Program-made: the position numbers and the translations under genes
Shown here: piece by piece, positions 1 through 64,000 of the stretch
Position numbering within the stretch: position 1 is the first letter of the stretch
How the letters are laid out: each line of letters starts with the position of its first letter
NCBI GenBank assembly: GCA_023301725.1
Contig: JALZUD010000034.1
Span: 1-64,000 of the forward strand
From: Granulosicoccus sp.
GTDB lineage: Bacteria > Pseudomonadota > Gammaproteobacteria > Granulosicoccales > Granulosicoccaceae
DNA: 64,000 nucleotides
Reading direction: 5' to 3'
Notes under the pieces: model-generated
Databases searched by the model: none
Seen by the model: the letters and a program-made list of their open reading frames with translations, nothing else
Told to the model about the DNA's origin: nothing

Positions 1-166
1 CGAAGGTCAGGGCGAAGGTCAGGGCGAAGGTCAGGGCGAAGGTCAGGGCGAAGGTCAGGGCGAAGGTCAGGGCGAAGGTCAGGGCGAAGGTCAGGGCGAG
101 GGTCAGGGCGAGGGTCAAGGCGAGGGTCAAGGCGAGGGTCAAGGCGAGGGTCAAGGCGAGGGTCAG
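1..166 (+). repeat. 12-bp in-frame tandem repeat encoding (GEGQ)n
   Basis: About 14 consecutive copies of a 12-bp unit (GAAGGTCAGGGC and variants) run from the first base to about 166. The unit length is a multiple of three, so the array encodes a Gly-Glu-Gly-Gln repeat in the frame of the downstream coding region. The variants are ordered: the first eight units read GAAGGTCAG, the next two GAGGGTCAG, then GAGGGTCAA, and the last returns to GAGGGTCAG. That pattern suggests local duplication. The array continues beyond the left edge, so the true copy number is unknown. Confidence 0.95.
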
Positions 167-604
167 CAGCCAGGCTCCAGCGGATCATCCGGCGGATCGC
201 AGGGCACCGGGATTGCCTCAAGTTCAGGATCGACTGATGGACCGCAGGAAGGCCTTACTTTTCAACGCTCGGCAGAAGATCTCAATGAAACCGCTCAAGC
301 GATTGAAAATCTGGCACCCCGACTTGACGCGGCTGGTGTCACAGAGGCAGAAATTGAATCATTGCGCGAAAGTGCAGATAGATTGCGTGCAAACGACAAT
401 TCAGGTGCTATCAATGCAGCCCGGGTAGAGGCTGAATTCCGGAACATACTGCGTCAGATTGAACAAATGGAAGTACAAATTGTAAATAATGCAAGTCCTG
501 ACGTGGATAAGCTGGATGCGCTAGTGCGACAAGGGGAGATATCTGAGGCTGCTGCTGACTATTACCGGCGTTTAAGTGAACAATCGCAACTCTTGCAACG
601 GTGA
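2..604 (+). CDS. C-terminal part of a (GEGQ)n-repeat protein, possibly DUF4175-like (partial)
   Basis: The reading frame is open from base 2 through the GEGQ repeat and ends with TGA at 602-604; the 5' end lies outside the window. After the repeat comes a Ser/Gly-rich linker (about residues 55-80). A charged, probably helical 120-residue tail follows and ends in a segment reading [13 protein letters not shown]. Large membrane proteins of the DUF4175/TIGR02302 type also have Q/G-rich repeats followed by a helical tail with a YYRRLSE-like end, so that family is my best guess. It is an inference from a short C-terminus. No catalytic motif is visible. An ATG-initiated call at 362 would be only a fragment of this frame. 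Confidence 0.75.
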
Positions 605-672
605 ATCAAACTCAAGGACATTGGACGGGGCACTCTGTTTGCTTTAAACTTGCAAGTCCGCCTTAATAATGA

Positions 673-1125
673 GTGCCGCTATTCGTGAGCGTTTATCTGA
701 TTTATCTCAACACTGCCCAAAAAATCGATACCGTCGAGGCTGGCACTGTTCGAGGGCTGGTCATGGCCAATCCGGTAACGTGCGAGACTCGTGCGCTAGC
801 CAAAGATTACCTGGCTATCGAAGTAGGCGATGAAATCATTGGTTGTAACGGTGATGGAATACGCTGGCAGGCTACTATTGATGAAATTGTCAACGCGACA
901 ATCCAAGAGGAGGATGGCGAAATGGGTGATCCTGTTCGTATCCTCAAGGGTTCGCTCACTGCGCGCGGCGGTCGTTCAGTCGCAGCAGCATGCAAGCGAA
1001 TGAAAGACAACGACATCAAGATGCCTGACATCATCAATTCAAGAGGTAGTGGTTTCAAACAAGGCGCTTTGGCCAATTTGTTGACAGAAGAGCAGGCCGA
1101 AGAGCTAGCCTCTGGGCTCAAGTAA
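673..1125 (+). CDS. hypothetical protein, about 150 aa
   Basis: I do not recognise this protein. It is acidic, soluble-looking, and has no signal peptide or membrane segment after the first residues. A central conserved-looking stretch includes AIEVGDEIIGCNGDGIRW, and the C-terminus is Lys/Glu-rich. The only start in the long frame is GTG at 673, which gives an odd hydrophobic N-terminus (VPLFVSVYLIYL). An ATG at 669 in another frame begins MSAAIRERLSDLSQ, a much more ordinary start. It would join the long frame if the A6 run near 718-723 were one base shorter. The true N-terminus is therefore uncertain. It stands alone between the repeat protein and pyrophosphatase. Confidence 0.6.
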   Translation: MPLFVSVYLIYLNTAQKIDTVEAGTVRGLVMANPVTCETRALAKDYLAIEVGDEIIGCNGDGIRWQATIDEIVNATIQEEDGEMGDPVRILKGSLTARGGRSVAAACKRMKDNDIKMPDIINSRGSGFKQGALANLLTEEQAEELASGLK

Positions 1126-1255
1126 GGCCTTTTGTTTACAGAGCGCTAGATCAATTTGGTTGATAATTGGCTCAAGTTGGCACTCCCAGCTGCCGCTTTT
1201 AAACGATTAAGAAATCCACATCGAATATTTTTTTGATTAATCTAGAGTATCTACA

Positions 1256-1783
1256 ATGAGTTTCGACACGCTAAGCGTCGGTAGTGACGTGCCCAACGAA
1301 GTCAACGTTATCATCGAGATCCCTGCCAACAGTGATCCGGTTAAATATGAGGTTGACAAAGACAGTGGCACACTGACAGTCGATCGTTTCATGGCATCAC
1401 CCATGTTCTACCCGTGTAATTACGGCTATATACCTCACACGTTGTCGGAAGATGGTGACCCAATCGATGTGCTCGTCCATACCCCTTACCCGCTAGTCCA
1501 TGGCAGCGTTATTGCCTGCAGACCAGTGGCAGTGCTGAACATGAAAGATGAAGCTGGTCCAGATGCAAAACTTTTGGCCATGCCGAAGAAAAAATTAACA
1601 ACGCTTTACGATCACATAGAAGACGTCGACGACCTACCTGAGTTGCTTAAAAGGCAGATTGAGCATTTTTTCACACGTTATAAAGAACTTGAAAAAGGCA
1701 AATGGGTAGAAATTGAAGGCTGGGCGAATGCCGCTGATGCCAAACGTCAAATTCTGGAAAGTATCGAGCGAGCAAAGGGTTAA
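1256..1783 (+). CDS. ppa: inorganic pyrophosphatase
   Basis: Cytoplasmic family I pyrophosphatase that hydrolyses diphosphate to two phosphates and so drives biosynthetic reactions. At 175 aa it has the usual length of the bacterial enzyme. The signature EDGDPIDV places metal-ligand aspartates at residues 66, 68 and 71. Further acidic ligands are D98 and D103 in KDEAGPDAK. Substrate-binding residues K30, R44 and Y56 are also in the expected places. The gene stands alone, followed by a 400-bp gap. No strong Shine-Dalgarno sequence is seen before the ATG. Confidence 0.97.
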
Positions 1784-2183
1784 CAGCAGATCGGTAGTGA
1801 CTGGTTGCTAGATGCGTCTTCACTACTCATTGAAGTAACAACAGTGAAGTAACAACATTATCCGCCAGCTCAGGCGGCGTACACTTGCTGTTTGGCATGG
1901 GCATTTTGGGTTTCATACCCATGGAGATTAGAAGTCTCGAGGTAAGAGGCGAGCTACAGTGCGGCGTGTTTTTTGCTATAACTGGTCAGCACTTGCGTGC
2001 ACAAGATCGACTGCTCGCAAGGGAGATGATAAGTAGTCTTTGCTAAGCCAGCAATGCACGCTAGTGGTTCGATCAAGCAAGCTGAGTTGAAGGGATGCAG
2101 CTTTCAACTGACTTTGCAACGCACGCCCACGTATTGTCTCTTGGGATGTTCAATTAAATTGCCTCGTAGCGGATAATGCTCAC
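1784..2183. other. 400-bp intergenic region without a recognisable gene
   Basis: No convincing coding frame, tRNA or known RNA is seen. It contains a short hairpin (CCGCC at 1862-1866 pairing with GGCGG at 1873-1877) without a following T-run. There is also a 13-bp direct repeat (GTGAAGTAACAAC and TGAAGTAACAACA) near 1830-1856. It probably holds the end of the ppa transcript and the promoter of the glycosyltransferase pair. Confidence 0.5.
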
Positions 2184-3494
2184 ATGACTACAACATCTGC
2201 CAATCGCCGAGACTTGATACCCAAGCCTGAGCTGGGCATTATTATTTCGATGTTCCCAGAACTGCACGAAACTTTCATTCTTCGTGAGCTTGTTGCTCTT
2301 GAGCGTCGTGGAATGAGATTCCACATCTACTCTCTTCAGCACCCTAGGGATCCCATTACGCTGGACGACGCTATCCGTCTGTCCACTGAGAGAACCAGCT
2401 ATTCCAGCTTGTTTACATTGGCAACTCTGGGTGCTCTAGCCAGAACTCTTCTCAAACATCCAGTGCCGCTGATGAAAAGCGTCGCAAGTCTTGTCTGGAG
2501 TGGCAAAGATCGCCCTATGGATGTGGTCAAAAATCTGGCTATTCTACCGGTGAGCTTGTACATTGCAGAGCAGGGCCACAAGCGTGGCATCGTTCATTGG
2601 CACGGCCATTGGGCGAATATACCGACTACCGCGTGCTGGTTTCTAGGACGAATCTTTGGCGACAGCTGGTCTGCAGCAATACATGGAGAAGATATATTTT
2701 CCTCAAATAAATTTCTCAGTCATAAGCTGGATGAGGCAACTTTCAGCGTAGTGTGTAGTGATCTTTTCTGTCAACACCTAAAGCACAACATTAACTTGTC
2801 TATGCCTCAGAACATCCATCTCAACTACCACGGCCTAGATCCAAAAGTCACTGAGCGCACAGCCCCGAATACACAAGCAAGGCCTGAAGCCTCACCAGAG
2901 GCTGGGCTAAACGTTGTGAGCATCGGCAGGCTCGTGCCCACCAAAGGTCTTGATGTGGTGATTAATGCGTGTGCAATCTTGCGGGCGCGTGACATTGCGA
3001 TTAATCTGCAGATTATTGGTTCCGGCCCTTTGCATGAGGAGTTGTCGCAATTGGCAACGTCTCTTGGCATAGAAGAGCATGTGACATTTCTTGGTGCTCT
3101 CGCTTTCGAACAAGTTCTCGAAACACTGGAAATTGCAGATATTTTTGCACTTGCTCCACGTATGATTCCCGGGCATCCGCCGGATGGTATTCCTAACGTT
3201 ATTGCTGAGGCTATGGCTCTCGGTGTGCCTGTTGTAACCACGAGAGTAAGTGCTATCCCTGAGTTAGTGAGCGACGGTGAGACTGGAACACTGGTTGAAG
3301 TGGATGATGTGGAGGCTTTTGCCAATGCGCTTGCAGCTTTCCATACGGACCCGCAGTTAGGTTCTACTTTCAGCCACGCTGCGCGCTCACGTGTTGGTCA
3401 ACTGTTCAATCAAGATGCCAATATCGATGATTTGCTGGCATTATTCCAAAGATACACAAAACAAGACTTCCTTATTCCAACGCACCCTGACTGA
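2184..3494 (+). CDS. glycosyltransferase family 4 (GT-B fold)
   Basis: Predicted retaining GT4 glycosyltransferase that moves a sugar from a nucleotide-sugar donor to a polysaccharide or lipid acceptor at the inner membrane face. The N-terminal acceptor domain starts with GIIISMFPELHETFILRE, typical of exopolysaccharide transferases of the WcaL/EpsD kind. The C-terminal donor domain begins around residue 240 (VVSIGRLVPTKGLDV). It ends with the EX7E-like stretch PNVIAEAMALGVPVV followed by IPELV. No transmembrane helix is seen. The next GT4 gene follows 5 bp later, so both probably act on the same glycan. Donor and acceptor cannot be told from the sequence. Confidence 0.88.
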   Translation: MTTTSANRRDLIPKPELGIIISMFPELHETFILRELVALERRGMRFHIYSLQHPRDPITLDDAIRLSTERTSYSSLFTLATLGALARTLLKHPVPLMKSVASLVWSGKDRPMDVVKNLAILPVSLYIAEQGHKRGIVHWHGHWANIPTTACWFLGRIFGDSWSAAIHGEDIFSSNKFLSHKLDEATFSVVCSDLFCQHLKHNINLSMPQNIHLNYHGLDPKVTERTAPNTQARPEASPEAGLNVVSIGRLVPTKGLDVVINACAILRARDIAINLQIIGSGPLHEELSQLATSLGIEEHVTFLGALAFEQVLETLEIADIFALAPRMIPGHPPDGIPNVIAEAMALGVPVVTTRVSAIPELVSDGETGTLVEVDDVEAFANALAAFHTDPQLGSTFSHAARSRVGQLFNQDANIDDLLALFQRYTKQDFLIPTHPD

Positions 3495-3499
3495 TAAAC

Positions 3500-4678
3500 A
3501 TGACACGAGACAAACGCCAAGATGTCGCAGGTGCCAAGGACGAACCAGTGGTTGCTTTTGTTATCGAAGAGCTCAGTATCGGAGGAGCTGAGCACATGCT
3601 CGTTGCATTGGCCAATTGTTTTTTGGCTCGTGGTTGGCAAGTTCACATGATTTGTTTGAGCAAGGCGGGAGAGCTTGTTAATATTCTCGACAAGGGAGTC
3701 ACACTTCATGTTCTTGACAAGCATATAGGCATCGATCTGCGATTGCCTTGTCGTTTAATTCGGTGCATTCGCAAGATCAACCCTGACGTTGTCAATAGCC
3801 ATCTTTGGGTCGCTAACTCTTGGTCACGCCTGTCACTGCTCTTTAAGAAGCTGCCTATCATCGCTACCGAGCATTCTCGCGATACCTGGAAACCTACCCA
3901 CTTTCGAGTGGTTGATCGACTACTTGCCAGACGCATGTTTTGTATGGTGACCGTGAGTCACGACACTGCGAACTTTTATACCGAGGAAGTAGGCATCCCC
4001 AAAGACAAGGTGCAGGTTATCAACAATGGCGTTGATACAAAGCACTTTGCTTCTGGCAACGGAACTCAACTCAAGAAAGACTGGTTCGCAGGTCATGCAG
4101 AGGACGAACGCGCAAAATTTCTTATTGGGACAGTGGGCAGACTGGTCAGTGCGAAGAATCATCAACGATTGATTGATGCGACTGCTGCTCTCATTAACGA
4201 TCCGGAGATTGCCAAACAATATGATATCCATTTAAAAATTGTTGGAGAGGGGCCTGAGCGCGCTCACATTCAAGGACACATCAATGATCTTGGGCTGCAG
4301 CAGCATGTGTCTCTTGCTGGGTCTAGAAACGATACAGCTGATGTTTTTGCAGCTTTTGATCTGTTTGCTTTGTCGTCTGACAGAGAGGGCCACCCATTAA
4401 CCGCTCTTGAAGCGCAGTCTGCAGGAACACCCGTCGTGCTCACTGATGCGGGAGGCGCTGCTGAGGCTATCGCCCGTGAAGGTGATCAAGCCGGTGGTGT
4501 ACTGGTTCAACCCAGTGTTGAGGCGATGACCGAGGCGCTGCGTGATCTATTGTTGAATACGGAAAAACACGCGTTGTACTCAAGCTTTGCACAGCGCTTT
4601 GCGCTTGAACATTTCGACAAGCGCAAAATGATTGATCGCTACGAGGCGATATTTAACGATGCGATGGCCAATCGATAG
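3500..4678 (+). CDS. glycosyltransferase family 4 (GT-B fold)
   Basis: Second GT4 enzyme of the pair. The N-terminus carries the glycine motif ELSIGGAEHMLVALA, common in GT4 enzymes of capsule, LPS and exopolysaccharide synthesis. The donor-binding half starts near residue 210 (IGTVGRLVSAKNHQRLI). The catalytic stretch is REGHPLTALEAQSAGTPVV. Length (392 aa) is normal for the family. It lies 5 bp after the first GT4 gene and is probably co-transcribed. A 98-bp gap separates it from the sugar-binding protein downstream, so it likely does not belong to that uptake operon. Confidence 0.88.
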   Translation: MTRDKRQDVAGAKDEPVVAFVIEELSIGGAEHMLVALANCFLARGWQVHMICLSKAGELVNILDKGVTLHVLDKHIGIDLRLPCRLIRCIRKINPDVVNSHLWVANSWSRLSLLFKKLPIIATEHSRDTWKPTHFRVVDRLLARRMFCMVTVSHDTANFYTEEVGIPKDKVQVINNGVDTKHFASGNGTQLKKDWFAGHAEDERAKFLIGTVGRLVSAKNHQRLIDATAALINDPEIAKQYDIHLKIVGEGPERAHIQGHINDLGLQQHVSLAGSRNDTADVFAAFDLFALSSDREGHPLTALEAQSAGTPVVLTDAGGAAEAIAREGDQAGGVLVQPSVEAMTEALRDLLLNTEKHALYSSFAQRFALEHFDKRKMIDRYEAIFNDAMANR

Positions 4679-4776
4679 TTGACACGGATAGGCAATTCGA
4701 GAGAGTCTTGTAGGGCTTATAAAAGTCGAGACCAACCGGTACTCGGCATTGGATAATCCGAAGCGAGGAGAGAATT

Positions 4777-5799
4777 GTGAAAACCTATTTAAGTATTGCC
4801 GTCACGCTGGCGTTGAGTTCGGTGTTGGTTGTTCCAGCACATGCCCAAGATGAAGTGGGTGCTTGTCTGATTACTAAAACTGACATCAACCCTTTTTTCG
4901 TGAAGATGAAAGAAGGCGCCACTGCAAAAGCGGAGGAGCTGGGTATTAATCTTTCAACTTATGCCGGCAAAGTGGATGGCGACCACGAAACTCAAGTTCA
5001 AGCCATTGAAACCTGTATCGCTTCTGGCGCCAAAGGTATATTGATTACAGCATCTGACACAAAAGCCATTGTGCCAGTGGTGCAGCAGGCACGCGATGCA
5101 GGGCTGCTGGTTATTGCTCTGGATACACCGCTCGAGCCTATTGATTCTGCGGATGCTACTTTCGCCACTGATAACTTTAAAGCTGGAGAGCTTATTGGTG
5201 CTTGGGCGGCTGCACAATTAGGTGATGCGGCTGCTGATGCAAAAATCGGTATGCTGGACCTTGCAGACAGCCAGCCTTCCGTTGGCGTGCTGCGCGACCA
5301 AGGGTTTTTGCAAGGTTTCGGTGTAGATCTGGGCGATCCAGCTCGTTGGGGTGATGAGGACGATGCTCGTATCATCGGTAATGAAGTGACCGCAGGTAAT
5401 GAAGAGGGCGGAAGAACTGCCATGGAATCTTTGATGATCAAAGACCCAGGTATCAACGTGGTTTACACCATTAACGAGCCTGCAGCTGCTGGTGCCTATG
5501 AGGCATTGAAAGCGTTTGGCCGTGAAGATAAAGTGATGATTGTTTCAGTCGACGGTGGTTGCCCGGGAGTGCAAAACGTAGCTGATGGTGTCATCGGCGC
5601 AACTTCTCAACAGTATCCATTACTGATGGCGTCTTTGGGTGTTGAGGCGATTGCAGCGTTCGCGGCTGACGGAACAATTCCTGAACCTTCAGAAGGCTTG
5701 GAATTCTTTGATACAGGCGTGTCTCTGGTAACAGATCAGCCGGTTGATGGTGTTGAATCTATCGATACTGCTGAAGGAATGGACCGCTGCTGGGGTTAA
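4777..5799 (+). CDS. frcB: fructose-type sugar ABC transporter periplasmic binding protein (FrcB-like)
   Basis: Periplasmic binding protein of the Peripla_BP_4 (ribose/fructose) class. A signal peptide of about 23 residues ends in AHA before QDEVG. The mature start [19 protein letters not shown] and the stretch [20 protein letters not shown] match what is known of rhizobial FrcB, the receptor of the high-affinity fructose transporter. Translation starts at GTG 4777 behind a good GAGGAGA site. The next gene is a FrcK-like kinase. The permease (frcC) and ATPase (frcA) that normally lie between frcB and frcK are absent, so the membrane part must be encoded elsewhere. The substrate is inferred. 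Confidence 0.85.
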
Positions 5800-5863
5800 T
5801 TCAGTCATTAAACCAACAGGCAAACTAGGGAATAGATGATTTTTTTTGCACTATTTCGCACTA

Positions 5864-6520
5864 ATGCAGCTGCTTGACCAACCTGAGCAGCTGCTCGGTC
5901 CGATTGCCGAGGCTCTGAAACAGTGCCCGCCGCACAACCGATTGATTGTTGGAGTGGCGGGTGCTCCTGCCTCGGGTAAAAGCACGCTTGCGGCTTGGTT
6001 GAGCGAACAAATCAACAGCGCATGGTCTATTGATTCCCAATCCGTTGTTGTTCCCATGGATGGTTTTCATCTTGATAATGTTGTGTTGGAAGCTCAGCAG
6101 TTGCTAGCCGTGAAAGGGGCTCCCAAAACCTTCGACGTACAGGGTTTTATCGCGTTGTTGCAGCGTCTGGCTGCAGGAACTTCGACAAGCCCCGTGTTTT
6201 TCCCTGAATTCGACCGAGCTGCAGATATTGCACGCAGCGCGTCAAATGTTGTTGAACAACATCACCGAGTTGTTATCGTCGAAGGCAATTATCTGTTGTT
6301 GCAACATCCTTTGTGGACCGAAATTACATCGCTGTTGTCTTTGAGTATTTTCTTAGACGTGCCAATGGCTACGCTTGAGAAGCGTTTAATTCAGCGTTGG
6401 TTGGAGCACGGTCTTGACCCAAAGGCGGCACGTGCGCGTGCACTCAATAATGATATTCCCAACGCACGGTTAGTAGCCGAAGAATCTGGAGATGCTCACT
6501 TAGTGCTCAAGAGCATGTGA
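5864..6520 (+). CDS. frcK: FrcK-like P-loop nucleoside/sugar kinase
   Basis: Cytoplasmic P-loop kinase of the uridine kinase/pantothenate kinase-like family, resembling the FrcK kinase of frcBCAK fructose operons. The Walker A motif GVAGAPASGKST lies about 30 residues from the start. It is followed by VPMDGFHLDN and VIVEGNYLLLQ, all typical of the group. I chose ATG 5864, but no Shine-Dalgarno sequence precedes it; TTG 5846 in the same frame is the alternative. ATG 5836 has an AGGGAA site and would join this frame if the T8 run at 5840-5847 were one base shorter. The gene follows frcB by 64 bp. Its physiological substrate is not established. Confidence 0.8.
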   Translation: MQLLDQPEQLLGPIAEALKQCPPHNRLIVGVAGAPASGKSTLAAWLSEQINSAWSIDSQSVVVPMDGFHLDNVVLEAQQLLAVKGAPKTFDVQGFIALLQRLAAGTSTSPVFFPEFDRAADIARSASNVVEQHHRVVIVEGNYLLLQHPLWTEITSLLSLSIFLDVPMATLEKRLIQRWLEHGLDPKAARARALNNDIPNARLVAEESGDAHLVLKSM

Positions 6521-6550
6521 TAATAAGCGCTCACAACATCCGGAAGCGTT

Positions 6551-7063
6551 ATGAGCTCATCCACGACTTCGCATGACTCCGCAGAATCCAATACACCTAT
6601 GGTTGTTGGTTGGCGCGAATGGGTCAGTCTGCCAGACCTGAAAATACTCGCCATTAAAGCGAAGGTGGACACCGGTGCGCGCACATCGGCCATAGACGCC
6701 TTCGACATTGAGCGTTACAAGGACGCCAACGGCGCTGATTGCATAGATTTCTCGATTAACCCTGTGCAGCGAGACAAAACAATACTAAGACGATGCACAG
6801 CTCCCTTAATTGACATTCGGCGCGTAACAGATTCGGGCGGGCATGCCGCCGAGCGATATTTTATACAAACAACGCTGCAAATCGGCGAACGCACCCGCAC
6901 CATTGAACTGACGTTAGCACTGCGTAAAGATATGCTATTCAGGATGTTACTGGGGAGAACGTCCCTCATGCCAGATGTAGTGGTCAATCCTCAGCTCTCA
7001 TACACCATGGGACGGCTAAACGCGCGCTCATTGTATGCCGCAGAAGCTTCTCAGGATTCATGA
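6551..7063 (+). CDS. rimB: RimB-like putative ATP-dependent zinc protease (PF05618)
   Basis: Small soluble protein of the Zn_protease/RimB family, which is related to retropepsins. The motif [12 protein letters not shown], near residue 37, carries the aspartate of the DTGA element. The downstream LLGRTSL also fits the family. In Pseudomonas, RimB works with the ligase RimK in glutamylation of ribosomal protein S6. Here it sits one base upstream of rimK (TGACATGA junction), supporting translational coupling and the same role. The third partner of that system, the EAL phosphodiesterase RimA, is not in the window. Confidence 0.85.
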
Positions 7064-7064
7064 C

Positions 7065-7973
7065 ATGAAAGTTGCCATACTTTCCAGAAACAAGCGCCTG
7101 TACTCTACGCGCCGACTCATTGAGGCTGCTGAAGCACGTGGCCACGAAGTGCGGGTCATAGATGTGCTCAAGTGTTATATGAATATCGTTTCTAAAAAGC
7201 CGGAAGTTCATTACGAAGGCAAAAAACTTGAGCATGTGGACGCCGTCATTCCCAGAGTGGGCGCATCAGTAACAGCTTATGGCACGTCTGTGCTTAGGCA
7301 GTTTGAAATGATGGGCACTTATACATTAATAGAAAGTGTTGCCTTATCACGATCCAGAGATAAGCTTCGCTCTTTACAGTTGCTATCGCGTAAAGGTATT
7401 GGTTTGCCGGTAACGGGTTTTGCGAACAAACCGGGTGATAGCAAAGACATTATCAAGTTAGTGGGCGGTGCACCTGTTGTCGTGAAGTTATTAGAGGGCA
7501 CCCAAGGCATCGGCGTGGTGTTAGCCGAGACCAATAAGGCTGCAGAATCTGTTATCGAGGCATTTATGGGGCTGCAGGCCAACATACTGGTACAAGAATT
7601 CATCAAGGAAGCAGGGGGTTCGGATATTCGCTGTTTGGTGGTAGGTGGAAAAGTGGTGGCGGCGATGAAACGTCAGGCTCCAGAGGGTGAATTCCGATCC
7701 AATCTGCATCGTGGTGGCTCAGCCAGTCTGGTCAAGATCACGCCTGAAGAAAGAGCTAGCGCTGTAAGTGCTGCAAAAGTGTTGGGTTTGTCGGTTGCAG
7801 GTGTAGATCTACTTCGCTCAGAACGAGGCCCGTTGGTCATGGAAGTGAATTCCTCTCCTGGCCTAGAGGGCATAGAGGCTGCCAGTGGTAAAGATGTTGC
7901 CGGTATCATTATTGCCGAGTTAGAGAAAAACGCTCGGCCTAACAACACCAAAACTCGTGGAGCAAAGGGCTGA
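7065..7973 (+). CDS. rimK: ribosomal protein S6--L-glutamate ligase RimK
   Basis: ATP-grasp ligase that adds glutamate residues to the C-terminus of ribosomal protein S6. The start at 7065 gives [18 protein letters not shown], the standard RimK N-terminus. An upstream ATG at 7035 would add ten residues that overlap rimB and match nothing. The ATP-grasp core is visible: [15 protein letters not shown] (ATP-binding Lys and Gly-rich loop), [17 protein letters not shown], and the metal-binding end [14 protein letters not shown]. At 302 aa the length is typical. It forms a two-gene unit with the preceding RimB-like protease. Confidence 0.95.
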
Positions 7974-8029
7974 GTGAGTTATCACATACGCCTTGAATAT
8001 CTTATGTTTATTCCCAACATTGACTCGCT

Positions 8030-9025
8030 ATGAAAACAAGATCTTTAGGTGCGCAAGGCATGGATGCATCCGTTGTTGCTTTTGGTGCATGGGCAATAGG
8101 TGGCTGGAAGTGGGGAGGCTCTGATGCCAACGCATCTGTTGATGCAGTAAGAGCGGCATTAGACGCTGGTGTTAATATCATTGATACAGCGCCAGTGTAC
8201 GGTTTCGGTTTGTCTGAAAAACTGGTGGCGCAAGCTATTGAAGGACGCAAACGAGAAGACATCCTTATTGCTACCAAGTGTGGTCTTCGATGGGATATAG
8301 AAACTCCCACGCTGCATTTCAAAAGTGATAGCGAAACGATCCATAGAACGTTAACGGACGAATCGATTCGCTGGGAATTGCAGCAAAGCCTTGAGCGTCT
8401 GGGTACCGATTACATTGATTTGTATCAAACGCATTGGCCTGATCCAAGTACAGATATAGAAGCTGTGGCTAGCACACTGCAATCTCTTAAAAACGAAGGC
8501 CTGATTCGAGCATGGGGTTTGTGCAATGAATCGCCAGAAAGACTAAACGCGGCAGCGGCAGCAGGGGAGCTTGCTACCGATCAAGAACGCTATAGCCTTT
8601 TAGATCGTGAACACGATGAAGCCAATCTTCCAGTTTGTGCTGAACACGATCTTGGTTTTCTTTGCTACTCGCCTATAGCGCAAGGTTTACTGACTGGCAA
8701 AATGGATGCAAAGCGACAATTTAATGAAGGCGATTTACGCTTGGGCAATCCGCGTTTTTCTGCATCTGCACGCGAGGCCATTCAAGCGGTATTGGCACCC
8801 GTAAAAGCGTTAGCACGCGATCGTGATCTCAGCACTGAACAGCTGGTTCTGGCGTGGACGCTGCGCCAAAGTGGAGTAACTCATGTGCTTGCAGGAGCAA
8901 GAACGGCAGAACAGGCGCTAAGCAATGCTGTTGCTGGAACAGTGGACCTTGATGACGAAGAGTTAAGCGTTATTCAGCAGGCTGCAGACGCCTGGCCCGG
9001 TTTTGAACAATTTAATGAAGTGTAG
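8030..9025 (+). CDS. aldo/keto reductase
   Basis: NADPH-dependent (beta/alpha)8-barrel oxidoreductase of the aldo/keto reductase superfamily, YajO/Tas-like branch. The catalytic tetrad is recognisable: Asp and Tyr in DTAPVYGFGLSEK, Lys in LIATKCGLRWD, and His in YQTHWPDP. The coenzyme-binding C-terminal part reads GARTAEQALSNAVA. Length (331 aa) is normal. It is followed 9 bp later by the DUF924 gene and is likely co-transcribed with it. The substrate cannot be deduced. Confidence 0.93.
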   Translation: MKTRSLGAQGMDASVVAFGAWAIGGWKWGGSDANASVDAVRAALDAGVNIIDTAPVYGFGLSEKLVAQAIEGRKREDILIATKCGLRWDIETPTLHFKSDSETIHRTLTDESIRWELQQSLERLGTDYIDLYQTHWPDPSTDIEAVASTLQSLKNEGLIRAWGLCNESPERLNAAAAAGELATDQERYSLLDREHDEANLPVCAEHDLGFLCYSPIAQGLLTGKMDAKRQFNEGDLRLGNPRFSASAREAIQAVLAPVKALARDRDLSTEQLVLAWTLRQSGVTHVLAGARTAEQALSNAVAGTVDLDDEELSVIQQAADAWPGFEQFNEV

Positions 9026-9034
9026 AGCTACGCT

Positions 9035-9556
9035 ATGGATGCGGTCTTAAGCTTCTGGTTTGAAACGTTAACCCCAAAGCAGTGGTTTAAAAAATCTACT
9101 AGCCTGGATGCACAGATCAAAGCGACATTTGAAAAAACCTTTGATGAAGTCATTGCAGGGGAGACAGCGTGGTGGCGGGAAACGGCTGAAGGACGCTTAG
9201 CTGAAGTCATCGTGCTTGATCAATTCACACGCAATATGTTTCGCCACTCAGCCAAAGCGTTTCGTTATGATTCACTAGCGTTGGTTTTAGCACAAGAGGC
9301 CGTGCGTGGCGGGTACGACAAAGCGCTACCTGATTCTCAACGTGTATTTTTATATATGCCGTACATGCACAGTGAGTCACGCAAAGTTCACGTCGATGCC
9401 ATGTTGCTTTTCAAAGATTTGCCAAATCTTGATTTTGAAATCAGACATAAGGAAGTAATTGATAAATTTGGCAGATACCCTCACCGCAACGAAATTCTGG
9501 GGCGTAAGTCGACCGTTGACGAGCTTGAATGGCTAAAAACCAATAAAGGCTTTTAA
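9035..9556 (+). CDS. DUF924 family protein
   Basis: Soluble helical protein of the DUF924 family (TPR-like fold, function unknown). Recognisable features are the start VLSFWFETLTPKQWF, the stretch VIVLDQFTRNMFRHSAKAF, YMPYMHSESRKVH, and the C-terminal FGRYPHRNEILGR. Length (173 aa) is typical. It follows the aldo/keto reductase closely and ends before a possible bidirectional terminator that separates it from the convergent hipA. Confidence 0.92.
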   Translation: MDAVLSFWFETLTPKQWFKKSTSLDAQIKATFEKTFDEVIAGETAWWRETAEGRLAEVIVLDQFTRNMFRHSAKAFRYDSLALVLAQEAVRGGYDKALPDSQRVFLYMPYMHSESRKVHVDAMLLFKDLPNLDFEIRHKEVIDKFGRYPHRNEILGRKSTVDELEWLKTNKGF

Positions 9557-9581
9557 GTGGAGTAGATTCAAAACTAAAACT

Positions 9582-9609
9582 TCGTAAATTGCGAGCAGCA
9601 TTTTACGAA
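9582..9609. terminator. putative bidirectional terminator between DUF924 gene and hipA
   Basis: An inverted repeat with perfect 8-bp arms (TTCGTAAA at 9582-9589 and TTTACGAA at 9602-9609) lies in the 69-bp gap between two converging genes. A-rich sequence precedes it and TTTCTGT follows, so it could act in both directions. The stem is AT-rich and weak, so this is tentative. Confidence 0.45.
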
Positions 9610-9625
9610 TTTCTGTAAGACCCAG

Positions 9626-10936
9626 TTATCTGATTGCAAGTAACTTCATCATTCGGCGGTTCACGGCCATTGCTATTGAGTCTACTAGCTCGTCAGGAAA
9701 ATCAACAGGCAAAGAGGCTGAGGCATTATGTAGCGCTTCATCTTTAGTCGTGCTTATATCTTCAATAATCTCACTGAGAGTGTCGCGCGATAAACCGGAT
9801 TTGAGTCCGGTATCTATAAAATGCCTGCCAAGGATACTTTCTACGTTGTATTGATTCGAATTTCCAACTCGCATCGCCATTTTGAAATCCTTATGAGGAA
9901 TTTTTTTATTGTCAAATGAAGGTTGAAGCGTTAGCACGTCGTAGATCGGCGTCATTCGAAATCTGCCTTGAGAAGATAATGCCAGGCTGAAGTTTTTTGC
10001 GTGGCCGTCAGTTGCTCCCATTAGCCAGAATAGTATTTGTGCCTTGAAGAAGTCGTATCGGTCTTTTCCGGGTTCATCGCTACCGCCTAGTATGGTCATG
10101 ATGTCAACGATTCCCGGACCTCCTTCATTTTGATATTTACGCGTTGGTGGAATGGATAAGGCTTGGCAGCAGTCTTCTTGCGGGAGTCGTATTAAATGAC
10201 CTTTGCTGCTCCACCTGCGATCAAAGCGTTCAATGACCAGTGCTTTGTGTTTGCCAAATTGAGCCATCTCAACATGAGCTGTTTGCAAACCGAAGCACTT
10301 CATGAGTTTCATGCAAAGGTATTCATTCTCAACACTTCTGGATAGATCCATGCCGTTGGAGAGTTTGCCAATTTGAGGTTTGATAATGTGAGTGGTTGGC
10401 GTAGTACCTGTGGGTTCAATCCATTGACCGTTGTGACACAACAAAGCGGTTTTCTCTTGTGCGCCTGCAATGGAGATACGAAAATCGCTTTCTTTTCGTA
10501 TACCCAGCGGTGTTACATCAAGCGCATTGAGAATATTACCTACGTCAATAGCAGACAGCTCTCTGCCTGTGAGTTTGTTGCTTGGCTGTGGCTCAACTCC
10601 ATCAGGTAAAAACTGTAACGCCCCTATACAATCCCTACCGATCTCGGTGAGCAGGCTAAATGCATCCGTACCTTCTGCGCCAACTCGTTCTGCGACTCGT
10701 TTTCGTATGGGTTCATAATCAGGCAACAGGTTGTCGAACACAGCGCTCACTTTGGCACCACTGTATTTGTCGTCTTGCAGGGGTAGGGAGGTTGAAACAG
10801 GAAATGCATATTGCCAATCTAACCAACTATCTACATAGGTAAAATTTACGGCTCCTGATTTTTCGCGCTCCAGTGTGCCTACTGGCCGAGAATTTACTAA
10901 TACGTTGAGCGGCTTGTAGGCTCGCTTCCTGCCCAT
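9626..10936 (-). CDS. hipA: HipA family serine/threonine kinase toxin
   Basis: Toxin of a type II hipBA module. HipA kinases phosphorylate cytoplasmic targets (GltX in E. coli) and cause growth arrest and persistence. The start MGRKRAYKPLNVLVN at 10936 lies one base after the hipB stop and behind a GGAGG site; a longer frame to 11083 overlaps hipB and is unlikely. The N-terminal subdomain holds TLEREKSGAVNFTY. The glycine-rich SIAGAQEKTALL is typical of HipA. The catalytic loop is GATDGHAKNFSLAL and the metal-binding element is PIYDVLT. At 436 aa it has the classical long HipA size. All visible catalytic motifs are intact. Confidence 0.95.
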   Translation of the reverse strand: MGRKRAYKPLNVLVNSRPVGTLEREKSGAVNFTYVDSWLDWQYAFPVSTSLPLQDDKYSGAKVSAVFDNLLPDYEPIRKRVAERVGAEGTDAFSLLTEIGRDCIGALQFLPDGVEPQPSNKLTGRELSAIDVGNILNALDVTPLGIRKESDFRISIAGAQEKTALLCHNGQWIEPTGTTPTTHIIKPQIGKLSNGMDLSRSVENEYLCMKLMKCFGLQTAHVEMAQFGKHKALVIERFDRRWSSKGHLIRLPQEDCCQALSIPPTRKYQNEGGPGIVDIMTILGGSDEPGKDRYDFFKAQILFWLMGATDGHAKNFSLALSSQGRFRMTPIYDVLTLQPSFDNKKIPHKDFKMAMRVGNSNQYNVESILGRHFIDTGLKSGLSRDTLSEIIEDISTTKDEALHNASASLPVDFPDELVDSIAMAVNRRMMKLLAIR

Positions 10937-10937
10937 T

Positions 10938-11183
10938 TTATTCCTCCAGGAAGTCGGTAGTGCCTTTGCTTCTGTCGGCCACAAGAAGCTCAAGATCAAG
11001 TGCGGCACAGAGTTCGAAAATCGTTTCGAGCTTTGCTCCGGGCAAGCCGTTTTCAATTTTAGAGATCGTTTCTTGCCAGACACCGCTTTTTGAGGCGAGC
11101 TCTTTTTGCGTTAAGCTATTTTTCTTTCGTACTCGACGCAGCGCATGACCTATATCAGCCGGTGTTCTCGCTAAGTAATTCAT
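10938..11183 (-). CDS. hipB: HipB-like XRE antitoxin and autorepressor
   Basis: 81-aa antitoxin with a Cro/C1 helix-turn-helix: ALRRVRKKNSLTQKELASKS, then VWQETISKIENGLPGAKLET. The C-terminal tail (DRSKGTTDFLEE) is the region that in E. coli HipB is degraded by Lon and contacts HipA. The gene precedes hipA with a one-base gap, so both are translated from one mRNA. Four palindromes at 27-bp spacing lie just upstream, which fits cooperative autorepression by HipB or HipBA. Confidence 0.95.
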   Translation of the reverse strand: MNYLARTPADIGHALRRVRKKNSLTQKELASKSGVWQETISKIENGLPGAKLETIFELCAALDLELLVADRSKGTTDFLEE

Positions 11184-11203
11184 GGTGTGCCTCGTTACGA
11201 AGA

Positions 11204-11302
11204 TATGATCTACAAGTCATAAGCAATAATTATGACCTAAAGATCATAAAATAACAATATGATCTAAGAATCATAAAGTAAAAATATGATCTAAAGATCA
11301 TA
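11204..11302. promoter_or_regulatory. four-copy hipBA operator array, 27-bp period
   Basis: Four 18-bp palindromes follow the pattern TATGATCT-NN-AGATCATA. They lie at 11204-11221, 11231-11248, 11258-11275 and 11285-11302, each starting exactly 27 bp after the previous one. The copy farthest from hipB (11285) has perfect 8-bp arms; the other three carry one or two changes per arm. The array lies 21 bp upstream of the hipB start codon. E. coli hipBA is also controlled through multiple operators, so these are very probably the HipB sites. The region up to 11359 holds nothing else obvious. Confidence 0.88.
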
Positions 11303-11359
11303 AATATCTCGTTTTAAACAAAATTGTCTCTATATGCACAACTGCTGCTCTCTCAACAG

Positions 11360-14300
11360 CTAATGAAAATCCCTAGAGCTCGTGCTCAGTTCACCGAGCA
11401 TCCAGGTTAGATCTTCAATTTTGCGCGCTACGAGATGTTCTACGCCTTGTTCGCGTTGTGTCTTGCCATAAACAGATAGCATTTTTGCATTGAGTACTTC
11501 TTGGCGAAATGCATCAACTACTTTGCTCCAGACGATAATGTTTATTGGACCACCTTCATCTTCGATAGTCAGAAATAGCACGCCTTTAGCAGTACCGGGG
11601 CGTTGGCGCATTTTTACAATACCAGCCAGTCTTGCCATACCACCGTTGGGCACGTTTGCCCAGCGTGTTGAATTCATGATGCGCTTTTGCGTTAAGCGCT
11701 CTCGCAAAAGAGATAGGGGGTGTCGTTGGAGTGTTAGCCCTAAGCTCATGTAGTCAGCTGTGGTGTTCTCGCCTTCAGTGGGTTCGGGTAGTGTTAATTC
11801 AGGCTCTATGGCGGAGGCATCTTGCAATAATTCAGGTAGTGCTTCCACCCCGAGTAGATCCCATTGCGCCTGATGCCTATCACCGCTGATGTTTTCAAGC
11901 GCACCGGCTATTGCCAGTGCTTGCTGGTCTGTCTGGTTGATGCCGCTACGTCTAACCAAATCGGCTGCGCTGGTAAAAGGACTATTGCCACGTGCTTTAA
12001 GTACACGATTAGCGCCAGAGACCGAGAGCTTGGAGATCAATCTGAAGCCTAGCCGAACAGCTCCTTGCTCTGTGCTGTTTGTTTCAGGCTTATCTGCATT
12101 GCATTTATCCATGTCGTATCCGTTTGCGTCGTATTCGTTTTGCTTGACGAATTTTTTGTTAGGTATATTTTCCTTAACTCGATTCTCTTTAACTTGATGT
12201 TGAGTCATTGAACTTGGTTTAACTAACTTGTGATCCCATTCGCTTTCGTTTATGTCCACTGCCAAAACGATTACGCCATGGCGTCTGGCATCTTGTGTGA
12301 GGTCTGATGGATCATAAAAACCCAAGGGTTGGCTGTTGAGCATGGCGCATAAAAAAGCTGCGGGTTCGTGGCACTTCAACCAGCAAGAGACGTACACCAG
12401 CAATGCAAAACTGGCTGCGTGGGACTCAGGAAAGCCATATTCGCCAAAGCCTTCAATCTGTTTGAAAATGGATTCTGCGAATTCTTTTTCATAACCTTTT
12501 TTTAACATGCCACCAACCACACGATCATGAAATTTGGTGATCTCGCCACTACGTCGCCAGGCGGCCATCGATCGACGTAACTCATCGGCCTGGCCTGCTG
12601 TGAATCCGGCGGCTACCATCGCTATTTCCATGACTTGTTCTTGAAATACGGGTACCCCCAGTGTGCGCTTCAGAACATGCTCAAGATCTTTATTAGGATA
12701 GGTGACAGGCTCAATACCTTGACGACGTTTTAGGTAAGGGTTGACCATGCCACCTTGAATAGGACCCGGGCGCACGATAGACACTTCAATGACCAAGTCG
12801 TAGTAGTTACGCGGGCGCAAGCGTGGCAGCATGGACATTTGCGCACGCGATTCTATCTGGAACACACCAATAGTATCTGCTTTACAGATCATGTCGTAAG
12901 TGGGTGTGTCATTGGCGGGAATGCTGGCCATGGTATGTCGTATGCCGCGATAGCCTTCAATCAGGTTGAAGCATTTAGCAATAGCGGTGAGCATGCCTAA
13001 CGCTAATATATCCACCTTGAGTAAGCCGAGTTCTTCTAAATCATCTTTGTCCCATTGAATGATCGTGCGATCAGCCATAGCAGCGTTTTCTACGGGTACC
13101 AGTGTAGAAAGGTCTTTGTCGGAGATAATAAAGCCACCCACATGCTGCGATAAGTGCCTTGGAAAACCAAGCAATTGTTTTAGCAACCAAGTGAAGCGTT
13201 TAATGATGGCATTGTCTGGGTCAAAGCCCATATCGGTCAATTTTTCATCAACCATCTCTGCTCCATCCCACCAGGCTAATGACTTTGACAAAGCATCTAT
13301 CTGATCTTCTGAAAAACCAATAACCTTGCCCAGATCACGGATGGCGCTACGTTTACGGTAAGTGATCACTGTGGCCGCCAATGCCGCACGATGTCGGCCG
13401 TACTTGGCATAGATGTATTGGATGACTTCTTCACGACGCTCATGCTCAAAGTCCACATCGATATCGGGTGGCTCGTTACGTTCTTTGGAAATAAAGCGCT
13501 CGAACAGCATGCGTGTACGTGAGGGATCTACTTCTGTAACACCTAAGCAATAACACACGGCTGAGTTGGCTGCTGAGCCACGCCCTTGACACAAAATACC
13601 TTCGCTTCTGGCAAAGCGCACGATGTCATGCACCGTGAGAAAGTACGACTCGTATTGCATATCATGAATAAGTGTTAGCTCGTGTTCTATCTGCGCAGCC
13701 ACAGAATCACTGTAGCCATCAGGCCAACGCCAGCGCGCACCTTCAAGTGTTAAGCGACGTAAATATTGCGATGCACTCAGATCAGCGGGCACCACTTCGC
13801 GTGGGTATTGATAATCAAGCTCTGCCAGATCAAAGGAACACATGGCAGCAACATCAGCGGCATTTTGCAGAGCTTGTGCAGGATAGATAGAATTCAGTGT
13901 GCGTTTTTCTCGCATATAGCGCTCGCCGTTCTGAAACAACAAACGACCCGCGGTATCCAGTGTGCAATTGTGTTGAATGCAGGTGAGTACATCTTGCAAG
14001 GCGCGACGCTTGCGTTCGTGCATATGAACATCGCCTGCAGCTACAACAGGCATGTCGTGTGTTTCGGCTGCGCTAATGAGCCAATGCAGGTGCTTCTGAT
14101 CATAAATACCGTAGTGAAGCTCTAGCGCCAGAAACGTATTGGGCCCTAAAGAGCGAAACCAATCGAACCAGTGCCCCATATTAGCTCGCTGTTCAGGCAG
14201 GTAAGGCGGCACCAGTAACAGACAGCAACCATCCAGACCCGCGTTATCAAGCATCTTGCGGTTGATGGTGTAGCTACCTTTATCAGCCTTGCGTCGTGAC

Positions 14301-14728
14301 TCGGTAATCAGTTTGCATAATCTGGCATAAGAGCTTAAGTCTCGTACCAGAACCACCAGCCGGAAACCTTCATCCAGTGCGAATTCGCTACCCACGATTA
14401 GCTGGAAGCCTGACAGGGTCATGACGTGCTCACAGGTTTTTCCCGGCGCTACCTCTGTTTTATCAGCGGCTGACGTAGTGGCGTCCTGTGCCGTTGTTTG
14501 GGCTTTTGCTGCCAACTCCTGAGCTGCCAGCTCCTTCATGCGCCCATACGCACGCACAACGCCCGCCATGGAGCATTCATCAGTGATGGCCAATGCCGAA
14601 TAGCCCAGCTCCACTGCTTGGTCGATCAGCTCCTCGGGCCGTGAGGCACCGCGAAGAAAGCTGAAATTGGACACACAGTGCAGCTCGGCGTAGTCGCAGG
14701 GTGGAGGATTGTTAGGCTGTAATTTCAT
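11360..14728 (-). CDS. dnaE2: error-prone DNA polymerase III alpha subunit DnaE2 (ImuC)
   Basis: SOS-induced translesion polymerase of the C family, 1122 aa. The N-terminal PHP domain begins YAELHCVSNFSFLRGASRPEEL, the hallmark of DnaE2. The palm contains the catalytic aspartates in PPDIDVDFEHERREEV. Finger/tau-like motifs GFPESHAASFALLVY and the C-terminal OB domain (RLAGIVKMRQRPGTAKG) follow. Two low-complexity insertions are unusual: about 40 residues in the PHP domain (near 14420-14530) and about 55 residues rich in Lys/Asn/Gln (near 12062-12230). The start is fixed by homology and sits directly against a LexA box, with no Shine-Dalgarno sequence. The usual partners imuA and imuB are not in this window. 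Confidence 0.95.
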   Translation of the reverse strand: MKLQPNNPPPCDYAELHCVSNFSFLRGASRPEELIDQAVELGYSALAITDECSMAGVVRAYGRMKELAAQELAAKAQTTAQDATTSAADKTEVAPGKTCEHVMTLSGFQLIVGSEFALDEGFRLVVLVRDLSSYARLCKLITESRRKADKGSYTINRKMLDNAGLDGCCLLLVPPYLPEQRANMGHWFDWFRSLGPNTFLALELHYGIYDQKHLHWLISAAETHDMPVVAAGDVHMHERKRRALQDVLTCIQHNCTLDTAGRLLFQNGERYMREKRTLNSIYPAQALQNAADVAAMCSFDLAELDYQYPREVVPADLSASQYLRRLTLEGARWRWPDGYSDSVAAQIEHELTLIHDMQYESYFLTVHDIVRFARSEGILCQGRGSAANSAVCYCLGVTEVDPSRTRMLFERFISKERNEPPDIDVDFEHERREEVIQYIYAKYGRHRAALAATVITYRKRSAIRDLGKVIGFSEDQIDALSKSLAWWDGAEMVDEKLTDMGFDPDNAIIKRFTWLLKQLLGFPRHLSQHVGGFIISDKDLSTLVPVENAAMADRTIIQWDKDDLEELGLLKVDILALGMLTAIAKCFNLIEGYRGIRHTMASIPANDTPTYDMICKADTIGVFQIESRAQMSMLPRLRPRNYYDLVIEVSIVRPGPIQGGMVNPYLKRRQGIEPVTYPNKDLEHVLKRTLGVPVFQEQVMEIAMVAAGFTAGQADELRRSMAAWRRSGEITKFHDRVVGGMLKKGYEKEFAESIFKQIEGFGEYGFPESHAASFALLVYVSCWLKCHEPAAFLCAMLNSQPLGFYDPSDLTQDARRHGVIVLAVDINESEWDHKLVKPSSMTQHQVKENRVKENIPNKKFVKQNEYDANGYDMDKCNADKPETNSTEQGAVRLGFRLISKLSVSGANRVLKARGNSPFTSAADLVRRSGINQTDQQALAIAGALENISGDRHQAQWDLLGVEALPELLQDASAIEPELTLPEPTEGENTTADYMSLGLTLQRHPLSLLRERLTQKRIMNSTRWANVPNGGMARLAGIVKMRQRPGTAKGVLFLTIEDEGGPINIIVWSKVVDAFRQEVLNAKMLSVYGKTQREQGVEHLVARKIEDLTWMLGELSTSSRDFH

Positions 14729-14729
14729 A

Positions 14730-14749
14730 CACTGGTGTAAAATACAGTA
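14730..14749 (-). promoter_or_regulatory. LexA (SOS) box at dnaE2
   Basis: The 20 bp read on the minus strand as TACTGTATTTTACACCAGTG, i.e. CTG-N10-CAG, close to the gammaproteobacterial LexA consensus. It ends one base before the dnaE2 ATG. Possible promoter hexamers on the minus strand are TTGACC (14763-14768) and TATTTT (14739-14744) with an 18-bp spacer. That would put the transcription start almost at the start codon, with the -10 inside the LexA box. The box is well supported; the exact promoter is a guess. Confidence 0.8.
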
Positions 14750-14879
14750 TATGAAGTTTAAAGGTCAATCAATACGTAATTAGTATGCGTCAAAAAATGC
14801 TCAGAGTTGAATGTTGTGCGCAAAACTGCTGATAAAATTCCTGTATTGTTCTAGGGAAAATTATGCTCGGTATCTCTAA

Positions 14880-15497
14880 ATGATCAAACACCTAATCCTA
14901 GATATCGGCAACGTCATCTGCGCCTGGGACCCAGATGGCCTCGTGGGTATGACGTTCAGCGACCCTGCCGATCAGCAAGAGGCGCTACGAGCGATAGTCA
15001 GGAACCCTGATTGGCTAGCTCTGGACAAGGGCGATATGGAGGTGGATGAGGCCATCTGGCGCGCGCAGTCGCGAACGCATCTTGCGCCAGCGGATATCGA
15101 GAGTGTGTACGATAACTTGTGCAAATCCCTAACCGCATTGCCCGAAAGCATGGCCGCTATGCAGCGTGCGCATGAAGCCAATGTGCCCATGTATATTTTG
15201 TCTAATATGCAGGCCCATGCCTGGGAGTATTTGCAGAACACGTTTGAGTGTTTCAGCTGGTGCACCGACGTTGTTATATCGTGTGAGGCAAGGCTGATCA
15301 AACCCGATCCTGCCATTTACGAGCATGTGTGCAACAAGTTCTCAATCAGCGCAGAAAGCTGTGTGTTTGTAGATGACATGAAAGAGAACGTTGATGCAGC
15401 CATTGCTTATGGCATGCAATCAGTACAGCTCACCGACAGACATCAAGGTGGAGCTGTATTAAACACACTGGTAGATCAGATAGTGGGTGCCAGGTAG
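14880..15497 (+). CDS. HAD-superfamily (IA) phosphatase
   Basis: Haloacid-dehalogenase-type hydrolase, YihX-like, 205 aa. Motif I is LILDIGNVICAWD; as in YihX, a glycine replaces the usual second aspartate position. Motif II is YILSNMQAH, motif III the lysine in RLIKPDPAIYE, and motif IV VFVDDMKENVDAA. The substrate is probably a small phosphorylated metabolite such as a sugar phosphate, but this cannot be settled. It diverges from dnaE2 across a 151-bp gap and is not obviously SOS-linked. Confidence 0.93.
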   Translation: MIKHLILDIGNVICAWDPDGLVGMTFSDPADQQEALRAIVRNPDWLALDKGDMEVDEAIWRAQSRTHLAPADIESVYDNLCKSLTALPESMAAMQRAHEANVPMYILSNMQAHAWEYLQNTFECFSWCTDVVISCEARLIKPDPAIYEHVCNKFSISAESCVFVDDMKENVDAAIAYGMQSVQLTDRHQGGAVLNTLVDQIVGAR

Positions 15498-15524
15498 GGT
15501 CAAAAAAAGGTAGAACAAAAAAGC

Positions 15525-16724
15525 CTAAGGGCGCGTAGCCCCAATAAAGCGGCTTATTGACTTGCACGCGTTTTGTAGTTGTTCGCCATCTACACATAAG
15601 CCTATGCGCACCAGATAGCGCCCACCCGGACCAAAGCCATCGCACGGAAGCACTGATACTTTTTCTGCGTCTAGCAGTGCTATTGCAAAATCATATGCGG
15701 TGGTGCCTAGTGCTTCAACATCGAGCAGGATAAACATGCCTTGCTCTGGATCAATTAAACGCACGGGGGCCAGATCGGTGAGTTCGGCCACGGCAATGCG
15801 CCGTCTTTCATTCATCACATCGCGCACGGTAATGGGAGTTTGTGCTGATTGCTCTAACGCAACAGTTGCAGCGTCCTGAATGAAAGGCGGTAGGCCGTAA
15901 TGCATGCAAACAGACAAATTGTACAAATGTGCGTGTAGCTCTTTAGGGCCAACGGCCCAGCCTATGCGCCAACCGGTCATGCGATGTGACTTAGACAGAC
16001 TGCCCACGGTAATCAAAATGTCGGTAGCACCCGGTAGCTGATGCGGCAGGTCTATGGAATCGGGTTCGACAATATCCAGATAGACTGCATCGAGTACTAA
16101 CCAGATTTTTCGCTCCACGCAGGCAGCGACAATGCGCTCAAGTTGCTCAATGCTATATCGACTCCCTAGAGGATTGTTTGGTGCATTCAGAACGATGGCT
16201 CGTGTAGTAGGGCTAATGGCGTCGAGTAGCTTTTGCTCGTCTAGCCGATAGTGATCTTCGGTGTCTACTTGCACGGTTATCACGGTGGGGCCGGGCGCGC
16301 CAAAAGTTGCCTGATAGGTGGTGTAGTAGGGCGCAACGAGAATAACTTCATCACCGGCTTGTAGTAAGACCTGAGCCAGTGAGAACAGCGCGTTTTGCGC
16401 ACCGGCAAACACGGTGACCATCGATGAGCTAGCGCTTTGCCCGGTCAGTTTTTCATGATAGTGGGCAATGGCGGTTCGTAGTTTTACATCACCACAGACA
16501 TCAGCGTAGTGATGTTTGCCGGATTGCAGGCTTTCTACGGCCTGATCCACAATACGTTTAGGGGTTACCTCATTGACTTCCTGGCCAATGCTGAGAACTG
16601 TGATATTTTCGCCCTTTTGCACACGCTGTGTTGCCAGCGTATGAACTGCCCACGGGTCGATGCTGACACCATCACTGGCGGCACTTTTTTCCTGAATACG
16701 GTCAGTTAATGCAGAGAATTTCAT
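15525..16724 (-). CDS. class I/II PLP-dependent aminotransferase (AruH-like)
   Basis: Fold type I aminotransferase, 399 aa from ATG 16724 (MKFSALTDRIQEKS); a longer frame adds 29 residues that overlap the divergent response regulator promoter. The PLP-binding lysine is in SLSKSHRMTGWRIGW. The substrate-side motif is LNAPNNPLGSRYS, and an early stretch reads KHHYADVCGD. The overall pattern resembles arginine:pyruvate transaminase AruH and aspartate/aromatic transaminases. The amino-acid specificity is therefore only suggested. It converges with the HAD gene with 27 bp between. Confidence 0.92.
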   Translation of the reverse strand: MKFSALTDRIQEKSAASDGVSIDPWAVHTLATQRVQKGENITVLSIGQEVNEVTPKRIVDQAVESLQSGKHHYADVCGDVKLRTAIAHYHEKLTGQSASSSMVTVFAGAQNALFSLAQVLLQAGDEVILVAPYYTTYQATFGAPGPTVITVQVDTEDHYRLDEQKLLDAISPTTRAIVLNAPNNPLGSRYSIEQLERIVAACVERKIWLVLDAVYLDIVEPDSIDLPHQLPGATDILITVGSLSKSHRMTGWRIGWAVGPKELHAHLYNLSVCMHYGLPPFIQDAATVALEQSAQTPITVRDVMNERRRIAVAELTDLAPVRLIDPEQGMFILLDVEALGTTAYDFAIALLDAEKVSVLPCDGFGPGGRYLVRIGLCVDGEQLQNACKSISRFIGATRP

Positions 16725-16799
16725 ACGGGAAATTATACGCCTACTACGTATTGATAAACTCAAGTATGATGATTGGGTGTTACGCGTTCGACAAAAACC

Positions 16800-17537
16800 A
16801 TGATGGTTCACACTCCTGCTAAATACGCTGAATCCGAGCCCCGCCGCGTGGTGTTGGTCGAGGATGAGCGTGCGCTTAGAGAAAATTACACACTGGCGCT
16901 TAGCAAAGCGGGTTTTGACGTATCCGGTTTCGGTGAAGCCGACGCTGCATTGGCTTCAGTGCAGGCCAATCTACCTTGTCTGGCCATTATTGATATCGGT
17001 CTGGGCCGCGACAGCGAGGCAGGCTTCGAGCTGTGCAGAGCGCTGCGACAGGTGTCTGCACGACTGCCCATCATTTTTCTGACAGCAAGAGATAGCGAGC
17101 TTGATGTCATTTCGGGATTGCGCCTAGGTGCTGATGATTACCTCACGAAAGATATCAGTCTGGCGCAGCTTATCGCCAGGGTGAATACCCTGTTGCGACG
17201 TGTAGAGGCCTTTGCTAGCGATGTGGCTGAGTCCGCTGTCAAGACAATTGGGCTACTGGAGCTGGACAAAGACAGGTTGGTGGCGCGCTGGCGCAATCAA
17301 ACAGTTGATCTCACCGTCACTGAATATTGTCTGGTGGATGTTCTGGCCAGAGAGGTGGGGCAAGTTAAAAGTCGTCAGCAGTTGATGGACGCCGCCAATC
17401 TGGTACTTGATGATCAAACCATCACAGCTCATGTAAAACGTATTCGCGCAAAGTTTATCGCTCTGGACGACTCATTCAGCTCTATCCAGACAGTCTATGC
17501 ATCGGGCTATCGCTGGATGGATGAACTGCCTTATTAG
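16800..17537 (+). CDS. pdsR: PdsR-like response regulator (OmpR-type)
   Basis: Response regulator with an N-terminal receiver domain and a C-terminal winged helix. The phosphoacceptor aspartate is D65 in AIIDIGLGRDSE; the conserved Lys is in DDYLTKDISLAQL. The DNA-binding half contains VDLTVTEYCLVDVLAREVG and DDQTITAHVKRIRAKF. In my recollection these are the distinctive features of the 'proteobacterial dedicated sortase system' regulators (TIGR03787). Tandem ATGs at 16800 and 16803 are the likely start; an upstream TTG at 16773 is less likely. The sensor kinase follows 43 bp later. No sortase is present here, so the name rests on sequence resemblance. Confidence 0.82.
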   Translation: MMVHTPAKYAESEPRRVVLVEDERALRENYTLALSKAGFDVSGFGEADAALASVQANLPCLAIIDIGLGRDSEAGFELCRALRQVSARLPIIFLTARDSELDVISGLRLGADDYLTKDISLAQLIARVNTLLRRVEAFASDVAESAVKTIGLLELDKDRLVARWRNQTVDLTVTEYCLVDVLAREVGQVKSRQQLMDAANLVLDDQTITAHVKRIRAKFIALDDSFSSIQTVYASGYRWMDELPY

Positions 17538-17580
17538 TGGCAAAGCAGCATCATGAGCCCAGTAATATGAGCCCAGTATT

Positions 17581-19773
17581 GTGAGGTTGCGATCTCAGAT
17601 GTTCCTAGCAGGAGCATTGATGCTTGTGGTGCCATTGGTGGGCTGGCAAAGTGTTAAGCAGTTGTATGTGGCATTGCAACAAACGCGCATAGATGATCAA
17701 ACGCTAAAAGTGGCGAACATGCGTTTGGCATTTTCCGAATCGCCAGAGGTGGCAAGCTGGCTGGAGCCGTCATTGACCGCAGAACAGACGACTGACTGGT
17801 ACGCCGAGCAGTCTCGCTACCCTTTGTTTGTTGATGGTTACGATGATGACTGGCGAAACCTGTTGGGTGGCTGGTATTCTTACGACTCAGCAACAAGCGA
17901 CAACAGTTTGCGGCTTCGGCTAGCCAAAAGAAAACAGCGACTGTATCTGTTTCTTAGAGTGACTGATCAACAGCTAATCTACCACTCTGTACCTGAACTT
18001 GAGACGAATCCGGGAGAGGGTGAAGTGCCCGATCGCTGGTTGCAACTTGCAAATGGCGACTCGGTACATATCGCTGTGAAGACAACAGAGGGAGATGTTG
18101 AGCATGGTTTGTTCCGCGCCATAGCACCGGGCTCAGTGGCTGCTGTGTCTGGCTCTGATCAGCCGGGTAGGCCCGCCGGTGGTACTTTATCGGGGTGGCG
18201 TGGGTTCTGGTCACGAACTGCTGATGGTTATCAATTGGAAGCAAGCATTGCGTTGCCTGCGAATGGCACGCACGTGGGTGTGGCTATTGTCGATGTTGAT
18301 ACTCCTGAAGAGCCGCGGCAACGATGGTTAGGCACATTTGATCCGCTGTCAGGGCAAGGCAACTCTAGACCAGACAGCACTATCTCATCGCGAATTTTCT
18401 TTGCCAGTGAATCGGCGCAGGAGCAGTTACAAAGCTGGACGAACAGTGGAGTCAGGTCACGCCTTTTTGATATTCGTGGTCGTCTCGTGGCTGACGTGAA
18501 CAAGCTCTACACCACGGCATTGGATGATCTTGATGACGAGGAAGCAGCCTCCTTTGAAGGGGTTCTGGATGCTCTGCTGTTCAGAGCTTTCTCATTTATG
18601 GTTGCGGACGACCTACCTTTGTTACCAGAGCAGCGTAATGCGGCTGTACGGTTAAACTTGAGCCAGGATCGACGTTTATCTGTTGGCGATGATCAGCCTA
18701 TAACAACGCGTTACGTGACTGATGAAAATGATCGCGTGCTTGGAACACTTGCCCCCATTGGGCAAAACCCGCTGCGAGCCTACTTATTGTTGGAGGCCAA
18801 CGAAGAACATGCGTCAGCGTACGCCGGCAGTCAGCTTGCAAGGTTATTCAGTATGTTGTTGCTCGTCAGTTTACTGGTGGGATGCGGCCTGCTCTTTTTT
18901 GCTATTGGTCTGTCTTCACGCATTCGTCGATTATCTCGAGAAACACAGCAGGCGGTCAGTGTTGAAGGACGAGTCAATGCTCTGTCTGGCAATGGATTAA
19001 CCGACATTGATGCGCAAGATGAAATAGGCGATCTATCGCGCAAGCTATCGTCTTTGTTATCACGTTCAGCACAATACACGCAGTATCTTGAGGCACTTTC
19101 GGGGCGACTGTCGCATGAGCTGAGAACACCGTTGTCTGTAGTCAGAACCTCTCTGGAAAATCTGGATGTAGACGCTTTGGATGAACAGTCCAGAGTACTC
19201 ATTGAGCGTGCAGAGGGCGGCGCTGTGCAGCTGGGTAGAATCATTAAAGCGTTGGTAGATTCCACTAGGCTGGAAAATAGTGTGCGCAGTGCATCGCTTC
19301 AGGAAGTAGAGCTGGGAGGCTGGCTGCGTAATGTTTGCGAAATTTATTCACAGTTGTACCCTGATGTACGCTTCGTAATAAGGCCACAGGAACTACCTGA
19401 GCTTCGTGTTAGGGCGTCTCCTGAGTTACTGCAGCAGGCTATGGATAAGCTGGTGGATAATGCCGTGAGTTTTAGCCGTAACGCTTCACTTGTGTTGCAG
19501 CTTTCTCGCGACGATACAAGGGCCGAGTCTCATGCCATGCTGGCGGTTGCCAATCAGGGGCCTGCCATCGATGAGCAACAGTGGTCAACACTGTTCGATC
19601 CCTTGATTTCGCTGCGCGAGACACCTGCGGGATCAGAGGCTGCTGATGATGATTTACACCTTGGCTTAGGTTTGTACATGGTGCGCCTCATTGCACGTGG
19701 AGTAGGTGGTGAAGTATTTGCCCGCAATCAAGATAAGTGGGTTGTGTTCGGGGTATCACTGCCTTTATCGTGA
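17581..19773 (+). CDS. pdsS: PdsS-like sensor histidine kinase with CBM9-like periplasmic domain
   Basis: 730-aa membrane kinase starting at GTG 17581. TM1 is about residues 8-28 and TM2 about 421-445. The large periplasmic part begins with a carbohydrate-binding-module-9-like segment (YPLFVDGYDDDWRN, roughly 80-275). A HAMP region follows, then the H-box GRLSHELRTPLSVVR with H512, N-box DKLVDNAVSF and G-box LGLGLYMVRLI. Size and layout match histidine kinases associated with proteobacterial dedicated sortases (TIGR03785). It is paired with the response regulator upstream and followed 12 bp later by an ABC-2 exporter that may share its transcript. The ligand is unknown; a glycan would fit the sensor fold. 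Confidence 0.85.
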   Translation: MRLRSQMFLAGALMLVVPLVGWQSVKQLYVALQQTRIDDQTLKVANMRLAFSESPEVASWLEPSLTAEQTTDWYAEQSRYPLFVDGYDDDWRNLLGGWYSYDSATSDNSLRLRLAKRKQRLYLFLRVTDQQLIYHSVPELETNPGEGEVPDRWLQLANGDSVHIAVKTTEGDVEHGLFRAIAPGSVAAVSGSDQPGRPAGGTLSGWRGFWSRTADGYQLEASIALPANGTHVGVAIVDVDTPEEPRQRWLGTFDPLSGQGNSRPDSTISSRIFFASESAQEQLQSWTNSGVRSRLFDIRGRLVADVNKLYTTALDDLDDEEAASFEGVLDALLFRAFSFMVADDLPLLPEQRNAAVRLNLSQDRRLSVGDDQPITTRYVTDENDRVLGTLAPIGQNPLRAYLLLEANEEHASAYAGSQLARLFSMLLLVSLLVGCGLLFFAIGLSSRIRRLSRETQQAVSVEGRVNALSGNGLTDIDAQDEIGDLSRKLSSLLSRSAQYTQYLEALSGRLSHELRTPLSVVRTSLENLDVDALDEQSRVLIERAEGGAVQLGRIIKALVDSTRLENSVRSASLQEVELGGWLRNVCEIYSQLYPDVRFVIRPQELPELRVRASPELLQQAMDKLVDNAVSFSRNASLVLQLSRDDTRAESHAMLAVANQGPAIDEQQWSTLFDPLISLRETPAGSEAADDDLHLGLGLYMVRLIARGVGGEVFARNQDKWVVFGVSLPLS

Positions 19774-19785
19774 GACACTAGGCGG

Positions 19786-20730
19786 ATGAATGAACCTCGT
19801 CCACCCATAATATCTATACGCGATCTCACCAAGAGTTATTCCCCTGGCGAGCAAGTGCTTAAAGGCATTGATCTTGATATTCAACAAGGAGAAATTCTTG
19901 CGCTATTAGGGCCGAATGGTGCGGGAAAGACGACACTGATATCCACTATTTGTGGTTTGGTCAGACCAACGACGGGTACGATCACCGTTGGTGGTCACGA
20001 TATTGTTAAAGATTATCGGCACACACGCAAGTTGATTGGTCTGGTACCACAAGAACTCACATTGGGAGCATTTGATGTGGTGGTTAATACCGTGCGTTTT
20101 AGTCGGGGTCTTTTTGGGTTGCCGCCAGATCATGCCAGAGTGGACGAAATACTCAATGATCTATCATTGCTGGATAAAAAAGACTCTATCGTGACGCGTT
20201 TGTCGGGTGGTATGAAACGGCGCGTGCTTATTGCCAAGGCACTTGCCCATGAACCGAAAATTCTGTTTCTCGATGAGCCTACTGCGGGTGTTGATGTTGA
20301 ACTACGCAAAGAGATGTGGGCACTGGTTGAAAAGTTGCGACGTAGTGGAGTCACTATCATTCTGACCACTCACTACATCGAGGAGGCCGAAGAGATTGCC
20401 GATCGGGTAGGCGTGATTAGTGATGGACGTTTGCTGGTCATTGATGAAAAACAGAACCTCATGAATTCACTGGGTAAGAAGCAGTTGGCCATTGATCTGC
20501 GTTCGCCTATTGAGCAGTTGCCTGAATCATTGGCACAATTTAACCTGGAACTGAGCGAGGATGGCAATCGCCTAACGTACACGTTTGATACACAAGGCGA
20601 TCGCACAGGTATTACCACACTGCTTCAGGCAGTTAGCAATGCTGGGCTGGTGTTGAAAGATCTCAATACATCTCAAAGCTCTCTTGAAGATATATTCGTT
20701 AATCTGGTGCATAGCGACAATGAACGTTGA
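19786..20730 (+). CDS. ABC-2 type exporter ATP-binding protein
   Basis: ATPase of a drug/polysaccharide-type ABC-2 exporter (YadG/NodI-like), 314 aa. Walker A is [13 protein letters not shown], the Q-loop VPQELTLG, the signature [15 protein letters not shown], Walker [13 protein letters not shown], and the H-loop [11 protein letters not shown]-terminal domain of about 90 residues follows, as in the DrrA/NodI group. It overlaps the permease gene by 11 bp. Located directly after the two-component genes, it could be one of their targets; this is inference from position. Confidence 0.93.
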
Positions 20731-21481
20731 AGCCGTCAAAGCAATCTACTTTAACGAGATGCGCCGCACTCGCAAAACCTTGCTACAAAGTATTGCCTCG
20801 CCAGTGATTTCCACAGTGCTGTATTTCGTGGTTTTTGGGTCCGCCATTGGTTCACGTATTCAGTCAGTAGATGATGTGAGCTATGGTCTGTTTATTGTGC
20901 CTGGGCTTATTATGCTTTCCTTGCTAACGCAGAGTATTTCTAATGCGTCTTTTGGCATATTTTTTCTAAAATTTACGGGTTCCATCTACGAGATCATGTC
21001 AGCCCCCATTTCGTTTTTCGAAGTGGTTCTGGGCTTTGTGGGTGCGGCTGCGACCAAGTCATTTATTATCGGCACTATTATTTTGGCAACCGCTGGCTTC
21101 TTTGTAGAACTGCGTATTGCTCATCCGTTCTGGATGTTGTTTTTTCTGGTTACCACCTGTATTTCGTTTAGTTTATTGGGTTTTATTATTGGGTTGTGGG
21201 CGGATAACTTCGAGAAGTTGCAACTCATACCTTTGCTGGTCATTACGCCATTGGTGTTCTTAGGTGGTAGCTTTTATTCGGTTAGCATGCTGCCAGAGTT
21301 TTGGCAGAAAGTTACGCTGTTTAATCCCGTTTTGTACTTGATCAGTGGCTTTCGCTGGAGCTTTTTTGAAGTCTCCGATGTCAGTGTGACTGTCAGTCTG
21401 GCAATGATCAGCGTTTTTATGCTGACTTGCCTGGTTACTGTCTACTTTATGTTTAAGACGGGTTATAAGTTGAAGCAGTAA
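20720..21481 (+). CDS. ABC-2 type exporter permease
   Basis: Integral membrane permease (YadH/NodJ-like) with about six predicted helices, 253 aa from ATG 20720. The longer frame to 20684 lies inside the ATPase gene and is unlikely. Characteristic segments are [35 protein letters not shown] and [19 protein letters not shown]. It works with the overlapping upstream ATPase. Its last 29 bp overlap the 3' end of the opposite-strand peptide deformylase gene. Confidence 0.92.
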
Positions 21482-21986
21482 GTGATGGCTTGCCGGCTTG
21501 CAGCGAGCTAAGTGTATTTCTGAACAGCAGTGAGCGAATTCTGGATACCCGATCTATAAATAGCTTGCCCTGTAGATGATCTATCTCATGCTGTAAGCAA
21601 ATAGCGTGCATTCCGGTGTATTCGCGTTCCAGTGATTCACCATGCTGATTTTTAGCTTTGAAAAGCACAGCACTGGGTCGCATGATTTTGGCAACAATGC
21701 CCGGAATAGATAAACACTGTTCCGCACAGATTGCAAACCCTGCAGTCTTTATAATTTCAGGATTGATGAGCACTTCAGGCTGGCTTTTATCCGCTGATAA
21801 ATCCATTACCAGCACCTGCTGAGCCTGTCCAATCTGAGGCGCGCACAAGCCGATACCTGAAGTGGCGTTCAACGTGTCGATCAAATGCGCCACCAGTGTG
21901 TGTGTGTTTGAATCGAAGTCGATAACCGGTTCGGCAATTTGCCGCAGGATTGGATCAGGGTATTCGACGATAGCGGTGTTCGTCAT
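21453..21986 (-). CDS. def: peptide deformylase (variant motif 2)
   Basis: Metalloenzyme that removes the N-formyl group from nascent proteins. The start [21 protein letters not shown] at 21986 is the normal Def N-terminus, giving 177 aa. Motif 1 is [10 protein letters not shown] (usual GxGLAAxQ). Motif 2 is EQCLSIPG, with Gln instead of the usual Gly before the metal-ligand cysteine. Motif 3 is [12 protein letters not shown], with both histidines and the catalytic Glu. All metal ligands are present, so activity is likely. It probably is not the housekeeping copy, since it lacks the usual fmt neighbour. It lies 10 bp after pucC. Confidence 0.9.
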
Positions 21987-21996
21987 CGTCGTCGCA

Positions 21997-23406
21997 CTAG
22001 GCCAGACTTGCGGCAGGCGCGGGTTCGCGGGCTCGCATAAGAGGGTAGGCGGCAATGATGGTAACTACTAGCAGCACGATCTCAGTGGCATAGACAGCGA
22101 CATAGCCAGTAGCCACTCCCCAAAGCTCGCTGTTGCTAGCGGCAACAGCGTTATTCACCAGATCTCGAACCACGCCACTAAACGCGATAGCAATTCCCGC
22201 AGCGGTCGCCTGCACAGCTCCCCATGCGCCAAGGGCAAGCCCTGCCTGATCGGCTGGTGCGCGGTTCATGGTGGCAGTGAGTGTTCCGTGACCAAACAAG
22301 GCTGCTCCAAAGCCAATCATAAAATTGCCAAGTAAAAATAATGCAGTGATTCCTAACGGGGCGGCTAGCATGACAAAGGCAAATGCCGGTAGACCTACCA
22401 TGGCACCACTGAGCACCATGCGGTACGGGTCGCCACCACGACCAAGGATACGAGACGCAAGGCCAAACCCAAGGAGGCCACCAAAAGCGAGCAATGCGGT
22501 TAGTTTTGTTGTTGCGCTGACAGACAGGTGAAGAACATGTCCGCCAAAAGGCTCCAACAGTACGTCAGCCATGCCGAAGGCCAGAGTGCCAACACCCACT
22601 ATAACCAGTTGCCTTACAGCATTAGCGCCGGAGGTGAATCTTGCCCAAGATTCTGCAAAGGTAGGGTCAACACTTGTGTTTTGCGTTTCTCCGCGAGTGA
22701 TGGTTTCTTGTTGCCACATAGCAATAAAGTTGAGAAATACGGTGACCACTGCTGCACCTTGAATCACTTTGACTAACTGACCTGGCGAGAATGATTCCAG
22801 TGCATAGCCAAAGACAAGAGAGCTTATTAGCATGCCAACAAGTAAGGTGACATACATCAGGCCGACCACTTTTGGATGTGATTCTGGTGGTGTAAGGTCT
22901 GTAGCAAGGGCCAGACCTGCAGTTTGCACGGTGTGTACACCAGCACCAACCAATAAAAATGCAAGGCCTGCAGAGACGTGACCAACCCAGAGTGGCCAGT
23001 TGGTTGATTCACCCTGTTGCCCCAATACCAGCAAGGCAAAAGGCATGATTGCGAAGCCACCAAACTGCCACAACGTGCCTTTCCAGATAAAGGGTACACG
23101 GCGCCAACCCAACGCGCTGCGGTGGGTGTCAGACTTATGTCCAATGAGAGCGCGAAACGGGGCAAATACTAAGGGTAGGGCCAACATCACGGCCACCAGC
23201 CATGATGGGACGTTTAATTCCACGATCATGACGCGGTTAAGAGTGCCCACTAGCAGCACTAGTGCAATTCCTACTGAGACTTGAAAAAGCGAGAGTCTCA
23301 GTAGCCGGCTAAGTGGTAAATCTTCAGTGGCGACATCTGCAAATGGTAAAAACTTTGGCCCCATGGCGATCCATGAAGCCAGCATTTTTTTTCCCGTCCT
23401 TGCCAT
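21997..23406 (-). CDS. pucC: PucC/LhaA-type BCD-family transporter, LH2 assembly factor
   Basis: 469-aa MFS-fold membrane protein of the bacteriochlorophyll delivery (BCD) family, about 12 helices. In purple bacteria PucC and LhaA are needed for assembly of LH2 and LH1. Diagnostic stretches are RLSLFQVSVGIALVLLVGTL, LNRVMIVELNVPSWLVA, FAPFRALIGHKSDTH and GWRRVPFIWKGTLWQ. A good AAGGAG site precedes ATG 23406. Its place at the end of a pucBA-containing operon identifies it as pucC rather than lhaA. The 3' end is 10 bp before the def start on the same strand. Confidence 0.94.
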   Translation of the reverse strand: MARTGKKMLASWIAMGPKFLPFADVATEDLPLSRLLRLSLFQVSVGIALVLLVGTLNRVMIVELNVPSWLVAVMLALPLVFAPFRALIGHKSDTHRSALGWRRVPFIWKGTLWQFGGFAIMPFALLVLGQQGESTNWPLWVGHVSAGLAFLLVGAGVHTVQTAGLALATDLTPPESHPKVVGLMYVTLLVGMLISSLVFGYALESFSPGQLVKVIQGAAVVTVFLNFIAMWQQETITRGETQNTSVDPTFAESWARFTSGANAVRQLVIVGVGTLAFGMADVLLEPFGGHVLHLSVSATTKLTALLAFGGLLGFGLASRILGRGGDPYRMVLSGAMVGLPAFAFVMLAAPLGITALFLLGNFMIGFGAALFGHGTLTATMNRAPADQAGLALGAWGAVQATAAGIAIAFSGVVRDLVNNAVAASNSELWGVATGYVAVYATEIVLLVVTIIAAYPLMRAREPAPAASLA

Positions 23407-23448
23407 ATCTCAACTCCTTAACAAGGTTTTACTTGTCACACAGGGTTC

Positions 23449-24249
23449 TTATTTATCGCGGGTAAGTACTGGGATACCCAGCTTTGAAGACAATGGCGTG
23501 GCATTGCTTGAAAGTAGTGGTAGTCCGAAACTGCTGTTCTTTTTAGAAGATTGCTTTTCAGGATCACTCAGAGTGTCCATACCCAGTTTGTCTGAAAGTG
23601 GTGTGGGATCATCTTTAATGAGTTTCCAACCGAACTTCGAGGACAATGGCGTAGGGTTGTCTTTAAGGACTTCCATACCGATTTTGGACGACAAAGGCGT
23701 AGGGTTATCTTCACTAAGTAGGCCGCCCATTACAGGTTCAGTGGGAAAGTACCCGGGCTTGGTTAGTTCAGGGAATGCACGCGATATCCAGCTTTTGCGA
23801 TGTGAAAGCACTGGCAATTTAAGCAATGCTGAGAGCGGAGCGGGTTGTATCCAGGTGTGGTATTCAAGTTCTGGCATGTCGCCAATGTCAACCTGCTTAC
23901 CTGTGTTGAGTGTGTCAGTACCTCGGAGTGCTTCTCCGAAAGGAGCAGTAAGTAAAACCAGCGATTGGCCGGCCTGCATGGCATCTGCGTAAACCATGGC
24001 ATGAGTGCCAGGTACCTCTGATGCTTCATGTACGCTCATGATGACCTGAGCCAGCATTTCAGTGGTATCGACACCATCTTTCTCACCCGGTACGAGCATT
24101 TCCGGATTGGCATCTTTAAACATTGAGGGGGTAATAACCGAAATGTCTTCTTCTTCGAAGCCATTAGCCTTCAGGGCATCTACGGCTTCTAGTGCATCAG
24201 CTTCTGATGCATAAGCTTGCCCGATGGGGATGAGTTTCAGTAACGCCAT
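23449..24249 (-). CDS. LH2-operon protein with stress-17M-like N-domain and PLS repeats
   Basis: I do not recognise this 266-aa protein as a named family. The N-terminal 120 residues (LIPIGQAYASEADALEAVDAL, then GFEEEDISVIT) resemble the small alpha/beta domain of general stress protein 17M/DUF1269-like proteins. The C-terminal half holds about five repeats on the pattern (N/D)PTPLSSK-hydrophobic-G. They lie at residues 137-149, 181-196, 197-212, 213-228 and 249-263; three of them are adjacent and exactly 16 residues long. No signal peptide or membrane helix is seen. An AGGAGAG site precedes ATG 24249. It lies between pucA and pucC in one operon, so a role in LH2 assembly, stability or placement is likely, but this is inference. 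Confidence 0.88.
   Translation of the reverse strand: MALLKLIPIGQAYASEADALEAVDALKANGFEEEDISVITPSMFKDANPEMLVPGEKDGVDTTEMLAQVIMSVHEASEVPGTHAMVYADAMQAGQSLVLLTAPFGEALRGTDTLNTGKQVDIGDMPELEYHTWIQPAPLSALLKLPVLSHRKSWISRAFPELTKPGYFPTEPVMGGLLSEDNPTPLSSKIGMEVLKDNPTPLSSKFGWKLIKDDPTPLSDKLGMDTLSDPEKQSSKKNSSFGLPLLSSNATPLSSKLGIPVLTRDK
23461..23709 (-). repeat. PLS-repeat region in the LH2-operon protein
   Basis: Codes for residues 181-263. Three contiguous 16-residue repeats start with DNPTPLSSK, DNPTPLSSK and DDPTPLSDK. After a degenerate spacer containing SSFGLPLLS, a fourth copy NATPLSSKLGIPVLT follows. A further divergent copy (APLSALLKLPVLS, residues 137-149) lies outside this interval. Conservation is in the Pro-Leu-Ser core and the Gly-hydrophobic end, as expected for a repeated binding peptide. 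Confidence 0.85.
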
Positions 24250-24296
24250 GATGGCTCTCCTGCTGGTGTCTGGTTGCTAATTTTTACTATGAAAAG

Positions 24297-24333
24297 CATC
24301 AACCCCGCAAGCTGTTCGCGAACGGGGTTGATG
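24297..24333 (-). terminator. stem-loop after pucA (attenuator or mRNA stabiliser)
   Basis: A perfect 11-bp inverted repeat (CATCAACCCCG at 24297-24307 and CGGGGTTGATG at 24323-24333) with a 15-nt loop begins 6 bp after the pucA stop codon. On the transcribed strand only CTTTTC follows, so termination would be partial. Purple bacteria are known to protect abundant pucBA mRNA with such hairpins. A similar role, lowering expression of the following genes relative to pucBA, is likely. Confidence 0.82.
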
Positions 24334-24339
24334 TTCTAC

Positions 24340-24483
24340 CTAGCCTCCGAAGAAGGCTGGAAACCACGTTGTGTTGCTCAAGATGGCGTAATGCACAACA
24401 AATGAAATTGCAGACACCCAACCTAAAAATAGAGGGATGCCGATTGAAGGCTTTACTACAAGCCACATTTTGCTTTGATTCAT
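24340..24483 (-). CDS. pucA: light-harvesting 2 alpha polypeptide
   Basis: 47-aa antenna apoprotein. It starts [17 protein letters not shown], as in the Rhodoblastus/Rhodopseudomonas acidophilus alpha chain. It has one transmembrane helix with bacteriochlorophyll ligand His31 (VVHYAILS) and the conserved NTTWFPA stretch. At positions 44 and 45, where 850-nm complexes have Tyr-Trp or Tyr-Tyr, this protein has Phe-Phe. It ends two residues later (GG), without a C-terminal tail. The gene starts 11 bp after the pucB stop and is followed by a stem-loop. A blue-shifted (about 820 nm) antenna is predicted from the Phe-Phe pair. Confidence 0.95.
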
Positions 24484-24494
24484 TGTGTATTACC

Positions 24495-24641
24495 TCAGCC
24501 GAGCCACGGGGTTAGTACGAATGCCAGAAAATGCGCAACCAATGCAATCGCGAAGAAAACGCGAGCGCCGTCAATGACGTGCTTGTGCAATTCTTCTGAT
24601 TGGTTGACGGTAAGTCCTGTTGAAAATACCTGTTCGCTCAT
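24495..24641 (-). CDS. pucB: light-harvesting 2 beta polypeptide
   Basis: 48-aa antenna apoprotein with the classical pattern [16 protein letters not shown], then [16 protein letters not shown]. His37 is the expected axial ligand of the long-wavelength bacteriochlorophylls; His19 lies where the 800-nm pigment is contacted in known structures. It is the first gene of the puc operon, with a GGAG site a few bases before ATG 24641. About 115 nt of leader separate it from the predicted transcription start. Confidence 0.96.
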
Positions 24642-24735
24642 GGGGAGTTCTCCAAAATGCCGGAACAATCAAAATACGCGTGCACCACCTGCACGCAGGC
24701 GCCCAATGCGTTGTGCAAGGACTACACTGATCTTT

Positions 24736-24751
24736 TGTGAACACATTCACA
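24736..24751. promoter_or_regulatory. CRP-type palindrome in the puc leader
   Basis: TGTGAACACATTCACA is a perfect TGTGA-N6-TCACA match, the consensus for cAMP receptor protein. Relative to the predicted start near 24756 it covers roughly +5 to +20, a position where a bound protein would more likely block than help transcription. The true start or a second promoter could change this reading. Confidence 0.65.
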
Positions 24752-24762
24752 GCGTATCTATG

Positions 24763-24791
24763 ATCGTAAACAAGCGAAATCAAAGTGTCAA
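24763..24791 (-). promoter_or_regulatory. sigma-70-type puc promoter
   Basis: On the minus strand a consensus -35 hexamer TTGACA (24786-24791) and a -10-like TACGAT (24763-24768) are separated by exactly 17 bp. This predicts transcription from about 24756 towards pucB. The -35 is itself one unit of the TGTCAA repeat array, so a bound repressor would cover the polymerase site. Confidence 0.7.
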
Positions 24792-24829
24792 CCAAGATTG
24801 TCAATTAGATTTGTCAACTTAAATTGACA
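24786..24829. promoter_or_regulatory. 13-bp-phased TGTCAA array with PpsR/CrtJ-type TGT-N12-ACA site
   Basis: TGTCAA occurs at 24786, 24799 and 24812, exactly 13 bp apart, and the inverted form TTGACA at 24824-24829. The last two make the 18-bp near-palindrome TGTCAACTTAAATTGACA (24812-24829), which fits TGT-N12-ACA, the known binding pattern of the photosynthesis repressor PpsR/CrtJ. The array overlaps the predicted -35 element. It ends only 12 bp from the ureG stop codon. Confidence 0.72.
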
Positions 24830-24841
24830 TGTCGAAAAGTA

Positions 24842-25471
24842 TTATTGACCAGCGCCCATCAAACCGCCATGTTTGACCAAATGCTGCACTATATGACTAA
24901 CTCCATCGCCATTTTTCATGTCACTAAATATGACAGGTTTGTCAACTCTGGCAGCGGCAGCATCGCTACGCATGTTGCCAAGGTTAGCCTCCACATGGGG
25001 TGCTAAGTCGGTTTTATTGATTATGAGTAGGTCGGAGCGGGTGATTGCTGGCCCGCCTTTGCGTGGAATGTCTTCGCCTTGGCAAACTGAAATAACGTAC
25101 AACGTTAGATCAGCGAGTTCTGGAGAGAAGGTTGCCGCTAGGTTGTCGCCGCCAGATTCTATAAAAATGATATCTAGATCGCTGAATCGTTTCGACAGTG
25201 TATCCACAGCGCGTAGGTTTATAGACGCATCTTCGCGAATAGCTGTGTGCGGACAACCGCCAGTTTCAACCCCCAATACGCGATCAGTAGACAGTGCCTG
25301 CATGCGCACCAGAGCTTCAGCGTCCTCACGCGTATAGATGTCGTTGGTGATAACGGCAATCGAGTAGTCGTCTCGCATGGCTTTGCATAACTGAGCTACC
25401 AGGCTGGTTTTGCCTGAACCCACTGGTCCGCCAATGCCGACACGTAAAGCGGCTCTGTTTTTATGTGGCAT
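24842..25471 (-). CDS. ureG: urease accessory GTPase UreG
   Basis: SIMIBI-class GTPase that supplies energy and nickel delivery for urease maturation; 209 aa, normal length. The P-loop is [17 protein letters not shown]. The metal-binding CPH motif is in [14 protein letters not shown]. Further motifs are [19 protein letters not shown] and the guanine-specificity NKTDLAPH. It is the last gene of the urease operon, 63 bp after ureF. Its stop codon lies 12 bp from the start of the puc regulatory array. Confidence 0.96.
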
Positions 25472-25534
25472 GTTTATGTTTTTTGAGTTTTAGATGGGTG
25501 ATGCACAATAGTGATGTAAGTTAGGCTAGGCAGA

Positions 25535-26269
25535 CTAAGTGATGCAGATTCGACTGTGCTGCTCCTCATGTTCTATGGATGCCAAATCGATTAACAATGC
25601 GCAGCTGCCCAGATCATCTAAGGAACTCGTAATTGCCCGTTGGGCGCATTGCGCTATCACGGGCGTTAAGTTGGCAATAATTGACAGTGCTTGACTCTGA
25701 CCCAAGGGCACAAGACGCGTACAGATCCAGACAAGATTGCTACTGGCTGACTGGATACTGGCTGGCAACAACAACTCTAAGGGAATTTTTGCCAAAGCTC
25801 CGCAGGCACCAATGGCCACTGGTAGTGCAATTTCATTGTCGACAAGTTCGGCAATAGCAGGAATTTTTTCGCACGTTACAGCAGCGGCTTGTGTGAATGC
25901 GTATCCGAGTTGCGTTGTTTCTGTGAGTCGCTCTGCGCCGGAGCATAATGCAAGTGCTAAATCGTTTATTGGGCGTAGTGCAATTTTATGGTTGTGGCTT
26001 TTTTTGTCTATCGCTTTACTGATCGCAGTGTAGCTAGAGACCAACAATACGGCATCGTTCCAGCCGCTTCCATTTTCGATAATACTGCGTATATAGTGTT
26101 CTGCCGATTTCTTATCGTTCAGTTGTACGCTTGCAATAGCGCTCTCCAAGCCATGACTACAGGTGAAAGAGCCAATAGGAAATGCGGCAGACATCCAAGT
26201 GTGAAGCGTTAGCTGGGCATTGATTTGTGAAGTGACACCAGCGTTGGTGCCAGAGTTTATATCAGGCAT
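25535..26269 (-). CDS. ureF: urease accessory protein UreF
   Basis: Helical GTPase-regulating chaperone of urease activation, 244 aa from ATG 26269. The start codon overlaps the ureE stop (CATGCCTGA), which indicates translational coupling. A longer frame to 26365 lies inside ureE. Recognisable family segments are WMSAAFPIGSFTCSHGLESA near the N-terminus, a central TTQLGYAFTQAAAV, and LVPLGQSQALSII near the C-terminus. Confidence 0.93.
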   Translation of the reverse strand: MPDINSGTNAGVTSQINAQLTLHTWMSAAFPIGSFTCSHGLESAIASVQLNDKKSAEHYIRSIIENGSGWNDAVLLVSSYTAISKAIDKKSHNHKIALRPINDLALALCSGAERLTETTQLGYAFTQAAAVTCEKIPAIAELVDNEIALPVAIGACGALAKIPLELLLPASIQSASSNLVWICTRLVPLGQSQALSIIANLTPVIAQCAQRAITSSLDDLGSCALLIDLASIEHEEQHSRICIT

Positions 26270-26714
26270 GTTCGTGATGGTGCGCGCCATGGGCATCACC
26301 GTATGCTCCACTTTGAGGATTGAATCCAGCCTGAATTTCGTGCACCTTGGCTCCCAGCTGTTCAAGCATCGTCTTGATGACAGGGTCGTGTCTTATGCGA
26401 ATGTGATCTGACATAATTTGTGTGGCTAGGTGACGATTTCCTACGTGCCAAGTGAGCGCTAGTAAGTGTACTGGATCAACAGCAGATACTTCATACAGAG
26501 CTTCTGGCATAGCTTGCACGCGTATACCGCGTCCATCATCAAGTCTGAGAATGTCATCGTGTTTGAGTAGCGTAGCCTTTTCGAGTTCCAGCATGAATTC
26601 CATGCCGTTGTCAGTACTCAGCAGTATCCGTCTTCGGTGTCTATCGGTTTCATCGAGTGTTACCGTGTCGATGACATCAAGTTCGTTGTGATCGACTGTG
26701 TAGCAGGTGTTCAT
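26262..26714 (-). CDS. ureE: urease accessory nickel chaperone UreE
   Basis: 150-aa metallochaperone that brings nickel to the urease apoprotein. The N-terminal domain contains TDRHRRRILLSTDNGMEFML. The metal-binding domain has LLALTWHVGNRHLATQI, with the conserved His for nickel. The C-terminus ends in a histidine-rich tail (HGAHHHEHA), as in the Klebsiella protein though shorter. The gene lies 14 bp after ureC and overlaps ureF by 8 bp. Confidence 0.94.
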   Translation of the reverse strand: MNTCYTVDHNELDVIDTVTLDETDRHRRRILLSTDNGMEFMLELEKATLLKHDDILRLDDGRGIRVQAMPEALYEVSAVDPVHLLALTWHVGNRHLATQIMSDHIRIRHDPVIKTMLEQLGAKVHEIQAGFNPQSGAYGDAHGAHHHEHA

Positions 26715-26728
26715 GGGAATCAGTTTTT

Positions 26729-28441
26729 TTAGAATAAAAAGTAGCGTTGTGCCATCGGTAACTCTTTCGCAGGTTCGCAGGTTAGTAACTCGCCATCAGC
26801 GCGAACATCATAGGTTTCTGGGTCTACTTCAATGTGTGGCGTTGCATTGTTGAGAATCATGCTGGCTTTACTGATGCCACTGCGCGTGTTGGTGACGGCT
26901 AGCATGTTCTTATCTGTGCCCAGCGATGATGCCAATGAATTGTCCAAAGCCGCTTGCGATACGAATGTTACGGCACTGTTGGTTAGTGACTTGCCAATAC
27001 TGGCAAACATGGGGCGATAGTGCACGGGTTGTGGTGTAGAGATAGAGGCGTTTGGATCGCCCATGGGGGCTGCGGCGATACTGCCACCCAAAATCACCAT
27101 CTCTGGCTTGACGCCAAAAAAAGCTGGATGCCATAAGCAAAGGTCAGCTCTCTTGCCGACTTCTATAGATCCAATATGTGTATCCAGGCCGTGCGCAATG
27201 GCCGGGTTAATGGTGTACTTGGCGATGTAACGACGAACCCGCAAATTGTCATTGTCACCGGATTCATCTTTCAGTCGGCCTCGCTGTTTTTTCATTTTAT
27301 CAGCCGTTTGCCAAGTGCGAATCAGTACCTCGCCAACGCGCCCCATAGCCTGGCTATCGGAGGCAATAATAGAGAATGCGCCTACATCATGAAGGATATC
27401 TTCAGCGGCGATGGTTTCGCGACGAATGCGGCTTTCGGCAAAAGCGATGTCTTCAGGAATACTGCTATCGAGGTGATGGCAAACCATGAGCATGTCTAAA
27501 TGCTCGTCTATCGTATTGATCGTGTAAGGACGGGTAGGATTAGTGGATGAGGGCAGGAAGTTGGGTAAAGAACACACTTTGATAATGTCCGGTGCATGAC
27601 CACCACCTGCGCCTTCTGTGTGAAATGCATGAATGGTTCGTCCAGCTACCGCGTTTATTGTGCTCTCTACAAAGCCACTCTCATTGAGCGTGTCGGTATG
27701 AATCATGACCTGAACATCAAATTCGTCGGCTACATTCAAACAGCAGTTGATGGCTGCAGGCGTAGTGCCCCAATCTTCGTGCAGTTTTAGTGCGGCAGCA
27801 CCGCCGAGTATCATCTCTTCCAGCGCTGCCGGCTCAGATGCGTTGCCTTTGCCAGCGAAGGCCAGGTTCATAGGTAGCGAGTCGGCTGCCTGAATCATGC
27901 GTGCCAGATGCCATGGGCCGGGCGTGCAGGTTGTGGCTAGTGTGCCATGAGCGGGGCCTGTGCCACCACCGAGCATGGTGGTGACTCCCGACATGAGTGC
28001 GTCATCGACTTGCTGCGGACAAATGAAATGTATGTGGCTATCAAATGCACCAGCGGTAAGGAGACGACCTTCAGCAGCTATCGCCTCTGTGCCGGGCCCT
28101 ATGATGATATTGACGTTGTTCTGGGTATCGGGGTTGCCTGCTTTACCAATAGCGGTAATAACGCCATCTCGAAGACCCACATCGGCTTTGTAGATACCGG
28201 TGTGATCAACAATCAGCGCATTGGTTATCACGGTGTCTACGGCACCGTCTGCGCGGCTGGTTTGCGATTGCCCCATACCATCACGGATGACCTTACCGCC
28301 GCCGAATTTGACTTCGTCACCGTAGGTGCATAGATCGCGCTCCACTTCAATAATCAGATCGGTATCTGCCAGTCTGACTTTGTCGCCGGTGGTTGGGCCA
28401 TACATGTTGGCGTAACTGTGTCGGCTTATGGTGACAGCCAT
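26729..28441 (-). CDS. ureC: urease alpha subunit
   Basis: Catalytic subunit that hydrolyses urea to ammonia and carbamate; 570 aa. All active-site residues are seen: H136 and H138 in DSHIHF, carbamylated K219 in [11 protein letters not shown]248, H274, and the flap CHHLD with C321 and H322-H323. The dinuclear nickel site is therefore intact. It starts at an ATG sharing its A with the ureB stop (TAATG). It forms the core of ureDABCEFG, which is complete. Confidence 0.98.
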
Positions 28442-28746
28442 TACAGAGCTCCCATTACGCTTGCGCGAAAACCAACCACGCGCCGTTTGCCGGTGTACGG
28501 CACCAACGACACATCCCGAGATTGTCCGGGTTCAAAACGCACGGCCGTACCCGCAGCAATATCCAGTCGATGGCCATGAGCGGCTTTCCTGTCAAATTCG
28601 AGTGCAGGATTACTTTCAGCAAAATGATAGTGGCTACCAACCTGAATGGGTCGATCACCGGTGTTGGCCACGTGTAAGGTTAGAACGGGTAGGTTCTCGT
28701 TAAGGGTTAGATCGCCTTTAGCGGTAATGATTTCACCTGGAATCAT
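28441..28746 (-). CDS. ureB: urease beta subunit
   Basis: 101-aa structural subunit starting [18 protein letters not shown], with the typical [19 protein letters not shown] and [15 protein letters not shown]. It is separate from ureA, as in most proteobacteria, rather than fused. It overlaps ureC by one base and follows ureA by 11 bp. Confidence 0.97.
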
Positions 28747-28757
28747 GGTGGTGGCCT

Positions 28758-29060
28758 TTATCGAATGGGTTGATGGACGGTAACCAGTTTCGTACCGTCA
28801 GGGAAAGTGGCTTCGACCTGTATTTCAGGAATCATTTCGCTAATGCCCGACATAACATCATCGCGGGTAATAACGTTTGCACCTTCGCTCATAAGCTGGG
28901 CAACGCTCTTGCCATCTCGTGCACCTTCAACCACGTAGTCGCAGATAAGAGCAATGGCTTCTGGGTGATTAAGTTTGACACCACGGGCGTGACGTTTTCT
29001 GGCAACCTCTGCCGCCATTGCAATCAGCAACTTATCTTTTTCGCGGGGTGTTAATTGCAT
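28758..29060 (-). CDS. ureA: urease gamma subunit
   Basis: 100-aa structural subunit beginning [13 protein letters not shown], followed by [20 protein letters not shown]. It ends in [14 protein letters not shown], the standard UreA C-terminus. It starts 2 bp after the ureD stop, so it is likely co-translated with it. Confidence 0.97.
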
Positions 29061-29062
29061 AA

Positions 29063-29911
29063 CTATACATTCCAGACTGTAGGTACAGGGCGTCCATCAT
29101 TAAGGACAGCCACACAAGGTAGCAGAAAATTTCGCAAGTGATAGCTGTCAGTAGCTAAGACTCTGACAACCAGCCTATGGGGTAGGGCGCTTGCGCCAAC
29201 TTGCACGCATTGATGGTGTAGTTTAGCCAGTTGGCGAATCTGCTGCACCGTATTATCTAGCCATTCTGAGCTTTTGTCGTTAACCAGAATAAGTGTACTT
29301 ATTGCACGATGATGGTGCATGACACAGGGCGATTGAATATGACGCTGGTCTTGTATGTTTAATCTGAAATCTTCTGCGTGTAATAAGCGATCGTTGCGAT
29401 AGATTCGCCAGCGATCATGAATGGCGATGTTGTCAATGCCCTCCTGCATGGCTTGCCTACCGAATACCAAGCTCTCAACCAATAGGGCTTCTGCACTGGT
29501 TTCAAGTTCGACGTTGAGGGTGCGGCTAAGTCTAGAACCATCAAATAAAATGGCTTCTTGCGGCAACCATTCCAGTCGCGCATTGTTGTCAACCTGCAGC
29601 GTTGTTTGCTGGCGGGCATCGGGGCCGTGAGAACGATAGATTTTTTCACACGCGGCTGTGCTGATGGACAGATGTGAGTTAGCGCAGGCGGTACCTTGCC
29701 AGTGAATACGATCATCACCCGTTAAGCCGCCCGCTGTGTTGATGAGTACCGCCTGCAAGGCGCTGGGTTGTGCGCTAGGTGCAACACTGGGAAAGCGGAT
29801 ACGCGCACTACCTTGCTGATAGAGCGTGTCGATGCTCGATGTAGTACCCACATTCTTTGAACTGATATGTGCTCGCGCATCGATGCGCTGCCTGCTATTC
29901 ATACTTGCCAA
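29063..29911 (-). CDS. ureD: urease accessory protein UreD
   Basis: Scaffold protein of the UreDFG activation complex, 282 aa. The family segments [29 protein letters not shown] and [18 protein letters not shown] are clear. ATG 29911 is used; a second ATG at 29902 is possible. It is the first gene of the urease operon. A 15-bp direct repeat lies in the short region upstream. Confidence 0.95.
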
Positions 29912-29933
29912 ATCTTACCTGTCATTCGTAATT

Positions 29934-29970
29934 CAAGACTAACCAACCATGCTAACAAGACTAGCCAACC
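29934..29970. repeat. 15-bp direct repeat upstream of ureD
   Basis: CAAGACTAACCAACC (29934-29948) and CAAGACTAGCCAACC (29956-29970) differ at one base and start 22 bp apart, about two helical turns. They lie between the ureD start and the stop codon of the upstream DUF2126 gene. They could be a tandem binding site for a urease regulator or a chance duplication. Confidence 0.4.
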
Positions 29971-29973
29971 CTA

Positions 29974-32900
29974 TTAATTCGGTGCAACGCTTGCACGCGT
30001 TCGCAAATCAGCAGTGCAGGGGTATTCCGGATTAATTTCTATGGTGCCATGAGTGATTACCTGACTCATGGGTTCGGTTACGTTGAATTCACTACCCATG
30101 GCAAGAATGGGTTTCTTGACGGTGGCCGCTGGCGTATGGTGATTTTCATCGAAGCGAGCCAGCCTGCGTGCCTCAGCAACGTTTGCGTTGACAGGTACAT
30201 CTTCGTAACCACGCCCACCTGGGTCACTGACATGGTAAGAACAGCCACCCAGACTTCGATTCGACCACGTATCGATAACATCAAAGACTAGGGGGGTATC
30301 GACTGGTATGTCCGGGTGTAAGGCAAACGTAGGCTGCCATGCTCTATAACGAACGCCAACAACATACTCGCCAGCAACGTGTGTAGCGCGCAGTGGTAAC
30401 ACATAGCCATTGCAGGTGATCTTGTAGCGGCTGTCTTTGTATCCTGTCACTTTGAGCTGCAGGCGTTCCATGGATGAATCCACATAACGAGCCATACCGC
30501 CCACAGACGCCTCTTCACCAAGTACATGCCAAGGCTCAATGCCTGCGCGCAGCTCCAGAGTGATGTCGTCAATTTGCCGGGTACCAAGCACTGGGAATCG
30601 AAATTCCCAGAAGGCGTCCAGCCATTGTTTATCAAACGGATAATCATGGTCTTTGAGATCTGCAATCACCTCGCTAATGTCATGCCATAAATAGTGCGGC
30701 AGCATAAAGCGATCGTGCAATTCTGTACCCCAACGAACTAGCTCACCTTTATACGGTTGCTTCCAGAATCGACTCACCAGACAGCGCACAAGCAAGGCTT
30801 GGACAATACTCATGCGCGCATGTGGTGGCATTTCAAACGCGCGCAGTTCAACGATTCCCAGTCTGCCTGCAGGACCATCGGGTGAATACAACTTGTCAAC
30901 ACAGATTTCTGCGCGGTGCGTGTTGCCCGTCATATCAATGAGCAGATTACGCAAAAGGCGATCAACCAACCACGGTCGATTAGTTTCACCTTCAGGTAGA
31001 CGAGAGAGTGCCATCTCCAGTTCATACAGAGATTCGGAGCGTGCTTCGTCTATGCGGGGAGCTTGGCTCGTAGGGCCGACGAACATGCCTGAAAAAAGAT
31101 AAGACAGGCTAGGGTGATGCTGCCAGAAAATAATGAGGCTGCGCAGCATATCGGGGCGACGTAGAAACGGGCTGTTTGCTGGTGTGTTTCCACCTAAGGT
31201 CATGTGGTTGCCACCGCCGGTGCCAGTGTGTCTACCATCAACCATGAATTTTTCAGCGCCCAGACGACTAAGGCGCGCTGCCTCGTACAGTGTCTCGGTT
31301 CTGTGGACAAGCTCATCGAAACTGGATGATGGATGAATATTGACTTCAATAACACCTGGGTCTGGAGTCAATCTGAATGATTGTAATCGCGCATCACGAG
31401 GTGGTTCGTAGCCCTCAATAACAGGCTTTACATCAGCTTCAATACAAGCCCGCTCCAATACTGCCATGAGTCGTACCCAGCTCTCAGCGCTCTTTAGTGG
31501 AGGCATAAACACGTACAGACAATCATCTCTGATTTCTACACACAAGGTGGTGCGGATGATTTTTTCGGAAAGTGTGCTCGTAGCCGTAATCTTTGTTTGT
31601 TGCAACGATGCAGCTGTACTTAGCGGCACTGCCGGGTCGAAGTTATCCTCGAGGATGATGTCTGCTTCTGCATCTTCGCTTTTGTCTTTTGGTAAGGAGT
31701 CGAGTGGTAATCTCAGACCTGCAGGTGAATCTCCAGGCACCAGAAAGACCTCTTTACGGCGAAGAGGCCACTGACCGGTCGCCCATTGCTGTTGTTCTTT
31801 GTCGAACTCCACGGGTAGCAGAAAACCGACGGGTTCATCAAGTCCTCGACTCAGTGTGTCTAGTAAGCGCTGACGCGAGCTGCCTTTTTTTAGGTCTAGA
31901 TCTGCCAGAGCTGTTTCTACTGGCAGCATGGCCTCAAGTGTCAAGTGCTGCAGCGGATCTTCATACATGCCACGAACACACTGTTCATCAAGATTGAGAT
32001 GCTTGCACACAGACTGCATCAGTGCACGAGCGGATTTTATATCGCAGGTGTATTGGCCCGGTGTACCTATTCGCGTCGGCTTTTGCCAGATGGCCTCGCC
32101 GTCAGTTCGCCAGTGCGTGATCAGTGCCCAACGTGGGGTGGGCTCCCCGGGGTACCACTTACCCTGCGCGTAAGACAAGATGCCTGCGGGTGCAAAAGCT
32201 TCTTTGAGTTTTTCAAGAAGAACGCAGGCACGCTCGAGTTTATGTTCACCCAACGCCGCAATGTTCCACTGAGCACTTTCCATGTCGTCTATGGAAACGA
32301 AGGTGGGCTCGCCGCCCATGGTGAGGCGGACGTCCTGCTCTAGCAGTTTTTCATCAACGGCATTGCCTAATGTGAGTACCTTGTTCCATGTGTTGTCATC
32401 GTAAGGCAGAGTGACTCTTGGGCGTTCGTCAATACGACTGATTCTGTTATGAAAATAGAAGTCGTCAGCGGCGGCACTAGCGCTTCCAGAGATCGGTGCA
32501 GCACTGGTAGGCTGAGGTGTGCAGGCCAATGGTATGTGCCCTTCGCCAGCAAACAGCCCTGACGTGGGGTCCATGCCTACCCAGCCCGCACCGGGAAGAT
32601 AAACTTCTGCCCAGGCGTGTAAATCGGTGAAATCTGTACTGGTGCCTGATGGGCCATCCAGCGCTTTCACATCGGGAGCCAGCTGCACCAGATATCCGGA
32701 TACAAACCGAGCAGCCATACCGAAATGACGTAAGATTTCTACCAATAGCCAACCACTATCGCGACAAGACCCGGTAGCCTGCGTTAGGGTTTGCTCACTG
32801 CTTTGAACGCCGGGCTCCATCCGCAGCTCATAACCCACATCGTTGTGCACTGCCTGATTAATAGCGATTAAAGCATCGATACTGCGACCTTTGGGTGGTC

Positions 32901-33303
32901 GGTTTTTTTCGAGCCATGCTTGTAATATTGTAGAGGGCTTGGAGTTTGCCAGGTAGGGTGCGAGCTCTTCTCGAGAGGCCTGGCTGTAAGTGAACGGGAA
33001 TTCCTCGACCGACTCCTCAACGAAAAAATCAAAGGGGTTGATTACTGTCATCTGCGCGAGTAGATCAACCTTGACAGAAAATTCTTTGACTGGCTCATTA
33101 AAGACCAGACGCGCAAGGTAGTTACCGAACGGGTCTTGCTGCCAATTCAGAAAGTGATCTTTAGGCTCAATGTTCAGACTGTAGCTCAGTATTTGCGTGC
33201 GACAATGTGGTGCTGGCCGCAGGCGTATAACGTGAGGGTGCAGGGTTACCGGCTTGTTGTAGGAATAGATCGTTGTGTGATCGAGTGCTATCCGGATGCT
33301 CAT
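29974..33303 (-). CDS. transglutaminase-like protein with DUF2126 domain
   Basis: 1109-aa protein. Residues 1-80 form the bacterial transglutaminase N-terminal domain. The papain-like core has catalytic C180 in GSCRDSGWLLVEILRHFG, His in DLHAWAEVYLPGAG, and Asp in VGMDPTSGL. From about residue 330 onwards the very long DUF2126 region follows (DVRLTMGGEPTFVSIDDME, then TGGGNHMTLGG). Family knowledge links such proteins with permuted ATP-grasp and alpha-E proteins in a predicted peptide synthesis or modification system. It overlaps the alpha-E gene by 4 bp and ends the second of two related operons. Confidence 0.93.
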   Translation of the reverse strand: MSIRIALDHTTIYSYNKPVTLHPHVIRLRPAPHCRTQILSYSLNIEPKDHFLNWQQDPFGNYLARLVFNEPVKEFSVKVDLLAQMTVINPFDFFVEESVEEFPFTYSQASREELAPYLANSKPSTILQAWLEKNRPPKGRSIDALIAINQAVHNDVGYELRMEPGVQSSEQTLTQATGSCRDSGWLLVEILRHFGMAARFVSGYLVQLAPDVKALDGPSGTSTDFTDLHAWAEVYLPGAGWVGMDPTSGLFAGEGHIPLACTPQPTSAAPISGSASAAADDFYFHNRISRIDERPRVTLPYDDNTWNKVLTLGNAVDEKLLEQDVRLTMGGEPTFVSIDDMESAQWNIAALGEHKLERACVLLEKLKEAFAPAGILSYAQGKWYPGEPTPRWALITHWRTDGEAIWQKPTRIGTPGQYTCDIKSARALMQSVCKHLNLDEQCVRGMYEDPLQHLTLEAMLPVETALADLDLKKGSSRQRLLDTLSRGLDEPVGFLLPVEFDKEQQQWATGQWPLRRKEVFLVPGDSPAGLRLPLDSLPKDKSEDAEADIILEDNFDPAVPLSTAASLQQTKITATSTLSEKIIRTTLCVEIRDDCLYVFMPPLKSAESWVRLMAVLERACIEADVKPVIEGYEPPRDARLQSFRLTPDPGVIEVNIHPSSSFDELVHRTETLYEAARLSRLGAEKFMVDGRHTGTGGGNHMTLGGNTPANSPFLRRPDMLRSLIIFWQHHPSLSYLFSGMFVGPTSQAPRIDEARSESLYELEMALSRLPEGETNRPWLVDRLLRNLLIDMTGNTHRAEICVDKLYSPDGPAGRLGIVELRAFEMPPHARMSIVQALLVRCLVSRFWKQPYKGELVRWGTELHDRFMLPHYLWHDISEVIADLKDHDYPFDKQWLDAFWEFRFPVLGTRQIDDITLELRAGIEPWHVLGEEASVGGMARYVDSSMERLQLKVTGYKDSRYKITCNGYVLPLRATHVAGEYVVGVRYRAWQPTFALHPDIPVDTPLVFDVIDTWSNRSLGGCSYHVSDPGGRGYEDVPVNANVAEARRLARFDENHHTPAATVKKPILAMGSEFNVTEPMSQVITHGTIEINPEYPCTADLRTRASVAPN

Positions 33304-34250
33304 TCACTATCCTGTGGCGGTAGAAAGTAGGTGTCGGCGATGGAGATGGCCACATCATTTATCGCCATTTGTAGAGAGTCGATAAATTGATGTAGGCGCA
33401 GTGGGTTCTGCGTTAATTCGCTCAGACTTTGTGTATTTAATACTTGTTTCAACGCTGCGATATTGGTTTTAGGCGCATCAGCGCCGTCAAACATGGCAAG
33501 CATGCTGTCTAGGTGATTGACACAAAATGCATAAGAGCGCGGCAGTGATTCGTTATGTAGCAGGAAGCGCAGGGTATCCTCGCCATTGATGGGGCGGCGA
33601 ACATGTTGGCGGTACATTTGCACACCAGACAATGAACGTAGTACCCAGAGCCAGCGCTGTTGTCTATCAACCAGCGTGACATCGTTAGTTTGGATGAGCC
33701 ACGATGATTGCACGTCGATGATGCGTGAGGTCATGTCAGCACGTTCAAGAACACAGCCTACACGCATAAAGCGATAAGCAATATCGTGGTACATGGTGCT
33801 ACTGATGTTGCCAGCGATAGCCAGTAAGCGAGTTTGTACGCTAGCGAGGAAAGTACTTCTTTCACGCGGATTGATGATGGCATCGGCAATGTGCTGTCGA
33901 ACGAACCTGCAGGCGCCATTGATGGCTTCGTAGCTACTGCGAGGGAGTACATCTCGGCAACTGCGAAGATTACTATGTATTGCCTGAAAGGTGCTGAACA
34001 GTGATCCGGGGTTGTCTTCATCGACCAGTAGAAATTGACAAACGCTGTTTTCGTCTGCTCTGCCGTATTTTTGCTCGAATTGCTCGTCTAGCGAGTTAAT
34101 TATGATGAGCGGGATCCATCCTAGGTGTTCTTCTACCTCGGGATGATCCAGTAACATACGGCTGTGTACATCGATCAGGCGAACGGTGTTTTCAGCGCGT
34201 TCCAGATAGCGACTCAACCAGTAGATATTTTCGGCGACACGTGCAAGCAA
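33300..34250 (-). CDS. alpha-E domain protein (DUF403)
   Basis: 316-aa all-helical alpha-E protein. It starts MLARVAENIYWLSRYLERAENTVRL, the family hallmark, and contains DNPGSLFSTFQAIHSNLRSCRD. The function is unknown; the family is always found with permuted ATP-grasp enzymes and transglutaminases. It lies 4 bp after the ATP-grasp gene and overlaps the DUF2126 gene. A homologous domain is fused to the other ATP-grasp protein of this window. Confidence 0.93.
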   Translation of the reverse strand: MLARVAENIYWLSRYLERAENTVRLIDVHSRMLLDHPEVEEHLGWIPLIIINSLDEQFEQKYGRADENSVCQFLLVDEDNPGSLFSTFQAIHSNLRSCRDVLPRSSYEAINGACRFVRQHIADAIINPRERSTFLASVQTRLLAIAGNISSTMYHDIAYRFMRVGCVLERADMTSRIIDVQSSWLIQTNDVTLVDRQQRWLWVLRSLSGVQMYRQHVRRPINGEDTLRFLLHNESLPRSYAFCVNHLDSMLAMFDGADAPKTNIAALKQVLNTQSLSELTQNPLRLHQFIDSLQMAINDVAISIADTYFLPPQDSE

Positions 34251-34254
34251 TGTT

Positions 34255-35748
34255 CTATTCCGTTGTAACGTTGTTGTGAGCGTGCGGTTGCACTACCCAT
34301 GTGTCTTTGCTACCACCACCTTGTGATGAATTGACCACCAATGAACCCTCTACCATGGCAACTCGCGTGAGTCCGCCGGTGGTTACGTTGAGTTCTTCAC
34401 CCTGCAAAATAAAGGGGCGTAAGTCGATATGGCGTGCCTTGAATTCGCCGTTACTCAGGGTCGGGCAAGTGGACAAAGTGATGGTAGGTTGGCCAATGTA
34501 ATTGCGAGGATTGTTGTTGATGTTCTTGATCATGTCTGCACGTTCTTCGGCTGTGCTCATGGGGCCGATAAGCATGCCGTACCCGCCTGATTCGTTGGCA
34601 GGTTTTACCACCAGAGACGCCAGATTTTCAATTACGTATTCACGCTCTTCCGCTTGTTCACACCGGTAGGTGGGTACATTGTTTATCAATGGTTCCTCAT
34701 CCAGATAGTATTTAATAATCTCAGGTACGTAAGAATAAATGACTTTGTCGTCAGCAACACCTGCACCGGGTGCATTAGCGATAGCCACTTTGCCATCACG
34801 CCACGATTTCATTAATCCGGCAACACCAAGTGTTGACTCTGGGTTAAAGCATTCTGGATCAATGAATTCATCATCGACTCGGCGATAGATAATGTGTACG
34901 GGTCTTGGTCCATGCACGGTTCTCATGTTGACGTAGCCTTCTTCGTCAACGAAGAGGTCGCGACCTTCCACGAGTTCGGCGCCGATTTCCTGAGCAAGAA
35001 AACAGTGTTCAAAGTAGGCTGAGTTGAAAACCCCCGGGGTTAATACGCAAATGGTGGGGTTTTCGAGATCGCTTAGCGATATCAGCATTGATCTGAGGTT
35101 GGAGGTGTATGTGCTTACTGGTAAAACGTAAGACTGGCGAAACACTTCTGGTAGAGCACGCTTCATGACTTCGCGGTTCTCAATCATGTAAGACACACCA
35201 GAGGGCACGCGTAGGTTGTCTTCGAGTACATAGAGGGTGCCGTCTTCACCACGGACTAGATCGCTGCCACAGATATGTGCCCACACGCGGTGAGGTGGCT
35301 TCATGCCAACACATTCAGAGCGGAAATTGCTGGATGACCGAATCAATTCAATAGGCACAATTCCATCTTTTAGAATGTGTTGTTCGTTATAGATATCGTC
35401 GATGAATTTATTCAAAGCTCGGAGGCGTTGTTTGAGCCCCTTTTCTATTTCGCCCCATTCTTGTGCATCAATAATGCGCGGGATAATGTCCAGAGGCCAC
35501 TCGCGATCAATATTGCCTTTTTCAGAATAAACGGTGAACGTGATTCCCATTTGCTCTATGGCCAGCTGCGCGGCTTGTTGGCGGCTTTCCAGTTCCTCAT
35601 TACTCAAAGAATTGAACCAGTGGGTCAGGTTTTTTGAAACAGCACGACTGCTGCCATCTTGAGTGATAAGCTCGTCGAACCCGGGACTGTCGTACGCACT
35701 CCAGCGATCGCTCATAGACGGGTAGCTCCGTAGTTGATGTATTGACAT
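34255..35748 (-). CDS. circularly permuted type 2 ATP-grasp protein (DUF404/DUF407)
   Basis: 497-aa predicted ATP-dependent amide ligase. Recognisable stretches are GIVPIELIRSSSNFRSECVG, CGSDLVRGEDGTLYVLEDNL, PSGVSYMIENREVMKR and ICVLTPGVFNSAYFEHCFLA. An intact nucleotide-binding segment SLVVKPANESGGYGMLIGP is present. The C-terminus reads GGLTRVAMVEGSLVVNSSQG. It heads the second operon (ATP-grasp, alpha-E, transglutaminase-DUF2126). A possible promoter lies upstream. The substrate is unknown. Confidence 0.94.
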   Translation of the reverse strand: MSIHQLRSYPSMSDRWSAYDSPGFDELITQDGSSRAVSKNLTHWFNSLSNEELESRQQAAQLAIEQMGITFTVYSEKGNIDREWPLDIIPRIIDAQEWGEIEKGLKQRLRALNKFIDDIYNEQHILKDGIVPIELIRSSSNFRSECVGMKPPHRVWAHICGSDLVRGEDGTLYVLEDNLRVPSGVSYMIENREVMKRALPEVFRQSYVLPVSTYTSNLRSMLISLSDLENPTICVLTPGVFNSAYFEHCFLAQEIGAELVEGRDLFVDEEGYVNMRTVHGPRPVHIIYRRVDDEFIDPECFNPESTLGVAGLMKSWRDGKVAIANAPGAGVADDKVIYSYVPEIIKYYLDEEPLINNVPTYRCEQAEEREYVIENLASLVVKPANESGGYGMLIGPMSTAEERADMIKNINNNPRNYIGQPTITLSTCPTLSNGEFKARHIDLRPFILQGEELNVTTGGLTRVAMVEGSLVVNSSQGGGSKDTWVVQPHAHNNVTTE

Positions 35749-35839
35749 CGGTGCGAACTCACGAATGATCTCGCAGACAAACTCACGGAGCCTACATTTC
35801 CTGTGTAAACACCGGCCCGAAAAGACCGACCGCTGACCA

Positions 35840-35869
35840 ACTATAACAGCAGATTCAAACAGTTACCAA
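35840..35869 (-). promoter_or_regulatory. putative promoter of the second ATP-grasp operon
   Basis: On the minus strand TTGGTA (35864-35869) and TATAGT (35840-35845) are spaced 18 bp. They lie about 90 bp upstream of the ATP-grasp start in the only gap (180 bp) between the two related operons. The -10 is good and the -35 moderate. Nearby, GCACTA occurs three times (35881, 35905, 35926). The rest of the gap shows nothing recognisable. Confidence 0.4.
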
Positions 35870-35928
35870 GTATTTAATTTGCACTAAAGTTCGTGCTATC
35901 GATTGCACTATTGTGATTCTTTGATGCA

Positions 35929-36837
35929 CTAGGAGGATGCAATAGGTACCGATGACAGTTTGAATTCACTTGTTCGTGTCACGTCAACAGCTACGGTTAA
36001 GGTATGCTCACCACCCCCGTACACAACGCCTTTTATTGGTGTTACGTCAGCATAGTCTCTGCCCCATGCTGTGGTTATGTATTGCGCATCGGGGCGTTTA
36101 TTGTTGGTTGGGTCAAAGTCATACCAGCCATTATTTGCGTCATACACAGAGAACCAAGCATGTGATGCGTCGCTACCTTGTAGTTTTTTCTGGCCCGGGG
36201 GCGGTAAGGTTTCCAGATACCCGCTGACATATCGAGCGGGTATGCCCTGACGCCTTAGAGCTGCAATAGCCAGATGCGCGAAGTCTTGGCATACGCCACG
36301 GCGGTTGGCGTAAATTTCACTAAGCGGCGTTACTAGTGTTGAGAATCCAGGATCGTATCGGAACGTGGAGTAGATATGCTCCATCAGTGCATGTGCATAC
36401 TCGAGAACGCCTAACTTTTGTATGGGTAGTTCATTGATGAAATCATCGAGCACACTAGAGGCTTGAATAAACGGCGAGGGCAGTAGGCAATCGATGGCCA
36501 TAAGTTCATCGGAGCTCTTCGCTGACGTCAACCCTATTGCGTTGCCTGCTACGTTTAATGATGAAGGCAGTGGCGGTAATGTGTCGGTAGTTTCAACCAG
36601 TGAGGTGACGACAATATCGCACTCCCGATGCAGGTTGCTCAGTGAAAACAACGTGCTCTTATTGCCGTAAACATCAACTGATTCATTGAAGGTGTCTGGT
36701 TCAGGTGTCACCTGCACCAGTGTTTCAAGGCACGTTTGTAAATTGGTTTGTCGAGGTTGCAGGCACACATGGTTGTGCGACTGGCTGGCACTTTCGCTAT
36801 AGCTGTAATTTGTGCGGTGCTTGATGTGCAGTATCAT
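35929..36837 (-). CDS. transglutaminase-like cysteine protease family protein
   Basis: 302-aa protein with the bacterial transglutaminase N-terminal domain (LHIKHRTNYSYSESAS) and a core with catalytic C183 in RRGVCQDFAHLAIAALRRQG. The His is in DASHAWFSVYD and the Asp in WYDFDPTNNKR. It is likely a protease or amide-bond-forming enzyme acting on peptides. It overlaps the upstream ATP-grasp/alpha-E fusion gene by 4 bp, so both are made together. It is a shorter paralogue of the first domain of the 1109-aa protein. Confidence 0.93.
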   Translation of the reverse strand: MILHIKHRTNYSYSESASQSHNHVCLQPRQTNLQTCLETLVQVTPEPDTFNESVDVYGNKSTLFSLSNLHRECDIVVTSLVETTDTLPPLPSSLNVAGNAIGLTSAKSSDELMAIDCLLPSPFIQASSVLDDFINELPIQKLGVLEYAHALMEHIYSTFRYDPGFSTLVTPLSEIYANRRGVCQDFAHLAIAALRRQGIPARYVSGYLETLPPPGQKKLQGSDASHAWFSVYDANNGWYDFDPTNNKRPDAQYITTAWGRDYADVTPIKGVVYGGGEHTLTVAVDVTRTSEFKLSSVPIASS

Positions 36838-39395
36838 TCTGACGGGTTTCCTGGCTGTACTATCGGGCTTAGATCTGCCAGTTGTTGCCCTGTTTGCACA
36901 TGAGAAAAATAATTTGCAGTCAGTATGTCTGCCATCTGCACTGGCATTGCTTGCAACACGTTCAGTAATCGTGTGAGTGTCTGTCGTGATTCTTTAGAGG
37001 CACTGAGCAATTGCCCGGGTTCTGCCAATTGGACACGACTTAAACTCGATATGCTTAACCGGCTTAACTCATCAGCTTGTGATAGAGATCGTCTTCCGGG
37101 AAGTAATTCTATGGTGTGGTGAACTTGCTTGAGTTGATATGCTAACGATCGAGGATTAAATTCGTCTAATAACAATAAACGCAAAACGAGCGATGTATCG
37201 ATCTGACTTCTATAACGGCTTCGGTAAGTCATTACACTGTCAAATAGTTTCAATAAGGTTTCGAGAAGCAGTACATCATCGTTTTCTTCGAGGGTCATGA
37301 CGTCCAGAACAGCGCAGGTGTGTTGCACACGTTCGAGTCGCCTACCCAGCATCATGAAACGCCAACCATCACCGTGTGTGAAGTTCTCATGGGCAAGCCC
37401 TGCAAACGTTGACAACAGCATCAAGGTATTGTTCAACAACTCATTGTTTTTTCGCAACGTGTCGATGTCGTCAAACATGGCCAGGGAGGTAGGATTGACA
37501 ACGAGCTCAGTGCGAACATCTTCCAGTTGGTTGAACACGCGTAGCAACTCATCTGATACTCGGTCACGAGCACTCGACGCGCTGTGCTGAAGGGCGTTTA
37601 GTACATCGGGTAAGGAGCCTGCTCGCCCTGGCTCATGCATCAGTGAGAGCAATTCGCTCTGCGGCTCTAGCAGGCGTTTTTCACCACCTTTGCCGACGAA
37701 ACCCGGAAGTGTGCCGGTTGCCTGAGTTGTCGCTCTGAGAATGGCCGACAGCACCACCGATACCGTTGCCGGATCTTGTGTGTCGCTACCGAAGCTCTCT
37801 TCTTCGAGTGTTTGGAATACCGACCGTAGCAGTCGTACTGACATTTCGCAGCGCTCAGCGTTACGGCCCATCCAGAATAAATTTTCGGCTACTCGGCTTG
37901 GTAATTCACCGTCAAGCACGGCAAAGTTTGACTGTGCATTTTTCCCGCCTAGCAACGATACTGGCATAACGGGTGCGTCGGCGATCACCCAAGTGTCTTT
38001 GGTGCCTTGTAGGGCATCAAAAGGCTTCCGGCTACCGTTTGTTTGTGTGTCCAGCAGGGATAAGCCTCCGGCCATTGTGGAGAATTTATCTTGATCTCTA
38101 GCTGAAAAGCAACGAATGGTGACCTGCTGTAGCACCTGCCCGGCGTTGTTGTACGCAGGCACAACCGACCTGTCCAGACGTTCTTGAGCAACGTAGCGAT
38201 GCGGCGTCAGGCTAATGTTGTTGTGCAGTTTTTCTAACTGCGCCTCGCTCATTAATCGCGGATCAAATAGTTGTCCTTGAGAATCCACATCTCTGAACAA
38301 TAATTCATCGCGATTTGCCATGACGTGTTGGTGGTGATCTTCCTGCCCCAGCCAGTAGGTGGGAGGGCCTTGTAGCTCAAGCTCTTGTCCGAGCAAATGC
38401 TGACACAAAATAGGCAAGTAGGCGTTCAAAGCGGGGTTTTCAAGAACCCCTGAACCCAATGGATTGATGATTTTGACACCGCCTGTTCTTACTGCCTGAA
38501 ACAGGCCTGTTATGCCGCTTGCGCCAGACTGCGCGTTGGCCATTGGATCAAGATCAGCATCGGAGACAAAGCGGAAAATAACTGAAACTCGCTGCAGGCC
38601 GGATACAGTGCGCAGGAACACGCGATCGTCGCGCACGGTGAGGTCGCCGGCTTGAACCAGGGTATAGCCCAGGTATTTGGCGAGAAATGCGTATTCAAAA
38701 TAATGCGGATGATCAGGCCCGGAAGCTAGCATTACGGCGCGCCCGTCGCGCTCAGATAATTCACCGATAATGTTTTGTAAATGCTTGAAATAGCCGGCTA
38801 TTCGGTGAACTCGACATTCACGGAACAGTCTGGGCAGCGTTTGCGAGAGTACAAGGCGGTTTTCCAGTGTGTAACCGATTCCTTCCGGGTACTGGCAAAC
38901 ATCGTCAACGACGTACCACTTACCAGAGGGCGAGCGCGAAATATCAGCTGAGAACATGGGCATATCTTGCTGAGGCGTCAGGTTTACTGCATCGCGCAGG
39001 TAGCCTTTGTGCGCGAAAATCAGCGCTGGTGGAATCAAACCTTCCTTCAGCAGATGCTGCTGGGAGTAAATATCATTAAATATCGCTTGCTTTAACGTTG
39101 CTCTTTGCTCTAGTCCCGAACTGATTTTCTTCCAGTCGTCAGACTCTATGATCATTGGCGCAAGGTCAAGATTCCAGGGTCTTGAGGCGTGCTGCTCATC
39201 AGACAGAGGGCTGTAGGCTATACCGTTGGTGCGTAATTGCCGAGCGATGTCTTGTTGGCGCTTTTGAACCTCAAGCTCGTTAAAGCCTTCCAGAACGCCC
39301 ATCACGCGTTGCCAATTTGGCCGCATGGAGCCGTCTGCAGTTCGCGTTTCGTGGTAAAGATTGGAAAGGTTGTTAGCCATAAGGGCAGAGGGCAT
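36834..39395 (-). CDS. circularly permuted ATP-grasp and alpha-E fusion protein
   Basis: 853-aa fusion: permuted type 2 ATP-grasp (residues about 40-480) followed by an alpha-E domain from about 499 (PSRVAENLFWMGRNAERCEM). The ATP-grasp half keeps LASGPDHPHYFEYAFLAKYL and INPLGSGVLENPALNAYLP. At the place where the paralogue has VVKPANESGGYGM it reads LLFRDVDSQGQLF, lacking the Lys-Pro and the Gly-rich loop, so ATP binding may be altered or lost. ATG 39380 is an alternative start. It heads the first operon and diverges from glyA. Confidence 0.93.
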   Translation of the reverse strand: MPSALMANNLSNLYHETRTADGSMRPNWQRVMGVLEGFNELEVQKRQQDIARQLRTNGIAYSPLSDEQHASRPWNLDLAPMIIESDDWKKISSGLEQRATLKQAIFNDIYSQQHLLKEGLIPPALIFAHKGYLRDAVNLTPQQDMPMFSADISRSPSGKWYVVDDVCQYPEGIGYTLENRLVLSQTLPRLFRECRVHRIAGYFKHLQNIIGELSERDGRAVMLASGPDHPHYFEYAFLAKYLGYTLVQAGDLTVRDDRVFLRTVSGLQRVSVIFRFVSDADLDPMANAQSGASGITGLFQAVRTGGVKIINPLGSGVLENPALNAYLPILCQHLLGQELELQGPPTYWLGQEDHHQHVMANRDELLFRDVDSQGQLFDPRLMSEAQLEKLHNNISLTPHRYVAQERLDRSVVPAYNNAGQVLQQVTIRCFSARDQDKFSTMAGGLSLLDTQTNGSRKPFDALQGTKDTWVIADAPVMPVSLLGGKNAQSNFAVLDGELPSRVAENLFWMGRNAERCEMSVRLLRSVFQTLEEESFGSDTQDPATVSVVLSAILRATTQATGTLPGFVGKGGEKRLLEPQSELLSLMHEPGRAGSLPDVLNALQHSASSARDRVSDELLRVFNQLEDVRTELVVNPTSLAMFDDIDTLRKNNELLNNTLMLLSTFAGLAHENFTHGDGWRFMMLGRRLERVQHTCAVLDVMTLEENDDVLLLETLLKLFDSVMTYRSRYRSQIDTSLVLRLLLLDEFNPRSLAYQLKQVHHTIELLPGRRSLSQADELSRLSISSLSRVQLAEPGQLLSASKESRQTLTRLLNVLQAMPVQMADILTANYFSHVQTGQQLADLSPIVQPGNPSE

Positions 39396-39522
39396 AAGTG
39401 ACTAAGTCTTAGTTATTGGGTTCTGTTACGTTCTTCGCGTCGCAGAAGAGGGATCAGGTAGGCATAATAGAGCGTATGAGTTTTTTTTTATTGTGTTTAA
39501 CCTATTCAGGGGAAGTTTTACC

Positions 39523-40830
39523 ATGAGCAACGCAGAACAGTCCATCGCGGCACACATCGAAAGCGGTTTTTTCAGTGCCACGCTGGCCGATGTCGATCCG
39601 CTAATCCAAGGTTCAATCGACAATGAACTTGGACGACAGCAACACGAAATCGAGCTAATCGCCTCTGAGAACATTGTGTCCGCTGCGGTATTGGAGGCGC
39701 AAGGCTCTGTTATGACCAACAAATACGCAGAAGGCTATCCTGGTAAACGCTATTACGGTGGCTGTGAGCATGTTGATACGGCTGAATCACTTGCCATCGA
39801 ACGCGCCTGCAAGCTCTATAACTGCGATTACGTCAACGTGCAGCCACATTCTGGTGCGCAGGCTAATCAGGCTGTGTTTTTGGCGTTGATCAAACCTGGT
39901 GATACTTTCATGGGCATGGATCTAGCGGCAGGCGGCCATCTGACGCACGGTTCACCGGTGAACCAATCGGGTAAATGGTTCAACGCTGTGACCTACGGCG
40001 TAGATCCCTCCACGCACCTGATCGACTATGACGCGCTCGAAGCGCAAGTGCTGGAACACAAGCCTGCGCTGATCATCGCAGGCGGTTCGGCGTACCCCAG
40101 ACAAATCGATTTCGCACGGTTTCGCGCTGTTGCCGATAAAGTGGGCGCTTGGTTTATGGTCGATATGGCACATTTTTCAGGTTTGGTCGCTGCGGGTGAG
40201 CATCCTAATCCCCTCGATCATGCTCATGTGGTAACCACCACAACCCACAAAACTCTACGTGGCCCGCGCGGCGGCATGATTCTCAGCAGAGACGCCGATC
40301 TGGGCAAGAAATTCAACTCCGCTGTATTTCCAGGTTTGCAAGGTGGCCCATTAATGCACGTAATAGCCGCAAAGGCTGTGGCCTTCGGTGAGGCACTTCA
40401 ACCTAGCTTCAAGATCTATCAGCAAGCCGTTATCAGCAATGCCAAGGTATTGGCTGCGACTTTGGCAGCTGGCGGACTCGATATGGTTTCTGGCGGCACG
40501 GACACCCACGTTACATTGGTCGATCTACGCCCTAAAAACGTCACTGGCAAAGCGGCAGAGGCGGCGTTGGGTAGAGCTGGAATTACCTGTAACAAAAACA
40601 GTATTCCTTTCGATCCGGCATCGCCTTTTGTCACTTCAGGCGTGCGCTTGGGTACACCAGCTGCCACCACGCGAGGTTTTGGGAACGCTGAATTTAAACA
40701 GGTTGGTGAGCTTATTCTGCGTGTCATTGACGGTCTTGCCAGTAATGGGGAAGAAGGCAATGCAGCGGTGGAAAAAGCGGTAGAAACCGAAGTGCGCGCA
40801 TTAACCGATCGCTTCCCCATCTATGGGTAA
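39523..40830 (+). CDS. glyA: serine hydroxymethyltransferase
   Basis: PLP enzyme interconverting serine and glycine with tetrahydrofolate, the main source of one-carbon units. The start at 39523 ([16 protein letters not shown]) has an AGGGGA site; a longer frame from 39493 is unlikely. Key motifs are [47 protein letters not shown] and the PLP lysine in [14 protein letters not shown]. Length is 435 aa. Its stop overlaps the start of an SDR gene, so the two are probably translationally coupled. Confidence 0.96.
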
Positions 40831-41590
40831 CAGGCTTGCAGTTGTGACCGGTGCCCAGCGTGGTATCGGTCTAGCCATTGCGCGGGCACTCGCGTGTTCC
40901 GGTCACGATGTGGTGGTTGCTGATTTACACGCGCAAAACAGCGCCTCATGGTTTCGTGAACATTGGGGCTGCAGTGCACGCGTGCATTGCCTGAAGGTAG
41001 ACGTATCGGATGAAGGCAGTGTTTGCAGCTTGTTTGATCAGATACAAACCTTAGGACTCTCTGTTCCGGATGTGTTGATTAATAACGCAGCAACGCAGGT
41101 GTGGGGTCCGCTAGTGGATATGTCGCTGGAGGACTGGAATCGAACGTTGTCAGTTAATGTGACAGGTACATTTTTAATGACTCGGGAATTTGCACGTCGC
41201 CAAGGTGAGGTGTCGGCAACAAAGGGTGCCATTGTTAATATGGGCTCTGGTTGCAATCATCTGGCGTTTCCTGATCTATCTGCTTATGTGTCGTCAAAAG
41301 GTGCGGTAGAAATGTTTACCAAGGCCGCTAGTTTAGAGCTTGGCAAGCAGGGTATACGCGTTAATTGCATCGCACCTGGTGCGATAGAAACTGATCGCAC
41401 TCAAGCTGAAACAGACAACTACTCCGATAGCTGGTCACCGCTAACGCCGCTCAATAGAGTTGGCACGGTTAACGATGTTGCCAACGCAGTGGTAGCGCTG
41501 GTAGGAGATAACATGGGTTTTGTCTCAGGTGAAACCATCCGCGTTGATGGAGGTTTGTTCGGCAGGGCTGTGTGGCCAGATTCGTACTAG
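40823..41590 (+). CDS. short-chain dehydrogenase/reductase
   Basis: NAD(P)-dependent Rossmann-fold oxidoreductase, 255 aa. The cofactor motif is [13 protein letters not shown], and NNAATQVWG matches NNAG. The catalytic Ser is in NMGSGCNHL and the YxxxK in YVSSKGAVE. The C-terminus reads [14 protein letters not shown]. The family includes 3-oxoacyl-ACP reductases and sugar or polyol dehydrogenases; the substrate is unclear. It overlaps glyA by 8 bp, an uncommon partner. A conserved metabolic link with glycine/serine is possible but unproven. Confidence 0.92.
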
Positions 41591-41664
41591 ATACAATACG
41601 GGTCGCGATACAAGGGCATGAGCTTTCTGATAAGGATTGCAGAACGGTAGCCACTGATCACTAA

Positions 41665-43653
41665 TCACTGATCAATGGTGGTCACGCCTGCATTTTTTAG
41701 TTCTCTTGAGCGGTCTATTGTGGACGTAAGGAGAATGACTGGTGCCAAGCCTACGAGCACGATCAACAATGAGCCTAATGCGGCTTCACCGATGAGCTCG
41801 TCAGAGGCAAACTGATACACATGCGTTGCCAGGGTGTCAAAATTGAACGGGCGTAATATCAGTGTTGCGGGCAGCTCTTTCATGCCGTCGACGAACACGA
41901 CCAGGGCGGCAGTTAGCACGCCACTTTTCATTAAGGGTACGTGGATTCGGGTGAGTATTGTCAATGGTGAATGCCCTAGAGAACGCGCAGCATCATCCAT
42001 GTGCGGACTAATTTTTCGCATACTAGCGTCGACAGAGCCGTAGGCGACAGCCAAGAATCTTACGGTATAGGCAAACACGAGCGCAAAGATAGTACCGCTA
42101 AGCAACAAGCCAGTAGAGAATCCAAAGTGTTCACGCATGAACGCATCCACGGCGTTGTCGACGCTCGCAAATGGGATAATAACGCCGATTGCCAACACAG
42201 CGCCCGGTACCGCATAGCCCAGACTTGCCACGGTTACGCTGGTTTTTAATAGCTTAGTGGGCTGCAGACGTACGCTGTAACTTAGCAATATGCCGATAAG
42301 CACGGCGGTAACAGCGGCTATAGCTGACAAGGTGATCGAATTAAAGGCGATTTGTCGAAAGTCTGGAGTCCATGAAACCTCGAAATAGGTGATGGAATAA
42401 CCTACCAGTACCCAGGCCGGAATGATGAAGCCCAGCAACACAGGCAATAAGCAGATGGCCACAGCCCACGCTGCACGTTTGCCGTGCAGGGGTTTTCGAC
42501 TTAGCTGTCGAAAACGGGTGGCTGTTGGTTGATAGTTTTCCTGATGTTTGCGACTGACTTTCTCTATCCCCACCAGCATCAAGACAAAGACCAGCAGCAA
42601 GGAGGCGATCTGAGCTCCACCGCCCAGATTATTCATACCTAGCCATACATCGTACAAACCCGCGGTGAGGGTACGCACGGCAAAGTAATCAACGGTACCA
42701 AAATCATTTAGTGTTTCCATTAGCGCCATGGCTAATCCTACGGCTATAGCTGGACGCGCCATAGGCAAGGCAACACGCAGAAACAGCCCGCGTGATTGCC
42801 CTCCCAACACCCGAGCGGCTTCAAGCACGGAGGCTGATTGCTCCAGAAATGCAGCACGTGATAGTAGATAAACGTAGGGATAGAGCACGAGCGTCATCAT
42901 GACAATGGCTCCGGGCAACGAACGGATGGTGGGAAACCAGTAATCGCTGGCCAATCGCCAGCCAAAGGCGGCTCTTAGGGAAGATTGCACAGGACCCGCG
43001 AATTCAAGCAGATCGGTGTAGATGTAAGCGATAACATAGGCTGGCACCGCAAATGGCAGTAACAGTGCCCAGTTGAATATTCGCCGGCCAGGAAATTCGT
43101 AATGGGTAACCAGCCACGCAGTGCTTACACCGATAGTACAAGTGCCGACAGCGACTCCAATCATCAGGCCCAATGTGGTTAACACATAGTCAGCAAGTAC
43201 AGTATCAAACAGATGGGGCCATATATTTTCTTGTGGATTGAAGGCCAGCCAGATCACCGATAAGACCGGTAACAGCACAATGAACGCAATGGCTAAGGCC
43301 ATGAGTGTCCAGACACTAGGGGCTTGCCTTGTCTGCCGCTGATGAGTCGATCCAGGCAGATTGGTGACGTGATCTTGTTCAGTTTTGGCGCTGACGTACA
43401 TGACCATGGGCCTAGACATCTGCGTGGGCTGCTCATGCACCAGAGAGTTGGGCACTCCTTTGGCATCCGCCTCAGCACCAAGTTCGGCGCTTGACTGGCG
43501 ATTTGGCCAGCGAACGTTTCTTGGCGAGCGCGATTTATAGTCAGCCGACGAACCCCAAGGGGTTTTCACTCGGCCTATGATCGGGGCTGCAGATCGTTCT
43601 GAACCTGCACGGCCTTTAATGGCGTCTGACAAATCAATCTTTGGTGATTTCAT
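41665..43653 (-). CDS. ferric iron ABC transporter permease (FbpB-type)
   Basis: 662-aa fused inner-membrane permease with two sets of about six helices, each with an ABC-permease motif (RVALPMARPAIAVGLAMAL and RIHVPLMKSGVLTAALVVFV). This is the FbpB/SfuB/AfuB layout that imports Fe3+ from a periplasmic binding protein. Unusually, about 110 polar residues precede the first helix (TLMALAIAFIVLLPVLSVIW); ATGs inside this extension are alternative starts. No binding protein or ATPase gene adjoins it. A Fur-box-like palindrome about 95 bp upstream supports an iron role. Confidence 0.88.
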   Translation of the reverse strand: MKSPKIDLSDAIKGRAGSERSAAPIIGRVKTPWGSSADYKSRSPRNVRWPNRQSSAELGAEADAKGVPNSLVHEQPTQMSRPMVMYVSAKTEQDHVTNLPGSTHQRQTRQAPSVWTLMALAIAFIVLLPVLSVIWLAFNPQENIWPHLFDTVLADYVLTTLGLMIGVAVGTCTIGVSTAWLVTHYEFPGRRIFNWALLLPFAVPAYVIAYIYTDLLEFAGPVQSSLRAAFGWRLASDYWFPTIRSLPGAIVMMTLVLYPYVYLLSRAAFLEQSASVLEAARVLGGQSRGLFLRVALPMARPAIAVGLAMALMETLNDFGTVDYFAVRTLTAGLYDVWLGMNNLGGGAQIASLLLVFVLMLVGIEKVSRKHQENYQPTATRFRQLSRKPLHGKRAAWAVAICLLPVLLGFIIPAWVLVGYSITYFEVSWTPDFRQIAFNSITLSAIAAVTAVLIGILLSYSVRLQPTKLLKTSVTVASLGYAVPGAVLAIGVIIPFASVDNAVDAFMREHFGFSTGLLLSGTIFALVFAYTVRFLAVAYGSVDASMRKISPHMDDAARSLGHSPLTILTRIHVPLMKSGVLTAALVVFVDGMKELPATLILRPFNFDTLATHVYQFASDELIGEAALGSLLIVLVGLAPVILLTSTIDRSRELKNAGVTTIDQ

Positions 43654-43747
43654 ACCTGTAGCTGGATTGATTTATCGAAGAAGGAGGGGGCTAGGGGTTG
43701 TTCAAGAAAGCTATATGTTGGACAAAATCTTTATAATATACGAGCGT

Positions 43748-43766
43748 AATACGAATCATTCCTATT
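43748..43766. promoter_or_regulatory. Fur box upstream of the iron permease
   Basis: AATACGAATCATTCCTATT is a 19-bp inverted repeat of the form AATA-n-GAAT-n-ATTC-n-TATT, where only the three n positions break symmetry. It closely resembles gammaproteobacterial Fur sites. It lies about 95 bp before the permease start in a 160-bp AT-rich gap that otherwise holds no gene. Confidence 0.75.
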
Positions 43767-43813
43767 ATCAACCACATTCTTTATAGGGTGATACGTTTGA
43801 CAGGTTGTTTGCT

Positions 43814-44665
43814 CTATTTCCTGTGCACGGCCTTGTTTGATCTCAACAGACCTTTTTCGGGAGCGAACAAGAAGCTGACAATAAAAAGTACTGTGAGAAT
43901 GACAACAATGGTGGGTGCAGGTGCACTGTCGATGTGGTAACTGAGCAAAATTCCGCTAAAGCAAGCAAACACACAAATAAGCATTGACCACCACAGCATG
44001 TGCTCAAACCGATTACACAACTGAAAGCTGATTGCCCCTGGAGCTATCAAAACGGCAATAACCAAAATGATGCCAACAGCGTCGATCGAGGCCACAATAA
44101 CCAAAGACAACATAGCGAGTAGTCCGTAGTGCAACACTTTGACATTGAGGCCCACCACGCGCGCGTGTTGTGCATCGAAGGCGAACAGCATGAAGTCACG
44201 ACGTTTAAGAATGAGCAGTGCCAAGGCGGGTAATGTTAAACAGGCTGTTAATAGTATGTCTGACCAGTTGACACCAAGAACATCACCAAACAGGACATGA
44301 TCAAGATGCAGGTCGGTGTTTATTTTCGTGAACATCGCAACACCTAAAGCGAATAGCCCACTAAATACCACACCCATTACGGTGTCCTCTTTTAGTCGGC
44401 TGTTTTCGGTGAGATAACCGGTAGATATGGCACACACCATGCCCGACACAAAAGCACCAATAATCATGGGTATGCCCAGTAAATAGGCCACGACAATACC
44501 AGGCAGCACAGCGTGCGATATCGCATCGCCCATCAGTGACCAGCCCTTGAGTACAAGAAGACAAGACAAAGCACCAGCGGTCACGGAAACAAGTAATGCG
44601 ATGAGCAGTGCTTGTTGCATGAAGTCCAATGTGAATGGCTCAAATAGCATGTTGAGAAAATTCAC
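43814..44665 (-). CDS. sitD: manganese/iron ABC transporter permease (SitD-like)
   Basis: 283-aa metal ABC-3 family permease with about eight helices. It contains LSCLLVLKGWSLMGDAISHA, with the conserved GDAISHAVLPG signature, and FAFDAQHARVVGL. It is the last of the four-gene sitABCD operon. ATG 44665 overlaps the stop of the preceding permease by 4 bp. Both permeases together form the membrane channel for Mn2+ (or Fe2+) entry. Confidence 0.93.
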   Translation of the reverse strand: MNFLNMLFEPFTLDFMQQALLIALLVSVTAGALSCLLVLKGWSLMGDAISHAVLPGIVVAYLLGIPMIIGAFVSGMVCAISTGYLTENSRLKEDTVMGVVFSGLFALGVAMFTKINTDLHLDHVLFGDVLGVNWSDILLTACLTLPALALLILKRRDFMLFAFDAQHARVVGLNVKVLHYGLLAMLSLVIVASIDAVGIILVIAVLIAPGAISFQLCNRFEHMLWWSMLICVFACFSGILLSYHIDSAPAPTIVVILTVLFIVSFLFAPEKGLLRSNKAVHRK

Positions 44666-45558
44666 TCACTTGCCTCTGATTTGTCTACATCACGTGCAGC
44701 TCTGGATTCTTTGAATTTCTGGCGAGCCCGGCGCTTATTAGCAAGCACGCCATGTTTGGGCGCCCAGACAAATGCAGCAAGGAACAATAAAGTTTGTAAC
44801 AATACAATAACGGCCCCTGTTGCGCCGTCCAGAAAAAAGCTTAAGTACGCACCAACAGCACTACTGAAAAATCCTAGCGCCACACTCACCTGTAAAAGCC
44901 TGCCGAAGCGGTCAGTTAATAAGTAGGCCGTAGCGCCCGGTGTCACTACCATCGCGATGACCAGAAAAGCACCCACTGTTTGTAACGCTGCCACTGTGGC
45001 TGCACTGAGCAACGTAAAAAAGAGGATTTTCAAGCGTTTTACTTTCATGCCGATGGAGTGGGCATGAGTTTCATCGAAAAAAATCACCATAAAGTCCTTC
45101 CAAAATACCAGAAGGCAGGTGAGTGTGATGAATCCGATAATAACTAGCTGCAAAGCGTCGAAGGGTGTAACGGCCAGAATATTGCCAAAGACGATGGTCT
45201 GAATGTTGACCGAGGAGGGCGCAAGCGAGGCCATGAATAAACCAAGGCCAAAGAAGCCGGTAAAAATGAGGCCAATGACCGCGTCGTTTCTTAATGCTGT
45301 GCGCTGCGAAATAAACAGCATCGAGGCCGCCGCAAGCCCGCCTGAAATAAAAGCCCCTAGAGAGTAGGGAATGCCCAGCATATAGGCACCAGCGACTCCG
45401 GGAACCACAGAGTGCGATAAGGCATCGCCTATGAGCGACCAACCCTTAAGCATAAGGTAGGCACTCAGGAAAGCGCAGATTACACCGACCAGTGCACTGG
45501 CCCAGATCGCATTGACCATGTATGAGTAACTGAAGGGCTGAAGCAGGATGTCAATCAA
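44662..45558 (-). CDS. sitC: manganese/iron ABC transporter permease (SitC-like)
   Basis: Metal ABC-3 permease, paralogue of the next gene, with LSAYLMLKGWSLIGDALSHS followed by VVPGVAGAYMLGIP, and FFDETHAHSIGMKVKRL. The C-terminus is a charged cytoplasmic tail. I place the start at TTG 45558, which overlaps the ATPase stop by 8 bp and gives a normal SitC N-terminus (IDILLQPFSYSYM). The ATG at 45636 would overlap the ATPase gene by 86 bp. The start is therefore uncertain; the gene is not. Confidence 0.9.
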   Translation of the reverse strand: MIDILLQPFSYSYMVNAIWASALVGVICAFLSAYLMLKGWSLIGDALSHSVVPGVAGAYMLGIPYSLGAFISGGLAAASMLFISQRTALRNDAVIGLIFTGFFGLGLFMASLAPSSVNIQTIVFGNILAVTPFDALQLVIIGFITLTCLLVFWKDFMVIFFDETHAHSIGMKVKRLKILFFTLLSAATVAALQTVGAFLVIAMVVTPGATAYLLTDRFGRLLQVSVALGFFSSAVGAYLSFFLDGATGAVIVLLQTLLFLAAFVWAPKHGVLANKRRARQKFKESRAARDVDKSEASE

Positions 45559-46534
45559 CGGGCTTGTCTTCCGTGGTGACAGGGCCTTCACTATTATTGC
45601 TTTCGCTATCGCCATAAAGCACGAAAGGACGCTCATCGTCGGAGATGACTGTCACTTGCCGTTGGTCATCATCATCGTGAAGTTGCGTGCTATCGAGTAC
45701 GTGAAATCGCAGCGCTCCACCAAACGCCTGTTGTAGATTTTTTTGCGTGAAAACGGTTTCTGTATTGCCAGCATCAAGCACTCTATTGTTGACCAATACT
45801 ACCTGGTCGCAGAAGTGCGGCACACTACCTAAGTTATGTGTTGATACCAACATGACTCGGCCTTCGTCACGCATTTCCTTGAGCAAATCAATGATGGCAT
45901 CTTCGGTAGCTACATCGACACCGGTAAACGGCTCGTCTAGCAGGATAACTTTGCCTTCTTGGGCCAAAGCCCGTGCCAGAAATACGCGTTTTTTCTGCCC
46001 TCCGGATAATTCGCCGATTTGGCGATGCCGATATTCGCTCATGCTGACTCTGGCCAGTGCCTGATCAACTTGTCGCTTATCTTCTTCACTAGCTCGGCGC
46101 AGGAAACCCATATGCCCGTAGCGCCCCATCATGACAACATCTTCAACCAATACAGGGAAGTTCCAGTCTACTTCCTCGTTTTGAGGGACATAAGCCACGG
46201 TGTTACGCGCCAACGCTTTTCCTGTAGCGTGACCTAGCATAGTGATACTGCCACTAGCCAGTGGCACTAGGCCCATTAGGGCTTTGAACAAGGTAGATTT
46301 GCCTGAGCCATTCACACCAACCAGAGCACAAATGGTGGATGTTGGAATCGAGAAGCTGGCATCGCTTAAAGCGACATTGCCATTTCTGTAAACCACGCTG
46401 ACATCACTTGCGCAGATGCCACTGCCGGGCGCTTCAAGCGCCTGACGTTCGCGCAGCGCAATTCGTTCACCTCGCAAGCTGACTGAATCAAGTGTTTGTA
46501 CCTGACTACTGCCGCTGCTTGATGCGGTGTTCAT
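45551..46534 (-). CDS. sitB: manganese/iron ABC transporter ATPase (SitB-like)
   Basis: 327-aa ATPase of the metal importer. Walker A is ALVGVNGSGKSTLFKAL, followed by VAYVPQNEEVDWNFPVLVED, the NEEVDW element being typical of Mn/Zn importers. The signature is LSGGQKKRVFLARALAQ and Walker B VILLDEPFTGVD. It has an N-terminal extension of about 40 residues and an acidic C-terminal tail. It overlaps the binding-protein gene by 4 bp. Confidence 0.94.
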   Translation of the reverse strand: MNTASSSGSSQVQTLDSVSLRGERIALRERQALEAPGSGICASDVSVVYRNGNVALSDASFSIPTSTICALVGVNGSGKSTLFKALMGLVPLASGSITMLGHATGKALARNTVAYVPQNEEVDWNFPVLVEDVVMMGRYGHMGFLRRASEEDKRQVDQALARVSMSEYRHRQIGELSGGQKKRVFLARALAQEGKVILLDEPFTGVDVATEDAIIDLLKEMRDEGRVMLVSTHNLGSVPHFCDQVVLVNNRVLDAGNTETVFTQKNLQQAFGGALRFHVLDSTQLHDDDDQRQVTVISDDERPFVLYGDSESNNSEGPVTTEDKPVD

Positions 46535-47445
46535 TGTCGTTTCTCGAGGCCTTCAAGGATGCCTTGCACTATGGTTTCGGTAGTTATCCTCAAGAGGTCG
46601 ATGTACGTTGGAACTGGACCATCAGTTTTGCTTAGCGAGTCAACATAGAGCACGCCACCGTAGTGCGAGCCTGTTTCGCGAGCCACTTGCTGTGCAGGCT
46701 TTGGCGAAACCGTGCTTTCACTAAACACAGCGGCAATGTTGTTTTGCCTGACAGTGTCTATCACGTTGCGCACTTGTTGCGGGGTGCCTTGAGAATCCGC
46801 GTTGATTGGCCAGAGATACAGTTCTTTCAAACCTAGATCACGTGTTAAATAGCTGAAGGCACCTTCGCTGGTCACCAGCCAGCGATGTTCTTCGTCAATA
46901 GCGGATAACTGTTCACGCAATGGTTCTATGACAGCGTTGATTTGTGCTTTGTAGTTTTCAGCGTTGGCTCTATAAATATCGGCATTAGCAGCATCGGCAC
47001 TGCTTAAGGCCTTTTCAATGTTGTCTACATAAATGAGCGCATCACTAGGGCTCATCCAAGCGTGGGGGTTGGGCAGGCCATCGTAGGGACCCGCGCCAAT
47101 ACTCATGGGTTCTATGCCGTCGGTAACAATGGCCGCTGGGACGCCATCAAGGCGTTCGAGAAATTTCTCAAACCACAATTCGAGATTCATCCCGTTCCAC
47201 AGAATCAGATCTGCGCCACGCGTGCGACCAATATCCCTGGGGGTTGGCTGGTAGTTGTGGATCTCTGCGCCGGGTTTGGTGATGGACACGATCTCTGCTG
47301 CATCGCCTGCAACATGGCTGGCCATGTCTGCCAGAACGGTAAAACTGGTGACTACTTTGAGTTTTTCAGCGGCTGAGGCGCTTTGGGACAAAAATGCAGG
47401 CACTAGACCTAACACCACCGTGCACGCGCACAAAAACTTCCTCAC
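46531..47445 (-). CDS. sitA: manganese/iron periplasmic binding protein (SitA-like)
   Basis: 304-aa cluster A-I metal receptor with a signal peptide (MRKFLCACTVVLGLVPAF, cleaved near ASA-AEK). The metal ligands can be read: His in AEIHNYQPTPRD, His in NPHAWMSP, Glu in VTSEGAFSYL, and Asp in VLYVDSLS. The His-His-Glu-Asp set favours Mn2+/Fe2+ over Zn2+. It is the first gene of sitABCD. A palindrome 12 bp upstream of its ATG is the likely MntR site. Confidence 0.93.
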   Translation of the reverse strand: MRKFLCACTVVLGLVPAFLSQSASAAEKLKVVTSFTVLADMASHVAGDAAEIVSITKPGAEIHNYQPTPRDIGRTRGADLILWNGMNLELWFEKFLERLDGVPAAIVTDGIEPMSIGAGPYDGLPNPHAWMSPSDALIYVDNIEKALSSADAANADIYRANAENYKAQINAVIEPLREQLSAIDEEHRWLVTSEGAFSYLTRDLGLKELYLWPINADSQGTPQQVRNVIDTVRQNNIAAVFSESTVSPKPAQQVARETGSHYGGVLYVDSLSKTDGPVPTYIDLLRITTETIVQGILEGLEKRQ

Positions 47446-47456
47446 TTTTATTCCCC

Positions 47457-47478
47457 AAGTTTAGCCTAGGCTTAGTTT
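47457..47478. promoter_or_regulatory. probable MntR box between sitA and mntR
   Basis: A 22-bp imperfect palindrome with arms AAGTTTAGCCT and AGGCTTAGTTT (8 of 11 positions symmetric) lies between the divergent sitA and mntR genes. It resembles the known E. coli MntR site, which also has AT-rich ends and a TAGC...GCTA core. It overlaps a possible -10 for sitA (TATAAACT on the minus strand). Metal-bound MntR would thus repress uptake. Confidence 0.72.
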
Positions 47479-47555
47479 ATATCGTTCGAATAAAATTACA
47501 AGATCATGGCATAATATATTTCCAGTTATTCACTGAAATTCACTAATTAGTATTT

Positions 47556-48017
47556 ATGGGTTCCAAAGCAACAGAGGCAAAACTCGACCGCCCATTGCAG
47601 GACGCGGATGTTCAAGCGGAAGCATTCGCTGTGGTGCGTCAAGCGCATCTCATGGAGACCACCGAGGACTACGTGGAACTGATTGACGATCTCATCAGTT
47701 CGCAAGGCGAGGCTCGTCTGGTAGAGGTGGCAGAACGCCTGGGTATCTCTCAGCCTAGTGCCAACAAGACCATCGCCCGATTGCAACGCGAGGGTTACGT
47801 CACCAGCGAACCCTACAGGTCTATATTCCTAACGCCTAAGGGTCGTACGCTGGCGGCCACCGTGCGCGCGCGCCACGATCTTGTTTATCGCTTTCTACGA
47901 TGTATTGGCGTCAGTGAAGAAATCGCAAAAATTGACTCTGAAGGGGTCGAGCATCATGTCTCGCAAGAGACGCTGGATGCGTTTCAGCGAATCATCAACA
48001 ATCAGGAAGCCGAATGA
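47556..48017 (+). CDS. mntR: manganese-responsive regulator MntR (DtxR family)
   Basis: 153-aa metalloregulator. An N-terminal winged helix ([20 protein letters not shown], then ARLQREGYV) is followed by the dimer/metal domain [20 protein letters not shown] and [14 protein letters not shown]. Length and the lack of an SH3-like third domain fit the proteobacterial MntR type. It diverges from sitABCD, its probable target. The pyrC start codon overlaps its last codons (ATGA), coupling it to pyrimidine genes. Confidence 0.93.
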
Positions 48018-49045
48018 AGCTGACCCTACGCCGTCCCGATGACTGGCATTTGCATCTGCGAGACAACGACATGCTCGCAGCTGTTGCCGGCGTTAGCGCG
48101 GCACGTTTTGCACGTGCCTTGATCATGCCCAATCTGGTGCCACCAGTGGTGACTCGCGCAGACGCGATAGCTTACCGGACACGCATTACGGAGGCTGTGG
48201 GCGGCGCTAGTTTTACACCTTGTATGACTCTGTATCTCACCGAAAACACCCAGCCTGATGAAGTAGTACAGGCTGCAAAGGATGGCACCGTATTAGCAGT
48301 GAAATTATATCCAGCTGGCGCCACCACTAATTCTGCCTCAGGCGTGGCTGATCTTTCGAAGGTCATGCCTGTGCTAGAGGCTATGGCAGAAAACAACATT
48401 GTTCTTTGCGTTCATGGTGAGGTCACCCATTCAGCGGTTGATATCTTTGATCGTGAAGCACGGTTTATAGACACTGTGCTTGATCCTCTGAGGTCGCAAT
48501 TACCCGAGCTTCGAGTCGTCATGGAACACATAACAACGCGACAGGCAGCAGAGTATGTGACCAGTAGTACGGGCAATCTGGCGGCCAGCATTACCACGCA
48601 TCACCTGATGATTAATCGTAATCACATGCTGGCAGGCGGCATCAGGCCGCATTACTATTGCTTGCCCATCGTGAAGCGCGAATCCCATCGGGAAGCGCTG
48701 GTTGCGGTGGCAAGCTCGGGTGATCCCCGCTTTTTTCTAGGCACTGATAGTGCGCCGCATACAAAGAGTACCAAACTTAGTGATTGTGGATGTGCCGGCA
48801 TATTCAATGCTGCAAACACGATGGAGTGTCTGGCAAGCTTGTTTGAAGAGCACGATGCCCTAGATATGCTAGAAGGTTTTACCTCTGTGAATGGTGCAAA
48901 TTGGTATGGCCTTGCGCTGAACGAAGATACCATCACATTGGAGAAACGAGATGAGCCTTTGCCTATTCCTGAGCCCATCGCCATTGGAGATGATGTAGTC
49001 GTACCCTTTGATCCTGCGCGCCCTATTTACTGGCATCAAATTTAG
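48014..49045 (+). CDS. pyrC: dihydroorotase (class II)
   Basis: Zinc amidohydrolase catalysing ring closure of carbamoyl aspartate in pyrimidine synthesis; 343 aa, typical of class II. Metal ligands are in [11 protein letters not shown], the carbamylated Lys in [15 protein letters not shown], His in CVHGEVTH, His in [10 protein letters not shown], and Asp in FLGTDSAPH. It overlaps mntR by 4 bp and is followed by pyrE after 35 bp, forming a probable mntR-pyrC-pyrE unit. Confidence 0.97.
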
Positions 49046-49080
49046 CCTAATAATTATTTGACTGACAAATACTCTTACCT

Positions 49081-49776
49081 ATGTTTACATCGCCTTATGC
49101 AACGCCTGAAGAGATGGCTAGCCTGACAGCTCGTATGTTGTTGGAAATACAAGCCGTACACTTTCGTACAGATGAGCCTTATATTTTTACGTCAGGCTTA
49201 GCCAGTCCGGTTTATATCGATTGCCGGAAACTCATTTCCTACCCGCGTATACGTTCTACGCTCATGGATTTCGCGGTTTCAAACTTAGTGCGAAATGTCG
49301 GGTACGAGTCGTTCGATGCAGTAGCAGGCGGAGAGACAGCCGGCATTCCATTTGCTGCATGGATTGCTGAACGTATGCAACTACCTATGCAATATGTGCG
49401 GAAAAAACCAAAAGGCTTTGGTCGTGATGCACGTATTGAAGGTGATATATCGGAAGGCCAGCGGGTGCTGTTGGTTGAAGATTTAACCACCGATGGCGGT
49501 TCGAAATTGAGCTTTGCGCAAGCCATACGCGATGCGGGTGCAACGTGTGATCACACCTTGGTGGTGTTCTACTACGATATCTTTAAGCAAACCCCAGAAA
49601 ATCTTGATAAGGCTGGTTTGCAGTTGCATTACCTTGCAACGTGGTGGGATGTGTTGGCAGAATCGCGCAAGCAAGGGCATTTTAGTGATGAGACGCATAC
49701 GCAAGTTGAGGCTTTCCTGAACGATCCCTTGGCTTGGTCTGAGGCGAATGGTGGCAAGTACGTGCCTAAATCCTAG
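49081..49776 (+). CDS. pyrE: orotate phosphoribosyltransferase
   Basis: 231-aa enzyme joining orotate to PRPP. The PRPP loop is [18 protein letters not shown]. The N-terminal orotate region reads [20 protein letters not shown], and [17 protein letters not shown] follows. The enzyme works two steps after PyrC, and the adjacency suggests joint expression. A stem-loop lies 28 bp downstream. Confidence 0.95.
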
Positions 49777-49803
49777 TGCTCGATGTTTACCATTGATATT
49801 TAA

Positions 49804-49823
49804 GGGCTAACGTTTGTTAGCCC
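49804..49823. terminator. bidirectional terminator hairpin after pyrE
   Basis: GGGCTAAC-GTTT-GTTAGCCC forms a perfect 8-bp stem with a 4-nt loop in the 76-bp gap between convergent genes. Only AAAG follows on the plus strand; on the minus strand TTAAATAT follows. It is probably a terminator for the minus-strand gene or shared by both. Confidence 0.7.
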
Positions 49824-49852
49824 AAAGTGGGGCCGCGCTTCAGGATCTGTTA

Positions 49853-51898
49853 TTACAGATCCTTTGCTAGACGCAGAGCGTCGTAAATAGCGGCATGTGT
49901 ATTTCTGGCACTCACGGCATCGCCAATTCGAAACAGTTGAAACTGGCCACTCTCGTGTCGAAGCACGGTTTGTGGCACGCCATCAATCAGCGCGTCATAA
50001 TCTACAGCGCCCTCATTACTACTGAGTGGTTTAAGCTCATGGTAAAGATCATCGAGTGGCATGGTGCCGTAGTTGATTAGCACTTGATCGTATTCCACCT
50101 CATGGGTGTGCTCGCTGTAGTCGGTGCCTATTGTCGCGGTAAGGCTATTTCCCTTGCGTTCTATACCGAGCAAGCGACGGGCAACCGTAAATTCGACACT
50201 CTTGCCTTGAAGCGCTCGCATATAGGGCGTAAGGTTCATGGCCATGATTTCTGGCGAAAACGTGCGATCTGGTGTCATGATCTCAACCACCGAACCCGCA
50301 TTGGCTGCAACCTCTGCAGCCTGCAGCGCAGGGTGATCACCACTCTCATCGTAAATCAGTATTCTGTCGGCGGGTTTGATATCGCCGGTAATCATGTCCC
50401 AACAAGAATCGACAAGCTCAACATCCTGTCCAGTTTCAAACAGTTGTAAATTAGGTAGCCCGCCGGTGGCCACAATAACGACGTCGCTGTTCTGTGCAAC
50501 CACATCATCCAGCTCGGCATAGTGATTGAACTGAAAACTGACACCTTTGGCCAGACACTGAGCTTCACGCCAATCAATGATGGATTGCATTTCTGCTCGT
50601 CGTGGATTCATGGCGCTGATTCTTATCTGACCACCAGCACGAGGTTGCGCTTCGAACACAGTGACTTTATGTCCGCGCTCTGCGCAGACACGAGCAGCCT
50701 CCATTCCAGCGGGGCCTGCGCCAATAATAAGCACATGGCGAGTGGTTGCCGCCTTTGGTATGTCGTGCGGCATGGTGAGTTCGCGGCCTGTTGCCGCATT
50801 GTGAATACACAAAGCTTCACCACCTTGATAAATTCGATCAAGACAATAGGTCGCACCAACACAGGGGCGTATTTCAGCTTCACGCCCTTGGGTTATTTTT
50901 CTGACAATGTGTGGATCGGCCATGTGGGCACGGGTCATTCCCACCATGTCTAGCAGACCATTTTTTATTGCGTGACGAGCTGTCGCTACATCGGAGATTC
51001 GAGCCGCATGAAATGTTGGCATGCCTGTGGCTTTGCGTACTTCGCCGGCAAAATCCAGATGTGGCGCAGAGGGCGCACCTTGCATGGGAATGAGGTCACT
51101 CATGGCAGGATCTGTGTGAATGCGCCCGCGAACAACATTCAAGAAATCCAACTGCCCTGATGCCGCCAGCTTCTTTGATATCTCGAGACCGTCAGCTGCG
51201 GTTATGCCACCTTTTTGCGCCTCGTCAGCGGTGAACCTAAAGCCGACGATAAAGTCATTGCCTACGCGCTTGCGTATTGCTGCAAGCACATCCATTGGAA
51301 AGCGCATGCGATTCTCAAGGGTGTCTGCGCCATAGGGTCCGCTCAAGTCATTGGTTAGAGGCGACCAGAATTGATCAAGTAGGTGACCATAGACCTGCAG
51401 TTCTAGACCATCCATGCCACCCGCTTGCATGCGTTCAGCGGCATCAGCAAAATCGTTGATGATACGTTCGATGTCCCAGTCTTCGATGAGTTTGGGGAAC
51501 GCCCTGTGTGCCGGCTCCCGATGTTTTGAAGATGATACCGACGGCAGCCAATTGCCTTTGTTCCAATTGGTGCGTCTACCCAGATGGGTGAGTTGAATCA
51601 TTACTGCGCAACCATGTTCGTGGCAGCTATCAGTCAGATTTCTTATGTAGGGTGTTACTTCATCGGAGTAGGCCAGTACATTGTTGAACACGGGTGGGCT
51701 GTCTTTTGACACCGCCGCGGAGCCTGCCGTCATGGCCAGTGCGACACCTGCTTTAGCGCGTTCTTCATGATATGCGCGGTAGCGTTCTTTTGGCATGCCA
51801 TCGACAGGATAAGCCGGTTCATGAGCGGTTGTCATGATACGGTTTTTCAATGTTAGATTTTTCAGCGTGTAAGGCTGTAGTAGCGGATCAGTGGTCAT
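49853..51898 (-). CDS. NADH:flavin oxidoreductase / FAD-dependent enzyme (N-methylproline demethylase-like)
   Basis: 681-aa two-module flavoenzyme from ATG 51898. The N-terminal half is an old-yellow-enzyme FMN barrel (LKNLTLKNRIMTTAHEPAYP, then QLTHLGRRTNW). An iron-sulfur linker with three cysteines follows (CVGATYC and EALCIHN); the trimethylamine-dehydrogenase type has four. The C-terminal half is a pyridine-nucleotide/FAD domain (HVLIIGAGPAGMEAARVCAE). Relatives demethylate N-methylated amines such as N-methylproline or dimethylglycine. The substrate is inferred only from general resemblance. Confidence 0.88.
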   Translation of the reverse strand: MTTDPLLQPYTLKNLTLKNRIMTTAHEPAYPVDGMPKERYRAYHEERAKAGVALAMTAGSAAVSKDSPPVFNNVLAYSDEVTPYIRNLTDSCHEHGCAVMIQLTHLGRRTNWNKGNWLPSVSSSKHREPAHRAFPKLIEDWDIERIINDFADAAERMQAGGMDGLELQVYGHLLDQFWSPLTNDLSGPYGADTLENRMRFPMDVLAAIRKRVGNDFIVGFRFTADEAQKGGITAADGLEISKKLAASGQLDFLNVVRGRIHTDPAMSDLIPMQGAPSAPHLDFAGEVRKATGMPTFHAARISDVATARHAIKNGLLDMVGMTRAHMADPHIVRKITQGREAEIRPCVGATYCLDRIYQGGEALCIHNAATGRELTMPHDIPKAATTRHVLIIGAGPAGMEAARVCAERGHKVTVFEAQPRAGGQIRISAMNPRRAEMQSIIDWREAQCLAKGVSFQFNHYAELDDVVAQNSDVVIVATGGLPNLQLFETGQDVELVDSCWDMITGDIKPADRILIYDESGDHPALQAAEVAANAGSVVEIMTPDRTFSPEIMAMNLTPYMRALQGKSVEFTVARRLLGIERKGNSLTATIGTDYSEHTHEVEYDQVLINYGTMPLDDLYHELKPLSSNEGAVDYDALIDGVPQTVLRHESGQFQLFRIGDAVSARNTHAAIYDALRLAKDL

Positions 51899-51984
51899 AG
51901 GCCTGATACTAGCATTACAGCTGTGAGTTACACTATTATTGACCATAAGGCACGCTGCGCCACATTAGGACAATTTTTTTGAAC

Positions 51985-53169
51985 ATGAAAACAAATGATC
52001 CGCTGGACAACCAACTCCCGGAAGTGATCGGCTGGCGTCGACACCTGCACCAACATCCTGAGCTGGGCTATGAGGTTCAGCAAACCGCGGCTTTTGTTGC
52101 TAATAAGTTGCGTGAATTTGGTGTAGACGACGTCGTTGAAGGCGTAGGCAGAACCGGTGTTGTCGGCATCATCAAAGGACGTGGTGGTCGCTCAGGCAAG
52201 GTGATTGGTCTTCGTGCTGATATGGACGCTCTGCCTATTGTTGAAGCCAGTGGCGCTCAATGGAGCTCAACGGTTGATGGTCATATGCACGCCTGCGGTC
52301 ATGATGGTCACACAGCCATGCTTCTAGGGGCGGCGCAATCCTTGTGTGCGTCACGTGAGTTTGATGGTTCGGTGGCCGTCATCTTTCAGCCGGCAGAGGA
52401 GGGCGGTGGTGGCGGTCTTGCTATGGTGGAAGATGGAATGATGGAGCGTTTTGGCATTCAACAAGTCTTTGGCATGCACAATATGCCAAATTTACCCATC
52501 GGTGAGTTTGCTATTTGCGCAGGTCCCATCATGGCTTGTGCAGACGAATTCGATATTATTGTGGAAGGCCTTGGTGGGCATGCTGCCATGCCACATGTGT
52601 GCACCGATAGTGTGGTGGTTGCCTCACATATCGTGCTGGCCTTGCAGAGCATTGTATCTCGCAACGTCAAGCCTACAGACCCATTGGTTATTTCTGTTAC
52701 CACAATGGAAGTGGAAGGTCAGGCCTACAACGTCATTCCTCAAACGGTGAGAATGCGGGGTACTCTGCGCGCTTTTGATGAGACAGTGAGGACAGAGGCG
52801 AAGCAGCGGGTGTTCGATATTGCAAAGAACACAGCGGCTGTTTTTAATGCAACTGCAGATATCGAGTATCGTGATGGCTACCCGCCTACCGTCAACCACG
52901 ATGAGCAGACTCGGTTTGTTGTCGAGGTAGCTCGTAAGCTGGTGGGTGACGACAAAGTTGACGACAATAAAACCCCTGTGATGGGCGCTGAAGATTTTTC
53001 CTACATGCTGATTGAGCGACCTGGCGCCTTTATCTTTTTAGGTAATGGCGACACAGCAGGTTTGCATCACCCAGAATATGATTTCAATGACGATGCCATA
53101 AGCTACGGGTGCAACTACTGGACTCGGCTAGTATCCACAGCGCTGCCGCTGGAGCACGAAAAAACGTGA
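51985..53169 (+). CDS. M20 family metallo-amidohydrolase (hippurate hydrolase-like)
   Basis: Zinc-dependent M20D amidohydrolase, 394 aa from ATG 51985 (TTG 51979 possible). The opening WRRHLHQHPELGYEVQ, metal-binding MHACGHDGHTAMLLGA, catalytic Glu in IFQPAEEGGGGG and MGAEDFSYMLIERPGAF are all present. Members cleave N-acyl or N-carbamoyl amino acids, or auxin conjugates. It diverges from the flavin oxidoreductase across 86 bp and is followed 10 bp later by the antiporter. Confidence 0.94.
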   Translation: MKTNDPLDNQLPEVIGWRRHLHQHPELGYEVQQTAAFVANKLREFGVDDVVEGVGRTGVVGIIKGRGGRSGKVIGLRADMDALPIVEASGAQWSSTVDGHMHACGHDGHTAMLLGAAQSLCASREFDGSVAVIFQPAEEGGGGGLAMVEDGMMERFGIQQVFGMHNMPNLPIGEFAICAGPIMACADEFDIIVEGLGGHAAMPHVCTDSVVVASHIVLALQSIVSRNVKPTDPLVISVTTMEVEGQAYNVIPQTVRMRGTLRAFDETVRTEAKQRVFDIAKNTAAVFNATADIEYRDGYPPTVNHDEQTRFVVEVARKLVGDDKVDDNKTPVMGAEDFSYMLIERPGAFIFLGNGDTAGLHHPEYDFNDDAISYGCNYWTRLVSTALPLEHEKT

Positions 53170-53179
53170 GTCATTGCTG

Positions 53180-54775
53180 ATGGAGCCGCTAGTACTGGCT
53201 ATCGCTTTTGGCGCTGGCTTGTGCTTCCGGCAGATTGGTTATCCGCCTTTGCTGGGATACCTATTGGCAGGATTTTTTGCTCATTGGGCAGGATGGGGTT
53301 CAGGGGACGCGCTTGCGCCATTGGCTGATGCGGGCATTATTCTTTTACTGTTCACTATCGGCTTAAAGCTGAACCCTCGAGATCTATCTCATCGCTACGT
53401 CTGGGCGTCGGCTGTTGTGCACATGCTCATTGCTGTGCCGTTAACCGTCGTTGTTATCTACATTGTGGGTTACGTGTACGAGCCCTTGGCGTTCACGCAT
53501 GCTCTGGCACCATGGACTCTGGCTTTTGCGCTGTCTTTTTCAAGCACCGTACTGGCCATAAAGCTGTTTGAGGAACGAGGCGAAACAACCTCTTTTTACG
53601 CATCCATAGCTATAGGCATTTTAGTTGTTCAAGATGTTTTGGCCGTTATCTATCTGGTTGCCAGTTCTGGCAAATTACCCTCTGTGTGGGCACTGGCTCT
53701 CTTAGGCCTACCTTTTCTAAAGCCAGCGTTGCGATTTTTACTGACTAAGATTGGCCATGGTGAGCTCTTGTTGTTGTCTGGAGTTATCTTTGCATTCGGG
53801 GCTGCGGAGATGTTTGAACTGGTCAAGCTTAAAGGTGGCTTGGGGGCGTTAGTGGTGGGGATGTTGATTGCTCAATCGCACCAGGCTAAATCCAAAGAGC
53901 TCTATGAGCAACTAGCGGGTTTGAAAAACTTGCTACTGGTTGGGTTTTTCCTGCAAATTGGCTACTACGGAATACCCGAGCTTGAGCTGGTAATTGTCGC
54001 GTTGGTACTCACAGTACTCATCGTCTTGCGCCCTGTTATCTATTTTGGTTTGTCGGTGCTGTTTGGCTTACGCGCACGTACTGCCTGGTTTACCGGTCTA
54101 AGTTTATTGAGTTACAGCGAATTTGGTTTGATAGTAGCGGCTATTGCACAAAGCAACGGCGTGTTGGGTGAGCAGTGGATCACCACTCTAGCTCTAGCGA
54201 TGGCATTGTCCTACTTATTTGCTACACCGGTTAACCGTAAGGCTCATGAGTTGTACATCAACTATTCTGATGAGCTAAAAATATTTGAAAAGCCTGAACT
54301 CTTACCTGAAGAGGTTATCGACTCACTCAATGGCGCCAAGGTTGCTATTTTGGGAATGGGGAGAATAGGTTGCGGTGCTTTTAATACGCTTCGAGCAGCT
54401 GGCTACGATAAAATCATCGGCATTGAAGAAAACTACGTACGAGCGCAACAACGTACGGCCGAAGGGTGGCCTTGTGCTCACGGTGATGCGTCCGATCGCG
54501 ACTTCTGGGATCGTTCAGGCCTTGCAGGTTGTGAACTTATTCTAGTTAGCCTAAGTAATCATCGCGAGAACGTGCGAGTGGCAAAATTGGCGCGTGAGCT
54601 AGACTTCAAGCATCCTCTGGCCGTGGCAATACGTTTCCCAGATGAATCTCCGGAACTTGAAGAACTAGGTTGCCTGACTTTCTACAAGTATCAGGATGTG
54701 GGTAGAGACTTTGCTCTCAACACGCTTGAAAAGATCAACCCAATACCAGGCGTTGATCCCAAGTTTAATGTTTAA
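53180..54775 (+). CDS. CPA2 cation/proton antiporter with TrkA-N (RCK) domain, KefB/YbaL-like
   Basis: 531-aa membrane protein from ATG 53180 (TTG 53174 possible). About 12-13 helices include LADAGIILLLFTIGLKLNP and FALSFSSTVLAIKLFEERGE, both typical of monovalent cation:proton antiporter-2 proteins. The cytoplasmic C-terminal RCK domain has the NAD-binding AKVAILGMGRIGCGAFNTLR. There is no TrkA-C domain. It probably exports K+ or Na+ in exchange for H+; the ion is not determined. Confidence 0.92.
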   Translation: MEPLVLAIAFGAGLCFRQIGYPPLLGYLLAGFFAHWAGWGSGDALAPLADAGIILLLFTIGLKLNPRDLSHRYVWASAVVHMLIAVPLTVVVIYIVGYVYEPLAFTHALAPWTLAFALSFSSTVLAIKLFEERGETTSFYASIAIGILVVQDVLAVIYLVASSGKLPSVWALALLGLPFLKPALRFLLTKIGHGELLLLSGVIFAFGAAEMFELVKLKGGLGALVVGMLIAQSHQAKSKELYEQLAGLKNLLLVGFFLQIGYYGIPELELVIVALVLTVLIVLRPVIYFGLSVLFGLRARTAWFTGLSLLSYSEFGLIVAAIAQSNGVLGEQWITTLALAMALSYLFATPVNRKAHELYINYSDELKIFEKPELLPEEVIDSLNGAKVAILGMGRIGCGAFNTLRAAGYDKIIGIEENYVRAQQRTAEGWPCAHGDASDRDFWDRSGLAGCELILVSLSNHRENVRVAKLARELDFKHPLAVAIRFPDESPELEELGCLTFYKYQDVGRDFALNTLEKINPIPGVDPKFNV

Positions 54776-54835
54776 CGCAATGTCTAGCGCAATGTGTGGC
54801 GTAATGGTACCTACTGGAATATCAGGCTCAAATGA

Positions 54836-55864
54836 ATGAAAGCTAACGACCTTAAGAAAACGTTTGCACCTTTCCAGCAAGCGACTCGGTATTTTGCAGA
54901 TGGAGCTGTGCGTGGGGCTTTGGACGATTTATTTGCAGAAGATGCAACGCTGAATTTGTGTCACCCCTACGGCACCTTGCACGGTGGGCAAGCTTATTGG
55001 AACACCTGTCTGGCGCCCTTAGTGGAGGCCATGCCAGATCTTGAGCGGCGCGACATGATAGTGCTCGCGGGTACCACGAGTGAAGGGCAGGATTGGATAG
55101 GAACCATGGGCAATTATATGGGCACCTTCATCAATCCCTTACTCGACATACCCCCCAGTGGTCACTTGGCCCATATGCGCTATCACGAGTTTTTTACTGT
55201 GCAAGACGGCAAAGTCATAGGCATGCAGGCAATCTGGGATTTGCCCGAACTTATGATGCAAGCCTCCGCTTGGCCAATGGCTCCACAGCTTGGTGCCTTT
55301 TTATGTACTCCTGGCCCCATGACGGGTGATGGTTTAAACGTCTCTGGAGACGGCCAGGCAACCCAGGATCACGTTATCGCTATGTTGGAAGCGCTTTGCC
55401 TATATCCCGGCAATCCTGATCCTGCTGTTATGCAGTTGGAGAAATTTTGGCACCCTGCATTCAACTGGTACGGTCCCGCTGGCATTGGGACATCTCGCGG
55501 CATTGCAGGATTCAGACACTGGCATCAAATACCCTTTCTCAACGCAATGCCTGATCGTAAGCTGGATAGTACGGCTAGCCTGATGTCTCATTGGTTTGCA
55601 CAAGGCGAGTATGTGTGCGAAACCGGGTGGCCAAATATGCGGCTTACTCTGAGCGACGATGGCTGGATGGGGATAGCACCCGCTGGCAAAGAAGTGCTGT
55701 TGCGCAGCCTGGATTTCTGGCGAATGGAGAATGGTTTGATTCGCGAAAACTGGGTGCTGGTTGACCTGCTTGACCTCTATGCTCAGCTAGGTGTGGACGT
55801 GTTCTCGCGCATAAAAGAATTTAACAAAGCACGTGTTCGAGGCAACGTTAGCCTCTATAGCTAA
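54836..55864 (+). CDS. tandem SnoaL-like (NTF2-fold) domain protein
   Basis: 342-aa soluble protein that appears to contain two NTF2/SnoaL-like halves. The first spans about residues 15-130 (LFAEDATLNLCHPYGTLHGG, with YHEFFTVQDGKVIGMQAIWD). The second spans about 180-330 (KFWHPAFNWYGPAGIGTSRG, with FWRMENGLIRENWVLVDLLD). Each half has the pocket histidine and the end strand typical of polyketide-cyclase-like proteins. The function is unknown. A 60-bp gap with short repeats (GTCTAGCGCAATG-like) separates it from the antiporter. Confidence 0.85.
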   Translation: MKANDLKKTFAPFQQATRYFADGAVRGALDDLFAEDATLNLCHPYGTLHGGQAYWNTCLAPLVEAMPDLERRDMIVLAGTTSEGQDWIGTMGNYMGTFINPLLDIPPSGHLAHMRYHEFFTVQDGKVIGMQAIWDLPELMMQASAWPMAPQLGAFLCTPGPMTGDGLNVSGDGQATQDHVIAMLEALCLYPGNPDPAVMQLEKFWHPAFNWYGPAGIGTSRGIAGFRHWHQIPFLNAMPDRKLDSTASLMSHWFAQGEYVCETGWPNMRLTLSDDGWMGIAPAGKEVLLRSLDFWRMENGLIRENWVLVDLLDLYAQLGVDVFSRIKEFNKARVRGNVSLYS

Positions 55865-55921
55865 GCTGTTTTTTGCTCATTATTAGTCGCAAACTACTTA
55901 CTGCAAACTACGTGCAGCAAA

Positions 55922-56776
55922 CTACGTGCTATTGGAGCTTTGAAGTTCTTGCAACCGCTCCTGCAGATAACTGCCTGCGGTGTACCGCTCTGAGAGCACA
56001 ACATCAGGGCGTGGGTGCAGAAACATAGGCAAGCTGATTCGCGCTTTGCTCGAATCATGGCCCTCTGGATTAACCACACGATGAGTGGTCGATGGAAAAT
56101 AGCCACCTGATGCCTCTTGCAGCATGTCGCCAATATTGATGATGAGATTGCCAAAGTCACAAGGCACATCTAGCCAGCTACCATCACGTGATTTTACTTG
56201 TAGCCCTGGCTCATTGGCTGCAGGCAGCAAGGTAATCAGGTTGATGTCTTCATGAGCCCCAGCACGGATAGCGCCAGGTTCCGTGTTGCTGTGATCAATG
56301 GGGGGGTAGTGGAGTATTCGCAGAAGTGTCTGGGTACTTCCTTTGATCATATTGGATAGCGGCTCAGCATATAACTTGGCTACATCTGGCGGTGTCTGCC
56401 TTTCAATCCAGCCTAGCAATGTGGCAGCGAATTCGATGGTCTCTTCGTAATACTGATTGATTTCCTGTTGCAGTTCTTCTGGGCAACGCCCCCAAGGATA
56501 GAAATGAAAGTACTCCTTGATGTCTCTTACGCTGTTGCCCTTGGCAGTCTCCGCTAGTGCACGTGGAAAAAATCCATCGTATTTTTCTGGATCATAGACA
56601 AATTGAGACTTTTCATCGCTATTGAAAAATCCTGCCCAGTTGCGGTAGATGCTTGTGACCGTACCCTCGGCAATAGGGTGATTGCGCAGGACGCCGAAGC
56701 CGGTATCTCTGAGAGATTGCACAAAGAGTTGCTCGGCGTCTACCGAACGGAAATCTACCGCAGCGAGTTGAGTCAT
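55922..56776 (-). CDS. 2-oxoglutarate/Fe(II)-dependent dioxygenase, isopenicillin N synthase family
   Basis: 284-aa oxygenase with an N-terminal DIOX_N region (VDFRSVDAEQLFVQSLRDTG, then FGVLRNHPI). The iron ligands are the HxD in GAHEDINLITLLP and the distal His in STTHRVVNPEG. The 2-oxoglutarate-binding Arg is in KARISLPMFLHPRPD. The motif set is complete, so it should be active. Substrate unknown; relatives act on flavonoids, gibberellins, amino acids or pyrimidines. It converges with the SnoaL-like gene. Confidence 0.93.
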   Translation of the reverse strand: MTQLAAVDFRSVDAEQLFVQSLRDTGFGVLRNHPIAEGTVTSIYRNWAGFFNSDEKSQFVYDPEKYDGFFPRALAETAKGNSVRDIKEYFHFYPWGRCPEELQQEINQYYEETIEFAATLLGWIERQTPPDVAKLYAEPLSNMIKGSTQTLLRILHYPPIDHSNTEPGAIRAGAHEDINLITLLPAANEPGLQVKSRDGSWLDVPCDFGNLIINIGDMLQEASGGYFPSTTHRVVNPEGHDSSKARISLPMFLHPRPDVVLSERYTAGSYLQERLQELQSSNST

Positions 56777-56921
56777 GTGCTTTGCGCCAAAGTTGTAGCG
56801 AGAAAGTAGTGTACGTTAAGAAAATATCTACATTATGGTAACAGTTGCCACTCTCTATGGTCGCAAGTCGGTATCATAAAGGCGATACTTTTAACTGCTC
56901 AGTTTGCAAAGGAAACGTGCC

Positions 56922-57893
56922 ATGTTCATGTCTTGCGGCGACGCTCTGGTGGATTTATTCAGCCAAACCTCAACTACAGAAAAGCGCTCGCCGGGCGATG
57001 TTGCTTTAAGTGGTCATGTGGGCGGGTCGCCCTTGAATGTGGCCGTGGGTTTGTCAAGGTTGGGCAACAATGCAGCCTACTTGTGCAAAAATTCATCCGA
57101 TTTCATGGGCCAGCGAATTGCCGGCTATCTGAAAGCCAATCGTGTTGACACGCGTTGGGTGGTGCCTACCGATCTAAACAGCACACTGGCCATGGTGCAA
57201 ACCAATGCTGATGGCTCTGCTAACTATGCTTTTTACACCGACAACACAGCCGATGTTTCTTTGCACATAAACGAGCTTCCGGAGGCTTTGCCTGATGAGT
57301 TATCAGTGTTGAATTTTGCATCTTACTCCACTGTTGTTGAGCCGACATGCTCGGCGCTACTCGCATTAGCAGCTAGAGAAAAAGACAAGCGTGTTATCGC
57401 CTATGATCCTAATTTGCGGCCGTCTATAGAGCCGGACATGGATATTTGGCGTGACAGCTTTCGCCAATTCGGTGCGTGTGCAAGCTTTCTGAAAGCAAGC
57501 GATGAAGATATCCGCGCTCTCTTGGGAGATTCAGTCTCACTTGAGAATTTCGCAATTGATGCCATAAGCCAAGGCGCTCAGATAGTCGTTGTTACGGAGG
57601 GCTCAGAGGGAGCTACGGTTTATTCAAGCGATGGCCGACGCGCGCGCTCTGCTCACATCAGTATCCAAGTCATGGATACTGTGGGTGCAGGAGATACTTT
57701 TCAAAGCTCTAGCCTGCATTATTTGCAGGCAAATGGTCACCTGAAAGGCAACGTATTGGATGGCGCTGGCGTTGATCTGCAAGCACTGGTTGATTTTGCT
57801 GCAACAGCCGCTGCTATTACCTGTTCACGGCGTGGCGCTGATTTGCCCAACCTTACTGATGTGAATTCAGCGTTAGAGGCTAATGCGTCGTAA
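56922..57893 (+). CDS. PfkB-family carbohydrate kinase (fructokinase-like)
   Basis: 323-aa ribokinase-fold kinase from ATG 56922, which has an AAGGA site 8 bp upstream; TTG 56904 is a less likely start. Family signature 1 is GHVGGSPLNVAVGLSRLGNN, and signature 2 DTVGAGDTFQSSSL contains the catalytic Asp. The pattern fits a fructokinase, which would complement the FrcB-like binding protein at 4.8 kb. The gene is isolated, and no regulatory site is seen. Confidence 0.9.
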   Translation: MFMSCGDALVDLFSQTSTTEKRSPGDVALSGHVGGSPLNVAVGLSRLGNNAAYLCKNSSDFMGQRIAGYLKANRVDTRWVVPTDLNSTLAMVQTNADGSANYAFYTDNTADVSLHINELPEALPDELSVLNFASYSTVVEPTCSALLALAAREKDKRVIAYDPNLRPSIEPDMDIWRDSFRQFGACASFLKASDEDIRALLGDSVSLENFAIDAISQGAQIVVVTEGSEGATVYSSDGRRARSAHISIQVMDTVGAGDTFQSSSLHYLQANGHLKGNVLDGAGVDLQALVDFAATAAAITCSRRGADLPNLTDVNSALEANAS

Positions 57894-57985
57894 CAGCTTT
57901 GTGTCACGTTAAGCGCTAGGCGCGGTTACAATAAGCCAGCTTAGGAGGGGATCCGAACAGCGCAACCAAAAAAAGCACAGACTCT

Positions 57986-58606
57986 CTAGACATCGTCGTC
58001 TAGCAGAGTCACTCCCGCTTCACGCAGGGTAAAGCGTGCTGCATCGTTAGAGCCGTCAACATTAATGCCCTTGCATGCTGCTTCGATGACTACAGCCTCA
58101 AACCCGCATTTCCTTGCATCCAGTGCCGAGAATCGTACGCAGTAATCGAATGCAAGGCCCACACAAATTACCCGTCGAATGCTGCGTTCGGTCAGGTAGC
58201 TAGCCAGCCCTGTGGCGGTGCTGTGATCATTTTCGAAAAATGCTGAGTATGAATCGACCGTGGAACGAAAGCCTTTTCGTATGATTAGCTGAGCCACATC
58301 CGTGTTTAGTTCTGGGTGGAACTGCGCTCCGTGGCTACCTTGAACACAGTGATCAGGCCAGAGCGTCTGTTCACCATAAGGCATGGTGATGCTCTCGAAC
58401 GGTACCTTGCCACTGTGCATCGATGCAAAACTGCTGTGGCCCTCTGGGTGCCAGTCTTGGGTCAGGACAACATGCTGATATTGCACAGCCAGTGCGTTGA
58501 TATGCGGCACGATGCTATCTGCATCGGGCACCGCAAGCGAGCCACCTGCGCAAAAATCGTTTTGCACGTCAATGATCAGCAGGCAGTCATCGTCACGTAT
58601 TTGCAT
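57986..58606 (-). CDS. pncA: nicotinamidase
   Basis: 206-aa isochorismatase-fold amidase of NAD salvage that turns nicotinamide into nicotinate. The catalytic Asp is in LIIDVQNDFCAGGSLAVP, metal-binding residues in TQDWHPEGHSSFAS, the Lys in IIRKGFRSTVDSYS, and the nucleophile Cys in GLAFDYCVRFSALDARKCGF. Length is normal. It lies 19 bp after the stop-side neighbour, the OmpA-like gene on the same strand, and may be co-transcribed with it. Confidence 0.95.
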   Translation of the reverse strand: MQIRDDDCLLIIDVQNDFCAGGSLAVPDADSIVPHINALAVQYQHVVLTQDWHPEGHSSFASMHSGKVPFESITMPYGEQTLWPDHCVQGSHGAQFHPELNTDVAQLIIRKGFRSTVDSYSAFFENDHSTATGLASYLTERSIRRVICVGLAFDYCVRFSALDARKCGFEAVVIEAACKGINVDGSNDAARFTLREAGVTLLDDDV

Positions 58607-58625
58607 GGCTTACAAGTGGCCTTGA

Positions 58626-60260
58626 TCAGGGTTGGTCGGCGTAGAGAACAACGACCCGTTGCTGGGCATCGGCAGAATCATCTGGAAGAACAGTAGCTGC
58701 GGCGTCTTCACCTAATCCGCTGAGTGTCTTGATCTTGGTGAAGTCCAAACCGTTTTGTATTAGGTACGAACGCACTTTGGTTGCCCTCTGCAGAGCCAAT
58801 TGTTGATTGTATGCTGCGGATCCAGCGCGATCGGTAAAGCCGAAAATAGAAACCCCTGTTGTGCGGTTTTTTTCCTGCGCAATAAACGAGTTAAGCACAG
58901 ACGCTGCGTCTTCCGATATATCAGTGCTGTTGCGTTCGAAGTAAATCTTGTACTCAATAGATTCTGATTGCTCTGACGCACGCAGATCTTCACGGGTGAC
59001 AAAGCCCTGCGAGCTGAGTTGTTCGACTTGCTCCTTCACATCATTGACCGTGTTCTCCAACGCGGGATCTGTGTTGGACAAACCCTCAAGGCGCTGTTCA
59101 AGGTCGGCAATCTGTGCCTGCAGGGCGCTTTGATTTTGCAGCGCATCGTCAGCTTCTGAAGATGAAGCGGGTAAATCTTGCACTCGCTGCTCCAGTGTTT
59201 GGATTCGATTGCGTGTGGTTTCAAGCAAAGCTTCGAGCTGTGTGGTGTTGTTGTCGGGAGAGTTATCGATCTGTGATTGGGCGCTTGCTAGCTGATCTCG
59301 TATTTGAGCTTGAATGGTGTCGATTGATAATGACTCACCGACTGTGGTCAAGGCTTGAACAGAGGAATCAAGCTCGCTCACAGCATCCGTTGTCTGAGAA
59401 TAGTTCTGTTCCAGTTCAGCAATTTTTTCACGAGCGCTAGCCAGTTGCTCGTTGAGTTCACCAATACGCCGTGAATCAGCATTGACTGTGGTTAAGCGAT
59501 CTTCAATGCCGTTCAAGCGTTCGTCGATACTGATTGACAAAGCGTCGAGAGTGTCCTGATCTGCACTATTGCTATCGCCCGCAGCCGCACCAGCCCCAAC
59601 AAGCAGTGTGCCAAGACGAAGGTCTATGTCGCGAGTTTGCTCTTGCATATCTGACACGCTTTCATCAAGCGCTTTTTGGCGTTCCACAAGATCAGTCTGC
59701 AAGCTGTTGACTTGCTCTTGCTGGGTTTGCACTGTAGCACTCAGCTCGCTAAGCTCGTCTTCGGTTGTCTGCTCATCGATTCGACGAACCAGTAGATCAA
59801 GCCGACGTTCGATGGCGTCTTGTCTGACATTGCCAGCATCGGTGCGCGCGCGAGTCTCCTGCTGAGCATTGTCAAGCTCGGCGACGGCGGCAGTTACGGC
59901 TTCCATAGATGCACCGCGCTCATTAAGCGTCCCCTGTAAGCTGGCCAGCGAGCTGGCGTTTTCAGCAAATTTGTCTTCTACAAGTGCTGTTACCTCAGCC
60001 ACAGTGGCGCCAGCATCCTGTTCATTGCTGCCATCTTCAAGATTGTCGTCCAGTTTCGCAGTTTCGCTGTTCAACGAATTTTCGCCGTTGGCGTTGTTGA
60101 CAATAGTGTCAACGCCTGCTTCAACGCCCGTTTTAAATCGCGTAAATGTGCTGGCAGACTTTGATATCAGGTCGTCAAGAGTGCCTTCGGGGTTCTGAGC
60201 TTTCCATACGCCGCCGCCCAATCCCAATGCCAACAGTGCGAGTAGCAAGAGTTTTTTCAT
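58626..60260 (-). CDS. OmpA-family protein with long coiled-coil stalk
   Basis: 544-aa envelope protein from ATG 60260 (MKKLLLLALLALGLGGGVWK), a signal peptide or single N-terminal anchor; a longer frame adds 45 unlikely residues. Residues about 65-410 are almost wholly charged and Gln-rich heptads, predicted to be coiled coil. The C-terminal OmpA peptidoglycan-binding domain contains YFERNSTDISEDAASVLNSF and IFGFTDRAGSAAYNQQLALQ, then RATKVRSYL. It probably links the inner membrane or periplasm to peptidoglycan. Partner genes are not evident. Confidence 0.88.
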   Translation of the reverse strand: MKKLLLLALLALGLGGGVWKAQNPEGTLDDLISKSASTFTRFKTGVEAGVDTIVNNANGENSLNSETAKLDDNLEDGSNEQDAGATVAEVTALVEDKFAENASSLASLQGTLNERGASMEAVTAAVAELDNAQQETRARTDAGNVRQDAIERRLDLLVRRIDEQTTEDELSELSATVQTQQEQVNSLQTDLVERQKALDESVSDMQEQTRDIDLRLGTLLVGAGAAAGDSNSADQDTLDALSISIDERLNGIEDRLTTVNADSRRIGELNEQLASAREKIAELEQNYSQTTDAVSELDSSVQALTTVGESLSIDTIQAQIRDQLASAQSQIDNSPDNNTTQLEALLETTRNRIQTLEQRVQDLPASSSEADDALQNQSALQAQIADLEQRLEGLSNTDPALENTVNDVKEQVEQLSSQGFVTREDLRASEQSESIEYKIYFERNSTDISEDAASVLNSFIAQEKNRTTGVSIFGFTDRAGSAAYNQQLALQRATKVRSYLIQNGLDFTKIKTLSGLGEDAAATVLPDDSADAQQRVVVLYADQP

Positions 60261-60474
60261 GTGTGTTTCTGTTCTATAAGAGTCCTTTCGCGTAGTGTAT
60301 CGCAGGCAGGGGCTAGGAGTCTGCCTGCGCGCGCGCACCAGTGTATCTGAGTGCTGTTTTATTAACGTTTGGACCCTCAACGTATCTAAAATCAATCAGA
60401 TACGCTAACGCTCTGCGCCTGGGCTCCGCTCTAATTCAACAAGAACACTTGCAAATGCTTCTATGGCAAGGCTC
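60261..60474. other. 214-bp gap between OmpA-like gene and glgB
   Basis: It contains the leader of the OmpA-like gene and the end of the glg transcript. Short GC-rich inverted segments (GCAGGCAGGGGCTAGGAG near 60303, and CTGCCTGCGCGCGCGC following) may form a weak hairpin. No gene or known RNA is seen. Confidence 0.4.
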
Positions 60475-62724
60475 TTAGCTTATGTGTTCGAGAATAAGCA
60501 CTGCCAGCGGTGGCAAGGACAGATTGAGGGATGCTGGCCGCTCGTGTTGTTCAATGGCGTCGGCGAGAATCTGGCCTTCATTGCGGGTAGAGTCCAGCAC
60601 ATTACTCTGACCGCTGCCACCAAAGCTTTCGTTGTCGGTATTGATTAATTCCCGGTAATTACCGAGCTGATTGACACCAATGCGATAGTCGCGACGGATG
60701 ACCGGTGTGAAATTGCAGACCACCACGCAACTTCGCGATCTGTCAGCGGAATACCGATAAAACGCAATAACGCTTTGCTCCGCGTCAGCGCAATCGATCC
60801 ACTCAAAGCCGCGACCGTCGCAATCTGTTTCATATAGTGCTGGGTGCGAGCTGTACAGGAAGTTCAGCTCGCGCATGAGGCGTTGAACGCCAGCATGCTT
60901 GGGATCCTCAAGCAGGTGCCAATGGATACTGGAACTGTGATCCCATTCACTAATTTGAGCGATTTCACCCCCCATGAAATTGAGTTTCTTTCCGGGGTAG
61001 CCAAACATCATTGCGTAAAGAGAGCGCAGATTAGCGAATTTTTGCCATTCATCACCTGGCATTTTGTTGATCATCGAGCCCTTACCGTAGACCACTTCGT
61101 CGTGAGAAAAAGGCAGTGTGAAATTTTCGCTAAATGCGTAGATCATGCCGAAAGTCAAGCTGTTGTGATGATACTTGCGGTACGCCGCGTCTTTGCTCAT
61201 GTATTCGAGCATGTCGTGCATCCAACCCATGTTCCATTTAAAAGTGAAACCCAGCCCACCGTTGTAGGTGGGGTGGCTTACTTGCGGAAAACTGGTCGAC
61301 TCTTCAGCCATAGTCATTCCGCCTTCGGCATGGACCAGTTCATTCATGCGTTTCAGAAAGTCAATGGCTTCAAGATTTTCGCGTCCACCGTATCGGTTCG
61401 GGATCCATTGACCAGCCTCTCGCGAGTAATCTAAGTACAGCATCGATGCAACCGCATCAACACGCAAGCCATCAAGATGGAATTCTTTGACCCAGTAAAC
61501 TGCGTTGCTGAGCAAGTAGTTGGCGACTTCTCGTCGGCCAAAGTTATAGATAAGAGTCTGCCAATCCTGATGCATCCCTTGCCGAGGATCTGCATGTTCA
61601 TACAGATGCGTGCCATCAAATTGCCCTAAGCCATGCTCATCGGTGGGGAAATGCGCGGGCACCCAATCAATGATGACGCCGATGTTTTCTGCATGACAGG
61701 CATCAACAAAGTGTCGAAAATCGTCAGGACTTCCAAAGCGTGAAGTGGGCGCAAACAAACCTATAGGTTGATACCCCCAGGAGCCGTCAAAAGGGTGTTC
61801 GGTGACTGGCATCAGCTCTATGTGTGTGAAGCCGTTTTCTTTGACGTAAGGCAGTAATGTTTTTGCCATCTCTACGTACGTTAGTGAGTCACCGTGCAGA
61901 TTTAACCGCCACGAGCCAGGATGTACTTCGTAAATGGATATGGGTTGCAGGCGCATATCAAGCTCTCGCTTGTGCTCCATGTAGGCCTCATCGCTCCAGA
62001 CGAACTTGCTCTGAAAAACAATGGCCGCATTGCCTGGAGGTTGTTCAAAGTAGGGCGCATACGGATCATGTTTAAGCGGTAGCAACCTTCCATCACCTGA
62101 TACCACTTCGTATTTGTAGAGCACGCCGTTGCCAATTTCTGGTATGAAAATATCCCAGATACCGCTGCCATGATGACTACGCATTACATGGCGTCGACCA
62201 TCCCAACTATTGAAATCTCCAACCAAACTCACCCGTCTGGCATTGGGAGCCCAAACGGCAAAGTGAACACCGTCTACACCGTTGAAATTGATGACATGTG
62301 ATCCAAGGCTGTTATACAACTCTTGATGAGTGCCCTCGTTAAACAGGTGAACATCGAGTTCGCCAATAACACTGTCCATTGAATAGGCATCAATGATTTG
62401 CCATTTGTGCTCTGAGTTTTCAAGTTTTATCTGGTAAGGACCCACCGCTTCATTCAGTAAGAGCTCGAACAACCCATGTTCATGTAGGCGCTGCATGGGC
62501 AGCTGTTTTCCGGTATCCGTAAGCACATAGGCTTTTTCTGCGTCGGGCTGGAATGTTCTAATAACAGCACCTTGAGACGACGTAGTGCTTGCATCACTTA
62601 TGCTGGGCGATGCAGCATTTTGAGGCGCGTCGTAAGCCAGATGTTGCCCAAGAACAGAGAACAATTCATAGTGGCGACCTTCTGCAATAGCGTAGATCTG
62701 TTCTGTGTCTAGTGTAAGACTCAT
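60475..62724 (-). CDS. glgB: 1,4-alpha-glucan branching enzyme
   Basis: 749-aa GH13 enzyme that introduces alpha-1,6 branches into glycogen. The N-terminal CBM48 part includes [20 protein letters not shown]. The catalytic motifs are [32 protein letters not shown] (nucleophile Asp), MAEESTSFP (acid/base Glu) and [15 protein letters not shown] (stabilising Asp). The C-terminus ends [12 protein letters not shown]. It overlaps glgA by 4 bp (ATGA), so both are translated together. Confidence 0.96.
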
Positions 62725-64000
62725 GAGTACAATTCCGTTTTATAACGAGAAGCGCTGTCGCCCCAGTTGAATCTTTGCTTAGCAGCGGATTTCGCAATAC
62801 GCTTGAAAGCCATAGGTTCTACTTCACGCAGGCTCAACACCTCATCGACGCGTTGTATGAGTGCCATCGCTTGGCCGGTCAGAGAGTCAGCTTCAAACAA
62901 AAAGCCGTCGACATCATTTTGTATGGTGTCGGTCAAGCCCCCGACCGCGTGTGCAAGGCAGGGTTGGCCATGCTTCATTGCGATCATTTGACTGATGCCA
63001 CAAGGTTCAAAAGAACTGGGCATCAGGAAAATATCGCCACTGGCAAAGAGCAGTTCGCTTAGAGGCGCAGAATAATGATTGATAAACAAGAAATGGCTGT
63101 GTTGCGCTGCGATTGTCTGGCATTGCAACTCTAGTTTTTCGTCGCCAGAGCCCATGAGCATCAAAAGACCACGGCCTGCTAAAGACAGCAAGATTGCATC
63201 CAGCGCTGTTTTTCCATCCTCAATTGGGTGAAGCAAAATGGCCATTTTCTGGTCAGTCAAACGACCAACGCTTGTTAATATGTGCTTTGGCCGTGGCTTG
63301 CGCGCTGCAGACAGCATACGCTGATGGGTGATGTAATCCACCGCTCGAAGTGAGTTGCTGCGCGCCATGGCATTAAGCATGTCGTCGCTTATGTGTTGAG
63401 CGAATGCTGACCAGTTCAGAGGTTCTTCAGAGGCGGCACCCGACGCCTTGCTTGCTGGATACTCTATTCCATTGATAATGCCAACAAGCTTGCCAGCGGC
63501 TGCGGCGTTGGCCAGAGCTTGTTCGAGTCCTTCGCCACCATGGAAGCCTCTGGCAGGATCATTTGCATGCAAGACTTCCTTGGCATAGGTTGGAGACACT
63601 GTGTGCACTTTATCCGCTAGATTGATGGCAGCGACCACTGGATTTACACAGTGGGCCCAGCGTGGATCAGCCAGTAACGCAGGATCGTAGTGCAGGTGAG
63701 GAAACCACGCCTGCAATGATGAAGAATGTTCCGCGAACGGTCGAATGCCTTGCAGTGCCAGATTGTGAATGCTGAACACCGTGCGGATGCCCCGTAGTGA
63801 TTTGAACGTGTCGTCAAATTGAATTAAAGGCAGCGCCAGTGCCGCATGCCAGTCGTGCAAGTGCAGTACGTCAACCGGATCGATGGAATCACTGGCTATG
63901 GCGTCAAGTGCTGCGACGCTGAACAAGGCAAATTTGTTGGCATCGGTAGCGAAGGGTTGATTATTGTCATCGTCGCAGTACACAGCACCCTTGCCGCCAG
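62721..64000 (-). CDS. glgA: glycogen synthase, C-terminal part (runs off window)
   Basis: GT5 glycogen synthase elongating alpha-1,4-glucan from ADP-glucose; the 5' end lies beyond base 64000. The frame is open to the edge ([16 protein letters not shown]), so an apparent GTG start at 63983 is internal. The visible part has [28 protein letters not shown], the donor domain [15 protein letters not shown], and the catalytic segment [20 protein letters not shown] followed by GGLTDTI. It is the gene before glgB in a glycogen operon. glgC is not seen. Confidence 0.95.

Follow-up and report, generated by a model that had tools for sequence, protein, structure and literature searches.

Gene X, which lies within the LH2 operon of a Granulosicoccus genome, represents a real, LH2-linked family of repeat proteins that no curated Pfam or NCBIfam model covers and whose members are most likely ring partners resembling the LH2-gamma subunit of Rhodopseudomonas palustris. 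The gene was identified in a stretch of 64,000 nucleotides from a marine bacterium, referred to here in its entirety as the window. The original prediction of a 266-residue repeat protein encoded between pucA and pucC, with its own ribosome site, was borne out by the open reading frame listing, in which the coding region spans exactly 23449..24249 of the minus strand, with an AGGAG sequence at 24257-24261, 7 nt 5' of the ATG. The gene order is pucB-pucA-X-pucC, with X following pucA by 90 nt and preceding pucC by 42 nt, and this position between pucA and pucC is kept in Granulosicoccus relatives. The operon contains the following features:

24786..24829, no strand assigned: three overlapping TGTCAA-N6-TTGACA-like sites upstream of pucB, with 13-base spacing
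24495..24641, minus strand: pucB, LH2-type beta subunit (LHC PF00556, 36.9 bits)
24340..24483, minus strand: pucA, LH2-type alpha subunit (LHC PF00556, 44.1 bits), with Phe-Phe at 44-45
24287..24343, minus strand: hairpin, an inverted repeat between pucA and X (fold z-score -3.4)
23449..24249, minus strand: gene X, LH2-linked repeat protein of 266 amino acids, an ATG-started open reading frame with a ribosome site
21997..23406, minus strand: pucC, LH2-type assembly factor (PUCC PF03209, 482.3 bits)

The start codon of pucB is the ATG at 24641, the listed open reading frame beginning with a TTG at 24668. The alpha peptide encoded by pucA carries MNQSKMW at its N-terminus and [10 protein letters not shown] at its C-terminus, ends that we take to follow the LH2 pattern, and phylogenetic analysis grouped the window pucC with pucC genes that adjoin pucBA and X. 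The hairpin following pucA may set a high level of pucBA message and a lower level of X/pucC message; it could allow many pucBA transcripts per X, an excess that one ribbon per ring would need. Upstream of pucB, the cluster of three sites, presumably PpsR/CrtJ-like, comprises one exact and two one-mismatch matches within 44 bases. The remaining two matches in the window have two mismatches each; the total of five is not above chance (27/100 shuffles), and the clustering is the notable part. The puc operon comes directly after a cluster transcribed in the same direction (24842-29911) and precedes a further gene, which, on the basis of sequence, we take to be a urease gene cluster and a peptide deformylase gene, respectively.

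The X protein is predicted to consist of a folded head and an unstructured tail, which correspond to the following segments:

23896..24249, minus strand: N-terminal alpha/beta domain (residues 1-118), YflT-like or ferredoxin-like in arrangement
23452..23853, minus strand: repeat tail (residues 133-266), period 16
23563..23706, minus strand: three contiguous 16-residue units (residues 182-229), with P[LVF]S at 185, 201, and 217

When residues 1-118 were modeled alone (AF2, three sequences), the pLDDT was 84.4 and the pTM 0.74, and the predicted domain exhibited alternating strands and helices. In the model of the full protein, residues 116-266 had a pLDDT below 50, all 10-residue blocks from 121 onward were at or below 36, and the only predicted secondary structure in the tail consisted of three short helices near 139-163; the model is uninformative about the tail. 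Fold comparison yielded no match that stood out, the matches lying inside the noise range given by the tool. The stress-17M-like character originally proposed for the N-domain is only marginal: residues 12-40 match positions 5-33 of the 99-position PF11181 (YflT) profile with 21.9 bits vs. a cut-off of 26.2. A Pfam scan of ten relatives returned no row for five of them and a single YflT row (G026, 23.0 bits, also below the cut-off). Inspection of X by eye revealed no signal peptide, and a cytoplasmic location is therefore expected.

The repetitive nature of the tail was as foreseen, with about five copies of a PLS core, three of them in contiguous 16-residue units. P[LVF]S occurs five times, at residues 138, 185, 201, 217, and 252, and the self-similarity of residues 133-266 peaked at an offset of 16 with a score of 0.75, a value reached by 0 of 1000 shuffles (shuffle maxima: mean -0.41, sd 0.11). 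No periodicity was detected in two control sequences, the N-domain of X (509/1000 shuffles as high) and a 150-residue piece of PucC (363/1000). Direct DNA repeats are present in the region of the three contiguous units, two of the spacings being 48 nt. Eight hydrophobic anchors, at hand-chosen positions (148, 162, 178, 195, 211, 227, 246, and 262), have a mean spacing of 16.3 residues. In a comparison of the window with G019, its closest relative, dS is 0.68 and dN 0.043 over the whole of X, and dN/dS is 0.058 for the repeats, 0.068 for the N-domain, and 0.043 for pucC. Thus, the repeats are kept by purifying selection and are not subject to the random low-complexity drift that had been considered as an argument against a function.

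The X family consists of dedicated LH2-operon-linked repeat proteins. Protein searches in Granulosicoccus and profile searches elsewhere detected it in 32 of the 36 genomes with an LH2-type pucC gene, as summed over non-overlapping sets (12 + 3 + 4 + 17 LH2-type genomes; 11 + 3 + 4 + 14 with X), and a strong match was found in no genome without an LH2-type pucC in any of the searched sets. This co-occurrence supports the original idea of a dedicated, multivalent, repeat-based LH2 partner, and homologs in non-phototrophs unlinked to puc genes, which would have spoken against it, did not appear among the strong matches. Among 57 relatives of the window genome, reaction-centre genes were found in nine, one of them partial, and strong PUCC matches (at least 283 bits) in eight, four with three matches and four with two. 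X was present in five of the 57, all Granulosicoccus and all five that possess an LH2-type pucC (5/5, four of them new); three phototrophs (G002, G003, and G014) have only the two other PUCC genes and neither an LH2-type pucC nor X. In the fragmentary genome G007 (68 percent complete), X is cut off by the contig end. The Granulosicoccus genome G008 contains only a partial reaction-centre reading frame (C18:22073-22738) and no PUCC match. Copies of X that are 93 and 72 percent identical to that of the window occur in Granulosicoccus MAGs, and a full-length X profile found nothing beyond Granulosicoccus in 369 genomes of the class.

In a wider search, 398 genomes of the phylum were queried with pucC; 31 of them had a match, 12 of these with two. 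An iterative profile built on 1402 open reading frames from the pucC neighborhoods plus the window gathered 14 family members, with E-values that hold for that small set, and the N-domains of these 14 were combined into a second profile, A2. Over the 398 genomes, A2 gave a best match of at least 104 bits in 11 genomes, each of which has an LH2-type pucC (the twelfth such genome, G628, lacks X), and no strong match in the other 386; the window X, itself part of the profile, scored 139.8 bits. Weaker matches (E up to 0.01; best 43.8 bits) in 30 other genomes of this sample are probably generic YflT-like proteins. Because most of the strong matches had trained A2, the independent test came from the families f210 and f223. 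In f210, X was present in all four LH2-type genomes, three of them new, and in none of eight others. In f223, it was detected in 15 of the 18 genomes that carry two PUCC genes (14 of the 15 had not contributed to A2) and, with A2 at E 1e-6, in none of the remaining 111, of which 34 carry a single PUCC gene (Fisher p 5e-17, uncorrected for kinship). The family thus ranges over Granulosicoccus and three families outside its class. Four genomes possess an LH2-type pucC and lack X (G628, G837, G874, and G894), and A2 found nothing in the stretches around their pucC genes (best E 0.38); therefore, LH2 does not need X in general.

In the survey of homolog neighborhoods suggested by the original prediction, the family gene adjoined the LH2-type pucC in 32/32 genomes according to coordinates. 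In G810, a contig break separates the two, and the contig bearing the family gene starts with a pucC end. pucBA was read next to the LH2-type pucC in 34 of 36 genomes, G007 and G908 being unreadable. As in the window, the X gene of G412 (f210) is flanked by pucA and pucC; the X genes of G750 and f223 come after pucC. In the tree, pucC of Granulosicoccus and pucC of f210 form sister groups (support 1.0), which, together with the pucB-pucA-X-pucC order common to both, suggests a transfer between classes. In G908 (C3:44699-45460, L183), the LH2-type pucC frame contains an internal TGA and the adjacent family member was matched in two separate frames, reflecting either an LH2 operon in decay or a fault in the assembly.

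The repeats vary in length and number across the family, the complete relatives of X being at least 196 amino acids long. The best self-similarity offset was 16 in X and in G750 and 31-32, i.e., two units, in four f210 proteins; the periodicity in G412 was weaker (9/1000 shuffles as high). Among 21 family proteins examined, four f223 members, all long, each contain exactly eight units spaced by 25 residues. Twelve units, mostly spaced by 15 residues, occur in the solitary copies of G566 and G789, and six short f223 members did not fit that unit pattern. Overall, units of 16, 25, or 15 residues occur, in numbers from about 4 (counted by eye) up to 12 (counted by pattern), which means that a rule of one unit per alpha-beta pair cannot apply in the same form to every member. 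The recurring count of eight speaks for a structural partner, while the differing lengths speak against one simple geometry. The members in G566 (L150, 5499-6689, plus strand) and G789 (L184, 1501-2598, plus strand) are second family members located away from the LH2-type pucC, and their twelve units are of a MAxF/W type, with many HLVPGHKF-like 15-residue repeats. In G620 (L102, 2172-2855 and 3066-4169, minus strand), two different family members follow pucC in tandem, a short one and a second with eight units of 25 residues.

The presence of X is correlated with the type of antenna. Residues 44-45 of the alpha subunit, taken as the fourth and fifth residues after its conserved Trp, could be read in 34 loci, one spurious alpha frame match in G590 being disregarded. 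The pair in the 30 loci with X was FF in 7, FL in 19, YL in 2, YV in 1, and YW in 1 (G412), and it was YY in all four loci without X. Tyr44 with Tyr or Trp at 45 therefore occurs in 1/30 X-bearing vs. 4/4 X-lacking loci (Fisher p 1.1e-4), a correlation that rests on few independent contrasts because three of the four X-lacking loci form one clade in the tree, and to which G412, with its Tyr-Trp pair, is an exception. The 850-nm band shifts to the blue when the Tyr/Trp hydrogen bonds are lost (PMC9618040, in excerpt), and aerobic phototrophs with F44L45 exhibit a single band at ~800 nm and an antenna called LH4 (PMC12654162, in excerpt). For two Halieaceae, the latter source gives antenna bands of 804-821 (Pseudohaliea) and 800-850 (Congregibacter). 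The precedents of the lost hydrogen bonds and of LH4, together with the FF pair of the window, predict an LH3- or LH4-like spectrum for its antenna. Tentatively, X could found a widespread, unrecognized family of ring-wrapping, pigment-carrying LH2 subunits that accompany the blue-shifted or single-band antennas (LH3/LH4-type, Phe44-Leu/Phe45) of aerobic phototrophs and partly explain their stability and absorption at ~800 nm.

X is probably an accessory subunit of the peripheral LH2-type antenna, a gamma-like ribbon around the ring with an added cytoplasmic domain. Its model is the LH2-gamma of Rps. palustris, whose repeats of ~16 residues wrap one LH2 ring on the cytoplasmic side, covering six of nine alpha-beta pairs in an extended form, with one unit per pair and each repeat Ser binding one BChl (excerpts of PMC9618040). 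The original statement that nothing of this design was known is, given this ring wrapper, not quite right. By analogy, the folded N-domain of X would stay on the cytoplasmic side, and the tail, with about eight units of ~16 residues, would run along the rim of a single ring on its cytoplasmic face, with one alpha-beta pair bound per unit; on our reading, there are units for eight pairs. X would stabilize rings in which the alpha subunits are without the Tyr44/Trp45 hydrogen bonds, and it may carry additional bacteriochlorophylls absorbing at ~800 nm; its N-domain would perhaps dock to PucC and then stay.

The main rival to this subunit reading is a transient, PucC-linked assembly factor, whose N-domain would dock to PucC or the membrane and whose repeats would hold alpha-beta pairs during ring closure, after which X would leave. 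Although X adjoins pucC, the LH2 assembly factor gene, in all 32 X genomes, and a folded head with a multivalent tail suits a chaperone, we consider this rather unlikely, since the exact spacing and equal unit number in the four f223 members suit a lasting ring partner better and the nearest known design, gamma, is a stable subunit (PMC9618040, in the sections excerpted). Multivalence and the similarity of the units in sequence would also be expected of a scaffold tying together several LH2 rings, as originally proposed, or LH2 and RC-LH1. This appears improbable, because a period of 16 is the per-pair period of gamma on one ring and genomes with only LH1-type pucC yielded no strong X match. 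More generally, gamma as a precedent favors multiple sites on one ring over the several rings, PucC, or carotenoid enzymes that had been proposed as targets.

Apart from the weak YflT match, nothing in the analysis supports the suggestion that X might sense stress for LH2 assembly. A regulator linked to stress or light, acting via the YflT-like domain and anchored with low specificity by the tail, is very improbable in view of a score below the curated cut-off, fold matches that do not rise above noise, and the strong purifying selection on the repeats. Least probable is that X is an unrelated gene placed in the LH2 operon by chance; no support for this was found in the analysis, and presence in 32/36 LH2-type genomes, spread over several lineages and two gene orders, vs. 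no strong match in other genomes argues against it.

Although LH2 is a standard textbook example of an antenna, little is known of its extra subunits, to which the X family adds a candidate. A recent review (PMC12654162, in the portion excerpted), in which the F44L45 motif is named, expects cryo-EM of aerobic phototrophs with LH4 to help identify the components responsible for their odd single band at ~800 nm; a family that tracks F44L45-kind alpha subunits is a concrete gene to look for in such maps. LH2-type genes are also present in MAGs of Granulosicoccus, a genus known from kelp, in a kelp study (PMC9238374). The excerpted parts of that paper discuss LH1 and reaction-centre genes and name g4_MAG_00004, and the term "puc" has 0 occurrences in its main text. 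Among the matches listed in searches of open-licence literature, and apart from PMC9618040, which describes gamma, no title or opening of an abstract pointed to the X family or to a gamma-like subunit in aerobic phototrophs.

Three known systems invite comparison with X. The general stress protein 17M (YflT, PF11181) resembles X over residues 12-40, which correspond to only part of the profile, but X and G026 both score below the family cut-off. In Rhodobacter capsulatus, the pucBACDE operon encodes a 14-kDa LH2 gamma chain, PucE, after pucC. PucE, compared here by description only, resembles X as an extra LH2-associated puc-operon gene located after pucC, as in most X relatives, and it is set apart by its 14-kDa size vs. 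the minimum length of complete relatives of X; pucD, pucE, and like terms have 0 occurrences in the text of PMC4949548.

The closest counterpart is LH2-gamma (RPA1495; PDB 7zcu, 7zdi, 7ze3, and 7ze8; chain 7zcu_S used here), which was described in 2022 and, within the excerpted text of PMC9618040, reported only in Rhodopseudomonas. Residues 4-94 of gamma have a best self-similarity offset of 16, like X, and the two proteins share this period, a tail without predicted secondary structure, the tie to LH2, and, presumably for X, the cytoplasmic side. They differ in that gamma is 97 amino acids long and all repeat, whereas X has a predicted folded N-domain of ~118 residues. The similarity of the X repeat profile to gamma was not above chance (259/1500 column permutations as good), nor was that of the f210 repeats (482/1500), while the positive control, X vs. 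f210 repeat profiles, gave 0/1500. X was therefore not filed as an LH2-gamma member, its repeats matching EYKGHSGHPLI(L)KQEG no better than column permutations did. The ligand Ser of gamma aligns by eye with a hydrophobic residue of X, in which P[LVF]S recurs elsewhere, so that BChl binding by X is putative. Homology to gamma is thus not supported, but in its period, its unstructured tail, and its tie to LH2, X most likely works like gamma.
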